The notes under the pieces were generated by a model. That model searched no databases. It worked only from the letters and a program-made list of their open reading frames with translations, and was not told where the DNA came from. From Flavobacterium piscisymbiosum (GTDB lineage: Bacteria; Bacteroidota; Bacteroidia; Flavobacteriales; Flavobacteriaceae), in contig NZ_JAJJMM010000001.1 of NCBI RefSeq assembly GCF_020905295.1, forward strand, positions 5,766,001 through 5,830,000: a DNA stretch of 64,000 nt, written 5' to 3'. Made by a program: the position numbers and the translations under genes. Shown here piece by piece: positions 1 through 64,000 of this stretch (the first letter of the stretch is position 1; the number at the start of each line of letters is the position of its first letter).

Positions 1-1
1 G

Positions 2-727
2 AATGTGGGGAAAGTTTTGGAGAAATTAAAAGCGTTGAAGAAAGACAAAAACACGCTGATTATTTGCATTTCGGATAATGGTGCTCAAGGCGGTTTCAAT
101 ACTTATAATCCGTTAGGAAGAGGTTTAGTAAGAAATGATGGGCCAGTTGGAACTTCGGGATCCTTTGATTATCAGGAACAAAACTGGGCTTATTTATCGA
201 ATACTCCGTTGCAGCAATACAAAAATAACATGCACGAAGGCGGATTCAGTTCGCCGTTTATTGCGTGGTTTCCATCAAAAATAAAAGCTGGCCGAATCGA
301 TAAAGGAACGGGACATATTATTGACCTTGCTCCTACTTTTTATGAATTGGCAGGAATTGAATATCCCAAACAGTATAATGGTGTGACGACAAACCCTTTG
401 GTTGGGAGCAGTTTGTTGCCTGTTTTATTTAATAATGTTTCACAGGTCGATAGAGGCGCACCATTATTTTGGGAAAGAGCGGGCAACAGAGCCGTAAGAG
501 ATGGCAAATGGAAACTGGTTTCGACTTATCCTTCGTACGAATGGGAACTTTATAATATCGAAATCGATCGTGGCGAAACTACCAATGTCGCACAGCAAAA
601 TCCGGGAATTGTAAACCAACTTTCGGCTGCTTATTTTGACTGGGCAGATAAAACCGGAGTGGTTGAATACAGTAAATTCAAATTGAAAACGGAGGTTATG
701 CCTGGCGGTGCAGCTTTGAAAAAGTAA
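2..727 (+). CDS. Arylsulfatase, C-terminal part (5' truncated by window edge)
   Basis: About 241 residues remain of a sulfatase-family hydrolase that cleaves sulfate esters. The open frame runs off the left edge, so the GTG at position 5 is not a real start. Near the start is SDNGAQGG, matching the Asp-Asn metal-binding segment in the second half of sulfatases. Further on, HEGGFSSPFIAW and the late GKWKL segment are typical of the arylsulfatase C-terminal subdomain. The catalytic formylglycine motif (CxPSR) would lie upstream, outside the window. It is followed by a SusC/SusD pair and an SsuD-like monooxygenase, which suggests sulfur scavenging rather than glycan sulfate removal. Family assignment is firm; the substrate is unknown. 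Confidence 0.9.
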   Translation, partial: NVGKVLEKLKALKKDKNTLIICISDNGAQGGFNTYNPLGRGLVRNDGPVGTSGSFDYQEQNWAYLSNTPLQQYKNNMHEGGFSSPFIAWFPSKIKAGRIDKGTGHIIDLAPTFYELAGIEYPKQYNGVTTNPLVGSSLLPVLFNNVSQVDRGAPLFWERAGNRAVRDGKWKLVSTYPSYEWELYNIEIDRGETTNVAQQNPGIVNQLSAAYFDWADKTGVVEYSKFKLKTEVMPGGAALKK

Positions 728-795
728 CTGGTTGTAGTTATTTTAAACAGTAAAAAAAGCGTTTCATTTATTTGCTGTACGTTTAAATTTTTCAC

Positions 796-969
796 GCAGA
801 TTTTGCAGATTGAGCAGATTCTTTTTTTATCGTTTAGAAATTTAATCTATTGTATTGATTTTAATAGTAAAAAAATATTTTCCTTTTTTGATAGGTATAA
901 AAACCAGATTTCGATGTTTTAAAATAAAAACTAAGGAATTTTAAAATCTGCTCAATCTGCAAAATCTGC
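796..969. repeat. 25-bp inverted repeat of the CAGATT type
   Basis: The arm at 796-820 (begins GCAGATTTTGCAG) and the arm at 945-969 are perfect reverse complements. The match extends outward over TTCAC/ATGAA with one mismatch. The intervening DNA is about 124 bp. Related CAGATT-rich sequence recurs at 29550-29641 and 39600-39665, so this looks like a dispersed intergenic repeat rather than a gene-specific site. Confidence 0.7.
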
Positions 970-1203
970 ATGAAAATAAATACTCATTTGAGAATTACCA
1001 CAAAAATAAATCTATATTTCTATTTACATAAAACCCTTAAAGACAGAAAAATAAGTATAAATATTTAACGTATACTTATTTTTTTGTTTTTTTTATTGAA
1101 ATAAAATAAAATTCAAATCACTAGAAATCAATACATTAACACAAATTCCTATTCAATTTATAAGTTCCTCACCTCTATTCACTTAAAGAAAAATTAAAAA
1201 ACT

Positions 1204-1234
1204 TTTGGTTTTTATTATATTAAATTTAACTTTG
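1204..1234 (+). promoter_or_regulatory. Bacteroidota-type promoter upstream of SusC 1
   Basis: TTTG at 1204-1207 and TAACTTTG at 1227-1234 are separated by 19 nt, matching the Bacteroidota -33 TTTG / -7 TAnnTTTG consensus. Transcription would start near 1241. The sequence TCTATAGAATTAGTAGAG lies directly on the predicted start (1235-1252) and could be a regulator site; that part is inference. Confidence 0.6.
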
Positions 1235-1687
1235 TCTATAGAATTAGTAGAGTTTAAAACCAAAACAACTTAATTTTGAAAACAACCGAAAGCATATCAT
1301 TTTACATTCTTCCAAAAAAATATACTTATAACACTTTTTGTTATATGTGCTTCTGTTGTTAATTCCCTCACATTCTTTTCATTAAAAATCGATTTCTATC
1401 TAAAAAGAATCGTTTTTTTTTAACCTCAACGGTTTCTTATTGAATAATACACCATCATTTTGCTGCATTTTTTGCATCAGGAAGAAGTATCACGCATAAC
1501 TATAAATCATCCGGAAACAATAATTAATACGAACAAACATGACACAAATACCACTACAAAATTGCTCCTAATATTTCTGCGGCAACAGAAATAGCAAGGC
1601 TAAAAGAACATTTATCACTCAATAAAACAATGCGCAGGACATCCAATCTTCCGTCATTTTTTAATTACAAAAAATCAATAACCAAGA

Positions 1688-4600
1688 ATGAAAAAAAATA
1701 CCAAACTTATTTTATGGATTAGCATTTTGTTTATCTCCATCGGAATAAATGCTCAAGACACAGCACCCAATATTCAATCGAAACTAAGCGGAACGATTGT
1801 GGATCAAATATCAAATCAGCCTATTATTGGCGCTTCGGTAAACATAAAAGGAACTACACACGGCGTTGAAACGGATATCGACGGAAAATTTTACTTTCAG
1901 ACAGGACAAAAATTCCCTTATACTTTAGTTATTAATTATATCGGTTACAATTCTAAAGAAATAATCGTAGACGGAAGTCCGGTGGTAATAAAACTAACAG
2001 AACAAGTCGAGAAACTAGATGAGATTGTTGTTGTAGGTTACGGAACATCGGCAAAAAAAACCTTTACAGGAGCAACTTCAAAAATTGATGCACAGCAAAT
2101 AGCGAATCGTCCGGCACAAAGTTTCGATCAGTTGTTAGGCGGTCAGGCTTCAGGATTAAACATTGTACAACCAAGCGGATCATTAAACAGTACGCCGGTA
2201 ATCAGAATTAGAGGAATCAACTCGATCACCAGTTCACTTTATCCTTTGGTTATTGTTGATGGTGTAACTGTATTTACAGGAACTGCGGGAGGCGCTATAG
2301 GCAACAATCCGTTATCTGATATTAACCCAAACGATATCGAATCTATCGATGTGCTGAAAGATGCTTCGGCAGCAGCCATTTACGGTTCACGTGCAGCAAA
2401 CGGAGTTATCGTGATTACGACTAAAAAAGGAAAAAAAGGAAAAGTAAATGTCAATTATGATGTTTGGGTAAGCTGGAACAAAGCTTCGAATTTACCAAAA
2501 CTGCTGAATGCCGAAGATTATGTAAGCATTAAAAACGAAGCCAGAACCAATGCAGGACTTACACCCGGTTTTGCTTTAGGTCAAAATGCCGACGGATCGA
2601 CAATAGGAACTAATTGGTACGATGTGGCTTATCATACAGGAGTTTCACAAAATCATAATTTAAGCTTCTCTGGAGCAACAAATTCTACCAGTTATTTTAT
2701 TTCGACCAACTATTCTAATCAGGAAGGAATTTTAAGAACGAATGAATTTGTGCGAAAAGGAATCCGATTGAATTTTGAACATAAGCTGAATAACTCCCTT
2801 ACTTTAGGAACTAATTTCTCTTATAACAACTCCTTAAATTCAGGTCCAAATTCAGGTTCATCGACACCCAATTCTATTGGATCTTCGGCTGGAAATGCCG
2901 TGAATACGCAATACATTGGTTTACAACCTTTAGGAAGACTTACATATATTTTACCATCCAACGTTTCGGTTTACAATCCTGATGGTTCTTACAACATCAA
3001 TCCGAGTAACGGAAATATAGGATATGGCGCAAACAGCCCTTCATTAGGTGTTTTTAATGCCTATAATTTACAAACTATTTTAGATTTAGATAAAAACACT
3101 TCTGAAAATAACACTTTTATCGGAAGCATTTATGCCGAACTTGAAATCATCAAAAACCTGAAATTCAAAACGGTGTATGGCATCAATAATTTTGTCGTAG
3201 AAAATAAGGAATTCAGAAATCCGTATAGCGGAGATGGTTTTTCTACCAAAGGAGCTGCAACAAATTCCAACACCAAATACTCGAGATCAAACTGGACCAA
3301 TACCCTAACCTACTCAACTGTATTTGATCAAAAACACAATTTGAAAGTGCTTTTGGGACAAGAGAAAAATGTTCGCGAAATTGACGGTTGGGGCGCTATA
3401 AAAACAGGTTTAACAGATCCTTTCTTTACCAGTTATCAAGGTGGATTTACAACTATTGCACCTGGCCCTTCTGTTCAGACAGAAAATGTATTGCTTTCTT
3501 ATTTTAGCAGCATTGCTTACGATTATAGCAAAAAATATTTGCTGAACCTTAATTTCAGAAGAGACGGATTATCTGCTTTGGCATCTGGGAACAAATGGGG
3601 AAATTTTGGAGGGGCTTCTATTGGATGGAATGTATCTGAAGAAGATTTCTTTAAAGGTTCATCTATAAAAAATGTTTTAAATGCTTTTAAAGTTCGTGCG
3701 AGTTACGGAATTGTAGGTAACAGCGAATTGAATGATTATGCCGCTTTATCACAATATTCAGCAGGTACTTACGCCGGAGTTCCAACGCTTAGTTTTTCAC
3801 AGTCTGGAAATCCGGATTTAAAATGGGAAACCAGCAAAAAGTTTGACTTTGGAATCAACTTTGGATTGTTTGATAACCGAATCACTGTTGAAGCTGATTA
3901 TTATAAAAACAACATCAACGATTTGATTTTGAATGCGCCTCAGTCTTTATCACAAGGAATTCCGAATAACTCGATTGCAGCAAACGTGGGATCTTTATAC
4001 AACAAAGGATTTGAACTTTCGATTAATGCCAACATCATAAACGACAATGATTTTCAGTGGAATGCAAGTTTTAATTTATCTACCATCAAAAACAAAGTGA
4101 CTTCACTAGGCGGTTACGGAGATATTTATCCAACGGCTTTAAGCACTTTCGGAATCCAGAATATTACAAGAGAAGGCTATTCTGTAGGATCTATTTTCGC
4201 AGTACCAACTAACGGAGTAAATCCTGAAAACGGAAACCGCGTTTATGTAAATGCCAATAATGAAGAAGTACAATACAATGCGCTTACAAAAGCTTTTACG
4301 TATCTCAACGGAGCTACTGCGCCGGCAATCGACAACTATCGTGACGGTCGTATTCAGGGACCTTCGTTACCAACATATTATGGAGGTTTGAATAACAATT
4401 TATCTTATAAAAATTTCGATTTAACGATTGGTTTAACCTTTTCCGGCGGAAACAAATTGTACAACGGGACAAGATCTACTTTATCAGATCAGCGTTTTTT
4501 CAACAACGGAACTTTCATCAAAGATCGCTGGACCACTCCGGGACAAGTTACAGATGTTCCTAAGTTAATTTACGGAGACAGTTTCTCAGGTGGTTTCTCG

Positions 4601-4873
4601 TCAAGTAACTCTGCTTATGTTGAAGACGGATCTTATTTAAAAGTAAAAAACATCATTTTAAGCTATAGAATTCCGGTGAAGAACGAGTTGGTCAACAAAT
4701 ACATTTCATCTGCAAAAGTATATGCTCAGGGCTCTAATTTATATACCTGGACAAAATACCGCGGTTCAGATCCTGAGATTTCCATCAACGGAAACTCCAT
4801 CAATTCAGGGAAAGATCAAAACGTGCCGGCCAATTCAGTAGTATTCACTTTAGGACTTAATGTAGGTTTCTAG
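1688..4873 (+). CDS. SusC/RagA family TonB-linked outer membrane protein 1
   Basis: This 1061-residue protein is a TonB-dependent transporter of the SusC class, which imports bulky substrates across the outer membrane with a SusD lid. Residues 1-22 form a signal peptide ending in NAQ. A carboxypeptidase-regulatory-like domain follows at about 34-110 (GTIVDQISNQPIIGASVNI). A TonB-box-like EIVVVGYG then leads into the plug domain, with DVLKDASAAAIYGSRAANG. The rest is a beta-barrel ending in Phe. The gene has its own promoter about 450 nt upstream and sits 30 nt before the SusD partner. Between a sulfatase and a sulfonate-monooxygenase-like gene it probably imports an organosulfur compound; that is inference from context. 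Confidence 0.95.
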   Translation: MKKNTKLILWISILFISIGINAQDTAPNIQSKLSGTIVDQISNQPIIGASVNIKGTTHGVETDIDGKFYFQTGQKFPYTLVINYIGYNSKEIIVDGSPVVIKLTEQVEKLDEIVVVGYGTSAKKTFTGATSKIDAQQIANRPAQSFDQLLGGQASGLNIVQPSGSLNSTPVIRIRGINSITSSLYPLVIVDGVTVFTGTAGGAIGNNPLSDINPNDIESIDVLKDASAAAIYGSRAANGVIVITTKKGKKGKVNVNYDVWVSWNKASNLPKLLNAEDYVSIKNEARTNAGLTPGFALGQNADGSTIGTNWYDVAYHTGVSQNHNLSFSGATNSTSYFISTNYSNQEGILRTNEFVRKGIRLNFEHKLNNSLTLGTNFSYNNSLNSGPNSGSSTPNSIGSSAGNAVNTQYIGLQPLGRLTYILPSNVSVYNPDGSYNINPSNGNIGYGANSPSLGVFNAYNLQTILDLDKNTSENNTFIGSIYAELEIIKNLKFKTVYGINNFVVENKEFRNPYSGDGFSTKGAATNSNTKYSRSNWTNTLTYSTVFDQKHNLKVLLGQEKNVREIDGWGAIKTGLTDPFFTSYQGGFTTIAPGPSVQTENVLLSYFSSIAYDYSKKYLLNLNFRRDGLSALASGNKWGNFGGASIGWNVSEEDFFKGSSIKNVLNAFKVRASYGIVGNSELNDYAALSQYSAGTYAGVPTLSFSQSGNPDLKWETSKKFDFGINFGLFDNRITVEADYYKNNINDLILNAPQSLSQGIPNNSIAANVGSLYNKGFELSINANIINDNDFQWNASFNLSTIKNKVTSLGGYGDIYPTALSTFGIQNITREGYSVGSIFAVPTNGVNPENGNRVYVNANNEEVQYNALTKAFTYLNGATAPAIDNYRDGRIQGPSLPTYYGGLNNNLSYKNFDLTIGLTFSGGNKLYNGTRSTLSDQRFFNNGTFIKDRWTTPGQVTDVPKLIYGDSFSGGFSSSNSAYVEDGSYLKVKNIILSYRIPVKNELVNKYISSAKVYAQGSNLYTWTKYRGSDPEISINGNSINSGKDQNVPANSVVFTLGLNVGF

Positions 4874-4903
4874 GCATTCATCTTAATTAAAAATAAAAAC
4901 ATC

Positions 4904-6367
4904 ATGATTTTCAATTATAAAAAAAGCATACAAAAAACCTTGATTATTACGCCATTTCTAGCCTTATTATTGACAGGATGTAGTGATAATGCTTTAGATA
5001 CTGTTCCTGAAACGAGCATTTCTACAGAAACTGCTTTCAGCACACCAGCCAAAATTTTAGGTCAGGTAAACGGACTTTACGGTCAGTTTAGCAATCCCTC
5101 TTTTTACGGTGGCCGATTCATTATTTTTAATGAACAAAGAGGCAATGAATTCAGCCAGAATGATGGTAACAATTCAACCGGAGCCAATGTCTGGAATCAA
5201 ACCATTACCTCATCAGGAGATTTTGTAAACTCGGTTTGGAGCGTTGCCTATACGACGATTAACTTTTCGAATATTCTGATCGACAATCTGGCAACTTCTA
5301 CTGTTGTTACTGAAGATTTACGTAAAAATTATATTGCCGAAGCCAAATTTGTAAGAGCTATTTCGTATCTAAGTTTGGTACAAACCTATGCAAAACCTTA
5401 TGCACAAAATAGTGCTGCATTGGCACTTCCGCTAAGATTAAAAGGAAACACATCAGGCGGACTCAATGACTTTGCTTTTAGTAGTGTTGCCGATGTTTAC
5501 ACTCAGATTTTAAAAGATCTTGACGAAGCCGAAGTTGATTTACCGGAGAGCTATTCCACCGGAATTCTTACGGCTTCAAGAGCGCACAAAGCTACTGCGA
5601 TTGCTCTAAAAACAAGAGTATATTTAAGCAAAGGCGATTATGCAAAAGTAATTTCAGAAGCCAGTAAACTGGTTCCTGCAACAGCTCCTTTCCAATACGT
5701 TTCCGGAAGTTTGACACATCGTTTAGAACCAAATGTTGCCACCGTTTTTGGAGGTTCTTATGTAGGGAACGAAGCGATATTTTCGATTCCGTTTACAACC
5801 GCGGCAGAAGCTCCGGGATTGCAAAGCGCACTTGGAGGAAACTACTTAACTCCGGTTATCTATTTTAATACCGCAGCAATAATTGCTGATCCTGTTTATG
5901 CTTCGGCAACTTCTGCAGATGCCAGAAAAGGTTTGGTTATCACCAATGCAACCGGACAAAAACTATTGAACAAATTCAAGAAAAATGGTGCGCCTTTTAC
6001 AGATTATGTTCCGGTGATTCGCTATGCCGAAGTTTTATTGAATTATGCCGAAGCCGCTGCTCAAAGTGACAATTTGCCTTTAGCACAATCTTTATTGGCA
6101 GCAGTAAGAAATCGTTCTGATGCCGCTTACGTTTTCACAACCGGAGTTGCTACAAAAGACGAATTGATTGCCACTATTTTAAACGAAAGAAGAATAGAAT
6201 TAGTAGGCGAAGGATTCCGTACACCGGATTTATTGCGACGAGTTCAGGCGCTTCCTGCCAAAACAGGAAATGCAGGCGCTGCACCTGAAGTTTTACCAAC
6301 AGCAGCCAATTATGTCTGGGCAATACCAAGTAACGAATTAGCTTATAACAAACTGGCTCCTAGATAG
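4904..6367 (+). CDS. SusD/RagB family lipoprotein 1
   Basis: This 487-residue surface lipoprotein captures substrate for the adjacent SusC. A signal peptide ends in LLLTGC, with Cys26 as the lipidated residue. The TPR-like SusD fold shows in AEAKFVRAISYLSLVQ and in the late NERRIELVGEGFR, followed by a short Pro/Trp segment (VWAIPSNEL), all usual for the family. At under 490 residues it is on the short side for SusD. It is co-directional with SusC, 30 nt downstream, so the two are almost certainly one transcript. The substrate cannot be read from sequence. Confidence 0.95.
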   Translation: MIFNYKKSIQKTLIITPFLALLLTGCSDNALDTVPETSISTETAFSTPAKILGQVNGLYGQFSNPSFYGGRFIIFNEQRGNEFSQNDGNNSTGANVWNQTITSSGDFVNSVWSVAYTTINFSNILIDNLATSTVVTEDLRKNYIAEAKFVRAISYLSLVQTYAKPYAQNSAALALPLRLKGNTSGGLNDFAFSSVADVYTQILKDLDEAEVDLPESYSTGILTASRAHKATAIALKTRVYLSKGDYAKVISEASKLVPATAPFQYVSGSLTHRLEPNVATVFGGSYVGNEAIFSIPFTTAAEAPGLQSALGGNYLTPVIYFNTAAIIADPVYASATSADARKGLVITNATGQKLLNKFKKNGAPFTDYVPVIRYAEVLLNYAEAAAQSDNLPLAQSLLAAVRNRSDAAYVFTTGVATKDELIATILNERRIELVGEGFRTPDLLRRVQALPAKTGNAGAAPEVLPTAANYVWAIPSNELAYNKLAPR

Positions 6368-6401
6368 AATACTATTAGATATAATTATAAAAAATTAAAA
6401 T

Positions 6402-6543
6402 TAAACACATAGAAACATAGCTTTTAAAAACTTTAAAAAAGGCGTTTCACTCGCATTAACAAACATAGCTATGTGTTAGAAACTAGTTTCTTTCAAATTT
6501 TCGTTTTTCTAAAAAGCCCAAAACCTATGTTTCTATGTGTTTA
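6402..6543. repeat. Dispersed element with 19-bp terminal inverted repeats, copy 1
   Basis: TAAACACATAGAAACATAG (6402-6420) is perfectly inverted at 6525-6543. The interior carries ACATAGCTATGTG. Related copies lie at 11121-11248 and, reversed and partial, at 12449-12524, all between genes of the sulfur block. The outer arm overlaps the first codons of a longer open frame for the next gene, which argues for the later start at 6609. Confidence 0.75.
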
Positions 6544-6608
6544 AAATAATTATCCTCAACAGTTCATTCACTATAGCATTTATAAAAAACAAAAAAAGAA
6601 ATAACGAA

Positions 6609-8309
6609 ATGAAAACTAATTTAAAATATCTGGCTGTACTCTTCGCTACGACGATTATCAGTGCACAGCAAAAAAACACCGCCGAGAAAATTTTCATCAA
6701 CGGTAATATCATTACGGTTGATGCCAAAAATAGTACTGCGCAAGCTGTTGCAGTAAGTAATGGCAAAATTCTGGCTGTTGGAACAAATAGTAAAATCGAA
6801 AAATTAAAAGACAAGAATACGATCGTTGTCGATCTGAAAGGCAAAACAGTAGTTCCCGGATTTATTGACGGTCACAGTCATTTTATGGGTTTATCAAGAT
6901 CGACTACAGTAAATGTAGGTTCGCCGCCAATGGGCGATGTTAAAAATATTGCCGATTTAGTAAGCCGTATTCAGGATTTTCAGAAGAAAAATAATGTCGC
7001 TCCAGGCGAATGGATCGATGCTTACGGATATGATCAGGATCAGCTTGAAGAAAAAAGACACCCGAATAAGGAAGATCTTGACGCTGCTTTTCCTAACAAT
7101 CCGGTAACGATTACAAATATTAACGGGCATATGTCGGTTTCGAATTCGTATGCTTTAAAACTTTCAGGAATTGATGCCACTACAGCAAATCCTCCAGGAG
7201 GCGCGATAGAAAGAAAAAAAGGTACCAACGAACCTACAGGATTATTACAGGAAAATGCAAGCCGATTATTGAAAAGGCCAGCCAAACCAGCTCCAACTTT
7301 AGACGAACAAATAAAAGGTTTAAAAGAGCAACAATTGTTTTATGCCAGCAATGGTATTACAACGGCTCAGGACGGATATTCAAGTTACGAATCAGTCGAA
7401 TTATTGCATAAAGCGGCAGAAAGAAACGAGTTGTTTATCGATATTGAAGCTTTGCCGGGTTATCCTACTTTAGAAAAAGTATTAAAAAATCCTGACTTTA
7501 AATTTGGCGTTCTAAAAAATCACTTAAAACTAGCCGGTACCAAAATGATTGCCGATGGTTCGCCTCAAGGTAAAACTGCTTTTTTTAGTAAATCATATTT
7601 GGTAGAAGTTCCGGGTTGTAACCACGATGTATGTACCGGTTTTGCCAATATTACACAGGAACAGTTTAATGATCTTGTTATTAAAGCATTCCAAAATAAT
7701 GTTCGTCCGTTTGTGCATTGCAACGGAGATGCAACTATCGATATGTATCTGAAAGCGATAGAAAATGCCAATAAAACTTTAAATACGAATAGTAACGACC
7801 GCAGACCAGTGACCATTCACTCTCAGTTTGTGCGACCAGATCAGCTTGATGATTATAAAAAACTGGGAATTATTGCGGCTTTCTTTAGCAATCACGCTTT
7901 CTTTTGGGGTGACGTACACGTTCGCAATTTAGGTGCAGATAGAGCTAATTTTTTAAGCCCATTAAAAACTGCCATCAAAAAAGGAGTTGTAGCAACAAAT
8001 CATACAGATTATCCGGTTACGCCACTAAACCAGTTGTTTTTATTGTGGACATCGGTAGAAAGAAAATCCCGTTCAGGTCAGGTTATTGGTCCGGATGAAA
8101 GACTTACTCCTATCGAAGGACTGCGTGCCATCACGATAAACGGTGCTTACGAATATTTCGAAGAAAATAGCAAAGGTTCTATCGAAACTGGAAAACTGGC
8201 CGATTTAGTAGTGCTTTCTGATGATTTAACAAAAATAGATCCTTCTAAAATAAAAGACATTACAGTTCTCGAAACGATAAAAGAAGGTAAAACAGTTTTT
8301 AAAAAATAA
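6609..8309 (+). CDS. Secreted amidohydrolase, YtcJ/NfdA-like
   Basis: This 566-residue metal-dependent amidohydrolase belongs to the amidohydrolase 3 group that includes N-substituted formamide deformylase. The start at 6609 places a signal peptide at residues 1-20 (MKTNLKYLAV to ISAQ); an upstream in-frame ATG at 6537 would start inside a repeat arm. The N-terminal beta-sandwich (IFINGNIITVD) precedes GFIDGHSHFMG, where His89 and His91 are expected metal ligands. Later motifs include HSQFVRPDQ and a C-terminal LADLVVLSDD strand. It sits between the SusD gene and the SsuD-like gene, so it may cleave an amide in the imported sulfur compound; the substrate is unknown. Confidence 0.85.
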   Translation: MKTNLKYLAVLFATTIISAQQKNTAEKIFINGNIITVDAKNSTAQAVAVSNGKILAVGTNSKIEKLKDKNTIVVDLKGKTVVPGFIDGHSHFMGLSRSTTVNVGSPPMGDVKNIADLVSRIQDFQKKNNVAPGEWIDAYGYDQDQLEEKRHPNKEDLDAAFPNNPVTITNINGHMSVSNSYALKLSGIDATTANPPGGAIERKKGTNEPTGLLQENASRLLKRPAKPAPTLDEQIKGLKEQQLFYASNGITTAQDGYSSYESVELLHKAAERNELFIDIEALPGYPTLEKVLKNPDFKFGVLKNHLKLAGTKMIADGSPQGKTAFFSKSYLVEVPGCNHDVCTGFANITQEQFNDLVIKAFQNNVRPFVHCNGDATIDMYLKAIENANKTLNTNSNDRRPVTIHSQFVRPDQLDDYKKLGIIAAFFSNHAFFWGDVHVRNLGADRANFLSPLKTAIKKGVVATNHTDYPVTPLNQLFLLWTSVERKSRSGQVIGPDERLTPIEGLRAITINGAYEYFEENSKGSIETGKLADLVVLSDDLTKIDPSKIKDITVLETIKEGKTVFKK

Positions 8310-8331
8310 TCAATAATTAAAACTCAAAAAT

Positions 8332-8484
8332 ATGAATCAGATCAACCTAAATCCCGCACCTGTTGTATCAATGAGAATTAAAAATACTGAAATTTCCTGG
8401 TCGAGCGAAGCTGATAAAAACGCACAGGAAAACAAGAACAAAAAATTGAAAAAAAGCTTAAAAAAGAAAAGAAAAAATGATTGA
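8332..8484 (+). CDS. Small basic ORF (50 aa) overlapping the monooxygenase gene
   Basis: An ATG-to-TGA frame of 50 codons lies 22 nt after the amidohydrolase stop and overlaps the next gene by 8 nt (8477-8484), an arrangement typical of translational coupling. The peptide is Lys-rich at its C-terminus (KKLKKSLKKKRKND) and has no membrane segment. Its middle, TEISWSSEAD, resembles the start of the neighbouring monooxygenase, AEISWFNDII, and the DNA shares GAAATTTCCTGGT. It may be a real small gene, a leader peptide or the stump of a duplicated monooxygenase gene. I do not recognise a family. Confidence 0.45.
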   Translation: MNQINLNPAPVVSMRIKNTEISWSSEADKNAQENKNKKLKKSLKKKRKND

Positions 8485-9643
8485 AGGTAAAATTGAAACA
8501 GTAGCCATTAGAACCCCGGAAAGAGTCGCAGAAATTTCCTGGTTCAATGACATTATTGGTGGAGATACAGCATATTTAGGTGTTCTGGATAATGATCGCC
8601 GAAGCAGTTACGAGCATTGTCGTGACATTACATTAGAAGCAGAAAAACTAGGTTTCAGCAACATTTTATATCCATCAGCTTATACCGTAGGACAAGACGG
8701 ATTGGCTTTTGCAGCAAGCGTTGCACCGGAAACCAACAAGATTACATTTTTGCTCGCGGTTCGTACCGGAGAAGTGCATCCGCCTATGTTGGCGCGAGCT
8801 ATTTCTTCGTTAGATCACATGCTGAAAGGAAGATTGATCTTGAATATCATCAACTCTGATTTGCCGGGAACTCGTGAAGATCCTAATCTAAGATACCAAC
8901 GATGTTCTGAAGTTATTCAGATTTTACAACAAGGCTGGACACAAGACAGAATCTCGCACAAAGGAGAAATTTATCAGTTTGATTTGCCATCAGATCCTGT
9001 AAAATCCTATCAGCAAAACGGCGGTCCATTATTGTATTTTGGAGGAACTTCCCCTGGTTCCAGAGCTGTTTGCGCGAAACATTGCGACGTGTTTTTGACC
9101 TGGCCGGAATCTGAAGAATCAATGTACGCCACTCTGAAAGAAATGAGTGAACGCGCTGCCGCAGAAGGAAGAACCATCGATTTCGGGTTAAGAATTCACG
9201 TTATAGTTCGTGAAACGCAGGAAGAAGCAAGAGCTTACGCGAAAAAGCTAATTTCAAAATTTGATGAGAAAAGAGGTTTAGAAATCAGAAGCCGTGGCGA
9301 AGATTCACGTTCGTTAGGTGTTTTAAAACAAGATGAATTAAGAGAAACTTCGGATGAAGAGGGATATGTAGAAGATATCTTATGGACCGATATTGGTAAA
9401 GTTTTCTCCGGCTGCGGAAGTGGTTTGGTAGGAAGTGCCGATCAGATTATAGAAAAACTAAACCGCTACATGGATATGGGTTTCAGATCTTTTATTTTTT
9501 CCGGTTTTCCTTTGATTGAAGAAGCGAATTATTTTGCCAAATTGGTTTTGCCGCGTTTGCCGAATGCATCGTTGCCTCATTTACAAGGAAGAATTCCGCA
9601 AGAAACACCTACAACACCTTTGACCAATGCCGAATTGGTTTAG
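8477..9643 (+). CDS. LLM-class flavin-dependent monooxygenase, alkanesulfonate monooxygenase-like
   Basis: This 388-residue protein is a bacterial-luciferase-like TIM barrel related to SsuD/SfnG, FMNH2-dependent enzymes that release sulfite from sulfonates or sulfones. Supporting segments are the N-terminal EISWFNDIIGGDTAYLG, an AVRTGEVHPPMLARAISSLD strand-helix unit, RLILNIINSD, LLYFGGTSPGSR and the late FIFSGFPLIEEANYFAKLVLP. The length matches SsuD-type enzymes (about 380). No flavin reductase partner is visible nearby, so reduced flavin must come from elsewhere. The start overlaps the upstream 50-codon ORF by 8 nt. Sulfonate as substrate is inferred from family and from neighbouring cysteine-synthesis genes. 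Confidence 0.88.
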   Translation: MIEGKIETVAIRTPERVAEISWFNDIIGGDTAYLGVLDNDRRSSYEHCRDITLEAEKLGFSNILYPSAYTVGQDGLAFAASVAPETNKITFLLAVRTGEVHPPMLARAISSLDHMLKGRLILNIINSDLPGTREDPNLRYQRCSEVIQILQQGWTQDRISHKGEIYQFDLPSDPVKSYQQNGGPLLYFGGTSPGSRAVCAKHCDVFLTWPESEESMYATLKEMSERAAAEGRTIDFGLRIHVIVRETQEEARAYAKKLISKFDEKRGLEIRSRGEDSRSLGVLKQDELRETSDEEGYVEDILWTDIGKVFSGCGSGLVGSADQIIEKLNRYMDMGFRSFIFSGFPLIEEANYFAKLVLPRLPNASLPHLQGRIPQETPTTPLTNAELV

Positions 9644-9664
9644 TTATAAAAACAAAAAATCAGA

Positions 9665-11098
9665 ATGTCAGAAATAGAAAAAAAACAAGAATACAAAAGA
9701 GAACTCGGTCTTGCCGATGCAGCCTTATTGGTGGCCAGCGGAATGATTGGTTCGGGAATTTTTATTGTGAGTGCCGATGTTACGCGTAATGTGGGATCAG
9801 CGGGCTGGTTGATTTTAGTTTGGTTAATTGGCGGATTCATGACATTGATTGCTGCTGTGAGTTATGGCGAATTGAGTGGCATGTTTCCTAAATCAGGAGG
9901 TCAGTATATTTATCTAAAAGAAGCCTACAATCCGCTTGTGGCCTTTGTATACGGATGGAGTTTGTTTACCGTAATTCAAACCGGAACTATTGCTGCGGTT
10001 TGTGTATCGTTCTTTAAATTTCTGGCGTATTTTTTTCCGCTTTTCAGCGAAGATTTGGTCGCTTTCAGGATTGGAGATTCTTTCACCATTTCGCCCGCAC
10101 AACTCTCCTCTATTGTCTTGTTGTTCGTTTTAACGTACATCAATACCAAAGGCGTAAAACTGGGAAAAGTGATTCAGAAGTTTTTCACGGGAACTAAATT
10201 GATAAGCTTACTAATTCTGATTGTCTTCGGGTTTATCTTTTTCAAACCCGAAGTGTGGCAGGCAAACTGGACGAATCCGTTTCATTTACAAAAGCTAAAT
10301 CCGGACGGTTCGTTTTTACAATACACTAATACACCCGCTTTTTGGGGCGCAATTGCTTCGGCATTAGTCGGAACGGTAATTAGCTATGATGCCTGGAATA
10401 ATGTGACGTTTGTTTCGGATGAAATAAAAAATCCAAAACGAAATATTGGTTTGAGTTTGCTTTTAGGAACTGCCGTTGTTACGATTATTTACGTTTCGGT
10501 AAATGTAATGTTTACAGCCGTTTTGCCTGTTGAAGCTATTGGAACTCCGGAAAAAGATCGCGTTGGTATTGCTGCAGCACAGGCTATTTTTGGCTCAAGC
10601 GGAACTTCGATTATTGCATTAATGATTTTGATTGCTTCTTTTGGTTGTGCCAACGGAATGATTTTATCGGGCGCAAGAGTCTACCAAAGTATGGCAAAAG
10701 ATGGTTTGTTTTTTAAGAAAACAGCGATTTTAAACAAACATTCGGTTCCTGCAAATGCGCTTTGGATTCAGTTTTTTATGGCCGTGATTTTAAGTTTAAG
10801 CGGTCGTTACGGAAATTTATTAGACATGATTTCTTTTGTAGTGGTATTATTTTACGTGATTACCATTGCCGGGATTTTTGTTTTAAGAATTAAAAAACCG
10901 CAACACGAAAGACCGTACAGAGCTTTTGGATATCCGTTTTTACCTATTATTTACATTATTTTAGGATCAGCCTTTTGTGTTTTATTAATCATTTATAAAC
11001 CTACTTATACCTGGCCGGGATTAATCATCGCCGGTATCGGAATACCTGTTTTTTATATTAGAGAGAAATTTTCAAAACGAAAAATTACAGACATTTAA
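9665..11098 (+). CDS. APC superfamily amino acid permease
   Basis: This 477-residue polytopic membrane protein has about 12 hydrophobic segments. The first transmembrane region carries the family signature VASGMIGSGIFIV, where the unwound GSG binds the substrate backbone in APC/LAT permeases. TYINTKGVKLGK and KNPKRNIGLSL are further family landmarks. It lies 21 nt after the monooxygenase gene in the same direction, so it is likely in one operon with it. Context suggests transport of an amino acid or a related sulfur compound across the inner membrane, but the specificity cannot be seen. Confidence 0.88.
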   Translation: MSEIEKKQEYKRELGLADAALLVASGMIGSGIFIVSADVTRNVGSAGWLILVWLIGGFMTLIAAVSYGELSGMFPKSGGQYIYLKEAYNPLVAFVYGWSLFTVIQTGTIAAVCVSFFKFLAYFFPLFSEDLVAFRIGDSFTISPAQLSSIVLLFVLTYINTKGVKLGKVIQKFFTGTKLISLLILIVFGFIFFKPEVWQANWTNPFHLQKLNPDGSFLQYTNTPAFWGAIASALVGTVISYDAWNNVTFVSDEIKNPKRNIGLSLLLGTAVVTIIYVSVNVMFTAVLPVEAIGTPEKDRVGIAAAQAIFGSSGTSIIALMILIASFGCANGMILSGARVYQSMAKDGLFFKKTAILNKHSVPANALWIQFFMAVILSLSGRYGNLLDMISFVVVLFYVITIAGIFVLRIKKPQHERPYRAFGYPFLPIIYIILGSAFCVLLIIYKPTYTWPGLIIAGIGIPVFYIREKFSKRKITDI

Positions 11099-11120
11099 AA
11101 CAATGCGCATAATTATTCTA

Positions 11121-11248
11121 ACACATAGAAACATAGCTTATGGTTGCTTAAAAAAGGTGTTTTACTTAGAATAAATCACATAGCTATGTGAAGAAATGTA
11201 TTTCTTTTTGTCTCCTTTCAGATACATAAAATCTATGTTTCTATGTGT
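11121..11248. repeat. Dispersed element with terminal inverted repeats, copy 2
   Basis: ACACATAGAAACATAG (11121-11136) is inverted at 11233-11248. The interior includes CACATAGCTATGTG and resembles copy 1 at 6402-6543. It separates the permease gene from the serine acetyltransferase gene. It could act as a processing or termination structure, but I see no T-run that would make it a classical terminator. Confidence 0.7.
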
Positions 11249-11357
11249 TTAATATTTTTTTGAATGCGACGAATTGCTTTAAAATATTTTAGAATGCCTA
11301 ATTAGATTAGTTGATTTCTCATAAAGATGTTAGTTATGAACCAAAAAACAAACCATT

Positions 11358-12182
11358 ATGAATTCATTTTATCAAGAAATAGCAAACAACCATCAGAGTT
11401 TATTGATCCTTCCTCAAAAAAAGGTAATTCATCAGTTTATTGAGGATTTATTCTCTGTTTTATTTTCGAATACTTCAAAGCGTTTTGGAGATTTATCTAT
11501 TATCAAAAACAAATTTGAAGTTTTAGAAAAGCAATTTAATGAAATCGTAATTGACTATTCATCCAAAAAAGAGGACAGTTTCGAGCAAACTCAACTTTTT
11601 TTCGAAGCATTGCCTAATCTGTACAAAAAAACATTAAATGACGCCGATACTATTTTTAGAAAAGATCCCGCCGCAAAATCCATTGAAGAAGTTCTGTACG
11701 CTTATCCCGGATTTTTTGCGATTGCCGTTTACCGGTTTTCACATCAAATCTGGAATCAGGATTTAAAACTTCTCGCACGAACCTTTTCTGAATATGCGCA
11801 CATCAAAACCAGTATCGAAATTCATCCAGGCGCGCAAATAGGCAATGATTTCGCCATAGATCACGGAACCGGAATTGTAATAGGCGAAACCACGATTATT
11901 GGCGATAATGTGCAAATCTATCAAGGTGTTACATTGGGCGCTTTGAGTGTAAAAAAGGAAGAAGCTTTTATAAAAAGACATCCTACGATTGAAAACAATG
12001 TAATTATTTATTCGAATAGTACGATTCTGGGCGGGCAAACTGTTGTGGGAAGGGATTCTATTATTGGAGGAAATGTCTGGCTAACTTATACGGTTCCGTC
12101 AAATTCTGTGGTGTATCATAAAAATGAGATTAAAGTGAAGGATAATAATCCGTTTCCGGAACCTATTTTTTATTCGATTTAA
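11358..12182 (+). CDS. epsC: Serine O-acetyltransferase (EpsC/CysE type)
   Basis: This 274-residue enzyme makes O-acetyl-L-serine from serine and acetyl-CoA, the first step of cysteine synthesis. An alpha-helical N-terminal half (to about residue 150) precedes a left-handed beta-helix of hexapeptide repeats from about residue 153 (IEIHPGAQIGND). DHGTGIVIGET contains the expected catalytic His169. The C-terminus ends FPEPIFYSI, with a terminal Ile as in serine acetyltransferases that bind cysteine synthase. It is followed 370 nt downstream by a cysteine synthase gene. EpsC-like transferases are known neighbours of family 2A encapsulins. Confidence 0.92.
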   Translation: MNSFYQEIANNHQSLLILPQKKVIHQFIEDLFSVLFSNTSKRFGDLSIIKNKFEVLEKQFNEIVIDYSSKKEDSFEQTQLFFEALPNLYKKTLNDADTIFRKDPAAKSIEEVLYAYPGFFAIAVYRFSHQIWNQDLKLLARTFSEYAHIKTSIEIHPGAQIGNDFAIDHGTGIVIGETTIIGDNVQIYQGVTLGALSVKKEEAFIKRHPTIENNVIIYSNSTILGGQTVVGRDSIIGGNVWLTYTVPSNSVVYHKNEIKVKDNNPFPEPIFYSI

Positions 12183-12253
12183 TTTTTTTTTTTTGAACCA
12201 TGTAAGGAATATTTGAACCATATAAGTAATGTAAGAACATATAAAAGGTCTTG

Positions 12254-12427
12254 AAAACTTTGACAAAGTTTATAACCGCAATCTTGTCATCCCGAGTAAC
12301 GAGGGATCTCCGTTAGTAGCTCGACAAAGATTGGCGATTTTGTTTGTGGAGTTTCTTGCGTTCCTTCGACTTCGCTCAGGATGACAAAAATGAGTAGAAT
12401 CATTGGCCGTAAAACTTTGTCAAAGTT
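12254..12427. repeat. Composite nested inverted repeat between epsC and cysM
   Basis: The outer arms AACTTTGACAAAGTT (12256-12270) and AACTTTGTCAAAGTT (12413-12427) are perfect reverse complements. The inner arms TTGTCATCCCGAG (12284-12296) and CTCAGGATGACAA (12375-12387) are inverted with one mismatch. The inner arm with CTTCGACTTCGCTCAGGATGAC resembles a repeat seen again near 43261. This looks like a dispersed intergenic repeat. Confidence 0.7.
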
Positions 12428-12448
12428 GTCGAAATCAAAGTATTCTTT

Positions 12449-12524
12449 TTCACATCGCTATGATTTTTATTCTAAGTGAAACGACTTTTTAAGCACAACT
12501 AAAAGCTATGTCCCTATGTGTTTA
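12449..12524. repeat. Dispersed element, copy 3 (partial, reversed)
   Basis: CACATCGCTATGATTT followed by CTAAGTGAAACGAC matches the reverse complement of the interior of copy 2. The end CTATGTCCCTATGTGTTTA (12506-12524) is the outer arm with two substitutions. Only half the element is present. It lies 27 nt before the cysteine synthase start codon. Confidence 0.6.
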
Positions 12525-12551
12525 AAAAAATAACAGTTAAAAAAAAGCAAC

Positions 12552-13472
12552 ATGAAATATCAAAATATACTAGAAACCATAGGCAACACCCCCCACGTAA
12601 AACTCAACAAGATTTTTCCGGAGCATCAGGTTTGGATTAAGATCGAAAAGTCGAATCCGGGGGCGAGTATCAAGGACCGGATTGCATTGGCAATGATTGA
12701 AGACGCCGAACAAAAAGGACTTTTAAATCCTGATTCGATTATTATAGAACCTACTTCGGGAAATACCGGCATTGGGCTTTCATTGGTTGCTGCAGTAAAA
12801 GGATACAAAGTGATTCTGGTAATGCCGGAATCGATGAGTATCGAAAGACGAAAAATCATGAATGCTTATGGTGCTGAATTTGTTTTAACTCCAAGAGAAA
12901 AAGGAACTTTGGGCGCAGTAGAAAAAGCAAAAGAATTAGCCTTATCAACTCCTAATTCATTTTTGCCTTTTCAGTTTACGAATCCGGCAAATGTTGAGAT
13001 TCATGAGAAAACAACGGCTCAGGAAATTCTGCAGGATTTTCCGGAAGGTATCGATTACCTCATCACGGGAGTTGGAACGGGCGGACATATTACGGGAGTT
13101 TCTAAAATTTTGAAACAACATTTTCCTAATCTTAAAACCTACGCGGTCGAACCTGCCTTATCACCGGTTTTAAGCGGAGGATCTCCTGCCCCGCATCCTA
13201 TTCAGGGTATTGGCGCGGGGTTTATTCCGGAAGTTTTTAATCGGGATTATGTCGATTTGGTCATTCCGGTTGAAAAAGAAGATGCTTTTTATTTTGCTAA
13301 AAGGTTACCAAAAGAAGAAGGAATTTTTGCAGGAATTTCGACGGGAGCTTCGTTGGCGGCGATTTCAAAACAAATCAATAAAATCCCTAAAGATGCTGTT
13401 GTTTTGACTTTTAATTATGATACCGGAGAACGATATCTTTCGGTTGACGAATTATTCGATCCGCTTTCATAA
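12552..13472 (+). CDS. cysM: Cysteine synthase (PLP-dependent, CysK/CysM family)
   Basis: This 306-residue enzyme condenses O-acetylserine with sulfide (or thiosulfate in CysM types) to form cysteine. PGASIKDR places the PLP-binding Lys at residue 41. TSGNTG (68-73) binds the substrate carboxylate, [10 protein letters not shown] is the phosphate-cradling glycine loop, and the C-terminal GISTGA is also typical. It is downstream of the serine acetyltransferase gene and 171 nt upstream of the encapsulin shell gene. Together these genes would supply cysteine, the substrate of the encapsulated desulfurase. CysK versus CysM cannot be decided from sequence alone. Confidence 0.92.
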
Positions 13473-13643
13473 TATTATAATTCAACAACTTACATATTAT
13501 TTCACATTAAAATAAACAACATTTACTTCTGATGTTTTTATTTTTAACATAAATTTACTTAGACGGTAAAACAGTGTTTTTTACGAATAAAAATTCTTAA
13601 AATAGTGTACCAAAAATAAATTAACCATTAAACCTTTAAAGCC

Positions 13644-14564
13644 ATGGCTGAACAAAAACAACAACAAACAGCATTAGGAGATGTTGCAGCAAGACAATTA
13701 GCAATTGCAACTCGTACGGTTCCTCAAATTGGGACAATTTCACCACGTTGGCTGACGCATCTTTTGCATTGGACACCAGTAGAATCAGGCGTATTTCGTT
13801 TGAATAAAGTAAAAGACGGAAGCCATATCGAAGTCGATTGTTCTGCACGTGACGAAAGAGTTTTACCCAATACTTTCGTAGATTATATCGATAATCCAAG
13901 AGAATACAATCTGGCAGCAGTACAAACGATTGTAGATGTACACACAAGGGTTTCTGACTTGTACAGCAAACCATACAATCAAATTTCTGAACAATTACGT
14001 TTGGCTATTGAAACGATCAAAGAACGTCAGGAAAGCGAATTAATCAACAATAAAGATTATGGATTGTTGAGTAATGTTGCAAAATCTCAAATCATTAAAA
14101 CCAGAACCGGTGCGCCAACTCCTGACGATTTAGACGAATTGTTGACAAAAGTTTGGAAAGAACCTGGTTTTTTCTTGTTGCATCCTTTAGCAATTGCTGC
14201 TTTTGGCCGCGAATGTACACGTCGCGGAGTTCCACCTCCTACAACGTCTTTATTTGGATCTCAGTTTTTGACATGGAGAGGGATTCCGCTTATTCCATCG
14301 GATAAATTACCTATCGTAAACGGAAAATCGAAAATTATTTTATTACGTACGGGCGAAAGCCGTCAGGGTGTTATCGGATTAATTCAACCGGGATTACAAG
14401 GCGAGCAATCACCAGGATTATCGGTTCGTTTTATGGGAATCAACGAAAAAGCAATTGCCTCTTATTTGGTATCTCTTTATTGCTCATTGGCAATTTTAGT
14501 CGATGATGCTATTGCAGTTCTTGAAGATGTAGAAATAGGAAAGTACCATGAGTATAAATACTAA
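13644..14564 (+). CDS. Family 2A encapsulin nanocompartment shell protein (SrpI-like)
   Basis: This 306-residue protein has the HK97 phage-capsid fold and should self-assemble into a cytosolic protein shell. Recognisable segments are the N-terminal arm with GDVAARQLAIATRTVPQIG and ISPRWLTHLLHWTPVESGVFR, the central FGRECTRRGVPPPTT and LFGSQFLTWRGIPLIPSDK, and the C-terminal GLSVRFMGINEKAIASYLVSLY. It has no cyclic-nucleotide-binding insert, so it fits subfamily 2A rather than 2B. Its stop overlaps the cargo desulfurase gene by 17 nt, meaning the two are co-translated. Shells of this type are linked to sulfur limitation and to cysteine desulfurase cargo in cyanobacteria and Acinetobacter. No perfect promoter is seen; TAAATTTA at 13550-13557 is the nearest -7-like element. 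Confidence 0.93.
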   Translation: MAEQKQQQTALGDVAARQLAIATRTVPQIGTISPRWLTHLLHWTPVESGVFRLNKVKDGSHIEVDCSARDERVLPNTFVDYIDNPREYNLAAVQTIVDVHTRVSDLYSKPYNQISEQLRLAIETIKERQESELINNKDYGLLSNVAKSQIIKTRTGAPTPDDLDELLTKVWKEPGFFLLHPLAIAAFGRECTRRGVPPPTTSLFGSQFLTWRGIPLIPSDKLPIVNGKSKIILLRTGESRQGVIGLIQPGLQGEQSPGLSVRFMGINEKAIASYLVSLYCSLAILVDDAIAVLEDVEIGKYHEYKY

Positions 14565-16485
14565 CCACGACGGTTTACCCAACATTGAGGATTTGCAGTT
14601 TTTGGCGAACGAATTGTTCAAGTCATTACCTAACGAGTTTCCTAAGGAAATTTCGTTAAGTCCTGATCGAAATGAACATCCGCGTGCAACAAAAATTGCA
14701 GAAACTTTGTTGAATACCGGGAATTTAAGCGGTAATAGTGCAACAACTCTTCCGTTACAGAATGTAGCAACACCACCTTCTGGTGCGCCTGCATTTAGTG
14801 GCTTTGGAGCTTCGCCCACTGTTGCCAATTATGGTTCAGGAGCTTCGGCTTTATATCCTAATGCCGGAGCCGGATTTGATCCTCAAAGTGGGGTTTCTCC
14901 ATCAGGAATTCCGCACGGAAATAATGTCAATGTCAACAATCCGCAAACGGGTTTTCATGATGTCAATTTCAAGAATGGCGGAACGGCACAATCGAATGAA
15001 GAAAACCTTTTTTCGCAATTGCTTTTAAACCATAATTATCTGCCTTTTCAAACCGAAAGTTCTTCTTTTGAAACGGAATTAAAAGAGGCGTTGTCTTTTG
15101 TTGATACCAACTTTACAAAGCGCGTTGATTTTCCGTTAAACGGAAATGAAATACCAAATTCGTATTATTTTTTAGAACAAAATCCGTTTGCTTTCGATCA
15201 GAGAAATTCAAATTTAATTGTTGGAAATACTTTCGAAAAACCAGATTTTGGGAATGTCTCAGGTTCTCGTTTTGATGCTAATCTGATCAAAAAAGATTTT
15301 CCTATTCTAAGAGAAACTGTAAACGGAAAACCTTTAGTCTGGTTTGATAATGCTGCTACTACCCAAAAACCACAATCGGTTATTGATCGTATTGCGTATT
15401 TCTACGAACACGAGAATTCGAATATCCATCGTGCAGCACATGAACTTGCCGCTCGCGCCTCTGATGCTTATGAAGCCGCTCGTGAAAAAGTAAAAACGTT
15501 TTTGAATGCAAGTTCTGTAAACGAAATTGTATTTGTTCGCGGTGCTACAGAAGGTATCAATCTGGTGGCTCAAAGTTGGGGCGATCATAATCTGGTTGCC
15601 GGAGACGAAATCATTGTGAGCAATCTGGAACATCATGCGAATATTGTTCCGTGGAAAAGATTGGCGGATAAAAAAGGCTTGAAATTAAGAGTAATTCCCG
15701 TAGACGATGACGGACAAATTTTACTGGATGAATATTCTAAACTACTGAATTCTAAAACCCGTTTGGTTGCTTTTACACAAGTTTCAAACGCACTTGGAAC
15801 TGTAACTCCTGCCAAAGAAATTGTAAAAATGGCACACGCTGTTGGAGCAAAAGTTTTAATTGACGGAGCACAATCAGTTTCGCATATGAAAGTGGATGTT
15901 CAGGATCTAAATCCGGATTGGCTGGTATTTTCCGGACATAAACTTTTTGGTCCAACCGGAATTGGCGCTTTATACGGAAAAGAAGAGTTACTAAACGAAA
16001 TGGAACCCTACCAAGCTGGCGGAAACATGATTCAGGATGTGACTTTTGAGGAAATAAAATACCACAAAGCACCGAATCGTTTCGAAGCCGGAACCGGAAA
16101 TATCGCTGATGCCATTGGTCTTGGCGCTGCAATAGATTATGTTACTAAACTTGGTATTGACGCTATCGGACAATATGAACATCAATTACTGGATTATGCC
16201 ACAAAACTATTGAAGGAAATTCCGGGTGTAAGACTGATAGGAACGGCGAAAAATAAAGCAAGTGTACTTTCTTTTAATTTACAAGGTTATACCAACGATC
16301 AGGTTGGTCAGGCTTTAAACAGAGAAGGTGTTGCAGTAAGAACCGGACATCATTGCGCGCAGCCTATTTTGCGAAGAATGGGAGTTGAAACTACTGTTCG
16401 GCCGTCTTTGGCTTTTTATAATACTACAGAAGATGTTGATACATTCATCAAAACATTGTGGGAACTTAAAAAAGTTAGATTTTAA
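14548..16485 (+). CDS. Encapsulated cysteine desulfurase with N-terminal cargo-loading region
   Basis: This 645-residue protein is a SufS-type class V PLP enzyme that converts cysteine to alanine and protein-bound persulfide. About 240 extra residues precede the catalytic domain. They comprise a helical start (LPNIEDLQFLANELFKSLP), a Gly/Ser/Pro/Asn-rich linker (about 55-150) and a second conserved-looking block (about 150-235). Such extensions direct family 2A cargo to the inside of the shell. The catalytic domain begins near RFDANLIKKDFPIL (241). Lys465 in SGHKLFGPTG binds PLP and Cys603 in GHHCAQP is the persulfide-forming residue; both are present. The start codon lies inside the shell gene (17-nt overlap). 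A terminator follows 79 nt after the stop. Confidence 0.95.
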   Translation: MSINTNHDGLPNIEDLQFLANELFKSLPNEFPKEISLSPDRNEHPRATKIAETLLNTGNLSGNSATTLPLQNVATPPSGAPAFSGFGASPTVANYGSGASALYPNAGAGFDPQSGVSPSGIPHGNNVNVNNPQTGFHDVNFKNGGTAQSNEENLFSQLLLNHNYLPFQTESSSFETELKEALSFVDTNFTKRVDFPLNGNEIPNSYYFLEQNPFAFDQRNSNLIVGNTFEKPDFGNVSGSRFDANLIKKDFPILRETVNGKPLVWFDNAATTQKPQSVIDRIAYFYEHENSNIHRAAHELAARASDAYEAAREKVKTFLNASSVNEIVFVRGATEGINLVAQSWGDHNLVAGDEIIVSNLEHHANIVPWKRLADKKGLKLRVIPVDDDGQILLDEYSKLLNSKTRLVAFTQVSNALGTVTPAKEIVKMAHAVGAKVLIDGAQSVSHMKVDVQDLNPDWLVFSGHKLFGPTGIGALYGKEELLNEMEPYQAGGNMIQDVTFEEIKYHKAPNRFEAGTGNIADAIGLGAAIDYVTKLGIDAIGQYEHQLLDYATKLLKEIPGVRLIGTAKNKASVLSFNLQGYTNDQVGQALNREGVAVRTGHHCAQPILRRMGVETTVRPSLAFYNTTEDVDTFIKTLWELKKVRF

Positions 16486-16563
16486 AATAAAATAGAGAAA
16501 TTGTCTTGTACATCTTCTCGAAAAAAATAATTACTTTTTTTGATATTTTAAGTAATTATGACC

Positions 16564-16595
16564 AAAAGCGATTGTTTTCGAACAGTCGCTTTTTT
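16564..16595 (+). terminator. Intrinsic terminator of the encapsulin operon
   Basis: AAAAGCGATTGTT (16564-16576) pairs with AACAGTCGCTTTT (16581-16593) with one G-U pair around a TTCG tetraloop, followed by T residues. It closes the shell-desulfurase transcript and separates it from the second SusC gene. Confidence 0.85.
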
Positions 16596-16886
16596 GATTA
16601 AAATCAAATGGACCTCTTTTTAAACAATTATCGAATAAAACAAAAAATAATTAAAATCGAATCAACACTATAGTTAAAACGCTATCATAAATAAAGACAA
16701 AAAACCAAATAGATTGCATAATAAACAATGCAAGCATATTTTTTTTACAAAAAAACGATAAATCTGAGTTCAAATGTTACAAATAACACAAAAGCACATA
16801 AAACAGTTATACTTAACATAAAAAAAACGAGGAACATTAACATATATTTAAGACATTTGAGAGAACTAATCCAAACATTAAACAAA
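16596..16886 (+). other. Upstream region of SusC 2
   Basis: Between the terminator and the SusC start there are about 290 AT-rich bases without a gene. ACACTATAGTTAAAACGCTATC (partly palindromic, near 16665-16686) is the only distinctive element. It shares CTATAG with the site over the SusC 1 transcription start. A long frame is open from 16728, but its first 53 codons have no signal peptide and are very AT-rich, so it is read as leader. Confidence 0.4.
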
Positions 16887-19800
16887 ATGAAAATTAATTT
16901 AAAGCATTTTTTGTGGCTTTTGTTGGTATTATTTGTGCAATTAGCCAATGCACAAGGAGGATCTATTTCTGGTAAAGTTACAGATGGAAAGCGAGTACCT
17001 ATCCCGGGAGTAAATATTGTCCTAAAAGGGACAAAAATCAGTACTCAGACTGATTTTGACGGAAATTTTAAAATAGCTGCCAGCAAAGGCGATATTTTAA
17101 TTGTGAGTTATGTAAGTTTTGCAACAGTTCAGGTTCCTGCATCAAATTTAATGACCATTGAATTAGTTGAAACTCAAAACGAACTTGAAGCTGTTCTCGT
17201 AGTAGGTTATGGAACACAAACTAAAAGAAATTCAACTGATAATATAGCCCGTGTAACTGCAAAAGATATTCAGCAAATACCGGTTTCAAATCTGCAAAAT
17301 GCTTTAGTTGGTAAACTGGCAGGTGTACAAGTAACGCAAACAAATGGTAAAGTCGAAGGAGGAATTAATATTAGAGTTCGTGGTGCTGCAAGTATTAGCG
17401 CAGGAAGTCAACCATTGTACGTACTTGATGGCATTCCATTAATCACTGATAATGAATCAAGTAACGGAGCTCCAACCAACCCATTACTGACTTTAAGTAC
17501 AAGCGAAATTGAATCTATCGATGTTTTGAAAGATGCTTCTTCTGCAGCTATTTATGGTGCGCGTGGTGCAAACGGAGTAGTTATCATTACCACTAAAAAA
17601 GGAAAAGACGGAAAAGGTACTTTCTCAATCAATTTCTCACAAGGTGTTAGCGAAGCAACTCATAAAAAGAAATGGTTAAATGCTACACAATACGTACAAT
17701 TACTACAGGAAGCCGGACGAAATGTTGACGATCTGGAATCTGTAGAAGATGAACTAGAGTATTTAGCGCAAGGAACAGACTGGAGAAATGGTGAAGTAAA
17801 TACAGACTGGCAAAAAGAAGCTTTAAAAACCGGTTACACTACTGATGCTGATTTTTCGGTTTCAGGAGGTGACGACAAAACAAAATATTTTTTCTCCGGT
17901 TCTTATAATAAAACAATTGGTATTGTAGACAGCAATAGTCTGGAAAGATTAACGGCAAGAAGTAACTTATCACATAAAGTTTCTAGTCGTTTTACCGCAG
18001 GAATGAATATTGGTTTTTCAAGATCATTAATAGACAGGGTTCAGGACGATAATGAATTTACAACGCCATTACAATCTGTTGCCCAGGCTCCTATTTCGCA
18101 AGCCAGATTAGCAGACGGAACAGCAAATCCTAATACAGAATATGCCAATTATCTTTTAGCCAAAGACAATAGCTTCTGGAAAACCATCATGAGAAGAGTG
18201 ACCGGAAAAGTATTTGGGGAATTAAAAATCTTAAACTCTCTGAAATTCAATTCTGATTTTTCATACGATCTTTTAAGTCAGACAGAAGATTACTGGCAAG
18301 GAAAAAATGCTCCTTTTATGGCTACTGACGGAGCAGTGTTTGCAACCTCTGTAAATACTGAAAGTTATGTTTTTAGTAACTATTTTACTTTTGATAAAAC
18401 ATTTGCAGAAAAACATACTATAAATGCGGTTGCCGGTATGGAATTTAATAAATACAACCGAAGATACCAGGATGTACAAAGTATTTACTTTCCTAACGAT
18501 AATTTCCAGACCGTTGATGGAGGAGCAGAAGTAAACGAAGGTCACGGAAGTCAGACTGATTATGCCTTTGTTTCTCAATTTGGAAGATTAAATTACAGCT
18601 ATGATGGTAAATATCTTTTTAAAGCAAGTGTACGTCGTGACGGTTCATCCCGCTTTGGAAAAAATAACAGATTTGGAATTTTCCCTGCTTTTTCTGCTGG
18701 TTGGGTAATCTCTCAGGAAGAATTTTTAAAAGACAATCCTGTTTTAAGTTATTTAAAAATAAAAGGAAGTTGGGGAAAACTAGGAAATGCTGAAATTGGA
18801 AACTTTGCTTCACGACAATTGTACCAGACAAATCCGTATAATCTAAAATCAGGATTAACATTTTACCAACCAGGAAACGACGATCTTACCTGGGAAAAAT
18901 CAACTCAGACGGATGTTGGTTTCGAAATTGGATTCTTAAACAAAATTACTTTTGAAGCTGATTATTATCAAAAAGATACTGACGGATTGCTTTTTGATGT
19001 ACCGCTTCCTAAAAGTGCCGGCGCTGGTACCAGCGGAACTATCAGCAAGAATATCGGAAAGATTAGAAGCAATGGTTTCGAGTTTACTTTAAACACTAAA
19101 AACATTGAAACAGAAGAATTCAAATGGAATACGAGTTTTAATATTACGACCAATCAATCTAAAGTAAAATCACTTCCAAACGACAATACAGATATTATTT
19201 CAGATTTTACAATCAACAGAGTTGGCGAAAACATTTCTTCTTTTTATTTAGTGGAATACGCAGGAGTTGATTCACAAAACGGGGATGCTCTTTTTGTAAA
19301 AAACACTAAAAACGCTGACGGAAGTATTGATAAAAGCACTACCAATGATTACAGTGAAGCCAAAAGAGTTATTTCAGGAAATCCGTTTCCTACTTTAATG
19401 TCGGGTTTAACCAATACAATCCTGTACAAAGGCGTTGATTTTACTTTTACTTTTCAGGGAGAATGGGGTGCCAGTATTTATAATTCAGCGGGATTATACC
19501 AATCAACAGCAGCTGATTATTTTGATAATCAAACCGCTGATCAGTTAAACCGTTGGCAAAAACCGGGAGATATTACCAATGTACCTCAGGCGAGATTTGG
19601 AGGTTCAAACGGAACACAGAATTCTACACGTTACTTAGAAAAATCAGATTTTATTCGTTTAAGAAATGTAACAGTAGGATATTCTTTGCCTAAAAAAACT
19701 GTAAGTGATATGGGAATGAGCAATTTGAGAGTTTATGTTACTGCCGTGAACCTGCTTACTTTTACCAATTATAACGGAACTGACCCTGAAGCAAGAAGAG

Positions 19801-19895
19801 ATGACACTAGCAGAACAAGCCCAAGAGCAGGAGAAGATTTTTACTCAGCTCCGCCAGCGAGAACAATTGCAATGGGAGTAAATATTAATTTTTAA
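16887..19895 (+). CDS. SusC/RagA family TonB-linked outer membrane protein 2
   Basis: This 1002-residue TonB-dependent transporter has the start set at 16887 because a clean signal peptide (MKINLKHFLWLLLVLF to ANAQ) begins there. Next come a carboxypeptidase-regulatory-like domain (GKVTDGKRVPIPGVNIVLKG), a TonB-box-like VLVVGYGT, and a plug domain with DVLKDASSAAIYGARGANG. The barrel ends in Phe (MGVNINF). It is paired with the next SusD gene 10 nt downstream. It sits behind the encapsulin operon terminator, so it is probably transcribed separately; whether it shares a sulfur-responsive regulator is inference. Confidence 0.95.
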   Translation: MKINLKHFLWLLLVLFVQLANAQGGSISGKVTDGKRVPIPGVNIVLKGTKISTQTDFDGNFKIAASKGDILIVSYVSFATVQVPASNLMTIELVETQNELEAVLVVGYGTQTKRNSTDNIARVTAKDIQQIPVSNLQNALVGKLAGVQVTQTNGKVEGGINIRVRGAASISAGSQPLYVLDGIPLITDNESSNGAPTNPLLTLSTSEIESIDVLKDASSAAIYGARGANGVVIITTKKGKDGKGTFSINFSQGVSEATHKKKWLNATQYVQLLQEAGRNVDDLESVEDELEYLAQGTDWRNGEVNTDWQKEALKTGYTTDADFSVSGGDDKTKYFFSGSYNKTIGIVDSNSLERLTARSNLSHKVSSRFTAGMNIGFSRSLIDRVQDDNEFTTPLQSVAQAPISQARLADGTANPNTEYANYLLAKDNSFWKTIMRRVTGKVFGELKILNSLKFNSDFSYDLLSQTEDYWQGKNAPFMATDGAVFATSVNTESYVFSNYFTFDKTFAEKHTINAVAGMEFNKYNRRYQDVQSIYFPNDNFQTVDGGAEVNEGHGSQTDYAFVSQFGRLNYSYDGKYLFKASVRRDGSSRFGKNNRFGIFPAFSAGWVISQEEFLKDNPVLSYLKIKGSWGKLGNAEIGNFASRQLYQTNPYNLKSGLTFYQPGNDDLTWEKSTQTDVGFEIGFLNKITFEADYYQKDTDGLLFDVPLPKSAGAGTSGTISKNIGKIRSNGFEFTLNTKNIETEEFKWNTSFNITTNQSKVKSLPNDNTDIISDFTINRVGENISSFYLVEYAGVDSQNGDALFVKNTKNADGSIDKSTTNDYSEAKRVISGNPFPTLMSGLTNTILYKGVDFTFTFQGEWGASIYNSAGLYQSTAADYFDNQTADQLNRWQKPGDITNVPQARFGGSNGTQNSTRYLEKSDFIRLRNVTVGYSLPKKTVSDMGMSNLRVYVTAVNLLTFTNYNGTDPEARRDDTSRTSPRAGEDFYSAPPARTIAMGVNINF

Positions 19896-19905
19896 AACGA
19901 ACAAA

Positions 19906-21300
19906 ATGAAAGCAAATAAAATAATCTTATATATATTTTTCGTAGCCCTTTTTGCGAGTTGCGAAAATGAATTGGATATAGACCCAAAACAAACCGAAGA
20001 TGCCTCTATTACACTGGGTACAGAAGGTGGTGTCACCAATATACTGACCGGAACTTATGCTCTGGCAGCCAATGGAAATGCTTATGGAGGAAGAATATTA
20101 CTTTACGCCGATTTATTAGGAGTTAGTGGTTCACTAAATACAACTGATCTTAGATGGCGTGGAACTTTCGGAGAGTTGAGACAGATGTACATCAAAACAA
20201 TGTTATCAGATAACGTAATTATTGAAGGAACTTATTCGAGATGTTACGAGATAATCAATGCAGCAAATACGGTGATCGAAAACGTCGATAAAGTAAAAGA
20301 TCCGGCCAAACAAACCCGAATGATTGGTGAGGCCAGTTTTTTAAGATCTCTTGCCTATTTTGACCTTGTTCGCTTTTTTGCAAAACCTTATGTGAGTGGT
20401 CAGGCCAATACACAATTAGGAGTTGTAATAAGACCCAACGCGATTTATAATTTTAATGTAGATCTTTCTAAAGAAAGAAGTACGGTCGATGAAGTTTACA
20501 AAGTAATCATCGATGGTTTAAATCTTGCCTACACTAATCTTCCTGCTGACAATACTTTTTATGCTGATAAATATGCAGCAAAAGCATTATTGGCCAGAGT
20601 TTATCTGCAACAAGGTAATTATGCTGAAGCAAGAGATGCAGCCAATGATGTGATCGAAAATAGCGGACACGGATTGTCTCAAACTTATGCCGCAGCCTTT
20701 AATCACGATACAGATCAGACCGAAGATGTATTTGCTATACAAATCACAAAACAAACCGGTATAAATGACGCCAATACCTTTTATCAGTCTGAAGATAATG
20801 GAGGCCGTGGGGGGGATTTTTCTATTAGAGATCATTATTTAGAAAAATTTAGCAGCCCGGATGACAGAGCGACTTTTAATTATGAGAATGAAGCAAACGG
20901 CAGAATATTGACTTCTAAATTTACAGATCAATTTTCTGATGTGACTATTATTCGATTGGCCGAGATGTATTTGATAAGAGCAGAAGCAAATTTCAGACAA
21001 GGAACAGCTGTTGGAAATACACCATTAGACGATATCAATATAATAAGATCAAGAGCAAATGCAGACGATTTATCAGCTGTTACAATAGATGATATTTTAC
21101 TGGAACGTGAATTAGAATTAGGAATGGAAGGTTTCTTAATTCACGATATCAAAAGAACAAAACGCTCTATTGATATTAGCGAGAATGGCGACGGTTCAAG
21201 CCTGTTGCTTTATGATGCCAATAATCTCGTATTCCCTATTCCGTTGAGCGAAACTGATGCCAACAAAAAAATCACTCAGAATCCGGGATATAATAACTAA
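19906..21300 (+). CDS. SusD/RagB family lipoprotein 2
   Basis: This 464-residue surface lipoprotein is the partner of SusC 2. A short signal peptide ends FASC, making Cys19 the lipid attachment site. AEASFLRSLAYFDLVRFFAKPY resembles SusD 1 and the family's TPR helices. The C-terminal part has ERELELGMEGFLIHDIKR and ends NPGYNN, typical of SusD. A strong terminator follows 22 nt after the stop. The ligand is unknown. Confidence 0.95.
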   Translation: MKANKIILYIFFVALFASCENELDIDPKQTEDASITLGTEGGVTNILTGTYALAANGNAYGGRILLYADLLGVSGSLNTTDLRWRGTFGELRQMYIKTMLSDNVIIEGTYSRCYEIINAANTVIENVDKVKDPAKQTRMIGEASFLRSLAYFDLVRFFAKPYVSGQANTQLGVVIRPNAIYNFNVDLSKERSTVDEVYKVIIDGLNLAYTNLPADNTFYADKYAAKALLARVYLQQGNYAEARDAANDVIENSGHGLSQTYAAAFNHDTDQTEDVFAIQITKQTGINDANTFYQSEDNGGRGGDFSIRDHYLEKFSSPDDRATFNYENEANGRILTSKFTDQFSDVTIIRLAEMYLIRAEANFRQGTAVGNTPLDDINIIRSRANADDLSAVTIDDILLERELELGMEGFLIHDIKRTKRSIDISENGDGSSLLLYDANNLVFPIPLSETDANKKITQNPGYNN

Positions 21301-21321
21301 TACAAAAACACTTTATAAATG

Positions 21322-21353
21322 AAAAGCCATTCCGTTAAGGCGGAATGGCTTTT
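21322..21353 (+). terminator. Intrinsic terminator after SusD 2
   Basis: AAAAGCCATTCCG (21322-21334) pairs perfectly with CGGAATGGCTTTT (21341-21353) across a 6-nt loop. A/T runs on both sides would let it also serve the converging DUF1810 gene. Confidence 0.9.
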
Positions 21354-21375
21354 CGTTTTTACATTTCGATGTAAT

Positions 21376-21837
21376 TTATAGTAATGCTTCAACAGCTGGC
21401 GACATTATTTGTGAATTAGTCACAGACAAAGTAAGTTGATCTGAATACCCTAAGAAAAAAGTATCTAATATTTCCTGAAATACAGGATCAGCTCCTTCAA
21501 CCTGAGAGAACAGTGTCATAGACGAACATAATTTACGGGCTCCTAAATCTCCTAAAATACCTTCGGCAGATTTTCTTTTAAAAGTCAAAAGAAGTTTAGA
21601 AATTTCTATAAGATGTTTTGCTAAAACAGGATGATCAAGAAATTCTTTAGCTTCATTAAGATCAGCAATAGCGTAATACTTTGATATATTACTTGTACCT
21701 AATCCTTGTATTTGCGGAAAAATAAACCACATCCAATGTGTCTCTTTTTTTCCTTTTTTAATTTCGGAAAGAGCAGTAAGATAAAGTTTATTCTGCGCAT
21801 CTAAAAAACGTGTGATATCATTATTTGAGTAAGCCAT
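21376..21837 (-). CDS. DUF1810 family protein
   Basis: This 153-residue soluble protein matches the DUF1810 family along its length. The landmarks are an N-terminal RFLDAQNKLYLTALSEIKKG, the family signature HWMWFIFPQIQGLG, YYAIADLNEAKEFLDHP and the late SSMTLFSQVEG segment. The biochemical function of the family is not established. It converges on the second SusCD operon and shares its terminator. No partner gene is evident. Confidence 0.85.
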   Translation of the reverse strand: MAYSNNDITRFLDAQNKLYLTALSEIKKGKKETHWMWFIFPQIQGLGTSNISKYYAIADLNEAKEFLDHPVLAKHLIEISKLLLTFKRKSAEGILGDLGARKLCSSMTLFSQVEGADPVFQEILDTFFLGYSDQLTLSVTNSQIMSPAVEALL

Positions 21838-22102
21838 TATTATAGAATTGTATTTATAAAATTTTGTAAAACCGTTTGGGTTCTTTCCTTTTCCTTTTTA
21901 TTAAAAATTAAATAAAAACCTTTTTCAAGAGTCATTTTTAATTCCGTTTCAAAGACATTCAAAACTACTTCTCAAGTCGCTTAAAAAAATTATACAATTC
22001 ATCTGCTTTGTTATATAATTTATAGGATGGGGTGAAGAAATAGTTTCCAGTCTCAGTTTTCGGTCTCAGTTTTCAGTTTCTTAACTGTGACTGAGATTTA
22101 AA
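21838..22102. other. Intergenic, no gene seen
   Basis: This AT-rich spacer between two minus-strand genes holds a short direct repeat, with TCTCAGTTTTC occurring twice near 22053-22075. It is probably a dispersed low-complexity repeat. No promoter matching TAnnTTTG was found for the DUF1810 gene. Confidence 0.4.
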
Positions 22103-22132
22103 AAAAAAGCCGTTCATCTCTGAACAGCTTTT
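22103..22132 (-). terminator. Intrinsic terminator of ornithine aminotransferase gene
   Basis: On the minus strand, AAAAGCTGTTCA pairs with TGAACGGCTTTT (one G-U) around a 4-nt loop and is followed by a T-run. It lies 28 nt beyond the stop codon. Confidence 0.85.
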
Positions 22133-22159
22133 GTAGTTTGAATTATATAATCAATATTT

Positions 22160-23413
22160 TTAGTCTCTAAAATCGTTTAATGATTTTTCGATAATTTCAA
22201 GACATTCCTGAATTTGCGCTTCGGTCATTACCAATGGCGGTGCTAACCTGATTTTATTTCCGTGGGTTGGTTTTGCCAATAATCCGTTATCTCTGAATTT
22301 TAGGCAAATCTCCCAAGCCAGATCCGAATCTTCTCCACAATTAATTACGATTGCATTCAATAAACCTTTTCCGCGAACTAGTGTAATTAGGTTATTTCTT
22401 TCCGCGATTTCGTTTAGACCTTTTCTTAGAATAATTCCTAAACGTTCTGCATTTTCGGCCAGATTTTCTTCCTTGATAACTTCAAGCGCGGCAATAGCAA
22501 CTGCTGCGGCAACAGGGTTTCCACCAAAAGTCGATCCGTGCTGACCTGGTTTAATAACATTCATGATTTCGTTGTTACACAAAACTGCCGAAACTGGATA
22601 AACTCCTCCGGAAATAGCTTTGCCTAAAATCAAAATATCTGGCTGTACATTTTCATGATGTACGGCTAATAATTTTCCGGTACGCGCAATTCCGGTCTGA
22701 ACCTCATCTGCAATAAACAATACATTATGTTTCTCACACAATGCTTTTGCTTTCGCCAAATATCCTTCAGAAGGTACATAAACCCCTGCTTCACCCTGAA
22801 TTGGCTCAACCAGGAATCCGGCGATATTTTTTGATGATTCTAAAACTTTTTCAAGAGCTTCAAGATTATCGTATTCAATTTTTATAAATCCTTCTGTAAA
22901 AGGTCCGAAATTTTTACGGGCACCTTCATCATTAGAAAATGAAATAATTGTAGTGGTTCTTCCATGAAAATTATTCTCGCAAACAATAACCTGCGCCTGA
23001 TTTTCCGAAATACCTTTTACTTCGTACGCCCATTTTCTGCATACTTTAAGTGCAGTTTCAACCGCTTCTGCTCCGGTATTCATTGGCAGTACTTTATCAA
23101 AACCAAAATATTTGGTTACAAACTCTTCATAATCACCTAATTTATCATTGTAGAAAGCACGAGAAGTCAACGTAAGCTTTTGCGCCTGATCGACCATTGC
23201 TTTTACAATTTTAGGATGACAATGCCCTTGGTTTACCGCAGAATAAGCCGATAAAAAATCATAATATTTCTTTCCGTCTACATCCCAAACATATACACCT
23301 TCTCCTCTTTCTAACACAACTGGAAGTGGATGATAATTATGAGCACCGTATTTATTTTCTTTTTCAATCAAAACTTCTGATTTTGACGAAAGGGATTTTT
23401 CAGTATGAATCAT
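22160..23413 (-). CDS. rocD: Ornithine--oxo-acid aminotransferase
   Basis: This 417-residue class III PLP aminotransferase converts ornithine and 2-oxoglutarate to glutamate semialdehyde and glutamate. The start at 23413 (MIHTEK) is preferred over an upstream ATG at 23434 because a promoter -7 element overlaps the latter. [23 protein letters not shown] and [20 protein letters not shown] are characteristic of Roc[17 protein letters not shown] holds the cofactor Asp and ILGKAISGG the Schiff-base Lys. The Lrp-family regulator gene is transcribed divergently and may control it in response to amino acids; that link is inference. Confidence 0.95.
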
Positions 23414-23431
23414 GATATATCTTTTAAAGTG

Positions 23432-23461
23432 CAAAAGTATTAAAATTTATTCATTATCAAG
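23432..23461 (-). promoter_or_regulatory. Promoter of rocD
   Basis: On the minus strand TACTTTTG (23432-23439) fits the -7 consensus TAnnTTTG. CTTG (23458-23461) stands 18 nt upstream as a -33 element. The predicted start would leave a leader of roughly a dozen nucleotides before the ATG at 23413. Confidence 0.6.
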
Positions 23462-23632
23462 GCTAAAATCATTTGTTTTGACTTTTTTGCAACTATTTTT
23501 AAGTCAAAAATAATATTTTTTAGCATTATAAAAATCAAATCGCTTTTGTTTTAATAAGATCCGGATTCCTTTTTATTCAAAAAAATAATTACTTTTATAA
23601 ATCTGAAAGAAATTTAAACTCAAGATAAAACA

Positions 23633-24085
23633 ATGGATATATTAGACGAATTTGATATCAGCATCATTAAAGAGTTGGAGAAAGACGGCCGAATGGCTTT
23701 TTCTGCAATTGCTGCCAATTTGAAGATATCAAACACTATGGTACATCAACGTATTAACCGCATGATCGAACAAGGTGTTATTGGCGGAATAAAACCTATT
23801 ATTCAGGAAAAGAAAATTGGTTTCGACTGGGCTTCTTTTACCGGAATTACCTTAAATAAAGACTCAGATTCTGACCGAATTATCGAAGCATTAAAAGATA
23901 TTCCTGAAATTACAGAGTGTTATTACGTAACGGGTTCATTTACACTTTATATCAAAATCGTTGCAAAGAATCACGAACATATGCGTAAAATTCTTTACGA
24001 AAAAATTGATAATATCCCCGGTATTGCCAAAACCGATTCGATTATTGAGTTAGGTTGCGCTTTTAAACGAAATATTAGTTTGTAA
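23633..24085 (+). CDS. Lrp/AsnC family transcriptional regulator
   Basis: This 150-residue protein has an N-terminal winged helix (DILDEFDISIIKELEKDGRMAF then ISNTMVHQRINRMIEQGVI) and a C-terminal RAM ligand-binding domain (ITECYYVTGSFTLYIKIVA). Family members are amino-acid-responsive global or local regulators that work as octamers. It is divergent from rocD across about 220 bp and only 21 nt upstream of the M28 peptidase gene, so it may head the peptide/amide-hydrolase operon and regulate both directions. Confidence 0.93.
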   Translation: MDILDEFDISIIKELEKDGRMAFSAIAANLKISNTMVHQRINRMIEQGVIGGIKPIIQEKKIGFDWASFTGITLNKDSDSDRIIEALKDIPEITECYYVTGSFTLYIKIVAKNHEHMRKILYEKIDNIPGIAKTDSIIELGCAFKRNISL

Positions 24086-24106
24086 TCATTTTCTAATCTA
24101 AAAAAT

Positions 24107-25585
24107 ATGCGTTTACGAATACCGCTTTTATTTACCTTGCTTTGCTGTAAATCATTGTTGTTTTCGCAAACGACCGTTCAAAACCCGTCTAAAAATGATT
24201 TCTCTGAAGCATTAACTCTTTTAGCTTCAGATTCGCTGCAAGGTCGGAAAGCTAACGGAAGAGGTGGCAGTTTAGCAGCTTCTTATATATCCTCTAAAAT
24301 GCATTCTTACAAGCTGAAAGCTTACAATGATTTCGAAGATTATTTTCAAATATTTGCAATTGAAGAACATACCGTAAAAAAAACATCTTTACAAATCAAA
24401 AAAAGAAATCACAAAACAATTTCCCTTTCTCCTGACAAAGATTTTGAAATTACTCCAACAACAAATTCCATTCAAAAAAAACAAGCCGAAGTTGTTTTTG
24501 CATCTTATGGTTTAGATGTGTCAAAAGAAAACTACGACGATTATAAAAACCTGGATGTAAAAAACAAAATTGTGGTGGTTTTAAGCGGATTCCCGGGCGA
24601 TCAGGACACCACTTCTTCATTTTATAAAAAATTCAAGAACATATTTCCGGAAGAAAATGATTTAGAAGAAACCAAACTCAAAACCGCAATTAGTAAAGGT
24701 GCAATTGCTTTAATCATTATCGAAACAAGAGAGAATTTTAAGCCTCAAAGCAAAGAAAATGAAGTTTTTCATTCTTTAGAAAATACAACTGCAACGTCGA
24801 TTCCTATTTTTAGAATTAGCAAAAAAACAGCAGAAAATCTTTTTTCAAAAAGCAACATTCCATTAAAAACTGAACTTACTTCTACTCCATTAAAAAAAGT
24901 AAAAATCAATTTTTCAATAGAATTAAAACATGAAACCTCTTATGTTGGAAATGTTTTAGGGTTTATTCCGGGAAAAGACACTACAAAAACTATTATTGTA
25001 GGAGCCCATTACGATCATTTAGGAATTAAAAATGATTCGATCTATAACGGTGCAGATGATAATGCATCGGGAACTTCGGGCATGCTGGCTTTGGCCAAAA
25101 AATGGTCTGAATCAAACATAAAACCAGAATCTAATATTCTTTTTGCGGCATGGACTGCCGAAGAAATGGGACTTTTAGGAAGTGAATATTTTGTTCAGAA
25201 TTTTGATTTCAAAAAACAAAAAATCTTGCTTGCTATCAATATGGACATGATTTCAAGAAGTGCACCAGAAGATAAAACGCATCGAATTTTAAGTATTGGA
25301 ACACAAAAAGGAAGTGATAATTTAAAAGAAATTGCTAATTTCAGCAATAATAAACTTGCCAAACCTTTTTCGCTGGATCTTTGGGAAACCGATGGTCATT
25401 CCGGAAGTGATTATGCATCGTTTACCACAAAAGGAATTCCGGTAATGACTTTTTTTAGTGGTTTTCACGAAGATTATCATACGCCCCGGGATAAAGTTTC
25501 AAAAGTAGATTTAGATAAAATACAAGATGTATTGTTTATAGTTAATAATTCTATTTTAAAATTTATAGAAAATCAGCATAACTAA
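24107..25585 (+). CDS. Secreted M28 family zinc aminopeptidase with PA domain
   Basis: This 492-residue exported metallopeptidase has a signal peptide (about 1-20, ending LLFSQ). A protease-associated insert follows at about 110-255 (KNKIVVVLSGFPGDQD, KGAIALIIIETR). The M28 catalytic domain begins near 280. Metal ligands appear in VGAHYDHLG, GADDNASGTSG and WTAEEMGLLGSEYF, and later in GHSGSDYASF and GFHEDYHTPRD. It opens a close run of exported amide hydrolases (12-nt and 2-nt gaps). The role is probably extracytoplasmic peptide trimming; the exact specificity is unknown. Confidence 0.92.
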   Translation: MRLRIPLLFTLLCCKSLLFSQTTVQNPSKNDFSEALTLLASDSLQGRKANGRGGSLAASYISSKMHSYKLKAYNDFEDYFQIFAIEEHTVKKTSLQIKKRNHKTISLSPDKDFEITPTTNSIQKKQAEVVFASYGLDVSKENYDDYKNLDVKNKIVVVLSGFPGDQDTTSSFYKKFKNIFPEENDLEETKLKTAISKGAIALIIIETRENFKPQSKENEVFHSLENTTATSIPIFRISKKTAENLFSKSNIPLKTELTSTPLKKVKINFSIELKHETSYVGNVLGFIPGKDTTKTIIVGAHYDHLGIKNDSIYNGADDNASGTSGMLALAKKWSESNIKPESNILFAAWTAEEMGLLGSEYFVQNFDFKKQKILLAINMDMISRSAPEDKTHRILSIGTQKGSDNLKEIANFSNNKLAKPFSLDLWETDGHSGSDYASFTTKGIPVMTFFSGFHEDYHTPRDKVSKVDLDKIQDVLFIVNNSILKFIENQHN

Positions 25586-25597
25586 ACCAAAATAACC

Positions 25598-26461
25598 ATG
25601 AAAAATCAGCTTCTTTTTACATTTTCATTTCAAAAATACTGTTTGCTTTTATTCTTGTTCAACGGTTATTTTATACAGGCGCAAACACCAAAAGGAAAGT
25701 TATTTATTATTGGCGGCGGAGACCGATCTGATGATTTGATGAAACAAGTTTTGAGTGTCGCTGAATTATCCAAAAAGGATTATATCGTGGTTCTACCTAT
25801 GTCGAGCGAAGAACCGGATAGTTCGTTTATTTTCTTTAAAACACAAATGGTAAAATTAACCTCCCACCCAATTGTAATGCTCAATTTCAACAAAGAAACG
25901 GCACAAAACAAAACCCTGACCGACTCGCTGCAAAAAGCAAAACTGATCTTTATAAGTGGTGGCGATCAGGTTCGTTTTATGAATGTAGTGCAAAACACTC
26001 CAATAAAAACCGCCATAAAAAAAGCATACGAAAATGGCAGCACTATTTCTGGAACAAGCGCCGGAGCAGCCGTAATGTCTGAAAAAATGATTACCGGAAA
26101 TCAGAAATTACAAAAAGAATATTCAGGAACTTTTGATAATATCAGACACGATAACCTGGAAACTTCTGAAGGTTTGGGTTTACTAAAAACAGCCATTATT
26201 GATCAGCATTTTTTAAAGAGAAACCGTTACAATCGTTTACTTTCTGCTTTGGTTGAATTTCCAACGCTAACAGGAATTGGAATTGATGAAGCTACGGCAA
26301 TTATAGTTCGAAACAATCAGATAGAAGTAGCCGGAGATAGCGAAGTAATCGTATTTAGAAATCCAAAAGGAATTCAAAAGGCAAAAAAGACCGATTTGAT
26401 TTCGATCGAAAGTCTTCAAATGAGTATTTATATGGCCGGACAAAAATTTAATATCAAATAA
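25598..26461 (+). CDS. Cyanophycinase-like S51 peptidase, exported
   Basis: This 287-residue serine hydrolase is of the class I glutamine-amidotransferase-like fold. The nucleophile elbow GTSAGAAVMS contains the catalytic Ser. FISGGDQVRFMN and the IIDQHFLKRNRYNRLLSAL segment are the cyanophycinase hallmarks; the latter binds the substrate in CphB/CphE. A hydrophobic N-terminus ending in IQAQ indicates export. Cyanophycinases split the Arg-Asp polymer cyanophycin into dipeptides, but no cyanophycin synthetase is in the window, so the true substrate may be an environmental polymer or another peptide. It lies in an operon with M28 and acylase genes. Confidence 0.88.
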   Translation: MKNQLLFTFSFQKYCLLLFLFNGYFIQAQTPKGKLFIIGGGDRSDDLMKQVLSVAELSKKDYIVVLPMSSEEPDSSFIFFKTQMVKLTSHPIVMLNFNKETAQNKTLTDSLQKAKLIFISGGDQVRFMNVVQNTPIKTAIKKAYENGSTISGTSAGAAVMSEKMITGNQKLQKEYSGTFDNIRHDNLETSEGLGLLKTAIIDQHFLKRNRYNRLLSALVEFPTLTGIGIDEATAIIVRNNQIEVAGDSEVIVFRNPKGIQKAKKTDLISIESLQMSIYMAGQKFNIK

Positions 26462-26463
26462 TC

Positions 26464-28665
26464 ATGTTTAAATACCATAAAATAATACTATTCATCTTTG
26501 TATTTTGTTGTGCAAATTTGCAGATTTCTGCACAAAAAATAAATGCAAAAGAAGTTGTTCGTCTGGAAAAATTAGCCCAACAAGTTTCTATTATCAGAGA
26601 TAAATGGGGAATTCCGCATGTTTACGGAAAAACTGATGCTGATGCTGTTTTCGGGTTATTATATGCACAATGCGAAGATGATTTTAAACGAATTGAAATG
26701 AATTATGTCGAAAAACTGGGGCGTCTATCCGAAATAAAAGGACAATCGGTTTTATACAATGATTTAGAAATTCGTCTTTTGATAGATACTGAAGAAGCAA
26801 AATCAGATTATAAAAAAGCACCTTTATGGCTTAAAAAACTTTTAAACAGTTATGCCGATGCAATCAACTTTTATCTTTACAAACATCCCGAAGTAAAACC
26901 CGCACTTTTAACGCATTTTGAACCGTGGTTTCCCCTACTCTGGACAGACGGAAGTATTGGCGCTATAAGTACTGCTGATCTTTCGACAGGAGAATTAAAG
27001 GCTTTTTATTCCGGTAATAATGATAAAGTAGCTTATGTAGAAAGAGAGAAAAATGTACAAACCGGATCGAATGGATTTGCGTTCTCGCCGTCAAAAACTG
27101 CTGATGGCAAAGCCATTTTATACATCAATCCGCATACGACTTTTTACTTTAGACCAGAAGTACAAATCACAAGCGAAGAAGGCCTCAACGTTTACGGAGC
27201 CGTTACCTGGGGACAATTTTTTATTTATCAGGGATTTAATGACAATTGCGGATGGATGCACACTTCATCAAACGTAGATGTTGCGGATATGTACGCCGAA
27301 AAAATCACCAATAAAAACGGAAAATTATTTTATGAATTCGATAAAAAACTATTACCTGTTATCGAGAAAGAAATCATTATAAAGTATACCGAAAACGGAA
27401 AACTAATTCCTAAAAAGTTCAAAACCTACTTTACCAACAACGGGCCGGTTATGTCCAAACGTGACAGAAAATGGATCAGCTTAAAATCAAACAATCGTTC
27501 GATGACCAGTTTGATACAGAGTTGGGTGAGAACAAAATCAAAAAGTTTTGACGATTATAAAAAAGCGATGGATCTAAAAGCCAACGCCTCCAACAATACC
27601 GTTTATGCAGACAGCAAAGGAAATATCGCTTATTGGCACGGTAACTTTATCCCAATTCGGGACAAAAGCCTTAATTGGGCAAAAGTCGTTGATGGTTCGG
27701 TTTCTACAACACAATGGAAAGGCTTACATGAGGTCGACGAAACGGTTCATATTTATAATCCGGTAAACGGCTGGTTACAAAATTGTAATTCAACACCTTA
27801 TTCTGTTGCCGGAGAAAATAGCCCTAAAAAAGAAAATTATTTACCATATATGGCGCCGGACGGAGAAAATTTTAGAGGAATAAATGCTGTTCGTATTTTC
27901 AGTAAAGGCGATCATTATACTTTAGACAAGGTAATCGCTGACGGGTATGATACCAAATTATCTATTTTTGAAATCCTGATTCCGAGTCTGATTGCTGTTT
28001 TCGAAAAAAACATAAAACCATCTGATCCTGAATATTCAGAATTAATTGAACCGATTTCAATACTTAAAAATTGGGATTATTATGCCAAAGAAAATTCAGT
28101 AGCGACCACATTAGCCGTTGAATGGGCATACAAATTAGACCCGATTATCTTAAAAGCTTATATTGATGAAGGCGAACCGGATCAGGTACAGAATACTAAA
28201 AACTTTGCTCAAAATGCTACCGTAGCGCAATTAATTCCTCAACTACAGGAAGTTTTAAAAAATTTAAAATCAAACTGGGGAACATGGCAAGTAGCTTGGG
28301 GAGAAATCAACCGTTTTCAGCGTTTAAATGGTGATATCGATCTAAAATACGATGATTCACAATCTAGTTTACCCATTGCTTTTGGTCCTGGCTCGTGGGG
28401 AAGTTTACCTTCTTTTAAAAGCAACTATCAAAATGGTTCCAAAAAAAGATATGGATATAACGGAAACAGTTTTGTTTGCGCAGTCGAATTTGGTTCAAAA
28501 ATAAAAGCAAAGTCATTGTTGGCAGGTGGAAACAGCGGAGATTTAAATTCAAAACATTTTAATGATCAGTCTGAAATGTATCAAAAAGGGCAATTTAAAG
28601 ATGTATTGTTTTATAAAGAAGATGTCCTTAAAAATGCCGAAAAAACATATCATCCCGGCGAATGA
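26464..28665 (+). CDS. Penicillin acylase family (Ntn) amidohydrolase
   Basis: This 733-residue periplasmic Ntn hydrolase precursor has a signal peptide ending QISAQ. VSIIRDKWGIPHVYGKTDADAVFGL is the classic alpha-chain opening. The autoprocessing site is at QTGSNGFAFSPSKT: Ser202 would become the N-terminal nucleophile of the beta chain, with NPHTTF shortly after as in the family. The late NRFQRLNGDIDL matches acylases. Family substrates include penicillins, acyl-homoserine lactones and acyl-peptides; none can be chosen here. It starts 2 nt after the cyanophycinase-like gene, with a terminator downstream at 28690. Confidence 0.92.
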   Translation: MFKYHKIILFIFVFCCANLQISAQKINAKEVVRLEKLAQQVSIIRDKWGIPHVYGKTDADAVFGLLYAQCEDDFKRIEMNYVEKLGRLSEIKGQSVLYNDLEIRLLIDTEEAKSDYKKAPLWLKKLLNSYADAINFYLYKHPEVKPALLTHFEPWFPLLWTDGSIGAISTADLSTGELKAFYSGNNDKVAYVEREKNVQTGSNGFAFSPSKTADGKAILYINPHTTFYFRPEVQITSEEGLNVYGAVTWGQFFIYQGFNDNCGWMHTSSNVDVADMYAEKITNKNGKLFYEFDKKLLPVIEKEIIIKYTENGKLIPKKFKTYFTNNGPVMSKRDRKWISLKSNNRSMTSLIQSWVRTKSKSFDDYKKAMDLKANASNNTVYADSKGNIAYWHGNFIPIRDKSLNWAKVVDGSVSTTQWKGLHEVDETVHIYNPVNGWLQNCNSTPYSVAGENSPKKENYLPYMAPDGENFRGINAVRIFSKGDHYTLDKVIADGYDTKLSIFEILIPSLIAVFEKNIKPSDPEYSELIEPISILKNWDYYAKENSVATTLAVEWAYKLDPIILKAYIDEGEPDQVQNTKNFAQNATVAQLIPQLQEVLKNLKSNWGTWQVAWGEINRFQRLNGDIDLKYDDSQSSLPIAFGPGSWGSLPSFKSNYQNGSKKRYGYNGNSFVCAVEFGSKIKAKSLLAGGNSGDLNSKHFNDQSEMYQKGQFKDVLFYKEDVLKNAEKTYHPGE

Positions 28666-28689
28666 TTTTTAAGCTATAAATTAACGTAG

Positions 28690-28722
28690 AAACCTCGGAA
28701 GAAATACATTTCGAGGTTTTTT
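28690..28722 (+). terminator. Intrinsic terminator after the acylase gene
   Basis: AAACCTC pairs with GAGGTTT, with an inner GAAA/TTTC helix and a long T-run. It separates the three-gene hydrolase operon from the dienelactone-hydrolase gene. Confidence 0.75.
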
Positions 28723-28764
28723 TGTAACATTTTATTTCAGATATTTGTTAAAAATTGTAAAACT

Positions 28765-29538
28765 ATGAAAAATTCAGCCCTACTCTTATTTGCTACTATA
28801 TTGTTCTCTAATACTATAAGCGCACAATTAAAAGCTGTAAAATATACAGATGGTTCTCAGGCATTAAATGGATTATTTATAAAATCTGCTAAAAAAAGCA
28901 GTCAAAATCCGGGTATCTTGCTTTTACCAGCCTGGTTGGGAATCGATAAAGCGTCGAAGGATATTGCAGAAAATTTATCAAAACTAGGCTACAATGTTTT
29001 CATCGCTGATATTTATGGCGAAGGAAACTACCCAACAAATACTGCCGAAGCCGGAAAACAAGCCGGTTATTACAAAAAGAACTACGAAGTTTATCAAAAA
29101 CGAATTAATGCAGCTTTGCAGGAATTAGTAAAATCCGGAGCAAATGCAGATAATATTGTTGCTATAGGATATTGTTTTGGAGGAACCGGGGTTCTTGAAG
29201 CTGCCCGCGGACATTTGAAGTTAAAAGGTGTGGCTTCGTTTCACGGAGGTTTAGGTAAAGATGCGGCCCGTGCTGTTGAACCAATTACAACAAAAGTACT
29301 GGTTTGTCACGGTGCTGATGATCCGTTTGAATCAAAAGAAGAAATTACCGCTTTTCAGCAGGAAATGCGCGACTCAAAAGCCGATTGGCAAATGATATAT
29401 TATGCTAATGCCGTTCACTCTTTTACCAATCCTGAAGCAGGAAACGACAACTCAAAAGGAGCTGCTTATAATGCAGTTGCAGCAAAAAGATCATTTGAGC
29501 ATTTGCAGCTTTTCCTGAATGAAGTATTGAAAAAATAA
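28765..29538 (+). CDS. Dienelactone hydrolase family protein, exported
   Basis: This 257-residue alpha/beta-hydrolase has a signal peptide (MKNSALLLFATILF to ISAQ). The nucleophile is Cys in AIGYCFGGTG, as in dienelactone hydrolases. The Asp is in CHGADDPFESKEE and the His in YANAVHSFTNPEAG. Export is unusual for the classical catabolic enzyme but common for Bacteroidota homologues whose substrates are unknown. It lies directly after the peptide/amide hydrolase operon. Confidence 0.9.
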   Translation: MKNSALLLFATILFSNTISAQLKAVKYTDGSQALNGLFIKSAKKSSQNPGILLLPAWLGIDKASKDIAENLSKLGYNVFIADIYGEGNYPTNTAEAGKQAGYYKKNYEVYQKRINAALQELVKSGANADNIVAIGYCFGGTGVLEAARGHLKLKGVASFHGGLGKDAARAVEPITTKVLVCHGADDPFESKEEITAFQQEMRDSKADWQMIYYANAVHSFTNPEAGNDNSKGAAYNAVAAKRSFEHLQLFLNEVLKK

Positions 29539-29549
29539 TATTGTATTGA

Positions 29550-29641
29550 TGGCACACGGATGTTACAGATTTAAACAGATTTGCGCTGATTATTTATTTA
29601 TTTTTTAAATTAAAATTTGTGGAAATTTGTGGCATTTGTGG
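29550..29641. repeat. Dispersed CAGATT-type intergenic repeat
   Basis: GGCACACGGATGTTACAGAT, AAACAGATTTGCGCTGAT and then GTGGAAATTTGTGGCATTTG form a short mosaic related in style to the repeats at 796-969 and 39600-39665. It is not coding. Confidence 0.45.
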
Positions 29642-29725
29642 CAAAAAAACAGCGTAAAACTAGATAAAACCCGTAACACCCGTGGGCAAAAAAATAACAA
29701 CCAAAACCAAACCAATTTATACTCA

Positions 29726-30790
29726 ATGTCACACAGTCCGATTAGAAAAGACAAAACCTGCCTGAATTGCAGACACGTTGTAGAACAAAAATTTTGTCCA
29801 AATTGCGGACAGGAAAACACAGATTCCCGAAAAACATTTCATCATTTATTTATTCATTTCTTTGAAGATTTAACGCATTATGAAAATGCTTTTTGGCGTA
29901 CTATCAAAAATCTTTTATTAAAACCTTCTTCTTTAACAAAAGAATATCTTTCAGGAAAGCGATTGTCTTATCTGGCACCGGTACGTCTTTATATTTTCAT
30001 CAGTTTTGTTACGTTTTTAATGATTGCAATGTTTCCCGTTCATGTCAATGATGAAGTAAATGAATCTCATAAATCTGAAAATATTAAAAATCAGGCTTCA
30101 TCACATACAAATTCATTAAAAGATGATAAAAATGTACAAGCTTTATTAAACTCCGAATCAATATCTCAGGAAGATAAAAAAGCAATTGAAAATGTGTTAA
30201 GCCATCCCAAAACAAGTGACGACAGCTTAATCAATTTAGGATATAAATCTGTTAATCAAATTGATTCTATTCAAAAATATGGTCCAGAATCTAAAAAGCT
30301 TTCTGCCTTTGGTTATTGGATCAATCGAAAAATACAAATTATAAAAGATCAAAATACCGGTAGGGAAGCTCTTGATAAATTTATAGAATCGTTTATACAT
30401 AATTTACCTAAGGTTTTATTTATAATCATGCCTTTTTTCGCTTTCTTTTTATGGATTTTTCACAATAAAAAGCGTTGGTATTATTTTGACCACGGTATAT
30501 TTACCTTACATTACTTTTCATTTTTATTGTTAATCTTTTTAATTCTCTTTTCTGTAGATAAAATAGCAACCTTACTCAACTATGGCTTTATTAATTTTAT
30601 AAGTGGCTGTATAACATTTATTGGAGTAATTTGGGCATTTTATTACTTTTTCCCAGCTCATCATAGATTTTACGGAGAGTCCAGAATTTTGTCTTTTACG
30701 AAAAGCATAGTATTGTTTTTTATTAACTCATTTTTTATCCTACTTTTACTATTAGCCTTTGCTTTTTATACATTTATCAATTTACACTAA
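29726..30790 (+). CDS. DUF3667 domain membrane protein with N-terminal zinc ribbon
   Basis: This 354-residue protein is read from the ATG at 29726 (MSHSPIRKDK); the longer frame from 29627 starts in repeat-like DNA. An N-terminal zinc ribbon (CLNCRHVVEQKFCPNCGQ) precedes HHLFIHFFEDLTHYENAFWRTIKNLL and YLSGKRLSYLAPVRLYIFISF, the DUF3667 signature with the first membrane helix. A polar middle (about 105-215) and four more hydrophobic segments follow. The function of the family is unknown. Confidence 0.85.
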   Translation: MSHSPIRKDKTCLNCRHVVEQKFCPNCGQENTDSRKTFHHLFIHFFEDLTHYENAFWRTIKNLLLKPSSLTKEYLSGKRLSYLAPVRLYIFISFVTFLMIAMFPVHVNDEVNESHKSENIKNQASSHTNSLKDDKNVQALLNSESISQEDKKAIENVLSHPKTSDDSLINLGYKSVNQIDSIQKYGPESKKLSAFGYWINRKIQIIKDQNTGREALDKFIESFIHNLPKVLFIIMPFFAFFLWIFHNKKRWYYFDHGIFTLHYFSFLLLIFLILFSVDKIATLLNYGFINFISGCITFIGVIWAFYYFFPAHHRFYGESRILSFTKSIVLFFINSFFILLLLLAFAFYTFINLH

Positions 30791-30796
30791 TACCAA

Positions 30797-31813
30797 ATGA
30801 AAAAAATTATAATTCTATTATTAATTGGTTCTGCATTTTCCTGTAAAAACATGCAGTCAGTTGCATCAAAAGACAATTCAGACCCAACTAAATACATAAA
30901 ATCTATTAGCGAGAAAGATTTAAAAAAGATGTTGTACGTTGTGGCTTCTGACGAAATGGAAGGCCGCGAGACCGGATCTAAAGGCCAGAAAAAAGCAGGT
31001 CTTTATATGATCGAGCAATATAAAAAGAATGGCATTTCGTTTCCTAAAGGAGCAACTGATTATTACCAACATATTCCTGCTGCTTTTTTAAACGCAAGAC
31101 GCAACGAAAACTTACCGGATTCTGAAAATATCTGGGCGTATATCGAAGGTTCTGAAAAACCGGATGAAGTTCTTGTAATCTCTGCACATTACGATCACGT
31201 AGGTATTAAAAACGGCGAAGTTTATAACGGAGCTGATGATGACGGCTCAGGAACTGTAGCGGTAATAGAAATGGCTAAAGCGTTTGCTAAAGCTAAAAAA
31301 CAAGGTCACGGACCAAAACGTTCTATCTTATTCCTTCACGTAACGGGCGAAGAGCATGGTTTGCACGGATCACGTTATTATTCTGAGAATCCATTGTTCC
31401 CAATTGCCAATACCATTACAGATATCAATATTGATATGATTGGTCGCCGCGATGTAGAACATGCTAAAACAAATAATTATGTTTATGTAATTGGTGCCGA
31501 TAGACTATCTACAGATTTGCACAACATTGTGGTAGCACAAAATGAAAAATACACTAAAATAGATCTTGATTTTAAATTTAACGATCCTAAAGATCCAAAC
31601 CATTTTTACGAGCGTTCTGATCATTACAACTTTGCAAAGTTTGGCATTCCTGCTGTTTTCTTCTTCAACGGAGTTCACGAAGATTACCACGGTAAAGGTG
31701 ATGAACCTCAAAAAATCGAATACGATGCTTTGACCAAAAGAACAAAACTGGCTTTTGTGGTTGCCTGGGATTTAGCCAATAGAGAGAATAGACCGGTAGT
31801 GGATAAGAAGTAA
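30797..31813 (+). CDS. M28 family metallopeptidase, lipoprotein
   Basis: This 338-residue peptidase has a lipobox (SAFSC, lipidated Cys16), so it is probably attached to a membrane. The M28 motifs are intact: ISAHYDHVG, GADDDGSGTVAVIEMAKAF, TGEEHGLHGSRYY, NIDMIGRRD and GVHEDYHGKGDE. Unlike the M28 enzyme at 24107 it lacks a PA insert. It starts 6 nt after the DUF3667 gene and its 3' side carries tandem repeats before a terminator shared with rho. Confidence 0.92.
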   Translation: MKKIIILLLIGSAFSCKNMQSVASKDNSDPTKYIKSISEKDLKKMLYVVASDEMEGRETGSKGQKKAGLYMIEQYKKNGISFPKGATDYYQHIPAAFLNARRNENLPDSENIWAYIEGSEKPDEVLVISAHYDHVGIKNGEVYNGADDDGSGTVAVIEMAKAFAKAKKQGHGPKRSILFLHVTGEEHGLHGSRYYSENPLFPIANTITDINIDMIGRRDVEHAKTNNYVYVIGADRLSTDLHNIVVAQNEKYTKIDLDFKFNDPKDPNHFYERSDHYNFAKFGIPAVFFFNGVHEDYHGKGDEPQKIEYDALTKRTKLAFVVAWDLANRENRPVVDKK

Positions 31814-31826
31814 GTTTTTTTAGTTG

Positions 31827-31953
31827 CTAAGGTTCTGAGATACTACGATTCTAAGTTTTTCTAAAAGAGTTACTAAGGCTCTGAGATACTAAGATTCTAA
31901 GTTTTTCTAAAAGAGTTACTAAGGCTCTGAGATACTAAGATTCTAAGTTTTTT
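31827..31953. repeat. Tandem repeat, 46-bp period, nearly three units
   Basis: Units begin at 31827, 31873 and 31919 with CTAAGG(T/C)TCTGAGATACT, joined by TCTAAGTTTTTCTAAAAGAG. An inverted copy of the core lies at 32139-32176, at the end of the rho gene. Related CTAAG/CTGAGA sequence recurs at 36951, 39408, 39760 and 47580. Confidence 0.8.
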
Positions 31954-32017
31954 TATAGACCAAAGTTTATAAAATGTTGTTATTTGGAAGAAAAAATAAC
32001 ATTGACACTCCAAAAAT

Positions 32018-32045
32018 ATAGCCCACGGTTTCAACCGTGGGCTAT
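32018..32045. repeat. Palindromic REP-like hairpin
   Basis: ATAGCCCACGGTT is followed after two bases by its reverse complement AACCGTGGGCTAT. The GC-rich palindrome without a T-run looks like a dispersed extragenic palindrome. It lies 26 nt upstream of the real terminator. Confidence 0.65.
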
Positions 32046-32070
32046 GTCAAAACATTATCTTTGAAAAACA

Positions 32071-32104
32071 AAAACGGGATGAGTTTTAAGACTCATCCCG
32101 TTTT
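32071..32104. terminator. Bidirectional terminator between the M28 peptidase and rho genes
   Basis: AAAACGGGATGAGT (32071-32084) pairs perfectly with ACTCATCCCGTTTT (32091-32104) over a 6-nt loop, with A and T runs outside. It sits between convergent genes and should serve both. Confidence 0.9.
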
Positions 32105-32138
32105 TTATATCATTTAGTTTAATCTCAAAGAAAAACTC

Positions 32139-32176
32139 AGCATCTTAGTATCTCAGAACCTTAGCAACTTTCTTAG
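32139..32176. repeat. Inverted copy of the 46-bp repeat core at the end of rho
   Basis: AGCATCTTAGTATCTCAGAA followed by CCTTAGCAACTTTCTTAG is the reverse complement of the repeat unit at 31827. It reaches into the rho stop codon (32173-32175), so the last codon context of rho is part of the repeat. Confidence 0.65.
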
Positions 32177-34065
32177 TCATTCATAGAAATCAAAAACTCT
32201 TCGTTGTTTCTTGTTTTCTTGAATCGTTCATTTACAAAATCCATAGATTCTACCGGGTTCATATCAGATAGATATTTACGCATGATCCACATTCTTTGTA
32301 AAGTTTTTTCGTCTAATAATAAATCATCACGACGTGTACTTGACGAAGTAAGATCGATTGCAGGGAAAATACGTTTGTTGGCAATTTTACGATCCAATTG
32401 AAGTTCCATGTTACCTGTACCTTTAAATTCTTCAAAGATAACCTCATCCATTTTAGAACCAGTTTCAGTCAATGCAGTTGCGATGATACTTAACGAACCA
32501 CCGTTTTCTACATTTCTTGCCGCTCCAAAGAAACGTTTTGGTTTTTGTAATGCATTGGCATCAACACCACCACTTAACACTTTTCCTGATGCAGGCTGAA
32601 CTGTATTGTAAGCTCTTGCCAAACGTGTAATCGAATCTAAAAGAATCACAACATCATGACCACATTCTACCAAACGTTTTGCTTTTTCAAGAACAATATT
32701 GGCAATTTTCACGTGTTCTTGTGGTTCTCTGTCAAAAGTTGACGCGATAACTTCACCACGCACGCTGCGTTGCATATCTGTAACCTCCTCAGGACGCTCA
32801 TCGATCAAAAGAACAATAAGGTAAACTTCAGGATGATTGGCAGCGATTGCATTTGCAATGTCTTTAAGCAACATTGTTTTACCCGTTTTAGGCTGAGCGA
32901 CAATCATACCACGTTGTCCTTTACCAATTGGAGAAAACAAATCGATAATACGGGTTGAAACTGAACTGCCTTTTTCGGCTAATTTAAATTTTTCTGAAGG
33001 AAAAACAGGAGTAAGATGTTCAAAAGAAACTCTGTCGCGAACAACTTGCGGATCGTGACCATTGATTTTAAGTACACGAACTAATGGAAAAAATTTCTCG
33101 CCTTCTTTAGGAGGACGAACCACTCCTTTTACAGTATCTCCGGTTTTAAGACCAAATAATCTGATTTGTGAGGTTGATAAATAAATATCATCCGGAGAGG
33201 CTAAATAATTATAATCTGATGAACGTAAAAAACCATAACCGTCCGGCATCATTTCAAGAACACCTTCACTTTCGATAATTCCGTCAAATTCAAAATCTGA
33301 ATCTCTGAAATTGTTCTTTTTGTTTTTATGATTTGGATTTTGATTCCCGTTATTCCCATTTCCGTTCCCATTTGGGTTTGGGTTTGGATTTGCATTTGCA
33401 TTTTGATTTGGGTTTTGGTTGGGATTCTGGTTTGGATTTTTAATCTGGTTCGGATTGACCTTTTTAACCAGAACAGGTGCTTCTGTTTTTTCAGCAGTTG
33501 AAGTTTCTGCTACAGCTTCGCCTTCCTGAACGGGTTCTTTTACGGCTTCTTTTTCTTTTTGCAAAGCGACTTTTTTCTCGTAAGCTGATTTATTAAATTT
33601 TACGATTTTAGGTCCTTTTTTCTCTGTTGCTTCATTTGCCGGAGCTTCCTGAACTTCTGAATTTTCAGGAGTTTCTGCCTCTTGCTTAACTTCTACAGCT
33701 GCCTTAACTATTGGAGCTTGTTTGGCTTTAGGAGCTATTTTAGCTGTTGGAGTTGGTTTTACAGCTACCGGAGCTTCTGTTTTTTCCGGAGTTTCCTCTA
33801 TTGTATCAAATTCTAGAACGGGAGCATTTTTACTAATAGCCGCTTTTTTCACAGGAACAATCCTGGCTCTTTTTGGCTTATCATCAACATTTTCCTTTTC
33901 GGTTACAGCACTAGGAGATGGTGCTACAGTGGTTTCCTGATGTGCTAAAATCTGACTGATTAAGGTCTCTTTTTTGACACCAGTAAACTTTATAGTTTTA
34001 GCTAACTTAGCTATTTCTTGAAGCTCAGAAAGCTTCATTTCTTTTAATGCAGAAATATCAAACAT
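32173..34065 (-). CDS. rho: Transcription termination factor Rho with long disordered insertion
   Basis: This 630-residue hexameric RNA-dependent ATPase ends transcription. Residues 1-45 form the Rho N-terminal helical domain. Residues about 50-255 are a low-complexity insertion: Ala/Glu/Pro/Lys-rich, then an Asn/Pro tract (204-252) of NPNQ and NGNG units. The RNA-binding cold-shock-like domain follows ([15 protein letters not shown]), then the ATPase with Walker [23 protein letters not shown] and [12 protein letters not shown]. coli Rho has about 420 residues, so the size difference is the insertion. In Bacteroides such an insertion is reported to drive condensate formation. It neighbours a DUF4293 gene. 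Confidence 0.96.
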
Positions 34066-34221
34066 GAATGTTCTATGAATTTAATTATTTTAACGGAATA
34101 CTGTAAAAAGATAGGTAGATAATAGTTTTCGATTGACCGCAGTATGAAGTGCTTACGGTATTATGATGCAATAATACGAATAAAATTTAATCATACAATA
34201 GTATTTTAAAAAAAGAAAATA

Positions 34222-34229
34222 TATTTTTG
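34222..34229 (+). promoter_or_regulatory. Possible -7 element of the DUF4293 gene
   Basis: TATTTTTG matches TAnnTTTG and lies 17 nt before the ATG. No clear -33 TTTG is present. Confidence 0.35.
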
Positions 34230-34246
34230 TAAAACAATTTTAGACC

Positions 34247-34657
34247 ATGATACAACGAATTCAGACTGTATATTTAATTCTTGCATTTATTGCAACAAGT
34301 GTTTTGCTTCTTTTTATTCCGTTATGGACATTAAAAGGCGGAGCATTATTTTTCTTTAATCAAGATCCAATATATACTGTAATAGTGGGATTAAGTACAA
34401 TGCTTACTATAATTAGTATCATTTCATACAAAAAAAGACAAAATCAGTTTGTAATGAACAGACTGAACATAATATTAAATTTAATTTTATTAGGATTGTT
34501 TGTATATCGCTCTCTAAATTTATCTGGAGAAACAATAGTTTCAGAGAAAGGTATTGGGATGTTTCTACCAATTGTTGCTATCGTATTATTAGTGTTAGCT
34601 AATAAGGCCATCAAGAAGGATGAAGATCTTGTAAAATCTGCAGACCGTTTGAGATAA
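34247..34657 (+). CDS. DUF4293 family membrane protein
   Basis: This 136-residue protein has four predicted membrane helices (about 7-27, 43-60, 70-86 and 100-118). It begins MIQRIQTVYLILAFIATSVL, the typical start of this Bacteroidota family, and ends with a charged cytosolic tail (KAIKKDEDLVKSADRLR). It is divergent from rho, an arrangement I associate with other flavobacteria. Its function is unknown. A terminator follows 32 nt downstream. Confidence 0.8.
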   Translation: MIQRIQTVYLILAFIATSVLLLFIPLWTLKGGALFFFNQDPIYTVIVGLSTMLTIISIISYKKRQNQFVMNRLNIILNLILLGLFVYRSLNLSGETIVSEKGIGMFLPIVAIVLLVLANKAIKKDEDLVKSADRLR

Positions 34658-34688
34658 ACCTATAAACTTAAGTTTTTTGTGCGAAGAG

Positions 34689-34717
34689 AACCCGAATTGT
34701 ATAATTCGGGTTTTTTT
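34689..34717 (+). terminator. Intrinsic terminator after the DUF4293 gene
   Basis: AACCCGAATT pairs with AATTCGGGTT around a GTAT loop and is followed by seven T residues. Confidence 0.9.
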
Positions 34718-34774
34718 GTGGGTCAAATTTTATAATTTTTCTCACCATCAATTAAAACAGGGACTAAAAACAAC

Positions 34775-34802
34775 TTTGTAAGATAATTTTTTCATAAATT
34801 TG
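34775..34802 (+). promoter_or_regulatory. Promoter of the two-component operon
   Basis: TTTG (34775-34778) and TAAATTTG (34795-34802) are 16 nt apart, close to the Bacteroidota consensus spacing. The ATG follows 22 nt after the -7 element. Confidence 0.5.
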
Positions 34803-34824
34803 CTTTTTCAGTTCCAAAACAATC

Positions 34825-35487
34825 ATGACACACAAAATAAGGATACATCTTGCTGATGATCATCAAGTACTTATCGATGGCCTTACCAATCTGCTTCAAA
34901 CCGTAAACAACTTTGAAGTGGTGGGCAATTCATTGGACGGAACTACTGTTTATGATGATGTCATTCGCAACAATGCCGACATTCTGGTTTTAGATATCAG
35001 CATGCCCAAAAAAGATGGTATCGAAGTATTAAAAGAATTCAGCCAAAAAGATTTTCCCTGCAAGGTTATTATTTTATCCAGTTATGATGATTTAAAGATC
35101 ATCAAAGAAGTAATGAAGTTAGGTGCCAAAGGCTATCTCACAAAAAAATGCGCTGGCGAGAATATAATAGAAGCCATTGAAGCTGTGTATCAGGGTCAGG
35201 AATATTTTTGTGACGCTGTTAGAGAGAAAATATTTAATAGTTTTACCCATAATAACCCCAAATTAAACAAACCACTTTACGTTGAAAATCCAATTTTGAG
35301 TGCCAGGGAAATCGAAATTGTAACATTGATTTCACTTGAATATAGTGGTAAAGAAATAAGCGAACAGCTTTTTATTAGTATGAATACGGTTGAAACACAT
35401 CGAAAAAATATTATGAAAAAACTTCAGATTAAAAATACCATTGGGTTGGTAAAGTACGCCCTTAAAAACAACTTAATAACCCCTTAG
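34825..35487 (+). CDS. NarL/LuxR-type response regulator
   Basis: This 220-residue DNA-binding response regulator has a receiver domain (1-120) with acidic pair DD at 11-12, phosphoacceptor Asp57 in LVLDISMPKKDG and Lys in GYLTKK. A LuxR-type HTH follows at about 155-215 (LSAREIEIVTLISLEYSGKE, then STVE-like MNTVETHRKNIMKKL). It is followed 34 nt later by a sensor kinase gene, which is its likely partner. The target genes are not visible. Confidence 0.94.
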   Translation: MTHKIRIHLADDHQVLIDGLTNLLQTVNNFEVVGNSLDGTTVYDDVIRNNADILVLDISMPKKDGIEVLKEFSQKDFPCKVIILSSYDDLKIIKEVMKLGAKGYLTKKCAGENIIEAIEAVYQGQEYFCDAVREKIFNSFTHNNPKLNKPLYVENPILSAREIEIVTLISLEYSGKEISEQLFISMNTVETHRKNIMKKLQIKNTIGLVKYALKNNLITP

Positions 35488-35521
35488 GTATTATATTAAA
35501 GAATCGAAACTATTTTAATTC

Positions 35522-36448
35522 ATGGCTTTAATCAGAGTTTTTATATTATTTCTATTTCTTTCTTCTGCTGGCGGAAGCGCCTTATTTAGCCAGCAAAATC
35601 CTTCTTCGGCTTCTACAGAAACTACTATAAGAGCTCAGGAAAAACCCAATAAAAAGAGTCTTTCTGAGGTTCGAAAACTCGAGCAGCTCCGCAATAAAAA
35701 AGTAGTAAGTTTATCGATTGTACTTGTTGTCATCGTTTTCTTTTTGTTTTACTTCCTTTATCAGAATAACAAGCTAAAACAAAAAATTAAACGAAAAGAT
35801 ACCAAACAAAAAATACTCCTTAATGTTATCAATGCCGGAATAGACAGTCAGGAAATCGAACGCAAAAAGATTGCCTCGTTTTTGCATGACAATATCAATT
35901 CGTTATTGTCGTCTGTAGGTTTGCATTTAAATACTTACACCACCCAAAATAATCTAAAATCTGAAGAGATTCAGAAAGCCAAAGCGATACTGCAGCAAGC
36001 ACATGATCTTTTACGGGACATGTCGCACGATTTAGTACCTACTCTTTTGGTGCGTTTTGGTTTGATTTATGCCTTGGAAGATTTATGTGAAAGAAATACC
36101 AATTCGAGTATTCAATTTGAATTTTCAAGTACAATTACGACTGATAAAAGATATATTGAGAAATTCGAAATGAAAGTATATTTCATCGTATCAGAACTCT
36201 TTAGCAATATCATAAAGCATAGCGACGCAAAAAAAGCTCAGATTTCGCTACAAGAAAACAACGATCAGTTTATCATTGTTATTCATGATGACGGAAAAGG
36301 TTTTAAAACCGAAAAACTAAACGAGGCTGAGGGTTTTGGATTGAACAGAATTAGAGCCCGTATTAAAAAATACAAAGGAAGTTTATCCATTATTTCTAAG
36401 GTCAACGAAGGAACTTCTATTAAAATAAAAATTCCGTTACCGCACTAA
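35522..36448 (+). CDS. Sensor histidine kinase (HisKA_3/NarL-type)
   Basis: This 308-residue kinase is the partner of the preceding regulator. A signal-like N-terminus (1-24) and a short polar stretch lead to a membrane helix at 61-80. A coiled segment with the H-box ERKKIASFLHDNINSLL follows, with phosphorylated His122. The HATPase domain has ELFSNIIKHSDAKKAQ (N box) and HDDGKGF (G box). There is no periplasmic sensor domain of normal size (about 35 residues), so it may sense within the membrane or through another protein. Many Bacteroidota relatives carry TPR repeats here; this one does not. Confidence 0.93.
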   Translation: MALIRVFILFLFLSSAGGSALFSQQNPSSASTETTIRAQEKPNKKSLSEVRKLEQLRNKKVVSLSIVLVVIVFFLFYFLYQNNKLKQKIKRKDTKQKILLNVINAGIDSQEIERKKIASFLHDNINSLLSSVGLHLNTYTTQNNLKSEEIQKAKAILQQAHDLLRDMSHDLVPTLLVRFGLIYALEDLCERNTNSSIQFEFSSTITTDKRYIEKFEMKVYFIVSELFSNIIKHSDAKKAQISLQENNDQFIIVIHDDGKGFKTEKLNEAEGFGLNRIRARIKKYKGSLSIISKVNEGTSIKIKIPLPH

Positions 36449-36452
36449 TCAA

Positions 36453-36947
36453 TTACTTTTTGCCGATTTCGACAATCTCGAGATCTTTTATTTTATCATC
36501 ATCAATTACAAATCGCAACATGGTTCGCACCTGATGAAATCCGCTTTTTCCTGCCGCGCCGGGATTCATGTGCAGTAAATTATTCTTTTTATCAAACATT
36601 ACTTTTAAAATATGCGAATGTCCGCAAATGAATAATTTAGGCGGATTCGAAGCCATTTCCTCTCTAATTGCCGGATTGTATTTTCCGGGATAACCGCCAA
36701 TATGGGTAATCCAAACGGAAACATTTTCGCATAAAAAACGATTATGTAACGGAAATTCTAATCGGGCTTGTGCGTCATCAATATTGCCATAAACACAACG
36801 CAGGGGCTTCAGTTTTTTTATGGTATCGGTAACATTCAGATCTCCAATATCTCCCGCATGCCAAACTTCATCTGCCTGATTTACATATTTTAAAATAGTA
36901 TCATCAATATGACTGTGGGTATCGGAAAGGAGGAGGATTTTTTTCAT
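36453..36947 (-). CDS. YfcE/MJ0936-type metallophosphoesterase
   Basis: This 164-residue calcineurin-like phosphoesterase probably hydrolyses phosphodiesters. Metal ligands are visible in order: SDTHSH (Asp9, His11), AGDIGD, YGNID, and the late ICGHSH and MNPGA. The length matches the YfcE group. It converges on the sensor kinase gene with only 4 nt between stops. Its physiological substrate is unknown. Confidence 0.92.
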   Translation of the reverse strand: MKKILLLSDTHSHIDDTILKYVNQADEVWHAGDIGDLNVTDTIKKLKPLRCVYGNIDDAQARLEFPLHNRFLCENVSVWITHIGGYPGKYNPAIREEMASNPPKLFICGHSHILKVMFDKKNNLLHMNPGAAGKSGFHQVRTMLRFVIDDDKIKDLEIVEIGKK

Positions 36948-36950
36948 TCT

Positions 36951-36984
36951 AAGTGACTAAGATTCTAAGCTGCTAAGGTACTGA
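36951..36984. repeat. CTAAG-type dispersed repeat
   Basis: CTAAGTGACTAAGATTCTAA then GCTGCTAAGGTACTG belongs to the same family as the units at 31827. It stands directly before the phosphoesterase start codon. Confidence 0.5.
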
Positions 36985-37018
36985 GATTTTTTTTAAAATA
37001 AATTTAAAGATTTTTCGT

Positions 37019-37042
37019 AAAGGCGCACTGCAGTGCGCCTTT
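37019..37042. repeat. 24-bp perfect palindrome with GCACTGCAGTGC core
   Basis: AAAGGCGCACTG is followed by its exact reverse complement. The core recurs at 37201-37230, 39525-39557 and 39683-39721 with different flanks, so it is a dispersed palindrome. Confidence 0.7.
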
Positions 37043-37084
37043 CACAGGGTTTTCTTTTATTTTTGAGCATAAAAATATGCTTAT

Positions 37085-37119
37085 TAAACCTGACAGGTTT
37101 TTGAAACCTGTCAGGTTTA
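37085..37119. repeat. Palindrome AACCTGACAGGTTT
   Basis: TAAACCTGACAGGTTT is inverted after three bases. A fragment of the same motif (AACCTGACAG) appears near 55393. It is probably a dispersed extragenic palindrome. Confidence 0.65.
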
Positions 37120-37154
37120 TCCACATTGTGTTTTACATATATTTTTTAAAATTA

Positions 37155-37186
37155 AAAATCCGGTCTGCTTTCGCAAACCGGATTTA
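37155..37186 (-). terminator. Terminator-like hairpin downstream of the SPFH gene
   Basis: Read on the minus strand, AAATCCGGTTTGC and GCAGACCGGATTT flank a GAAA loop and are followed by T residues. The stem resembles the terminator family at 45002 and elsewhere. Confidence 0.6.
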
Positions 37187-37200
37187 AAAACTTTGTTTAA

Positions 37201-37230
37201 GACGCACTGCTGTGCGCCTCTACGATATAC
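37201..37230. repeat. GACGCACTGC-type dispersed repeat
   Basis: GACGCACTGCTGTGCGCCTC then TACGATATAC matches the repeat at 39525-39557 and 39683-39721. Confidence 0.55.
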
Positions 37231-37283
37231 GATGTGTTTTACATTTTCACGTATAACATTTCACATCAAACGTTTTATAATAA

Positions 37284-39200
37284 TTACTGTTTCTTAAGGT
37301 TTTTACCATCTTTAGAATCTTTGGTATCCATCATCTCCATTAGTTTTAATCCCAATAAACCGCTGATAGAGCCGTCAGATCCACCATTTCCTGAAATTAA
37401 AACGTCTGGAATTACTTTGATATTTCCTTTTCCAATCTCTTCGGTTACTTTATATCGGGTAAAATTATCACCACCCATTGCACTAACCTGAAGTTGATAC
37501 GATTCTGCGGTCGATTTACCAATTGCCATGATTTTCTCTGCTTCGGCAAGACCTGTTTTTGAGATTCTTTCGGCCTCGGCACTTGCATTTAGTTTCGTAG
37601 CTTCTGCCTGTGCTCCCGCTCTTGCTTTCGTAGCTTCAGCTTCGGCATTGGCACGCATTTTTGTAGCTTCGGCTTCGGCGTTTACGTTTAATTTTAAACT
37701 TGTTGCGTCACCTTCTGCTTTCTTAACGGTTGCATCGGCTGTACGTTGCGCAATTTCAACACTTTGCGAAGCGCGAACAATTTCTTTTTGCATATCTGCA
37801 ATCGCGGTTTCTTTCTCCATTCCCTGACGTTGTTCCTGCGCCATTCTTTGGGTTTGATATGTTTTTTGCTCTTCTTCAGCCAGTTTTCTGTCTGTTAATG
37901 TTTTCATCAATGAATCTGGCGGAACGATATCTCCAATCAAAGTATCAACAGCATTTACGTTATATTCGTCAAGAACTAACTTAATATGATTTTTAGCCGA
38001 TTCCTGGCGTTCTTTTCTAGTTGATAAAAAAGAAATCACATCGCTATCCTGAGCCGAGTTTCTAAAATAGTTACCAATTGTAGGCTCTAAAACCTGAGAA
38101 ACCAGATTGTTCATGCTTCCAAAACGGGCAATTACTTTTGGCGCTTCGGCAGCCGGAACGTGAATAATTTGTGCCACGTCCAGATTAAACGGGAAACCAT
38201 CTTTTGAACGCACCGTAATTGTAGAAAGATTTTTATCTAAATCATGGGATTCACTTCTGGCATTTGCCCAGTTTAGAACCAAATTGGTTGTTGGAACAGC
38301 TTCTAGTTTAGTTGTGTATTTGTTCAAAGCATATTTTCCTGGTCCAAGAGGTTCCATCCAAACACCACGTTGTCCTTTCGAAACAATATTTCCGTGTTTA
38401 AAAGTATCTCCGGTAACATCCTGACCGTCTTCTCCAATATAAGAAATCACAACACCAACATATCCGATAGGCACATCGGTCATTGGGTTTTGTTCGATTT
38501 GTACTCCCCATGTATTAATATAGTAAGAACCTGCCAACATTACCTGAGGTTGCAAACCACGATTTCCGCCAGTATCCAGAAACTTGTCAAAATCCTGAAA
38601 GTTATTATGACCTTCCACAAACTTTCCGGCAATTTGTCCTTGCGGAATTGGTTCTCCGTCAAGAGCGGTTACAATACCAATCATGTTCTCGTAAATCTTG
38701 ATTTGATCAGCGATTACAATTTCGAACAAGAACGTATTAATACGATACGAACCTGTGGTAATAAATGCCGTTTGACGTCCTTTTTGTCCGCCATTATCCA
38801 GGAAAAAAGTAGCATCCTGAAAATTGTCACTGTCTACTTTTCGGGCTAAAATTCGTCCGGTTGGGATTTCCTGTCCGTCCTTGCTTAAAACCAATCCAAT
38901 TTTGCCTTCCGGAATTACGGTAAATCCAGACATATCGATTGAGTATTGCCAGATCCACATTCCCCAGTACAAACCCGGAGCAAGCGTCTTGGCCTGATAA
39001 CCTGCTTCTCCTTTTGTCGCAATAATACGACCATCCGGAAGCGATTTATCAGCTCCAAACAAAACGAATTTTTTGGTTACAAGACCAATTTTATCCTCAG
39101 GAACCATTACCATCCCGAAGAAAACACGCAAAATAAATTTGTAAAAAATAATGGAGAATAAGATTAAAATTATCCACCAATAAGAAGTAATTTCATTCAT
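37284..39200 (-). CDS. SPFH/flotillin-like membrane scaffold protein with N-terminal repeats
   Basis: This 638-residue protein has an N-terminal membrane helix (about 7-30). Four related units of about 70 residues follow, starting EDKIGLVTKK, EGKIGLVLSK, ENMIGIVTAL and GYVGVVIS, each running to a (PG/AG)xYxxN-type turn. An SPFH/band-7 domain comes next (about 320-450) and then a long Ala/Glu-rich coiled coil with near-repeats of AEAEATKMRANAEAEATKAR. The C-terminus is Gly/Lys-rich. Flotillin-like proteins organise membrane microdomains and stress responses. It is monocistronic between repeat-rich spacers. Confidence 0.85.
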   Translation of the reverse strand: MNEITSYWWIILILFSIIFYKFILRVFFGMVMVPEDKIGLVTKKFVLFGADKSLPDGRIIATKGEAGYQAKTLAPGLYWGMWIWQYSIDMSGFTVIPEGKIGLVLSKDGQEIPTGRILARKVDSDNFQDATFFLDNGGQKGRQTAFITTGSYRINTFLFEIVIADQIKIYENMIGIVTALDGEPIPQGQIAGKFVEGHNNFQDFDKFLDTGGNRGLQPQVMLAGSYYINTWGVQIEQNPMTDVPIGYVGVVISYIGEDGQDVTGDTFKHGNIVSKGQRGVWMEPLGPGKYALNKYTTKLEAVPTTNLVLNWANARSESHDLDKNLSTITVRSKDGFPFNLDVAQIIHVPAAEAPKVIARFGSMNNLVSQVLEPTIGNYFRNSAQDSDVISFLSTRKERQESAKNHIKLVLDEYNVNAVDTLIGDIVPPDSLMKTLTDRKLAEEEQKTYQTQRMAQEQRQGMEKETAIADMQKEIVRASQSVEIAQRTADATVKKAEGDATSLKLNVNAEAEATKMRANAEAEATKARAGAQAEATKLNASAEAERISKTGLAEAEKIMAIGKSTAESYQLQVSAMGGDNFTRYKVTEEIGKGNIKVIPDVLISGNGGSDGSISGLLGLKLMEMMDTKDSKDGKNLKKQ

Positions 39201-39221
39201 AGTTTTTGATATATTAGATTA

Positions 39222-39229
39222 CAAACATA
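39222..39229 (-). promoter_or_regulatory. Possible -7 element of the SPFH gene
   Basis: On the minus strand TATGTTTG fits TAnnTTTG and lies 21 nt before the ATG; no clear -33 element is seen. Confidence 0.35.
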
Positions 39230-39407
39230 GGAGAAATACTTCCTGTTAAAATGAAAAATTATTAAAATTAACTTTTGTTAATTTTAATGAAATAATGTTA
39301 AAAAAAGCCTTTCATTAAATCGTTGGAATTGTCAATTTCTGACACGATTTTTTACTGAGCAAACTATGATTGGTATTTTGGACTTTAACAGTTTTTTGGG
39401 CAGGTTC

Positions 39408-39440
39408 TAAGGTTCTAGGTTGCTAAGAGTCTAAGTTTCT
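39408..39440. repeat. CTAAG-type dispersed repeat
   Basis: TCTAAGGTTCTAGGTTGCTA then AGAGTCTAAG belongs to the family at 31827. A reverse-oriented partner lies at 39758-39790, so the SPFH-truA spacer is bracketed by inverted copies. Confidence 0.5.
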
Positions 39441-39472
39441 CCTTTGGGATTTTTGAAATTCGGCGGTTATTT

Positions 39473-39557
39473 GTAGAGACGCAGTATGTCTAACGTCATG
39501 TAAATCTACGACGATAAACGTTGCGTAGACGCACTGCAGTGCGTTTCTACGATATAC
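39473..39557. repeat. GTAGAGACGCA / GACGCACTGCAGTGCG dispersed repeat
   Basis: Two related units (39473-39490 and 39525-39557) contain GTAGACGCACTGCAGTGCG and end CTACGATATAC. The second is nearly palindromic. Confidence 0.6.
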
Positions 39558-39599
39558 TTTGCGGAAAAAACTTTTGAACCTTTGTGTCTATGAAACTAT

Positions 39600-39665
39600 A
39601 AAGTTTTCCACAGATTAAAGATTAAAATGATTTTAAAAAATATGTAAAATCTGCGTGAAAAAATT
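39600..39665. repeat. CAGATT-type dispersed repeat
   Basis: TTTTCCACAGATTAAAGATT at one end and AAAATCTGCGTGAAAAAAT at the other resemble the inverted repeat at 796-969 in motif and arrangement. Confidence 0.45.
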
Positions 39666-39682
39666 ATAATATGTTTTTTATT

Positions 39683-39721
39683 GTAGGGACACACTGCAGT
39701 ACGTCTCTACGATATACGTTG
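39683..39721. repeat. GACACACTGCAGTACGTC dispersed palindrome
   Basis: GTAGGGACACACTGCAGTAC then GTCTCTACGATATACGTTG is a diverged copy of the unit at 39525-39557. Confidence 0.6.
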
Positions 39722-39730
39722 TGGAAAAAA

Positions 39731-39795
39731 ATCTCAGTCCCGAAGCCTCGGGATAGCATCTTAGACTCTTAGCAACCTAGAACCTTAGCTTCTTC
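39731..39795. repeat. TCCCGAAGCCTCGGGA hairpin within CTAAG-type repeat
   Basis: TCCCGAAGCCTCGGGATAGC (39738-39757) is identical to 47561-47580. In both places it is embedded between CTCAG/CTTAG-type repeat pieces. Confidence 0.6.
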
Positions 39796-39808
39796 AAAAA
39801 AACCTTTG

Positions 39809-39816
39809 TACCTTTG
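39809..39816 (+). promoter_or_regulatory. Possible -7 element of truA
   Basis: TACCTTTG matches TAnnTTTG, and the ATG chosen for truA is 26 nt downstream. This also argues against a start at 39806. Confidence 0.45.
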
Positions 39817-39841
39817 CCCCTCAGAACCTCTTTACCTTAAA

Positions 39842-40582
39842 ATGAGATATTTTATTCAATTTGCCTATAACGGAACACATTATCATGGATGGCAATTTCA
39901 GCCCAATGCGTCTTCTGTTCAGGAAACTTTAAACAAAGCACTTTCGGTTTTACTGAATGCTCCTATAAATGTAATGGGAGCCGGAAGAACGGATACTGGT
40001 GTTCATGCAAGTGAAATGTACGGTCATTTTGATTTTGAAACTCCAATTGATGTTCTGACTTTAATACATAAACTGAATTCGTATTTGCCAAAAGACATTG
40101 CGATTTTTGATATTATTTTGGTTAAGGACGATGCACATTGTCGATTTGACGCTACTAAAAGAACGTATGAATACCATATCAATACTGTTAAAAATCCGTT
40201 TTTGCAGGAATTGAGTTGGTATTTTAATCAAAAATTAGACGTAGCTTTGATGAATGAAGCGGCAAAAATCTTACTGAATCATACAGATTTTCAATGTTTC
40301 TCGAAGGTAAATACAGATGTAAACACATTTGATTGCACAATTTTTGAAGCCTATTGGAAAATTGAAAACAAGAACCTGATTTTTACCATTTCGGCAAATC
40401 GTTTTTTACGAAATATGGTTCGTTCTATTGTGGGTACTCTTGTAAACATTGGTTTACACAAAATTTCGCTGACCGATTTTGAAAATATTATTGCAAGTAA
40501 AAGCAGAGAAAAAGCTGGGTTTTCGGTTCCGGCACACGGATTATATTTAACCGAAATTTATTACGATTACATCATAAAATAG
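39842..40582 (+). CDS. truA: tRNA pseudouridine(38-40) synthase TruA
   Basis: This 246-residue enzyme isomerises uridines 38-40 in the tRNA anticodon stem-loop. The start at 39842 (MRYFIQFAYNGTHYHGWQFQ) is the normal TruA N-terminus; an in-frame ATG at 39806 lies upstream of the -7 element. The catalytic Asp51 is in GAGRTDTGVHA. CRFDATKRTYEYHI and RFLRNMVRSIVGTLVNIG are further family motifs. The stop codon overlaps the start of a dispersed repeat element. Confidence 0.96.
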   Translation: MRYFIQFAYNGTHYHGWQFQPNASSVQETLNKALSVLLNAPINVMGAGRTDTGVHASEMYGHFDFETPIDVLTLIHKLNSYLPKDIAIFDIILVKDDAHCRFDATKRTYEYHINTVKNPFLQELSWYFNQKLDVALMNEAAKILLNHTDFQCFSKVNTDVNTFDCTIFEAYWKIENKNLIFTISANRFLRNMVRSIVGTLVNIGLHKISLTDFENIIASKSREKAGFSVPAHGLYLTEIYYDYIIK

Positions 40583-40722
40583 CCCTGATTGAAGTGAAAA
40601 GCTTTTTTGAAAAAAATATTGTTTTTGTGTTTTTATAGAGCGACCAACGGAAGCTTTATAAAAACAGTACAAAAACATATTTTTGAGAAAAACTTGTAAC
40701 GGAAAGCAGGAAATAGCTCCTA
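40580..40722. repeat. Dispersed mosaic element, copy A
   Basis: It begins TAGCCCTGATTGAAGTGAAA and ends TTGTAACGGAAAGCAGGAAA plus TAGCTCCTAA. These ends match, in diverged form, the element at 55457-55535 (TAGCCCCGATGGACG / ATATAGCGGACAGCGGGA). The truA stop codon is its first three bases and the ABC transporter gene starts 10 nt after it. Confidence 0.65.
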
Positions 40723-40731
40723 AAAAATATA

Positions 40732-42486
40732 ATGAAAGCAAAAGCATTTGATACCGGATTATTCAAACGAATTTTAACTTATACAAAACCTTATAAATGG
40801 CGCTATTATGGCGTTATTCTTTTTGCAGTTTCTTTGTCGATTTTTGCAGCGCTTCGCCCCTATTTATTAAAACAAACGGTCGACGGCTATATCAAGACGC
40901 ATGACAAGGAAGGTTTATTGATGTACATTATATTAATGGGCGTTGTTCTTTTGTTTGAAGTATTCTCTCAGTTTTATTTTGTGTATTGGGCCAACTGGCT
41001 GGGTCAGGATATTGTAAAGGATATTAGAACAAAACTATTCAAACATATTTTGAGCTTTAGAATGAAATATTTTGATTTGGTTCCGGTGGGGCAATTGGTA
41101 ACCAGATCAGTATCTGATATTGAATCGATTGCGCGTATTTTTAGTCAGGGTTTGTTCATGATTATTAGCGACCTGATGAAAATGCTGGTGGTTTTGATTT
41201 TTATGTTTTATATGAACTGGAAGCTGACCTGGATTGTGGTGGTTGCAATGCCTATTCTGGTTTTTATTACCCGAATTTTCCAACGCAAAATGCAGGTGGC
41301 TTTTGAGGAAGTTAGAACGCAAATTGCCAATATGAACTCGTTTGTACAGGAACGTGTTACGGGAATGAAGATTGTACAGCTTTTTAACCGTGAGAAAATT
41401 GAAGCGGATAATTTTAAAGTAATCAACGATAAACACCGAGTGGCGTGGATAAAAACGATTTTGTACAACTCGATCTTTTTCCCGATTGCCGATATTATTT
41501 CGTCTATTACTTTAGGATTAGTGGTGGTTTATGGCGGATTTAAAATCCTAAACGGCGATCACTTCACTACGTTTGGGGATTTATTCTCTTATACGATGTT
41601 TATCGGGATGTTGTTTAATCCACTGCGTCAGATTGCGGATAAATTCAACGAGATGCAATTGGGTATGATTGCTGCCAATCGTGTTTTTGATATTATAGAT
41701 ACACAAGATCATATTCAGGATACAGGAACGCTTGAAGCTCCGGTTTTTGAAGGAAGTATTGAGTTTAAGGACGTTCGTTTTAGTTATATTCCGGAAGAGG
41801 AAGTAATAAAAGGTATCGATTTATCTGTGGCTTCAGGCCAAACCGTGGCAATTGTAGGTTCTACAGGAGCAGGAAAATCGACAATCATCAATTTGCTGAA
41901 TCGTTTTTACGAGATCAATAGCGGAACTATTTTTATCGATGGTCATAATATAGAGAACTATACTTTGGCTTCTTTAAGAAAACAAATTGCGGTGGTTTTG
42001 CAGGATGTATTTTTGTTTGCCGATACTATATATAATAACATCACTTTGCACAATCCTGAAATTACGCGTGAGAAAGTACTCGACGCTGCGAAAAAAATTG
42101 GAGTGCACGATTTTATCATGAGTTTGCCTGATAATTATGATTTTGATGTTAAGGAACGTGGTGTAATGCTTTCGTCAGGACAACGTCAGTTAATTGCGTT
42201 TTTAAGATCTTATGTGAGCAATCCTAGTATTTTGATTTTGGATGAAGCTACGTCATCGATCGATACGTATTCTGAAGAATTGATTCAGCGTGCTACCGAA
42301 ACGATTACTAAAGGAAGAACTTCGATTATTATCGCGCATCGATTGGCTACAATTGTAAATGCAGATAAAATTGTAGTAATGGATAAAGGTTTGATTGTTG
42401 AGCAGGGAACGCATCAGGAATTGCTTAATAAAGTCGACGGTTACTACAAAAACCTCTACGACTCGCAGTTTTCGGTCGCTAACTAG
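40732..42486 (+). CDS. ABC exporter, fused permease and ATPase (MsbA/MdlB-like)
   Basis: This 584-residue half-transporter acts as a dimer to export lipids, peptides or drugs. Six membrane helices lie in residues 1-310. The ATPase domain has Walker A GSTGAGKST, Q-loop VLQDVFLFADT, signature LSSGQRQL, Walker B ILILDEATSSID and switch His in IIAHRL. The signature is LSSGQ in place of the more common LSGGQ. It starts 10 nt after a dispersed repeat and 150 nt after truA. Homologues exist in nearly all Bacteroidota; the substrate is unknown. Confidence 0.94.
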   Translation: MKAKAFDTGLFKRILTYTKPYKWRYYGVILFAVSLSIFAALRPYLLKQTVDGYIKTHDKEGLLMYIILMGVVLLFEVFSQFYFVYWANWLGQDIVKDIRTKLFKHILSFRMKYFDLVPVGQLVTRSVSDIESIARIFSQGLFMIISDLMKMLVVLIFMFYMNWKLTWIVVVAMPILVFITRIFQRKMQVAFEEVRTQIANMNSFVQERVTGMKIVQLFNREKIEADNFKVINDKHRVAWIKTILYNSIFFPIADIISSITLGLVVVYGGFKILNGDHFTTFGDLFSYTMFIGMLFNPLRQIADKFNEMQLGMIAANRVFDIIDTQDHIQDTGTLEAPVFEGSIEFKDVRFSYIPEEEVIKGIDLSVASGQTVAIVGSTGAGKSTIINLLNRFYEINSGTIFIDGHNIENYTLASLRKQIAVVLQDVFLFADTIYNNITLHNPEITREKVLDAAKKIGVHDFIMSLPDNYDFDVKERGVMLSSGQRQLIAFLRSYVSNPSILILDEATSSIDTYSEELIQRATETITKGRTSIIIAHRLATIVNADKIVVMDKGLIVEQGTHQELLNKVDGYYKNLYDSQFSVAN

Positions 42487-42593
42487 GAATTGAAATGCTA
42501 AAAAAATTCTTAAAAAAGTTAAATTAGCGTTATAGGAATCATAAATGTAATATCTGACGGAAATTATATAACTGCTTTGATTTTTGAATTATT

Positions 42594-42601
42594 TATATTT
42601 G
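42594..42601 (+). promoter_or_regulatory. Possible -7 element of the HNH-type gene
   Basis: TATATTTG matches TAnnTTTG. TTTG at 42576-42579 lies 14 nt upstream, shorter than the usual spacing. Confidence 0.35.
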
Positions 42602-42617
42602 AGTATGTATAATTCAA

Positions 42618-43214
42618 ATGCAAAAGAAAATGCCACAAAACAGATTTTATCCAAACGAACAATTCAAAGAAATAGAAATAAACGCCTCATTACAACTTAG
42701 ATATGCCATTTCAAACAAAGGCCGATTAATCAGCTTTTCAGACGAAATTCAAAACGGCCGTCTCTTAAAAGGCGGTTTAAGCGATGGTTATCCAACCTTT
42801 AGATTTAAGGTTAAAAATGAGGACAAAATTGTCAAAAAATACCTTTTCTTATACAAATTAGTTGCCCAGTATTTTATTCCAAAAACATCCGAAGAACAGA
42901 CTTATGTATTGCATCTGGATTACAACAGAAGTAATGATGATGTAAATAATTTGCGTTGGGCTACAAAGGCCGAAATGATGGCGCATAGTCGTAAAAGTCC
43001 GCGTGTGATTCAGGCCAAAAAGAACCTGATCGAACACAACCTAAAAGCCGACGGAAGAAAATTAACGACTACCAAAGTAATGTTAATCAAGAAAATACTG
43101 GCGAGACCAGAACAAAAAACTAGACTAAAAATGATTGCCAAACAATTTGGCGTAAGCGAAATGCAAATACGACGTATTGCCAGCGGTGAAAACTGGGGAC
43201 ACGTTAAAGTTTAA
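42618..43214 (+). CDS. NUMOD4/HNH endonuclease-like protein with C-terminal HTH
   Basis: This 198-residue protein has an N-terminal NUMOD4-like part (residues 16-60, YAISNKGRLISF). An HNH-type core VLHLDYNRSNDDVNNLRWAT carries His99, Asn106 and Asn111 in the expected spacing. A C-terminal helix-turn-helix (IAKQFGVSEMQIRRIASGEN then WGHV) resembles those that end free-standing homing endonucleases. No intron, intein or phage gene is nearby, so it may be a domesticated nuclease or a regulator. An alternative start is at 42630. Confidence 0.75.
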   Translation: MQKKMPQNRFYPNEQFKEIEINASLQLRYAISNKGRLISFSDEIQNGRLLKGGLSDGYPTFRFKVKNEDKIVKKYLFLYKLVAQYFIPKTSEEQTYVLHLDYNRSNDDVNNLRWATKAEMMAHSRKSPRVIQAKKNLIEHNLKADGRKLTTTKVMLIKKILARPEQKTRLKMIAKQFGVSEMQIRRIASGENWGHVKV

Positions 43215-43274
43215 TTATAAATTATGAATGATGAATTATTAATTTTTAATTTTTAAGTAATTTATCATTCTGAG

Positions 43275-43317
43275 CGAAGTCGAAGATCTTTTCAATACGA
43301 AAAGGACTTCGACTTCG
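43275..43317. repeat. Inverted repeat CGAAGTCGAAG
   Basis: CGAAGTCGAAGATCTTTT (43275-43292) is inverted at 43300-43317 with two mismatches. The preceding ATTCTGAGCGAAGTCGAAG is the reverse complement form of the motif at 12363-12385. Confidence 0.7.
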
Positions 43318-43572
43318 TTTATTTTGATTAGCAATTTAATTTGAGTTTTCGTTTCTAAATTTGATTTTTCAATTCATAATTCACAATTTGCAATTAACAA
43401 TTACTTAAGTTTCTGTGAAAAGATCAAAATCAGTACGGGTAAAAATAAAATTTCAGGTGTTTTTTAAAATAATTCCTTAAATTCGCAATCACAAATAACA
43501 AAAGAATAAATCGAAAAATGAGTTTCGGAATTAAACTTCATTTTTCGGTAATAAATACTAAAAACCAAAAAG
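43318..43572. other. lpdA upstream region
   Basis: There is no gene. TTAAATTCG near 43478 is a TAnnTTTG-like sequence with one mismatch and may be the lpdA -7 element, giving a leader of roughly 85 nt. The remainder is AT-rich. Confidence 0.35.
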
Positions 43573-44961
43573 ATGAAATACGACGTTATTGTTTTAGGAA
43601 GTGGTCCTGGTGGATATGTAACAGCTATTAGAGCTTCGCAATTAGGCTTTAAAGTAGCTGTAGTGGAGAAAGAAAACCTTGGTGGTGTATGTTTGAACTG
43701 GGGATGTATCCCAACAAAAGCATTACTAAAATCAGCTCAGGTTTTTGATTACTTAAAACACGCTTCTGACTACGGATTGAAAGTTTCTGAATTCGATAAA
43801 GATTTCCCTGCAGTAGTACAACGTAGCCGTAGTGTTGCTGACGGAATGAGCAAAGGAGTTCAGTTCCTGATGAAAAAAAACAAAATTGACGTTATTGAAG
43901 GTTTTGGAAAACTAAAACCAGGTAAAAAACTTGACGTTACTGATAAAGATAATAAAGTTACTGAATATAGCGCTGATCACATTATCATTGCAACCGGTGC
44001 TCGCTCTCGTGAGTTACCAAACTTACCACAAGATGGTGTAAAAGTAATTGGTTACCGTCAGGCAATGACATTACCAACACAACCAAAATCTATGATTATT
44101 GTAGGTTCTGGAGCAATTGGAGTTGAATTTGCTCATTTCTATAACTCAATGGGAACTGATGTTACTATTGTAGAATTTATGCCAAATATCGTTCCTGTTG
44201 AAGACGAGGATATCTCTAAACAAATGGAGCGTTCTATGAAAAAAGCAGGTGTAAAAATCATGACCAACTCTTCTGTTGAGAAAATTGATACTACCGGAAC
44301 TGGAGTTAAAGCAACTGTAAAAACAGCAAAAGGAGAAGAAATTCTTGAAGCTGACATCGTACTTTCTGCAGTTGGAATTAAAACTAACATCGAAAACATA
44401 GGTTTAGAAGAAGTTGGAATCGCTGTTGACAGAGATAAAATCTTAGTAAACGCTTACAATGCAACTAACATTCCTGGATATTATGCAATTGGAGACGTTA
44501 CTCCTGGACAAGCTTTGGCTCACGTAGCATCTGCTGAAGGAATTAACTGTGTAGAGAAAATTGCTGGTTTACACGTAGACCCAATCGATTACGGAAACGT
44601 TCCTGGTTGTACTTACGCAACTCCTGAAATTGCTTCTGTAGGTTTAACAGAAAAACAAGCTAAAGAAAAAGGATACGAATTAAAAATTGGTAAATTCCCA
44701 TTCTCAGCTTCAGGAAAAGCAAAAGCTGCCGGTGCTGCTGACGGATTCGTAAAAGTAATTTTCGATGCTAAATATGGAGAATGGTTAGGATGCCACATGA
44801 TTGGTGCTGGTGTTACAGATATGATTGCTGAAGCAGTTGTAGCCCGTAAACTTGAAACTACAGGTCATGAAATCCTTAAATCTATTCACCCTCACCCAAC
44901 AATGAGTGAGGCTGTTATGGAAGCTGTAGCTGATGCTTATGGCGAAGTAATTCACTTGTAA
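43573..44961 (+). CDS. lpdA: Dihydrolipoyl dehydrogenase
   Basis: This 462-residue flavoenzyme is the E3 subunit of 2-oxoacid dehydrogenases and the glycine cleavage system, reoxidising dihydrolipoamide with NAD. The FAD-binding GSGPGG is at 9-14. The redox pair Cys40 and Cys45 is in GGVCLNWGCIP. GSGAIGVEFA is the NAD site, and the C-terminal HPHPTMSEAVMEA carries the catalytic His-Glu. It stands alone, without E1/E2 genes, and ends at a terminator shared with the converging MFS gene. Confidence 0.97.
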   Translation: MKYDVIVLGSGPGGYVTAIRASQLGFKVAVVEKENLGGVCLNWGCIPTKALLKSAQVFDYLKHASDYGLKVSEFDKDFPAVVQRSRSVADGMSKGVQFLMKKNKIDVIEGFGKLKPGKKLDVTDKDNKVTEYSADHIIIATGARSRELPNLPQDGVKVIGYRQAMTLPTQPKSMIIVGSGAIGVEFAHFYNSMGTDVTIVEFMPNIVPVEDEDISKQMERSMKKAGVKIMTNSSVEKIDTTGTGVKATVKTAKGEEILEADIVLSAVGIKTNIENIGLEEVGIAVDRDKILVNAYNATNIPGYYAIGDVTPGQALAHVASAEGINCVEKIAGLHVDPIDYGNVPGCTYATPEIASVGLTEKQAKEKGYELKIGKFPFSASGKAKAAGAADGFVKVIFDAKYGEWLGCHMIGAGVTDMIAEAVVARKLETTGHEILKSIHPHPTMSEAVMEAVADAYGEVIHL

Positions 44962-45001
44962 TATCATACCGTTTTACGGTTATATATAATTTTCAATTTA
45001 A

Positions 45002-45037
45002 AAAATCCGATTTGCGAAAGCAAGTCGGATTTTTTTT
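45002..45037. terminator. Bidirectional terminator after lpdA (recurrent type)
   Basis: AAAATCCGATTTGC pairs with GCAAGTCGGATTTT around GAAA, with A and T runs outside. Nearly identical hairpins stand at 46684, 47390, 48577 and 50375. Confidence 0.92.
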
Positions 45038-45039
45038 AT

Positions 45040-46179
45040 CTATTCAAAATTGCCAAATCTTTTTATAATCCACACTGCGAATGCTAATACAAGTAGACCA
45101 ATACTAGACCAAATTACGTTTTGAACAGAAAAACTAGAGATAAAATATCCGCCAAGAACTGTTCCGCAAGTTACCGCGGCATTACCACAAGTTGTAAAAA
45201 TACTGTTTACAAATTCGGGAGATTCTGAAGCTGATGAAGTAAGATTAACATTTCCGATTAAGAAACCTGCCGTATGTACAAAGCCCCAAATTGAGATTAA
45301 TAGTAACATAGGTATATAATACAGCCCATAGAAATACAAAAGCAAATGAATAATTGTTAGAGCAATAATAAAAACAAAAGCAGTATTTAAAATACTTTTA
45401 CTTAACATGAAACCTGCAAGCCAATTACCTGCAACTCCAGTTAACCCAAAGATTAAAAGCATCCAACTAATTTGTATTCCATTCATTTTAGTGACGGTAT
45501 TTAAAAAAACAGCCATAAAACTATAAGTAGAGAACATGGCCGCAATTATCAAAAATGACAGAAAAAAACTAATCCATAAAACAGGCTTTTTCAAAATTTT
45601 GGTTTGCGATGATATAGTTTGTTTTTCCGGAGTTTTTATTGAAGGTAAAAAGAACAATATGCCCAGAAAAGATATTGTATTAATAATAGCACACAACACA
45701 AAGGATGATTGCCAATTAAACAATGAAGCCATTAAAGTTGCTAATGGAATACCAATTACACTAGACACCGTAAATCCGCCAAAAACAATAGCAACTCCTT
45801 TTGAAGATTGCTCGTTGGCCAAATTATTCGCAGCAGTCGAAAGCGCTATAGACCAGAAAACAGGATGCAAAAAAGCCGGTAATAACCTGGCAACCAAAAG
45901 CATATTAAAACTAGTTGCAAAAACAGAAAAAACATTTGAAAAAGCAAAAATAGCCAATACAAATAGCATTAATTTTTTTTTATTTAATGACGACATCAAA
46001 AGCATTATAAAAGGACCTGATATAGCCACTATTAAGGCAAATAAGCTTAAAAGCTGCCCTGCTTTTTCGATCGTAGTAGCAAAAGCAGAAGCTATTTGAG
46101 GCAAAATCCCAATTACTCCAAATTCCGTTGTTCCAATTCCAAATGTTCCCAAAGCCAATAGATAATGTATACGTTTCAT
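45040..46179 (-). CDS. MFS transporter, DHA1-type
   Basis: This 379-residue inner-membrane protein has 12 hydrophobic segments. It begins LLALGTFGIGTTEFGVIGILP, the signature of the sugar-efflux/chloramphenicol-resistance-like DHA1 group (YdhP/AraJ-like). RLLPAFLHPVFWSIALS follows in the fourth helix. The HxlR-type regulator gene is divergent, which fits an inducible efflux pump. The substrate is unknown. Confidence 0.88.
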   Translation of the reverse strand: MKRIHYLLALGTFGIGTTEFGVIGILPQIASAFATTIEKAGQLLSLFALIVAISGPFIMLLMSSLNKKKLMLFVLAIFAFSNVFSVFATSFNMLLVARLLPAFLHPVFWSIALSTAANNLANEQSSKGVAIVFGGFTVSSVIGIPLATLMASLFNWQSSFVLCAIINTISFLGILFFLPSIKTPEKQTISSQTKILKKPVLWISFFLSFLIIAAMFSTYSFMAVFLNTVTKMNGIQISWMLLIFGLTGVAGNWLAGFMLSKSILNTAFVFIIALTIIHLLLYFYGLYYIPMLLLISIWGFVHTAGFLIGNVNLTSSASESPEFVNSIFTTCGNAAVTCGTVLGGYFISSFSVQNVIWSSIGLLVLAFAVWIIKRFGNFE

Positions 46180-46230
46180 AAATTTATTTTTTGCAAATTT
46201 GCATCAGTAATAATCAACTTATCCATTACT

Positions 46231-46242
46231 TACATTTATGTA
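46231..46242. promoter_or_regulatory. Candidate HxlR operator
   Basis: TACATTTATGTA is a 12-bp palindrome midway between the divergent MFS and HxlR genes, with ATTAC/GTAAT overlapping its edges. Its position suggests a regulator site; there is no direct proof. Confidence 0.35.
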
Positions 46243-46290
46243 ATACACTTACCTTTTTGAAAGTTAATTGATTCTTAAACACTTAGAAAA

Positions 46291-46647
46291 ATGCCTGATT
46301 TTTTTCACGACAGAAAACTTTATTATACTCCAATAGAATTTGCACTTGCGCATATTGGAGGCACATGGAAAATGCCCATATTGTGGAGGCTACAAAATAG
46401 TGTTTTACGATTTAGCGAACTAAAGAAAGACATTCCTCATATAACAGACAAAATGCTAACCAGCCAATTAAAGGAACTGGAAAACAAGGGTTTAATCACC
46501 AGAACTGCATATCCTACAGTACCGCCAAAGGTTGAATACAATATTACCATAAAAGGAAAAAAAGCGATTCCGGTAATTGAAGTAATAATGAAATATGGAT
46601 ACGAACTTATCAAAGAAGAAGGAATAGAGTATCCTCCTTTAAAATAA
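46291..46647 (+). CDS. HxlR family winged-helix regulator
   Basis: This 118-residue transcriptional regulator carries the HxlR core: a conserved IGGTWKMPILWRL helix, FSELKKDIPHITDKMLTSQLKELENKGLI as the recognition unit, then PPKVEYNITIKGK. Many members sense redox or electrophile stress through an N-terminal Cys; this one has no Cys in that position, so another signal is likely. It probably controls the divergent MFS transporter. Confidence 0.92.
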   Translation: MPDFFHDRKLYYTPIEFALAHIGGTWKMPILWRLQNSVLRFSELKKDIPHITDKMLTSQLKELENKGLITRTAYPTVPPKVEYNITIKGKKAIPVIEVIMKYGYELIKEEGIEYPPLK

Positions 46648-46683
46648 AAGATATAGTACTAGTTATACCTAGTTTCAATTTAA

Positions 46684-46719
46684 AAAATCTGATTTGCGAA
46701 AGCGAGTCGGATTTTTTTT
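46684..46719 (+). terminator. Terminator after the HxlR gene (recurrent type)
   Basis: AAAATCTGATTTGC and GCGAGTCGGATTTT flank a GAAA loop and precede T residues. The sequence AGTTTCAATTTAAAAAATC upstream resembles the DNA before the lpdA terminator, so more than the hairpin may have been copied. Confidence 0.85.
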
Positions 46720-46826
46720 ATCAATGACTAGTACACTTAAATCAGTAAGTTCATACCATCTTAAAAAACAATCAAAATAGTAACCATTTCATATAAAACG
46801 AAAGCAGATTTATGATAATAAAATGA

Positions 46827-46834
46827 TATTTTTG
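46827..46834 (+). promoter_or_regulatory. Possible -7 element of the TPM gene
   Basis: TATTTTTG matches TAnnTTTG, 22 nt before the ATG. Confidence 0.4.
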
Positions 46835-46856
46835 CAGCACCCAAATTTATTTTCAG

Positions 46857-47366
46857 ATGAAAAAAATATTACTTTTAATTACAATTTCTTTTCTTTTGCC
46901 AAACACTTTTTTTGGTCAATCCGGAAAAAGCGTACCTCAAAATCCAGTAACCGAAAATGCTTTTTCAAAATCATATAGTTATGTAAACGATTTCGAAAAA
47001 ATATTAACTTCAAATCAAATTACAACTTTAAACACAACTCTAAAATCATCTGAAAAAAAATCAGGTCATAAAATTATTGTTGTCACAATTTCTTCTATTA
47101 AACCGTATACAAACGTGCCGGAATATGCATATTATTTAGAAAAATATTTAACAGATAATTTAAAATTAAATCCTACAATCTTAATTGTATTGAGCAAAGA
47201 GCTTCGACAAATTCAAATTCAAAGTAACCACAAAGAGCTTAATACACTCACTCAAGAAGAAACTAGAAACATTATAAGCAATTTTGCAATACCCGAATTT
47301 AAAAAAGGTGATTTTTATAAAGGCTTAGAAAATGCAGTAAATCAAATAGTAAAAAAACTCGAATAG
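46857..47366 (+). CDS. TPM domain protein, exported
   Basis: This 169-residue protein has a signal peptide (MKKILLLITISFLL to FFGQ) and a single TPM domain (SYVNDFEKILTSNQITTLNT, then HKIIVVTISSIKPY, and the late NIISNFAIPEFKKGDFYKGL). TPM proteins are linked to photosystem repair in plants, while the function of bacterial YgcG-like members is unclear. Unlike YgcG it has no C-terminal membrane helix or Gly-rich tail, so it should be soluble in the periplasm. Confidence 0.85.
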   Translation: MKKILLLITISFLLPNTFFGQSGKSVPQNPVTENAFSKSYSYVNDFEKILTSNQITTLNTTLKSSEKKSGHKIIVVTISSIKPYTNVPEYAYYLEKYLTDNLKLNPTILIVLSKELRQIQIQSNHKELNTLTQEETRNIISNFAIPEFKKGDFYKGLENAVNQIVKKLE

Positions 47367-47389
47367 ATTTTAAATAAAACTTTTTTTAT

Positions 47390-47425
47390 AAAATCCGATT
47401 TGCGAAAGCAAGTCGGATTTTTTTT
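47390..47425 (+). terminator. Terminator after the TPM gene (recurrent type)
   Basis: AAAATCCGATTTGC and GCAAGTCGGATTTT flank GAAA and are followed by T residues; the stem is identical to the lpdA terminator. Confidence 0.9.
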
Positions 47426-47560
47426 ATGCGCTGATTATTTGCATAAGCCATTGTTTTGCCATTGAAAGAAACAAAGTAACCGCACTACTATAGTTTTTTA
47501 TCGATTTATGAATTGAGATTACTTCGTTCCTCACAAAAAAATACTTTGAGAAAATCTTAG

Positions 47561-47580
47561 TCCCGAAGCCTCGGGATAGC
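47561..47580. repeat. TCCCGAAGCCTCGGGA hairpin, second copy
   Basis: It is identical to 39738-39757 and is again flanked by CTTAG/CTCAG repeat pieces. Confidence 0.6.
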
Positions 47581-47623
47581 CACTCAGAACCTTAGCATCT
47601 CGAAATTTCAGAACCTTCATAAT

Positions 47624-47725
47624 GGCGTGTCCCTCCGGGCCGGGCTATACACTACAAGTCCTCGCACTTCCTTCATCAGGCTGTGGGCTTTTCGTTGCTA
47701 TCCCTCACGCAACACTCGTTTTCAT
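47624..47725. repeat. Dispersed mosaic element, copy B (GC-rich, reversed)
   Basis: GGCGTGTCCCTCCGGGCCGG then GCTATACACTACA and, at the other end, TGCTATCCCTCACGCAAC give an element much richer in GC than its surroundings. Motif order matches copies C and A in reverse. A frame stays open through it and into the next gene, but that is accidental. Confidence 0.6.
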
Positions 47726-47819
47726 TAAAACATTCATAAAATCAGCCATTACTTTTTTTCCTTTCTTACAAAAAAATTATATTTACGTAATAAGAAATAA
47801 TTATTCTAAAATAGCAGTA

Positions 47820-48569
47820 ATGGAAAATACACCAATATTTTTTGCAGACGGAGAAAGTCCAAAAATGATTGAAGCGTTTAAAAAAGCTCAGGAAACTTTT
47901 AAATATTTCTGGCGAGAATTATCATGGGAATACCGCCGAATAGTTCCGGCACTTGATGTTGCCTGCGTAAAACTAGCTTTTACACAGGAAATAAATAACG
48001 AGACCGTAGTCGAACATATGTGGATCAATGAGATTAATTTTGATGGCGAAAAAATAAAAGGCATCTTAGTCAACGATCCCAACGAATTAACCAATGTGAG
48101 CAATGGCGAATATGTAGAGATTCCGACCAATCAAATTAGCGATTGGTTATTTGTTACTCAGGATAAAACATACGGAGGTTTTACGATACAAGCCATGCGA
48201 TCTGAAATGGACGAAACCGAAAGAGAAGAACATGATGCTGCCTGGGGATTAAATTTTGGAGATTACAACAGTATTCTGATTGCTTACGAACAAAAAGAAA
48301 AACCGGAAAACCTGATCGAACATCCTATGAGCAGGAATATGAAAGAAAGTCTTGTTGATTTTGTAAAAGCAAATCCGAATGAGATTACAGCTCAGGATGA
48401 ATTTGGATATACTTTTTTACACCGCGAAGCAATTGCAGGAAATAGCACAATCGTCGAAGTTTTATTAGAATCTGGCGCTGATAAAAATGCGAAAACGAAT
48501 AATGACAAAACACCTTTAGATTTTGCAGAACAACTAAAATGGGAACACATCATTCCAATTTTAAAATAA
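47820..48569 (+). CDS. DUF2314 domain protein with C-terminal ankyrin repeats
   Basis: This 249-residue protein is read from the ATG at 47820 (MENTPIFFADGESPKM); the longer frame from 47622 is repeat DNA. Residues about 15-165 match DUF2314 (FWRELSWEYRRIVPALDVAC, WINEINFDGEKIKGILVNDP, IPTNQISDWLF). Residues about 180-249 hold two ankyrin-type repeats (DEFGYTFLHREAIAGNSTIV). No signal peptide is present, so it is cytosolic. The function is unknown; ankyrin proteins next to DUF-type domains often act as immunity or scaffold proteins. A recurrent-type terminator follows. Confidence 0.82.
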   Translation: MENTPIFFADGESPKMIEAFKKAQETFKYFWRELSWEYRRIVPALDVACVKLAFTQEINNETVVEHMWINEINFDGEKIKGILVNDPNELTNVSNGEYVEIPTNQISDWLFVTQDKTYGGFTIQAMRSEMDETEREEHDAAWGLNFGDYNSILIAYEQKEKPENLIEHPMSRNMKESLVDFVKANPNEITAQDEFGYTFLHREAIAGNSTIVEVLLESGADKNAKTNNDKTPLDFAEQLKWEHIIPILK

Positions 48570-48576
48570 CAATATT

Positions 48577-48612
48577 AAAATCCGATTTGTAAAAGCAAGT
48601 CGGATTTTTTTA
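48577..48612 (+). terminator. Terminator after the DUF2314 gene (recurrent type)
   Basis: AAAATCCGATTTGT and GCAAGTCGGATTTT flank an AAAA loop, followed by T residues. Confidence 0.88.
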
Positions 48613-48692
48613 TAAGTCCTTAAATTGTTTCATTTAATTAAAAAACACAGCAAAACATATATTTTTATAACTTTATCCCTAAATCAAAAGTC

Positions 48693-49604
48693 ATGAAAGA
48701 AGTATGCATTGTTGAATTTCCGTCTAATTTAGGTCTAAAAGAACCTCAACCCGGAAAAGAGCCTGGCGTGAAAAATTTGCCTAACTGGTTCTGGAAACAT
48801 AATTTGCATAAAGCCATTACTCATAAAGATATTCTAAGACTCGATCCGCCACGATATACAAACATTCGAGAAACCGAAACTAATATTCTCAATGCAAATG
48901 CATTGGTCGATTACGCACGCGAGCAAGCCTATTTAATCAACAATTTACTTTCGCAAAATAAATTTCCTTTCATTCTTGGCGGAGATTGCAGTATTTTATT
49001 AGGATCAGCAATTGCGTTAAAACAAAAAGGCAATTACGGCTTATTTTATCTCGATGGCCATACTGATTTTATGGATATTTCTCTATCAGAAACTGGCGGA
49101 GTTGGCGGAATGGCAGCCTCAATAGTTACAGGAAACGGACATAAAAAACTCACCGATATTCTTAATTTATCACCTTATATAAAAGAAGAAAATCTATGGT
49201 GCGTAGGTAATCGCGAATATGATGAAGAATACGAAAATCAGATCAGAAATTCTGCCGCGACTTATTTAAGTCTTAACGAATTAAGAAAACAAGGTATTTC
49301 AAAAAGCATTCAGGCTTTTCTTTCTGAAATCGAAAACAAAAATCTCGACGGTTTTTGGCTGCATATCGACGTCGATGTTTTAAGCGATTCAGTTATGCCT
49401 TGCGTAGACAGCAGAACACCAGACGGACTTACTTACGATGAATTTAATGAGCTTACCTCCTATTTATTTCAAAGCGAAAAACTTAGCGGACTCGAAATCA
49501 CAATTCTCGATCCGGATTTAGATCCTACGGGACAATATACCAAAGATTTTGTGCATCATATCACCACCACTTTCAATACACATTTTGGAAAATTAACCTT
49601 ATAA
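48693..49604 (+). CDS. Arginase/agmatinase family (ureohydrolase fold) protein
   Basis: This 303-residue protein has the ureohydrolase fold. Manganese-site motifs are present: LGGDCS (96-100), DGHTDF (Asp121, His123, Asp125) and HIDVDVLSDSVMP. The first motif has Cys99 where classical arginases have the metal-ligand His. LDPDLDPTG near the C-terminus matches the family. It could hydrolyse arginine, agmatine or another guanidine compound; the Cys substitution leaves this open. It is monocistronic. Confidence 0.85.
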   Translation: MKEVCIVEFPSNLGLKEPQPGKEPGVKNLPNWFWKHNLHKAITHKDILRLDPPRYTNIRETETNILNANALVDYAREQAYLINNLLSQNKFPFILGGDCSILLGSAIALKQKGNYGLFYLDGHTDFMDISLSETGGVGGMAASIVTGNGHKKLTDILNLSPYIKEENLWCVGNREYDEEYENQIRNSAATYLSLNELRKQGISKSIQAFLSEIENKNLDGFWLHIDVDVLSDSVMPCVDSRTPDGLTYDEFNELTSYLFQSEKLSGLEITILDPDLDPTGQYTKDFVHHITTTFNTHFGKLTL

Positions 49605-49725
49605 AAAACAGAAAATTCTATATTCCAAAATACAAAAATCCTAAATTTTCTTTTTAAATTAGACCAACCAATATTTCTTAAAAAAAAGAAATAATAATTA
49701 AAGTCTCATATTTAAACCAGAAAAC

Positions 49726-50370
49726 ATGACATTAGACGAATACAAAAAACAATTTTCAGAAGACGATGCTGTCGGCTGGTTATCCATAGATCAGGAGTTT
49801 GATCGTCTTTACCCCAATCAGGAACCCAAACATTATGTACCGCCAATACCTTATATGCTGGGCGGCGAAGATCCGCTTGACGGCATAAGCGTTTACGAAA
49901 GTAAAAACCAAACAGATCACCTTCATTTTGTAACCTACGGATTTTCAGAATTATATTATAACGAAGAAAAATTAGACGATGAATTTAGCAAATGGGGATT
50001 CGAACTTACCTTTCGATTAAAACCTTTTGAACCAGACAACGGAAATCCAAGCTGGGCCATTGTAATGCTTCAAAATATTGCCCGATATGTATTCGACAGC
50101 GGCAATTGGTTCGAAGAATTTCATTACATGCCGGCAAACGGTCCAATCAGACTTGACACAGACACCGATATCACTGCTTTATTGATTGTAGCCGATCCCG
50201 AAATCGAAAAAAAGCAAACCCCACATGGCGAAGTTTCTTTTCTGCAAATCGTAGGAATCACCTCTGCCGAATACGAACATTTAAAAGAAAATCCCCAAAC
50301 AGCCGAGGAATTAGCCCATAAACTCAAAGAAAACAATCCTTTGTTGATTACGGATCTCACGAGAAAATAA
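49726..50370 (+). CDS. Suppressor-of-fused (SUFU) domain protein
   Basis: This 214-residue cytosolic protein matches the bacterial SUFU family: ISVYESKNQTDHLHFVTYGF and SELYYNEEKLDDEFSKWGFE, then FELTFRLKP, MLQNIARYVFDSGNWFEE and LQIVGITSAEYEHLKE. Bacterial SUFU proteins are recurrent immunity proteins of polymorphic toxin systems, but many stand alone. No toxin gene is adjacent. A recurrent-type terminator follows 4 nt after the stop. Confidence 0.85.
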   Translation: MTLDEYKKQFSEDDAVGWLSIDQEFDRLYPNQEPKHYVPPIPYMLGGEDPLDGISVYESKNQTDHLHFVTYGFSELYYNEEKLDDEFSKWGFELTFRLKPFEPDNGNPSWAIVMLQNIARYVFDSGNWFEEFHYMPANGPIRLDTDTDITALLIVADPEIEKKQTPHGEVSFLQIVGITSAEYEHLKENPQTAEELAHKLKENNPLLITDLTRK

Positions 50371-50374
50371 TTCC

Positions 50375-50408
50375 AAAAATCCGATTTATGAAAGTAAGTC
50401 GGATTTTT
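50375..50408 (+). terminator. Terminator after the SUFU gene (recurrent type)
   Basis: AAAAATCCGATTTAT and GTAAGTCGGATTTTT flank GAAA. The two stem changes relative to the other copies are compensatory (GC to AT), keeping the pairing. Confidence 0.9.
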
Positions 50409-50412
50409 ATTT

Positions 50413-50517
50413 TGGCGAATCCGCCGCGGCGAACCGGGCTGTCCACTATATCTTTTATGTTGTCCCAAAGCTTCGGAACCACTATAAAAGGATGCCGTTA
50501 CCATCTCTAACGCAAAC
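50413..50517. repeat. Dispersed mosaic element, copy C (reversed)
   Basis: GGCGAATCCGCCGCGGCGAA, CGGGCTGTCCACTATATCTT and AAAGGATGCCGTTACCATCT are, reverse-complemented, the counterpart of AAGATATAGCGGACAGC and GGTATCC in the copy at 55457. The GC content is clearly above the surroundings. Confidence 0.65.
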
Positions 50518-50780
50518 ACCGGTTTTCATAACAGCAACATTTCTGAATCAAATCATATAATAAAAAAGATTATTTTAGCTCAATCCCAATGCACAAACAA
50601 AGCCTATACAATTTGGAACGCCGGATCAAAAAAACGTAAAAAAACATGGTAATTCTAAAATTTAATCACAGAGAAAGAGTATGAATATGATTAAAAAAGA
50701 CCGAAAAAATTTTAATTTTCACCCTGAATAATAATACCTTTTAATTTGATTCAACATAAAATAATATGTTTAAAACTATA
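50518..50780 (+). other. Intergenic, no gene seen
   Basis: This AT-rich spacer upstream of the PhzF-family gene has only very short open frames and no TAnnTTTG promoter match. Confidence 0.35.
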
Positions 50781-51683
50781 ATGAAAAAACGAATAACATA
50801 CCAAATAGATTCTTTTACAAAAGAAAAATTCAAAGGAAACCCGGCTGGAGTTGTTGTAAATGCAGACGGATTGAATGACTACCAAATGCAACAAATTGCC
50901 AGAGAACTCAACAATTCTGAAACTGCCTTTCTTTTTCATCCAGATAGTGCAGATTGCGATGGCGTTATTCGCTACTTTACCCCAAATACCGAAGTTCCAA
51001 TTTGCGGACATGCTACAATCGCTGCAATGTATGCAAAAGCTATCGAAGAAAAACTGGATTCTTGTATTCTGAGATTCAAAACAAAAGTGGGCATTCTTCC
51101 TTTTGAAATAATAAAAAAAGAAGATGATTATCAAATTCTAATGACTCAGGGAAGTTTTGAACTAAGCGAAACATTTAACTCTGTTTTATCTCAAAAAATG
51201 ATAACTGCATTAGGACTCGAAAAATCAGATCTTGACAAAACATGTCCCATTCAGATAGCTTCTACCGGGCATTCTAAAGTAATGATTGGAATAAAAAGCA
51301 GGGCAAAACTCAACAATTTATCACCTAATTATAATGATTTAACCCATTTAAGCAAAGAGATCAATTGCAATGGTTATTTTGTTTTTACCTTCGATTCTGA
51401 TGACAAAGGTATTCTTACTTACGGAAGAATGTTCGCTCCGGCAATTGGCATAAACGAAGATCCGGTTACCGGAAATGCAAACGGACCACTTGGCGGTTAT
51501 TTGGTACAAAATAAAATAGTAGATTCAAAAAACAACGAGTTTGAGTTCAATGGAAGGCAAGGTGAAAAAATAGATCGTCTTGGCGTAATAAAAGTTAAAG
51601 TTAGTATTGAAGATAACAAACCAACATTGATTCAAATTAAAGGCGACGCGGTAGTTGTTTTTAGAACTGAAATAGAAATTTAA
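50781..51683 (+). CDS. PhzF family isomerase/epimerase-like protein
   Basis: This 300-residue protein has the two-domain diaminopimelate-epimerase-like fold of PhzF. It begins MKKRITYQIDSFTKEKFKGN; an ATG five codons upstream (50766) is possible. FKGNPAGVVV, LNNSETAFLF (with the conserved Glu), CGHATIAAMYA and DPVTGNANGPLGGYLV are the family motifs. Members isomerise small metabolites, and only some act in phenazine synthesis; no other phz genes are here. It is directly abutted by the next gene. Confidence 0.9.
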   Translation: MKKRITYQIDSFTKEKFKGNPAGVVVNADGLNDYQMQQIARELNNSETAFLFHPDSADCDGVIRYFTPNTEVPICGHATIAAMYAKAIEEKLDSCILRFKTKVGILPFEIIKKEDDYQILMTQGSFELSETFNSVLSQKMITALGLEKSDLDKTCPIQIASTGHSKVMIGIKSRAKLNNLSPNYNDLTHLSKEINCNGYFVFTFDSDDKGILTYGRMFAPAIGINEDPVTGNANGPLGGYLVQNKIVDSKNNEFEFNGRQGEKIDRLGVIKVKVSIEDNKPTLIQIKGDAVVVFRTEIEI

Positions 51684-52340
51684 ATGATTCAAGAACAAAT
51701 CATAAAAGTCCTAATCTATTCTCACGCCTTATTTGGCGGCGTTGCTTTACTTTCGGGCCTTATTTCATTAATCGCTAAAAAAGGAAAAAAAACACATAAA
51801 AAATCCGGAAAGCTTTTTTACTATTGCATGCTTTTATCAGCTTTGACTGCTTTAATTATCGCTTCGCTGCCGCAGCATGAAAGTCCTTTTTTATTCGCTA
51901 TCGGGATTTTTAGTTCTTATTTTATCATAACGGGTTACAGAGCCTTACGATTCAAAAATAAAAACATCAATCTTAAAACAGACAAAATAATCTCTGCAAT
52001 TATGATGTTTACAGGAGGTTTAATGATTTTATATAATCCTCTTGTTCATCAAAAAGTAAATATTGTTTTAAGTGTTTTGGGTATCGTAGGACTAGTTTTC
52101 TCGACCAGAGATTTAATACTTTACAATAACACTGATAAATTATACAATGCCTGGCTAAAATTACATTTAGGAAAAATGATTGGCGGATATATTTCAGCAA
52201 CAACAGCTTTTGTGGTAGTAAACAATTTCTTCCCAAGTTTTTACGGCTGGTTTATTCCCGGAACAATAGGTGGATTTTATATTGTTTACTGGATAAAAAA
52301 GGTAAGTAAAAAACAGCAAGCACAAATACGATTACAATAA
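51684..52340 (+). CDS. Six-helix membrane protein, DUF2306-like
   Basis: This 218-residue integral membrane protein has about six or seven hydrophobic helices. HALFGGVALLSGLISLIAKK followed by THKKSGKLFYYCMLLSALTA resembles the DUF2306 and related heme-b-like membrane families, with His residues at helix ends. It starts immediately after the PhzF-family stop codon, so it is co-transcribed. The function is unknown. Confidence 0.7.
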   Translation: MIQEQIIKVLIYSHALFGGVALLSGLISLIAKKGKKTHKKSGKLFYYCMLLSALTALIIASLPQHESPFLFAIGIFSSYFIITGYRALRFKNKNINLKTDKIISAIMMFTGGLMILYNPLVHQKVNIVLSVLGIVGLVFSTRDLILYNNTDKLYNAWLKLHLGKMIGGYISATTAFVVVNNFFPSFYGWFIPGTIGGFYIVYWIKKVSKKQQAQIRLQ

Positions 52341-52368
52341 AACGGCCCTTTCACCCAATTAATTTATC

Positions 52369-52800
52369 ATGGAAATAAGAGAAATTAAAAATTCTGATTT
52401 TGATACTTTAAGAACCTTATTCTTAAAAGAAAGACAAGCGACTTTTTCATGGCTCAATCCTTCAAAATTTAAATTAGATGATTTTGAAAAGCATATAAAA
52501 GGAGAATTGGTTTTGGTCGCAATCGACGAAAATATTCCAGTTGGTTTTATTTCGATCTGGATGCCTAATAATTTTATTCACCATTTCTATATCGATCAAA
52601 AATATCAGGGCAAAGGCATTGGGACTTTACTATTGAAAGCCGCAATTCAGCAAACCAATTTTCCTATAACATTAAAATGTTTAGAAGAAAATAGAAAAGC
52701 CGTTGCGTTTTATAGAAAAAAAGGCTTTATCGAAAAAGAAAGAGGACCATCAGAACATGGTGACTATATTCTATTCGAGTTGCCGGAAAATATTAATTAA
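52369..52800 (+). CDS. GNAT family N-acetyltransferase
   Basis: This 143-residue acetyltransferase carries the acetyl-CoA-binding motif A at FYIDQKYQGKGIGTLLLKAA (QGKGIG). The later CLEENRKAVAFYRKKGFIEK is motif B. The length matches a minimal GNAT domain. It starts 28 nt after the DUF2306-like gene. The substrate is unknown. Confidence 0.92.
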   Translation: MEIREIKNSDFDTLRTLFLKERQATFSWLNPSKFKLDDFEKHIKGELVLVAIDENIPVGFISIWMPNNFIHHFYIDQKYQGKGIGTLLLKAAIQQTNFPITLKCLEENRKAVAFYRKKGFIEKERGPSEHGDYILFELPENIN

Positions 52801-52854
52801 AATAGCTAATTTTCAAAAACACATAAATCAACTTATTAATTAACCATCCAAAAA

Positions 52855-53358
52855 ATGAAAATAAATACCATAATTCTTCTTGCAGGTTTACTGCTTATCT
52901 TAGTTTCTATTTTTCTTTCGTATAAAAAAGCTCAGAAAAAACAAAACTCCGAAACATTAGATCCTAATAAAATAATTGCGGGGCCAATAGTTCACGATGA
53001 ATTAAGTGAGGAACAAATCGAAAAAATAACAAAAATACAATCTGTTTTTTCAGACATTTATCCCATATCATTAGAAGATACTATTACCAATTTTAAAAGA
53101 GATCGAAATCCTGATAACGAAATTATGGTTTGGGAAAATATGATGTATGCTTATGAAACATTTATTTCTAAAAATCCGGAAATTGACGTAGAAAAGAAAT
53201 CAGAAGTTTTCAAATTAATTCTCACACGTTCTATGATGGATGAGAGCAAAGTACGTTCTCAAACAGAATTTAAGATCTTGAACGAAAATGAAGTTAATGA
53301 AATATTGGCATCTTATATATTAGAATCAAAGCCTGTTATCATCGAAAAACACTCTTAA
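52855..53358 (+). CDS. Hypothetical membrane-anchored protein
   Basis: This 167-residue protein has one N-terminal membrane helix (about 5-23), then a charged alpha-helical region. It begins MKINTIILLAGLLLILVSIF and contains DELSEEQIEKITKIQSVFSD. I do not recognise a family. It is followed 12 nt later by another unknown gene, probably in the same transcript. Confidence 0.65.
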   Translation: MKINTIILLAGLLLILVSIFLSYKKAQKKQNSETLDPNKIIAGPIVHDELSEEQIEKITKIQSVFSDIYPISLEDTITNFKRDRNPDNEIMVWENMMYAYETFISKNPEIDVEKKSEVFKLILTRSMMDESKVRSQTEFKILNENEVNEILASYILESKPVIIEKHS

Positions 53359-53370
53359 AAACGTAACAAA

Positions 53371-53781
53371 ATGGCCCATACTTTCTACTCTTATTTAGCT
53401 TTCATTGCTCCAAATTCAAATGCTAGCCTATCTCTTCTAAAAAACAATCTAGAAACTTTTTATCAAAAAGAAACTATAGAAAACAAACCCGAAATTGTTC
53501 TTGATGATAATCAAATCGATATTGTTTTTGATGATGATTATCGCCTGCATATTGCACTTTCTGAAGAAGAATATGTAAACGAAGAAGCACTCGAGCTTGC
53601 AGATCAATATGAACTTGACTGGAATGAAAATGTTTTTGATAAAGCCAAATTAACAACCAGCCATAAAAGATTTGAAATTTGGGGCGATGATGATTTTGAT
53701 ATGGATTATTTTAATGATAGTTTGTTTGTAATCGAAGAAATAGAAAATTTTAGCGATGTCATTATTTTTGCAATTCAATAA
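53371..53781 (+). CDS. Hypothetical acidic protein
   Basis: This 136-residue cytosolic, strongly acidic protein has Asp/Glu-rich runs such as LDDNQIDIVFDDDYRLHI and FEIWGDDDFDMDYFNDS. There is no signal peptide and no known domain. Its size, acidity and alpha/beta pattern are like small immunity proteins, but no toxin gene is adjacent; this is only an impression. Confidence 0.65.
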   Translation: MAHTFYSYLAFIAPNSNASLSLLKNNLETFYQKETIENKPEIVLDDNQIDIVFDDDYRLHIALSEEEYVNEEALELADQYELDWNENVFDKAKLTTSHKRFEIWGDDDFDMDYFNDSLFVIEEIENFSDVIIFAIQ

Positions 53782-53866
53782 TTATCTTGGGTTTAGAAGG
53801 CTTTCTTTATTTTGGTTTTAATTTGTATTTTCGTTGAAAAGAAAAACCTTTACCTAAAAATATTTT

Positions 53867-54646
53867 ATGGAAGAAATAATACTCGAAAAATCAGTTTTTG
53901 AAGAAGTCCCAACAGAAAAAATTTATTCTGAAAAAGCAATTCGTGTTGGAACTTTTTTAGGAGGCCCTATAGTTGCCGGGTATTTTATAGCCGAAAATTT
54001 TAAAGTTTTTGGTGATTTCGACAAAGTAAAAAGAACCTGGATTATCACCATATTGGCAAGCATACTTATTTTTGGTTTAATATTTATGATTCCTGAAAAT
54101 GTTAATATTCCAAATGTGATATTTCCGGTTATTTACATGGGAATCGCAGCTTACTTCACAAAAAAATATCAGGAAGGAAACATAGCCAAACATATCGAAA
54201 ATGGCGGCGAAGAGTTTAATTGGTGGCGAACAATTGGTATTTCTCTTATTGGATGTATTGTTACTCTTGGCGCATTATTTGGAATCGCTTTTGCGAATGA
54301 AGCCGCCAACGGAAGACTGACAGAATCAACAAAAAAATATGGCGCGATGAATCATGAAATTGCTTATCAGAGTAATATCAATGAAAATGAAGCAGATAAA
54401 ATTGCTGAAGCTTTTGAGAAAACAACTTTTTTTGATGACACTATAACGAAATATGTTTATCTGGAAAAAATAAATAACAATTACGAAATTTCTATATCCT
54501 GCAACGAATCAATTAAAAATGATAGAGCAGCTACACAAACATTCGTATACTTAAGAAACGATATGCAAAAGTTTTTTCCAGACAATAAAATCATTTTTAA
54601 GCTTGTTGTTAATGACCTTGATAATGTCGTAAAAAGGATTGAGTAA
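53867..54646 (+). CDS. Hypothetical membrane protein
   Basis: This 259-residue protein has a cytosolic start, four hydrophobic helices (about 27-47, 57-76, 80-97 and 126-146), and a soluble C-terminal domain of about 110 residues. That domain begins EIAYQSNINENEADKIAEAF and includes FVYLRNDMQKFFPDNKIIF. No family is recognised. The next gene follows after 10 nt. Confidence 0.65.
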   Translation: MEEIILEKSVFEEVPTEKIYSEKAIRVGTFLGGPIVAGYFIAENFKVFGDFDKVKRTWIITILASILIFGLIFMIPENVNIPNVIFPVIYMGIAAYFTKKYQEGNIAKHIENGGEEFNWWRTIGISLIGCIVTLGALFGIAFANEAANGRLTESTKKYGAMNHEIAYQSNINENEADKIAEAFEKTTFFDDTITKYVYLEKINNNYEISISCNESIKNDRAATQTFVYLRNDMQKFFPDNKIIFKLVVNDLDNVVKRIE

Positions 54647-54656
54647 AGTAAAAATA

Positions 54657-55280
54657 ATGACCAAAAACTTCAAAGAAGCAGAAACAGAAGACACAACAAT
54701 TGTAGGTAATCCTAATTTACTTTTACTTGGCTTTGGTATTATTACATTTTTACTTTCTATAACTATTGCTTATTATACTTTTAATCTAAAATATTTTACT
54801 GAAATTAGTTTAGAAAATAGTTTAGTTTGGGTATTTGAGTTTTTCATTGTATTGTTAGCTTTTTTAAGCGTTTATATGATTTTAACTCTAAAGAAAGTTA
54901 CGCTTACCAATACTGGTTTAAATATTTCATATCCTTTCTTACATTCATCACGCGATATTAGTTTTGATGATGTTTGTAAAGTTTACGATCAGGACTACGA
55001 TATAAAAGGTTCGCACAATTACAAATTGTATGATATTTATAAAGGAAAAAAGACGATTATAGAAATTTATGATGCTAAAAACATTGTGATTACTTCGCTC
55101 GAAGTCAGCAACTATGCTATTCTTTCTCAAAATTTAAAAAACATTACAAAGTCTTATTTTAAGGTAAAGACGAATTATTACGATACTATTGTAAACACAC
55201 AGCGCTATGGCTGGTTTGTATTTTGGGTGTTTTTTATTTATTTTTTAATTGCTTATATCATCTATAAAAAATATTCCTGA
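54657..55280 (+). CDS. Hypothetical PH-like membrane protein
   Basis: This 207-residue protein is read from the ATG at 54657 (MTKNFKEAETED); a TTG at 54639 would overlap the previous gene by 8 nt. Two N-terminal helices (about 22-42 and 60-80) precede a beta-rich segment (VTLTNTGLNISYPFLHSSRD, then ISFDDVCKVYDQDYD). That segment resembles bacterial PH-like domains. A last helix lies near the C-terminus. The function is unknown. Confidence 0.65.
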   Translation: MTKNFKEAETEDTTIVGNPNLLLLGFGIITFLLSITIAYYTFNLKYFTEISLENSLVWVFEFFIVLLAFLSVYMILTLKKVTLTNTGLNISYPFLHSSRDISFDDVCKVYDQDYDIKGSHNYKLYDIYKGKKTIIEIYDAKNIVITSLEVSNYAILSQNLKNITKSYFKVKTNYYDTIVNTQRYGWFVFWVFFIYFLIAYIIYKKYS

Positions 55281-55456
55281 TTTTTTATGAAATGGTTTGA
55301 CAGGCAATAGATTAAACAGATTTACTCCGGTCTTTATTACTTTTTTGTTTCGAAATAAAATTATAAAACTGGCTTAACGAATTTGCTGGCAAACCTGACA
55401 GATTTATAACGTTCTGTATTTACCCCAACCTTCATTTCTTATATAAACTAAAACCC

Positions 55457-55535
55457 CTAACCTAGCCCCGATGGACGTGGTATCCTTTTTCTTGCTCCTT
55501 TAGCAAGGAAAAGATATAGCGGACAGCGGGACAAG
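55457..55535. repeat. Dispersed mosaic element, copy D
   Basis: CTAACCTAGCCCCGATGGAC, then GGTATCC, an inner hairpin CTTGCTCCTTTAGCAAG, and AAGATATAGCGGACAGCGGG. This is the clearest copy of the element seen at 40580, 47624 and 50413. Next to it, near 55393, is a fragment of the AACCTGACAG palindrome. Confidence 0.7.
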
Positions 55536-55630
55536 AGGTGTTTTTTACACTTCTTATCTGCTCCTGAAAAGCTATAAATAATAAAGTTACTTCATTAATA
55601 GAATTCGTATAAATTGTAATAAAAAACTTA

Positions 55631-55638
55631 TATATTTG
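55631..55638 (+). promoter_or_regulatory. Possible -7 element of the lipoprotein gene at 55661
   Basis: TATATTTG matches TAnnTTTG, 22 nt before the ATG. Confidence 0.4.
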
Positions 55639-55660
55639 AAAAATAAAAAGTATAAGATTT

Positions 55661-56104
55661 ATGAAGTATTTTCCTTTGTATTTAATGATATTATCAATCG
55701 TAATGCTAACGATTTTTGGCTGCAAAAAAAATGATATCAATGAAAACAGATTTTCGTATTATGAAGCCATTAGTACGCAAACAGAAGTTATAAAAGTAAA
55801 ATTTATTGAATGGGCAACTACTGACAGACCCGGTTTTATAACGGAAGAAAACTATAATGCCAAAAAAAATGACACTACTTTAGTAAACTATTGTTTTTAT
55901 CTTGATACTAAAAACAATGATATTCAGAATTTTTCGGCTAAAAATATTGAAAAGCTGAATGACGGTGAAACAATTGAGCTCACCGGAAGATATTTCAAAA
56001 CCAAAAGGTTTGATGACATTTTTCCGTATAAAGAATCTAACACCTACAGTTTTAAACCAAAGGACGGTTATTTTACTGTTTTTGTATATGAAACGATCAA
56101 ATAA
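55661..56104 (+). CDS. Hypothetical lipoprotein
   Basis: This 147-residue protein has a lipobox (TIFGC, lipidated Cys21). The mature part is a small beta-rich domain (TEVIKVKFIEW, then NDGETIELTGRYFKTK). No family is recognised. It stands alone between a repeat element and the SRPBCC gene. Confidence 0.7.
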   Translation: MKYFPLYLMILSIVMLTIFGCKKNDINENRFSYYEAISTQTEVIKVKFIEWATTDRPGFITEENYNAKKNDTTLVNYCFYLDTKNNDIQNFSAKNIEKLNDGETIELTGRYFKTKRFDDIFPYKESNTYSFKPKDGYFTVFVYETIK

Positions 56105-56166
56105 TTCGTCTGATCTGCCCCTTAAAACTGTCTTTTTTCAACCCTAAACTATTGATTATTAATAGT

Positions 56167-56174
56167 TAAATTTG
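56167..56174 (+). promoter_or_regulatory. Possible -7 element of the SRPBCC gene
   Basis: TAAATTTG matches TAnnTTTG, 26 nt before the ATG. Confidence 0.4.
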
Positions 56175-56200
56175 TTGTACTAATTTCTAAATCAGATAAA

Positions 56201-56686
56201 ATGAGTGCAACAGATTTTACCACAAGCATAAAAGTAGACCAATCTCCTAAAGAAGTTTTTGATGCCGTTACGAATGTTCGGGGTTGGTGGTCTGAAGAAA
56301 TTGAAGGCAATACGGCTCAGCTTAACGATGTATTCGATTATCATTATGAAGATGTTCATCGCTGCAAAATAAAACTGATCGAGGTAATTGAGAATCAGAA
56401 AGTCGTTTGGCTGGTCGAAGAAAACTATTTTAAATTTACGGAAGATAAAACGGAATGGACAGGCACGAAACCTACTTTTGAAATCTCTGAAAAAGACGGA
56501 AAAACCGAACTTAAGTTTACGCATTTTGGTTTGAATCCGGAATACGAATGTTTTGAAATCTGCCGGGATTCCTGGACAAATTATATTCAGAATAGTTTGA
56601 AAAAGCTTATCACAACCGGAAAAGGAGAACCAAATGCAAGCGGAAAACCTCAAACCGAAAATGAGAAAAAATTGTCTGAAAAATAA
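56201..56686 (+). CDS. SRPBCC (AHSA1/START-like) domain protein
   Basis: This 161-residue protein has a helix-grip fold that binds hydrophobic ligands in a central cavity. It begins FTTSIKVDQSPKEVFDAVTN and VRGWWSEEI, the typical AHSA1-type start, followed by a beta-sheet (VVWLVEENYFKFTEDKTEW) and a long C-terminal helix (CRDSWTNYIQNSLKKLI). The role is unknown. Confidence 0.88.
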   Translation: MSATDFTTSIKVDQSPKEVFDAVTNVRGWWSEEIEGNTAQLNDVFDYHYEDVHRCKIKLIEVIENQKVVWLVEENYFKFTEDKTEWTGTKPTFEISEKDGKTELKFTHFGLNPEYECFEICRDSWTNYIQNSLKKLITTGKGEPNASGKPQTENEKKLSEK

Positions 56687-56761
56687 TTTTCAGTTTTTTG
56701 ATCCCCATTTTTAGGCTACGACAAAAATAGTTTTGGCTAAATCTGCCTGATGAATGTTGCG

Positions 56762-56769
56762 TAACTTTG
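56762..56769 (+). promoter_or_regulatory. Possible -7 element of the NmrA-like/AraC operon
   Basis: TAACTTTG matches TAnnTTTG and lies 20 nt before the ATG; a -33 TTTG at the right distance is not clear. Confidence 0.45.
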
Positions 56770-56789
56770 TACTATAAAAATAGATACAA

Positions 56790-57686
56790 ATGAAAATTAC
56801 AATTACAGGTTCTTTAGGGAACATTAGCAAACCATTGGCACAAGAATTAGTGCAAAAAGGACATGAAGTTACAGTAATTAGCAGCAGTGCTGAAAAGAAG
56901 GCCGAAATTGAAGATTTGGGAGCTTCATCAGCCATAGGTTCTGTCGAAGACCCAGCTTTCTTAACCAAAGCTTTTACAGGCGCAGATTCGGTTTATTGTA
57001 TGATTCCGCGTGCGAATTATTTTGATCCCAATTTGGATCTTGATGCTTTTACGCGTAAAATTGGAAATAATTATGCCGAAGCTATTAAAAATTCCGGCGT
57101 AAAACGTGTGGTATTTTTAAGCAGTATTGGGGCACATTTAGAGCAGAATTCAGGAATAATTCAGCGTTATAATGAGATCGAAACTATTTTGAAAAAGCTT
57201 GACGATGTTTCGATTACGTTTATGCGTCCAACTTCTTTCTTTTACAATTTGCTGGCTTATATACCGTCGATCAAATCGCAAGGCATTATTGCAGCTAATT
57301 ATGGTGGTGACAGAATGATTCCGTGGGTTTCTCCAAATGATATTGCTGCTGCAATTGCTGAGGAAATCACAACTCCGCTTGACGGAAAAAAAGTTCGTTA
57401 TGTTTCGAGCGAAGAACTTACAGGCGATGAAACAGTTCGTATTTTAGGCGAAGCTATAGGCAAACCGGATTTAAAATGGGTTTTAATCAGTGATGAAGAA
57501 ACACTAAACGGCTTGGTAAACGTGGGAATGCAGCCTAAAATCGCCGAAGGTTTGGTCGAAATGTACGCCGGACTTTACAACGGTTTATTGGGCGAAGATT
57601 ACATTAAAAACAGACCGGCAGAAATGGGAAAAACAAAACTAGCCAATTATGCCAAAGAATTTGCTGCTATTTATAAACAGAAATAA
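56790..57686 (+). CDS. NmrA/QorB-like NAD(P)-binding oxidoreductase
   Basis: This 298-residue Rossmann protein has the nucleotide-binding turn TGSLGNISKPLAQ at its start. GADSVYCMIPRANY and VKRVVFLSSIGAHLEQNSGI follow, as in atypical short-chain reductases of the NmrA/quinone-reductase-2 group. MRPTSFFYNLLAYI is also family-typical. It is followed 12 nt later by an AraC regulator gene that probably controls it. The substrate is unknown. Confidence 0.88.
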   Translation: MKITITGSLGNISKPLAQELVQKGHEVTVISSSAEKKAEIEDLGASSAIGSVEDPAFLTKAFTGADSVYCMIPRANYFDPNLDLDAFTRKIGNNYAEAIKNSGVKRVVFLSSIGAHLEQNSGIIQRYNEIETILKKLDDVSITFMRPTSFFYNLLAYIPSIKSQGIIAANYGGDRMIPWVSPNDIAAAIAEEITTPLDGKKVRYVSSEELTGDETVRILGEAIGKPDLKWVLISDEETLNGLVNVGMQPKIAEGLVEMYAGLYNGLLGEDYIKNRPAEMGKTKLANYAKEFAAIYKQK

Positions 57687-57698
57687 GTACCTTAGACT

Positions 57699-58613
57699 AT
57701 GGCAAATCATCAACCACACCGCATAAAAAGTATTAGCGAATTTCATGAGTTTCGGGATTTGCCCAAGCCTGAACATCCGTTAGTGAGCGTTTATAATTTT
57801 GTGGATCTAAAACATCTAAACGAAGAAGAACCAAAAAGTTTAATGCTTGATTTTTATTCGATTGCATTAAAACGTCATGCTAATGCAACCATGCGTTACG
57901 GTCAGCAGGAGTACGATTTTAAAGAAGGTGTTTTGTTGTTTATTGCGCCAGGTCAGGTTTTTTCTATAGAAGGAAATGCCGAGTTACAACATACAGGATG
58001 GTCATTATTGATTCATCCTGATTTTTTATGGAATACGCCTTTGGCAAAAAAAATCAAGCAATACGAGTATTTTGGCTATTCGGTTCATGAAGCTTTGCAT
58101 CTTTCTGACAAAGAAGAAAAAATGATTATTGGCATTATAAAAAATATTCAGCAGGAATATCAGTCGAATATTGATAAATTCAGCCAGGATGTTATTATTG
58201 CCCAAATCGAATTGCTGCTCACTTATGCAGAACGTTTTTATAACCGACAATTTATTACCCGAAAAATAAGCAATCATCAGATTCTGGCTCGTTTAGAAAA
58301 CTTGCTTGAAGATTATTTTGCAAATGAATCTCTGTCTAAAAAGGGTTTGCCAACTGTACATTATATTGCCGAAACCCTAAATGTTACGCCCAATTATTTA
58401 AGCGGATTACTCAAATCGCTTACAGGCCAAAGCACGCAGCAACACATACACGATAAATTGATCGAAAAAGCCAAAGAAAAACTTTCGACAACCAACTTAT
58501 CCATCAGCGAAATTGCTTTTGAACTGGGTTTCGAACATCAGCAATCTTTTAGCAAATTGTTTAAGACCAAAACAAATGTCTCTCCTTTAGAATTCAGACA
58601 ATCTTTTAACTAA
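57699..58613 (+). CDS. AraC family transcriptional regulator
   Basis: This 304-residue regulator has an N-terminal cupin-like sensing domain (ATMRYGQQEYDFKEGVLLFI, then APGQVF). The C-terminal AraC double helix-turn-helix has VHYIAETLNVTPNYLSGLLK and ISEIAFELGFEHQQSFSKLF. It is co-transcribed with the reductase gene upstream, which suggests autoregulation of the operon. Confidence 0.93.
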   Translation: MANHQPHRIKSISEFHEFRDLPKPEHPLVSVYNFVDLKHLNEEEPKSLMLDFYSIALKRHANATMRYGQQEYDFKEGVLLFIAPGQVFSIEGNAELQHTGWSLLIHPDFLWNTPLAKKIKQYEYFGYSVHEALHLSDKEEKMIIGIIKNIQQEYQSNIDKFSQDVIIAQIELLLTYAERFYNRQFITRKISNHQILARLENLLEDYFANESLSKKGLPTVHYIAETLNVTPNYLSGLLKSLTGQSTQQHIHDKLIEKAKEKLSTTNLSISEIAFELGFEHQQSFSKLFKTKTNVSPLEFRQSFN

Positions 58614-58659
58614 ATAGAAGCTATAATTTTCATAAATTCGTTATTCTTAAATCAAGTTT

Positions 58660-59076
58660 ATGAATCCGATTTTTAAAAATACTTTGGCCGTAATTATTGG
58701 CCTTTTTGTTGGAAGTGTTGTCAATATGGCTATTATTTTAATGAGTAGTTCGGTTATTCCTCCTCCAAACGGTGCAGATGTTACTACAATGGAAGGACTA
58801 AAAGCGACCATGCATTTATTCGAACCTAAACATTTTATTTTTCCTTTTCTTGCACATGCCATCGGAACTTTTGCCGGTGCGGCAACAACAGCTTTAATTG
58901 CTGCCAATCGCAAAACAGAATTGGCTTTGGCAATTGGCTCTTTCTTTTTATTAGGAGGTATTGTCAATGTTTGTACATTGCCTTCACCTATTTGGTACAA
59001 CATATTAGATGTTGTATTAGCCTACTTGCCAATGGCTTATCTGGCTAGAAAGTTAGTTGTTTCAAAAGAGTCTTAA
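58660..59076 (+). CDS. Hypothetical four-helix membrane protein
   Basis: This 138-residue integral membrane protein has four helices (about 7-30, 55-78, 85-105 and 112-132). The first loop contains VIPPPNGADVTTMEGLKATM. I do not recognise a named family, although similar small proteins are frequent in Bacteroidota. It is followed 17 nt later by the ArsR-like fragment gene. Confidence 0.7.
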   Translation: MNPIFKNTLAVIIGLFVGSVVNMAIILMSSSVIPPPNGADVTTMEGLKATMHLFEPKHFIFPFLAHAIGTFAGAATTALIAANRKTELALAIGSFFLLGGIVNVCTLPSPIWYNILDVVLAYLPMAYLARKLVVSKES

Positions 59077-59093
59077 CTTTATATTTTTCAAAA

Positions 59094-59309
59094 ATGAGCA
59101 ACAAATCAATCATAGCGAAACCGGCAAAAATGTGTTACGAACATATTGGCGGAAAATTGGGGCAATTACTGGTAGAAAATTTTGCTGATAAAGGCTGGAT
59201 TGCCAAAAACAAACCAACTGATAAAAACTATTATATTACTGATTTGGGACAAGAAGGATTTGAAAAATTAGGCATTGACATTTCACAAATCAAGTCTGAA
59301 GAGTTATAA
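59094..59309 (+). CDS. Short protein resembling the C-terminal part of ArsR-type regulators
   Basis: This 71-residue protein contains AKMCYEHIGGKLGQLLVENF and then KGWI and YYITDLGQEGFEKLGID. That matches the segment following the helix-turn-helix in some ArsR-family regulators (CYDHLAGKLG-type). The DNA-binding domain itself is absent and cannot be found upstream. It may be a real small protein or the remnant of a regulator. Confidence 0.6.
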   Translation: MSNKSIIAKPAKMCYEHIGGKLGQLLVENFADKGWIAKNKPTDKNYYITDLGQEGFEKLGIDISQIKSEEL

Positions 59310-59318
59310 ATAAAAAAA

Positions 59319-60005
59319 ATGAAAAAAGTTGGACTCGTAGGCGGAACCAGTTGGGTTTCGACAATAGATTATTATAAATTCATAAACGAAGGTGTAAATA
59401 AAAAACTGGGCGGATTGCAATTTGCAGAATGTTTGATTTATTCTTTGAACTTTGGTGATATTCAGGAAAAAACCTGGCCAAACGCATACGAACTGGTATT
59501 GAATGCGTGCTTAAGTTTACAAAAAAGCGGTGTTGATGCTATTGTTTTGTGCGCCAATACAGCGCATATGCATGCAGACAAAATCGAAAAAGAAATTGAC
59601 GTACCGTTAATTCATATTGGTACTGAAACAGCAAAAGCCATAACACAAGAAAAAATTACAACGGTTGGTCTTTTAGGAACTTCGTTTTCTATGGAAATGG
59701 ATTTTTATAAAGACCGTCTGAAAAGTTTTGGATTAAATGTATTGATTCCCGAAAGTCAGAAAACTCGAAATTATATACAACAGGTTTTAAAACAAGAACT
59801 GGGTAAAGGAATTATAAATCCGGAATCGAAAAAAAACTATATCAAAATTGCCAACGAACTGATCGAGCGTGGCGCCGAAGGGATTATTTTGGGCTGTACC
59901 GAAATTCCTTTATTAATCGACCAATCTGATTTTTCTGTTCCTGTTTTCGATACAACAAAAATACATTCGGATGCTATTGTAAGCTTTATGCTTGCTTCAA
60001 CTTAA
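59319..60005 (+). CDS. Aspartate/glutamate racemase family protein
   Basis: This 228-residue cofactor-independent racemase has the two catalytic cysteines: Cys78 in VLCANTAHMHAD and Cys193 in ILGCTEIPLL. It begins KKVGLVGGTSWVSTIDYYKF, the usual start for the YgeA/RacX group. It probably interconverts aspartate or another amino acid for peptidoglycan or signalling use. It starts 9 nt after the ArsR-like fragment. Confidence 0.92.
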   Translation: MKKVGLVGGTSWVSTIDYYKFINEGVNKKLGGLQFAECLIYSLNFGDIQEKTWPNAYELVLNACLSLQKSGVDAIVLCANTAHMHADKIEKEIDVPLIHIGTETAKAITQEKITTVGLLGTSFSMEMDFYKDRLKSFGLNVLIPESQKTRNYIQQVLKQELGKGIINPESKKNYIKIANELIERGAEGIILGCTEIPLLIDQSDFSVPVFDTTKIHSDAIVSFMLAST

Positions 60006-60015
60006 ATTATAACTT

Positions 60016-60714
60016 ATGAGCTATTTTGGCGGACTAGGTGCTGGAAAAGGATGGAATAAATTTAATTTTATCCTTACACCTGAGCAATTTGAATCAATTT
60101 TCAGTGAACTTAAATTTTACTTTGTTATTACAAACACAAGGGTTGCCATAGATTATACTGCAACTGATAAATCTTATGTTTATGATGGTTACAAAGATTT
60201 TTTTAATGAAATCATGATTGGTAACAAAGAATACGATAGAAAAGAACATTGGTTGTACGAGGATAAAATCAGAATATCGATTACTGACGATATTTCTAAA
60301 ATTGGCTTCAAAGAAATTATAGACAAAAAAGGAACTGTTTCTAATAAATTTAAATTGGTTGATCCAACAGAACCAGTAATCGATATCAGCCCTTTTTATA
60401 TTATCTTTTCAGAGCATAAGGAAAGCTTAAGTATCGCTTATATGAATACCGAAGGTACAATAGGTTTAGAACTGACTTATCCTAAATTGGTAAGTTTTTC
60501 TACTGATAAATTCAATTCTGTTGTTGATACGAATCAGTTCAACAACACCTTGTTATTTAATGATTTAATAAAAAACATAAAAGCATTATCCAGTAAAGCA
60601 AAATTGCAAAGCAATACAAAACTATATCGCCCAAATTTCTGGATTAGTCCCGAAGCAAAAAAAGTTATCAATGAAAATAGATATTTAAAATCGAACTCAT
60701 TAACTATCATTTAA
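60016..60714 (+). CDS. Hypothetical protein
   Basis: This 232-residue cytosolic protein has no signal peptide and mixed alpha/beta composition (FNFILTPEQFESIFSELKFY, RVAIDYTATDKSYVYDGYKD). I do not recognise a family. It starts 10 nt after the racemase gene, probably in the same transcript, and is followed 16 nt later by a lipoprotein gene. Confidence 0.65.
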   Translation: MSYFGGLGAGKGWNKFNFILTPEQFESIFSELKFYFVITNTRVAIDYTATDKSYVYDGYKDFFNEIMIGNKEYDRKEHWLYEDKIRISITDDISKIGFKEIIDKKGTVSNKFKLVDPTEPVIDISPFYIIFSEHKESLSIAYMNTEGTIGLELTYPKLVSFSTDKFNSVVDTNQFNNTLLFNDLIKNIKALSSKAKLQSNTKLYRPNFWISPEAKKVINENRYLKSNSLTII

Positions 60715-60730
60715 TACCACAAAATCGGAT

Positions 60731-61336
60731 ATGAAAAAGATTTCAAGACTATTATTACTTCTATTGGTTTCGGTTTTATTCATAAACTGTGCTTCTTTTT
60801 CGAATAAAGATTTTAAAAACGACTACACTAAAATAAATGAAAGCAATCTTCTTTCGTTTAACGGAAAATATTCTTTTTATCCCATTAAGAAATTCGACAA
60901 AAAAAATCCGAATTCACAATATGATATTTCCCAAAACATCATCAACTCTTATAATTACATCACAAACGATATTCTAAAATTTGACAAAAAGGATTCTATT
61001 GTAAAAGGCCTTACTGAATATCATATCGAATTAAATCTCATTAACAATACGGACTTAGACGTTGCATTATTTAAAAACAATAACAGCATAAAAAAACAGC
61101 AAATAAAAGGCGAGCTTAAAAACGACGGTATGTTTTATCTCGATAACAAATACCTGAAATGCAACGGAATCCCTTATCTTTTTGGCGGATGCAATAACAA
61201 TAAAAGACGCATTACGCTTTCTAAAAACAATAATCTAATTATAAACGAAGCCTTAGATAATGCGGGTGCACTGTTATTTATTTTTTGGGCTGGCCAAAGT
61301 TATAATGGTGTGTATGAATTTAAGCGTTTAGAATAA
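60731..61336 (+). CDS. Hypothetical lipoprotein
   Basis: This 201-residue exported protein has a Leu-rich signal (RLLLLLLVSVLF) and a probable lipidated Cys20 (LFINC). The mature chain is Asn/Lys-rich with a beta pattern and has Cys residues in KCNGIPYLFGGCNNN. No family is recognised. It is the last gene of a run starting near 58660. Confidence 0.68.
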   Translation: MKKISRLLLLLLVSVLFINCASFSNKDFKNDYTKINESNLLSFNGKYSFYPIKKFDKKNPNSQYDISQNIINSYNYITNDILKFDKKDSIVKGLTEYHIELNLINNTDLDVALFKNNNSIKKQQIKGELKNDGMFYLDNKYLKCNGIPYLFGGCNNNKRRITLSKNNNLIINEALDNAGALLFIFWAGQSYNGVYEFKRLE

Positions 61337-61407
61337 AATAGTAATCTCTTTTTGAATTTCTTAAATTCTTATTTTATAACTTAGTTAGCTTTTAAAATTT
61401 TAAAATC

Positions 61408-61776
61408 ATGACTAAGAAAGAAATAGCCCAGGACTTTTTAAAACTCGCTGCAAACGGGCATTCTCACGAAGCATTTCGTTTGTATGTTGGTGATAAATTT
61501 AAACATCATAATGCTTATTTTAAAGGTGATGCCGATACATTGATGCTGGCAATGGAAGAATCTACAAGAACAAACCCGAATAAAGTTTTTAAAATTCATC
61601 ATATTCTTGAAGATGGCAATCTCGTCGCCGTACATTCGCATTTAAAACAAACTCCTGTAGAACCCGGTTTTGCAGTTGTTCATATTCTTAAATTCAAAGC
61701 AGATAAAATTGTCGAATTCTGGGATTTAGGACAACCTGTACCAAAAGAACCTATTAACGAAAATGGAATGTTCTGA
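61408..61776 (+). CDS. SnoaL-like (NTF2 fold) protein
   Basis: This 122-residue protein has the cone-shaped NTF2/SnoaL fold: an N-terminal helix (KKEIAQDFLKLAANGHSHEA), FKHHNAYFKGDADTLMLAME, then VAVHSHLKQTPVEPGFAVVH and KADKIVEFWDLGQPVP. The C-terminal FWD(L)xQ segment is characteristic of predicted SnoaL-like aldol condensation or ester-cyclase relatives. The substrate is unknown. Confidence 0.85.
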   Translation: MTKKEIAQDFLKLAANGHSHEAFRLYVGDKFKHHNAYFKGDADTLMLAMEESTRTNPNKVFKIHHILEDGNLVAVHSHLKQTPVEPGFAVVHILKFKADKIVEFWDLGQPVPKEPINENGMF

Positions 61777-61780
61777 TTTT

Positions 61781-62147
61781 AACCGCAAAGAACGCAATGT
61801 TTTTTTACTTACGGAGTTTTATAAATTGACAAAGTTCGCAAAGCTTTGTATTGATTTAGTTTTACGGTGAATTTACCGCAAAGAACGCTAAGTTTTTTTA
61901 TCAATCAGGAAGTTTTAAAACACAAAGTTCGCAAAGCTTTGTATTGATCTGGCTTTGCGAACTTTGCTAATTTATAAATTACATAAACAAAAACATTGCG
62001 CTCTTTACGGTAAAAAATCTTAATTTGACCTTAATTAAAACACAAAGTTCGCAAAGCTTTGTATTGATCTAGCTTTGCGAACTTTGCTAATTTATAAATT
62101 ACATAAACAAAAACATTGCGCTCTTTGCGGTAAAATAGCCGTAAAGA
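61781..62147. repeat. Tandem 120-bp repeat with inverted outer arms
   Basis: Two units with a period of exactly 120 bp (61921-62014 and 62041-62134) differ at two positions. Each contains CAAAGTTCGCAAAGCTTTG inverted as GCTTTGCGAACTTTG. A shorter diverged unit starts at 61830. The left side has CCGCAAAGAACGCAATG and the right ends carry CATTGCGCTCTTTGCGG-type inversions. The array fills the gap before the serine-hydrolase gene. Confidence 0.85.
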
Positions 62148-62174
62148 GCTTAAACTTGAAACAAAAAAATAAAA

Positions 62175-63221
62175 ATGACTTCTAATCTTCGAATTACCTT
62201 TATATTATCCTCTATTCTTCTCTTCTCAAATTGTAATGTATTCGCTCAGAAAAAAAACAATTATGCCGCTCAAATTGATAGTTTGATAAGTGTCAGCAAT
62301 CCAATATTTAATGGCGTTGTACTGATCGCCAAAAACGGAAAAACAGTTTACAATAAAGTATACGGTTTTACCAATTTTGAAACCAGAAAATATTTAAAAA
62401 CAGACAGTCAATTCGAAATCATGTCGAATACAAGACAAATCACGGCTGTTTTAATCTTAAAAGAAGTAGAACAAGGCCAAATTGATTTACAGGCGCCTAT
62501 AAAAAAATATTTACCTCAAATGAACCAAACCTGGGCAGAATCTGTAACGGTTCACCAACTTTTAAATCATACACATGGAATTATCGATTTGACAAAACCG
62601 CTGTTGTTTAAACCGGGAAGTGACTTTAAATATGGAGATTTAGGCTATAGTTTACTGGGAAAAATAATTGAATCTGTTACTAAAAAAAGCTATTACGAAG
62701 TAGCCAATACATTTTTTAAACAGCTAAAGATGAAAAATACACTTTGTTTTTCTGCAGCGCCAATTAAAAATTTAGTTTCAGGATATGTCAACAACAATAA
62801 TGCTTTTAAGTTAGTTTCAAGATCGATGATTACTATCGAAAGTACTTCTTCTAACGGAATTGTTTCAACGGCAGGTGATTTAGCAATCTGGAATGAAAAT
62901 CTGCATAAAGGAAAACTACTGAAACCAGAAAGTTATCTATTACTGTTTAAGTACAATATAACGGCTCAGAATAGTTTCTTCGGCACAGAAAAAATAGGTT
63001 ACGGATACGGTTTTAGAATTGTCGATAAGGAACCTATAAAATATATTGGCCACACAGGTTTAGGTGATGGTTTTTCTTCGATAAATTTATATTTTCCTGA
63101 CAGTGATGTAAGTTTAATTATTCTAGAAAACCAAATGAATCAAAATCGTGATTTGTTTTATGCTAATGAAGTAAAAATCAAAAATATTCTGCTGAAAAGC
63201 AATTTGCTAAACAAAAAATAA
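62175..63221 (+). CDS. Beta-lactamase/serine-hydrolase fold protein with altered active site
   Basis: This 348-residue exported protein has a signal peptide (to about residue 25, VFAQ) and the class C beta-lactamase-like fold. The usual SxxK is replaced by SNTR (Ser84 to Arg87) within FEIMSNTRQITAVLIL. The YxN motif reads YGD (153-155). HTSGI reads HTHGI. The late HTG in YIGHTGLGDGFSS is intact. It may be a non-catalytic member or have changed chemistry. The next gene follows 6 nt later. Confidence 0.82.
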   Translation: MTSNLRITFILSSILLFSNCNVFAQKKNNYAAQIDSLISVSNPIFNGVVLIAKNGKTVYNKVYGFTNFETRKYLKTDSQFEIMSNTRQITAVLILKEVEQGQIDLQAPIKKYLPQMNQTWAESVTVHQLLNHTHGIIDLTKPLLFKPGSDFKYGDLGYSLLGKIIESVTKKSYYEVANTFFKQLKMKNTLCFSAAPIKNLVSGYVNNNNAFKLVSRSMITIESTSSNGIVSTAGDLAIWNENLHKGKLLKPESYLLLFKYNITAQNSFFGTEKIGYGYGFRIVDKEPIKYIGHTGLGDGFSSINLYFPDSDVSLIILENQMNQNRDLFYANEVKIKNILLKSNLLNKK

Positions 63222-63227
63222 AACACA

Positions 63228-63629
63228 ATGGCAAAGAATAAAACTACCGAAACCAATGAAAGTACTACTGATTTTATAAATACTTTTGTTGAAGATGAAA
63301 CCAAAAGAAATGACGCTTTTGAACTCATCAAAATAATGCAGGAAGTAACCCATTTTGAGCCAAAAATGTGGGGACCAAGTATTATTGGTTTTGGAAGTTA
63401 TCATTATAAATATGCCAGCGGTCACGAAGGCGATGCACCTCTTGTGGGGTTTTCTCCACGAAAAGCAGCCATTTCACTTTATATCAATGTTCCGACAGAA
63501 AATAGAGACGAATTACTTTCTAAACTTGGCAAACACAAAGCTTCTAAAGGTTGCATTTATGTAAAAAAAATAGCCGATATCAATATTGAAGTGCTAAAAA
63601 ATATGATTTCACTTTCGTTACAACAATAA
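63228..63629 (+). CDS. DUF1801 domain protein
   Basis: This 133-residue cytosolic protein matches DUF1801 (YdhG-like), with DETKRNDAFELIKIMQEVTH, then KMWGPSIIGFGSYHYKYASG, HEGDAPLVGFSPRKAAISLY and KHKASKGCIYVKKIADINIE. The family function is unknown. It is in an operon with the serine-hydrolase-like gene (6 nt) and the MBL-type gene (28 nt). Confidence 0.88.
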   Translation: MAKNKTTETNESTTDFINTFVEDETKRNDAFELIKIMQEVTHFEPKMWGPSIIGFGSYHYKYASGHEGDAPLVGFSPRKAAISLYINVPTENRDELLSKLGKHKASKGCIYVKKIADINIEVLKNMISLSLQQ

Positions 63630-63657
63630 AAAAAATACCCAAAAATTAAATACCACC

Positions 63658-64000
63658 ATGACTCTTACACTAATAATTTTATTGTTCGCCATTCTTATTT
63701 TGGTTTCACAACATCCCAGATATGGTAAAAAGCCATCAGGGGAAAGATTGGCCTTAATACAAAAATCACCCAACTATAAAAACGGAAAATTCGAAAACCA
63801 AAGTTTTACTCCCGAACTTGCCGAAGGTTATAGTTTCTCTAAAGTTTTCTTTGATTTTTTATTTAAGAAAGTAGATCGCAAAACTCCAACAGATATTATT
63901 CCGTCTGTAAAAACAAATCTACACGAACTTCCTGTCGATCAGGATGTTTTGGTTTGGTTTGGGCATTCCTCCTATTATATTCAACTTGAAGGAAAACGTT
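63658..64000 (+). CDS. MBL-fold metallohydrolase, N-terminal part (3' truncated by window edge)
   Basis: The first 114 residues are visible from the ATG at 63658. An N-terminal membrane helix (MTLTLIILLFAILILVS) is followed by HPRYGKKPSGERL and, at the edge, VLVWFGHSSYYIQLEGK. That last segment is the opening strand pair of the NAPE-PLD/UlaG-like metallo-beta-lactamase group. The metal-binding HxHxDH motif would lie beyond the window, so the activity cannot be confirmed. Confidence 0.8.
   Translation, partial: MTLTLIILLFAILILVSQHPRYGKKPSGERLALIQKSPNYKNGKFENQSFTPELAEGYSFSKVFFDFLFKKVDRKTPTDIIPSVKTNLHELPVDQDVLVWFGHSSYYIQLEGKR

Follow-up and report, generated by a model that had tools for sequence, protein, structure and literature searches.

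The shell gene and the overlapping cargo gene

The window (the whole stretch of 64,000 nucleotides of Flavobacterium piscisymbiosum that was analysed) carries two overlapping genes on its forward strand, as are all the features described below: one for a family 2A (SrpI-type) encapsulin shell (13644..14564, 306 aa) and one for a cargo cysteine desulfurase, CyD (14548..16485, 645 aa). The shell ORF reaches 526.7 bits with the NCBIfam family 2A model NF041162 (cut-off 380). In the profile search against encapsulin families, the family 2B model also exceeds its cut-off (423.4 bits for 400) but stays below the family 2A score, and its best stretch is limited to model positions 210–449. PF19307 (354.2 bits) is the sole Pfam domain found in the 306 residues; the same scan detected no cyclic-nucleotide-binding domain in the shell, such a domain being a mark of family 2B. 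The protein shares 220 of 300 residues (73% identity) with SrpI (PDB 6x8m), including the pore residues R193, G195 and P197, and is 86–99% identical to 20 relatives. In a protein search, identity with the query was 86% or higher throughout the best 120 of 8000 scored proteins. An HK97 fold is reported for SrpI (PMC8049743). The same fold is predicted for the Flavobacterium shell by this homology, as the AlphaFold model has a pLDDT of 45 and a pTM of 0.45; its 21 input sequences were the window shell and shells from 20 loci with an identity to it of 86% or more. Flavobacterium shells are already named as family 2A encapsulin by NCBI.

The cargo reaches 898.4 bits with the cargo model NF041166 (cut-off 800), which covers residues 5–640, extension included, and 562.2 bits with the sufS model TIGR01979 (cut-off 475.1). 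Its SufS-like domain begins around residues 241–247, so that the N-terminal extension of 240 residues proposed by the sequence-only reading is correct. That reading had also recognized an SrpI-like family 2A shell gene overlapping a SufS-type desulfurase gene by 17 nt, and both the identification of the pair and the overlap (14548..14564, from the ORF coordinates) were borne out by the curated models, the identity with SrpI and the targeting motifs described below. The overlap was compared in 80 related loci, which are the best 80 of 437 confirmed relatives and lean towards the closest ones (59 from Flavobacteriaceae and 21 from outside this family). In 79 of them its length is 14, 17 or 20 nt, the in-frame ATG nearest to the shell stop being chosen by script and the resulting cargo N-termini being alike. 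The remaining locus (L117) has a 20-nt overlap but, in the assembly, an interrupted cargo frame, which is why cargos were counted on 79 loci. As both ORFs exceed family-specific NCBIfam cut-offs and the overlap is kept in this way, the sequences indicate that the pair is not a chance occurrence. Tight coupling is limited to shell and cargo. The distances of 369 nt between cysE and cysK, 171 nt between cysK and the shell gene and 242 nt between the cargo gene and the second susC do not support a single operon extending from the first to the second SusC/SusD pair. An alignment of the 160 nt upstream of the shell gene (window and 59 loci) displays scattered conserved positions only, which give no grounds for proposing a common regulatory site.

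Catalytic residues and N-terminal extension of the cargo

The catalytic residues are intact, as had been claimed: the pyridoxal phosphate (PLP) lysine, Lys465 (codon 15940..15942), lies in an SGHK motif and was aligned to PDB desulfurases, and the catalytic Cys603 (codon 16354..16356) lies in an HHC motif and is the only cysteine of the window cargo. A single cysteine is found in 50 of the 79 related cargos, two in 28 and three in one, whereas the SufS proteins hold 3–5 (30/30, one each from 30 of the 33 encapsulin-bearing genomes). Cysteine depletion was considered as a mark of the family and rejected, since, among the cargos of 5 plasmid records examined out of 32 with matches, those of Azospirillum and Methylosinus contain 5 and 4 cysteines, respectively, and the extension of the annotated Variovorax cargo includes one cysteine.

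The extension (residues 1–240, 14548..15267) is poorly conserved and cysteine-free, as it is in all 79 related cargos from genome contigs, and probably acts as a loading domain. In Synechococcus elongatus, the cargo extension is reported to be necessary and sufficient for loading and to carry the motifs LARLANEFFS and AASPYYFLDG (PMC8049743). Counterparts of both were paired by eye in the window cargo: LQFLANELFK (residues 16–25, 14593..14622) and YYFLEQ (residues 206–211, 15163..15180). The first, written as [LIF]AN.[LFY]F, is present in 79/79 related cargos. YYFL is found in 67/79 but in none of the five annotated plasmid cargos, that of S. elongatus included, so the second motif does not always occur in precisely this form. 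Two other short stretches are conserved in the alignment of 80 rows: P.T.F.D.N (residues 132–140, 14941..14967), in which five positions show the same residue in 95% or more of the rows, and YLPF (residues 164–167, 15037..15048), with two positions at this level and two at 80% or more.

The surrounding genes and the organosulfur island

Two genes of cysteine synthesis precede the pair. One encodes a serine O-acetyltransferase of EpsC type (cysE, 11358..12182), which reaches 150.4 bits with NF041874 (cut-off 150) and 169.5 bits with TIGR01172, below the cut-off of 210.65; the other encodes the cysteine synthase CysK (12552..13472; TIGR01139, 403.4 bits, cut-off 350.95). Further upstream lie genes for an amidohydrolase (Amidohydro_3, PF07969, 6537..8309), an LLM flavin-dependent monooxygenase related to SsuD/SfnG (PF00296, 8477..9643) and an APC-family amino acid permease (PF13520, 9665..11098). 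The monooxygenase is the only TIGR03565 match of the genome at an E-value threshold of 0.001 and may work like an SsuD-type LLM enzyme; it is not classed as the alkanesulfonate monooxygenase SsuD, its score of 239.2 bits being below the equivalog cut-off of 518.2. These genes are framed by two SusC/SusD pairs whose sulfur substrate is only putative. In pair 1 (1688..6367, made up of 1688–4873 and 4904–6367), SusC was identified by Pfam, and SusD was assigned by its location after SusC and by the matches of SusD 2 to the same places in related loci (26–28% identity). Pair 2 (16728..21300, made up of 16728–19895 and 19906–21300), identified by Pfam, lies behind the cargo gene in 21 of the 59 Flavobacteriaceae loci. 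The 3' end of a PF00884 sulfatase gene (SULF_A) occupies positions 1..727; this gene starts left of the window (13081–14727 of locus L120).

The pair had been described as embedded in a SusCD sulfur-scavenging block. Such a block exists but extends further than that description: what was seen of it is the edge of an island that lies mostly to the left of the window and includes sulfatases, an alkylsulfatase, YeiH and a rhodanese-thioredoxin protein. This island looks suited to cutting sulfur from organic compounds. Outside it, near 1.85 Mb of contig C1, lie CysD and the top match of sulfite-reductase type (NIR_SIR family), a placement that counts against the storage model presented below. In 12 genomes chosen among the 33 of the genus that bear the shell gene, sulfatases are found within 30 kb upstream of this gene in every case, and this interval gathers 39 of their 140 sulfatase matches for 0.8 expected if evenly spread. 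In the flanks of the 59 Flavobacteriaceae loci, cysE occurs in 36, cysK in 34 and the rhodanese-thioredoxin gene in 36, these counts being lower bounds because 9 loci are shorter than full flanks.

Among 249 genomes of the genus, shell and cargo genes are carried by the same 33. The island marker yeiH is present in 32 of these 33 (on another contig than the shell gene in 3 of the 32) and in 15 of the 216 genomes devoid of shell gene, a comparison made within one genus and ignoring shared ancestry. In 12 of these 15, the island occupies the same place without the pair. The shell/cargo pair is a cassette that can be in or out, i.e., an optional module of the island in Flavobacterium. A separate full-length SufS is encoded by all 33 shell-bearing genomes.

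Comparison with known systems

The sequence-only reading knew such systems from cyanobacteria and Acinetobacter. The family is indeed known, but the novelty was overstated: family 2A cysteine desulfurase systems are reported from 12–13 phyla (PMC8346489, PMC8049743), with 111 operons of this type in Bacteroidetes according to the 2021 survey (PMC8346489). The protein pair of the window is ordinary for what is already a named family, and what the analysis adds is its genomic setting, a cassette inside an organosulfur island. The Bacteroidetes operons of the survey come from the same phylum and share the gene pair and a serine O-acetyltransferase accessory gene; in its text on these operons, sulfatases, YeiH and an in-or-out cassette are not mentioned, the neighbourhood tables being placed in supplements (PMC8346489).

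The closest comparison is with SrpI-CyD from S. elongatus PCC 7942 (plasmid pANL; PDB 6x8m; PMC8049743), which resembles the window pair in its shell sequence (73% identity), the pore R, G and P, a SufS-type cargo, the N-terminal extension of this cargo and related motifs. There, the gene order is cysK-epsC-srpI-cyd-rhodanese, with cysK and the serine O-acetyltransferase gene directly upstream of the pair; both are also upstream in the window. The S. elongatus genes are, however, separated by a 234-nt gap as annotated, are directly followed by a rhodanese gene and are borne by a plasmid, whereas those of the window overlap and reside in the chromosome within the organosulfur island. Three Acinetobacter records hold shells with 71.9% identity. 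The encapsulin of Acinetobacter baumannii, which belongs to the same family 2A, reportedly stores elemental sulfur.

The setting varies among the other genera. In Variovorax and Azospirillum, genes of sulfonate type lie in the vicinity of the pair. Sulfatases are near the shell gene in only 2 of the 21 loci outside Flavobacteriaceae, and no annotated sulfur gene occurs within 8 kb of the pair on the Methylosinus plasmid. The sulfatase link is thus a feature of the genus, and its extension to the whole family was rejected.

A proposed model for sulfur storage and its alternatives

The whole of these data is best, and rather probably, explained by a family 2A encapsulin with a CyD cargo that stores cysteine sulfur within its shell as an optional module of the organosulfur island. 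Its functioning can be pictured as follows, assembly, loading and storage being deduced from homologues. The overlapping frames would couple translation, leading to the joint production of shell and cargo, and the HK97-type shell would load the SufS-type desulfurase through the N-terminal extension, whose motifs would bind the shell interior as in S. elongatus. CysE and CysK, encoded next door, would convert sulfide to cysteine, which would enter through the shell pore. CyD would then convert cysteine to alanine, forming a persulfide at Cys603. This sulfur would be retained by the shell as a reserve of sulfane or elemental sulfur for later use, as published work on homologues suggests. The housekeeping supply of sulfur for Fe-S clusters would be left to the separate SufS. 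Sulfur released in bursts by the island, i.e., by the sulfatases, the alkylsulfatase, YeiH, the rhodanese-thioredoxin protein and here also the SsuD-related monooxygenase, would flow into the shell and could be banked by the cell. This setting suggests a testable reason for encapsulating a desulfurase, the banking of sulfur from irregular organic sources. In a more tentative version, which is possible but somewhat doubtful, the encapsulin would be a plug-in sulfur battery: the cassette and its upstream region would be cleanly gained or lost downstream of the final sulfatase gene of an island that itself stays fixed, and would bank sulfur from sulfate esters and sulfonates. If so, a scavenging island would become a scavenge-and-bank island. 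Genomes of the same genus in which the island keeps its position, whether or not the cassette is present, form a natural control set, and the physiological role of the family is directly testable in tractable Flavobacterium strains.

Other roles of the shell can be envisaged from the neighbouring genes. The persulfide of CyD could be hidden in the shell and passed only to a dedicated acceptor, such as a docking rhodanese, for cofactor or tRNA thiolation, as proposed in PMC8346489, where rhodaneses are an enriched neighbour. A rhodanese gene is directly behind cyd in S. elongatus, directly upstream of the shell gene in Aliarcobacter and three genes upstream in Variovorax, and the rhodanese-thioredoxin gene is frequent in the Flavobacteriaceae flanks. 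However, no rhodanese gene adjoins the pair in the window, and the rhodanese-thioredoxin protein of the island (L042 copy) has a hydrophobic leader-like N-terminal stretch, so that it may be exported and may not be a direct sulfur acceptor; delivery to such an acceptor is thus unlikely to be the role of this shell. Still less probable is the mere removal of surplus cysteine or sulfide whenever the island outpaces growth, leaving no usable sulfur stored. The presence of cysE and cysK in many flanks makes local cysteine surges plausible, but the S. elongatus system is reported to be induced by sulfate starvation and not by surplus (PMC8049743).

The link with the island could also be an inherited linkage within one genus, silent on function, the encapsulin working as it does in other phyla. 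This explanation, which is compatible with storage, has a limited probability. It agrees with the rarity of sulfatase neighbours outside Flavobacteriaceae and with the fact that CyD distances also correlate with the distances of ornAT, a chromosomal neighbour (0.395, higher than after shuffling). The CyD distances nevertheless follow those of island genes (SULF_A, 0.58; yeiH, 0.59; cysK, 0.58; susC2, 0.86) more than those of ornAT or lrp (0.12), each value coming from a different locus set. For cysE, the correlation (0.22) is inside the shuffled range, an argument against cysE moving together with the cassette. Two further observations argue against mere inherited linkage: among related genomes, an identically placed island is found both with and without the pair, and in Variovorax and Azospirillum sulfonate-type genes lie close to it.

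Family 2A shells have an HK97-fold ancestry, and this ancestry alone would favour seeing the shell as a leftover phage capsid or as a pseudogene. This origin has next to no chance of being correct and was rejected: the scanned neighbours matched no phage family in Pfam or NCBIfam, the ORFs are intact and score above curated cut-offs, the shell is highly conserved among its relatives and it is paired with CyD in 33/33 genomes.

The shell-cargo pair and its relatives

The pair encoded in the window is a genuine, complete and ordinary family 2A encapsulin, and what is new about it is limited to its setting. The shell ORF (13644-14564, 306 aa) matches NF041162 with 526.7 bits (cut-off 380) and PF19307 with 354.2 bits; the cargo, a cysteine desulfurase (CyD) with an N-terminal extension (14548-16485, 645 aa), matches NF041166 with 898.4 bits (cut-off 800) and contains a SufS domain (TIGR01979, 562.2 bits, cut-off 475.1). 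These scores bear out the family 2A shell and desulfurase cargo proposed by the sequence-only reading, as the ORF limits do the 17-nt overlap of the two frames. Lys465 and Cys603, claimed as catalytic, are both present, Cys603 being the sole cysteine of the cargo. The shell shares 220 of 300 aligned residues with S. elongatus SrpI (6x8m); its R193, G195 and P197 are equivalents of three published pore residues (PMC8049743), whereas Lys305 occupies the position of SrpI Arg304. LQFLANELFK (16-25) and YYFLEQ (206-211) of the cargo are equivalents of both motifs described in the same paper. A previous survey counted 1281 operons for family 2A cysteine desulfurases, including 111 from Bacteroidetes, and found the strongest enrichment among accessory genes for serine O-acetyltransferases and rhodaneses (PMC8346489); moreover, the family 2A shell name is already used by NCBI for Flavobacterium proteins. 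A literature search of titles and abstract openings, covering few subscription papers, found no link of encapsulins with sulfatases or with sulfur in Flavobacterium, which is no proof that such a link is unpublished.

A scan of genome contigs provided the best 80 of 437 confirmed loci. Of these, 59 bear the label Flavobacterium, Flavobacteriaceae or [Flexibacter], and the remaining 21 belong to other groups of Bacteroidota. Among these 80, the closest relatives have shells up to 100% identical to that of the window, and the cargo match adjoins the shell match in every case. Taking the in-frame ATG closest to the shell stop as cargo start, the overlap in 79 loci is 17 nt (66 loci), 20 nt (12) or 14 nt (one). 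The first extension motif is found in all 79 related cargos and YYFL in 67; the extension is cysteine-free in all 79, and 50 of them have one cysteine in all. SufS proteins from 30 encapsulin-bearing genomes have 3-5 cysteines, and alphaproteobacterial cargos do not share the cysteine pattern of the 79. The 80-row alignment reveals two more conserved islands in the extension, P.T.F.D.N (132-140) and YLPF (164-167), of which no mention was found in the accessible part of PMC8049743. The locus L117 has a 20-nt overlap but a broken cargo frame (L117:10908-11987), the sole such case among the 80, due either to real decay or to an assembly error. One internal TAG is also reported in the cargo match of genome G297 (C1:1754912-1756933).

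Both the shell and the cargo families occur in 33 of 249 genus genomes, and the two sets of genomes coincide. When 149 genomes (148 genera) were drawn from across the family, the shell was found in two, both of the genus itself. Since all 33 shell-bearing genomes carry elsewhere a further full-length SufS-family match above cut-off (C1:1438300-1439493 in the genome studied here), CyD is an extra desulfurase.

The organosulfur island

The window starts within the 3' end of a sulfatase gene, and the island runs about 19 kb further left, through part of the regions L119 and L120 (together C1:5733001-5769000). This left part carries four PF00884 sulfatases, the last of which (SULF_A) extends into the window, together with SusCD, DUF1254 and DUF1214 proteins, a fatty-acid-hydroxylase homologue, an alkylsulfatase-type enzyme (PF14863, PF14864), a rhodanese-thioredoxin and a YeiH-type putative sulfate exporter. 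Two of these assignments, DUF1214 and the hydroxylase, are based on the copies of locus L042 and on matches in shell-less yeiH regions. YeiH scores 95.9 bits, under the TIGR00698 cut-off of 232.6; the L042 copy also matches PF03601. Within the window, the order is SusCD, amidohydrolase, LLM monooxygenase (SsuD-related, score under its cut-off), permease, CysE, CysK, shell, cargo and SusCD. Beyond the island is a molybdopterin nitrate-reductase-like gene (L119:6368-8584).

ORF clustering in flanks of up to 10 kb of the 59 Flavobacteriaceae loci identified SULF_A in 44, yeiH in 40, rhodanese-thioredoxin and cysE in 36 each, cysK in 34, the second SusCD pair in 21 and an SsuD-type block in nine. 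As no locus has both SULF_A and the SsuD block in these flanks, 53 of the 59 have one or the other. The genome studied here carries both; its SULF_A lies upstream of the shell at a distance of about 13 kb. All 12 genomes searched, out of the 33 shell-bearing ones, have sulfatases in the 30 kb preceding the shell, a region holding 39 of their 140 sulfatase matches versus 0.8 expected if evenly spread. In the encapsulin-bearing genome G127, the rhodanese-thioredoxin match is in two pieces with an internal stop reported (C27:31302-32010).

Presence and absence of the cassette

Orthologues of yeiH, accepted at E up to 1e-100, were found in 47 of 249 genus genomes: 32 of the 33 shell-bearing but only 15 of the 216 shell-less ones (Fisher p ~1e-27, shared ancestry ignored). 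G209, the one shell-bearing genome without a yeiH orthologue, is assembled in 180 contigs. Of the 32, 29 have yeiH no more than 20 kb from the shell and three (G224, G298, G334) have it on another contig. The yeiH match of G230 (C35:73785-75035) is reported with one TAA.

Comparison of the yeiH regions of all 15 shell-less genomes located the island at the same place in 12, beside ornithine aminotransferase and lrp or the second SusCD pair, with no match to shell or cargo there; SULF_A, too, is absent from two of the 12. In the others, yeiH occurs without the island (two) or the region stops at a contig edge (one). Between the shell-less region L133 and L042, similarity ends one base past the stop codon of SULF_A and restarts within the final bases of the cargo gene. 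Other pairs show it restarting at most some tens of bases from the cargo end. These breakpoints identify the missing piece as the shell-cargo cassette plus its upstream region. One of the 12 shell-less islands, L126, retains cysK at the cassette site, which suggests that shell and cargo were lost from a fuller arrangement.

Cargo distances correlate with those of SULF_A (0.58, 44 loci), yeiH (0.59, 40), cysK (0.58, 34) and SusC 2 (0.86, 21), less with those of ornithine aminotransferase (0.40, 51), and for lrp (0.12, 46) the value is inside the shuffled range. Calculated over differing sets of loci, these correlations are only a pointer to a cassette travelling with the island; the value for cysE (0.22, 36 loci), also inside the shuffled range, counts against it.

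Possible role in sulfur metabolism

The island would convert organosulfur compounds to sulfite or sulfate, which would be reduced to sulfide by genes located elsewhere in the genome; CysD is encoded at C1:1848004-1848876, and NIR_SIR-family matches lie at C1:1850722-1851921 and, weaker, at C1:5712584-5713000. CysE and CysK would yield cysteine, and encapsulated CyD would bank its sulfur within the shell. The Acinetobacter encapsulin has reportedly been the subject of work on elemental sulfur. In S. elongatus, the CyD extension is necessary and sufficient for loading and CyD is about sevenfold more active when encapsulated (PMC8049743); cysteine desulfurase encapsulins have been described as taking part in sulfur storage (PMC12407261). 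The main rival to such banking is that the sulfur is handed to a rhodanese docking on the shell.

Neighbourhoods outside Flavobacteriaceae

Five of the 32 plasmid records with a match were considered. The order on S. elongatus pANL is cysK-epsC-srpI-cyd-rhodanese. A Variovorax plasmid carries TauD, a CysB-type regulator, an LLM oxidoreductase, rhodanese, epsC, shell and cargo; on an Azospirillum plasmid, a sulfonate-binding protein and TauD are on one side of the pair and cysE on the other; an Aliarcobacter plasmid carries rhodanese, shell, cargo, cysE and cysK. None of these neighbours is annotated within 8 kb on a Methylosinus plasmid, whose gene table is incomplete. Profiles built from Flavobacteriaceae genes detected cysE in 10 of the 21 non-Flavobacteriaceae loci, cysK in three, sulfatase in two and yeiH in three (one weak and partial), and rhodanese-thioredoxin or the SsuD-type enzyme in none. 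Therefore, cysE is common beside the pair and organosulfur genes recur in single cases, the sulfatase island being particular to Flavobacteriaceae. According to matches of cluster representatives, ORF clusters near the pair in these other groups include PhyH (six loci: L105, L110, L114, L115, L116, L118), fatty-acid hydroxylase (four: L098, L099, L105, L110) and DUF6134 (three: L101, L114, L116).
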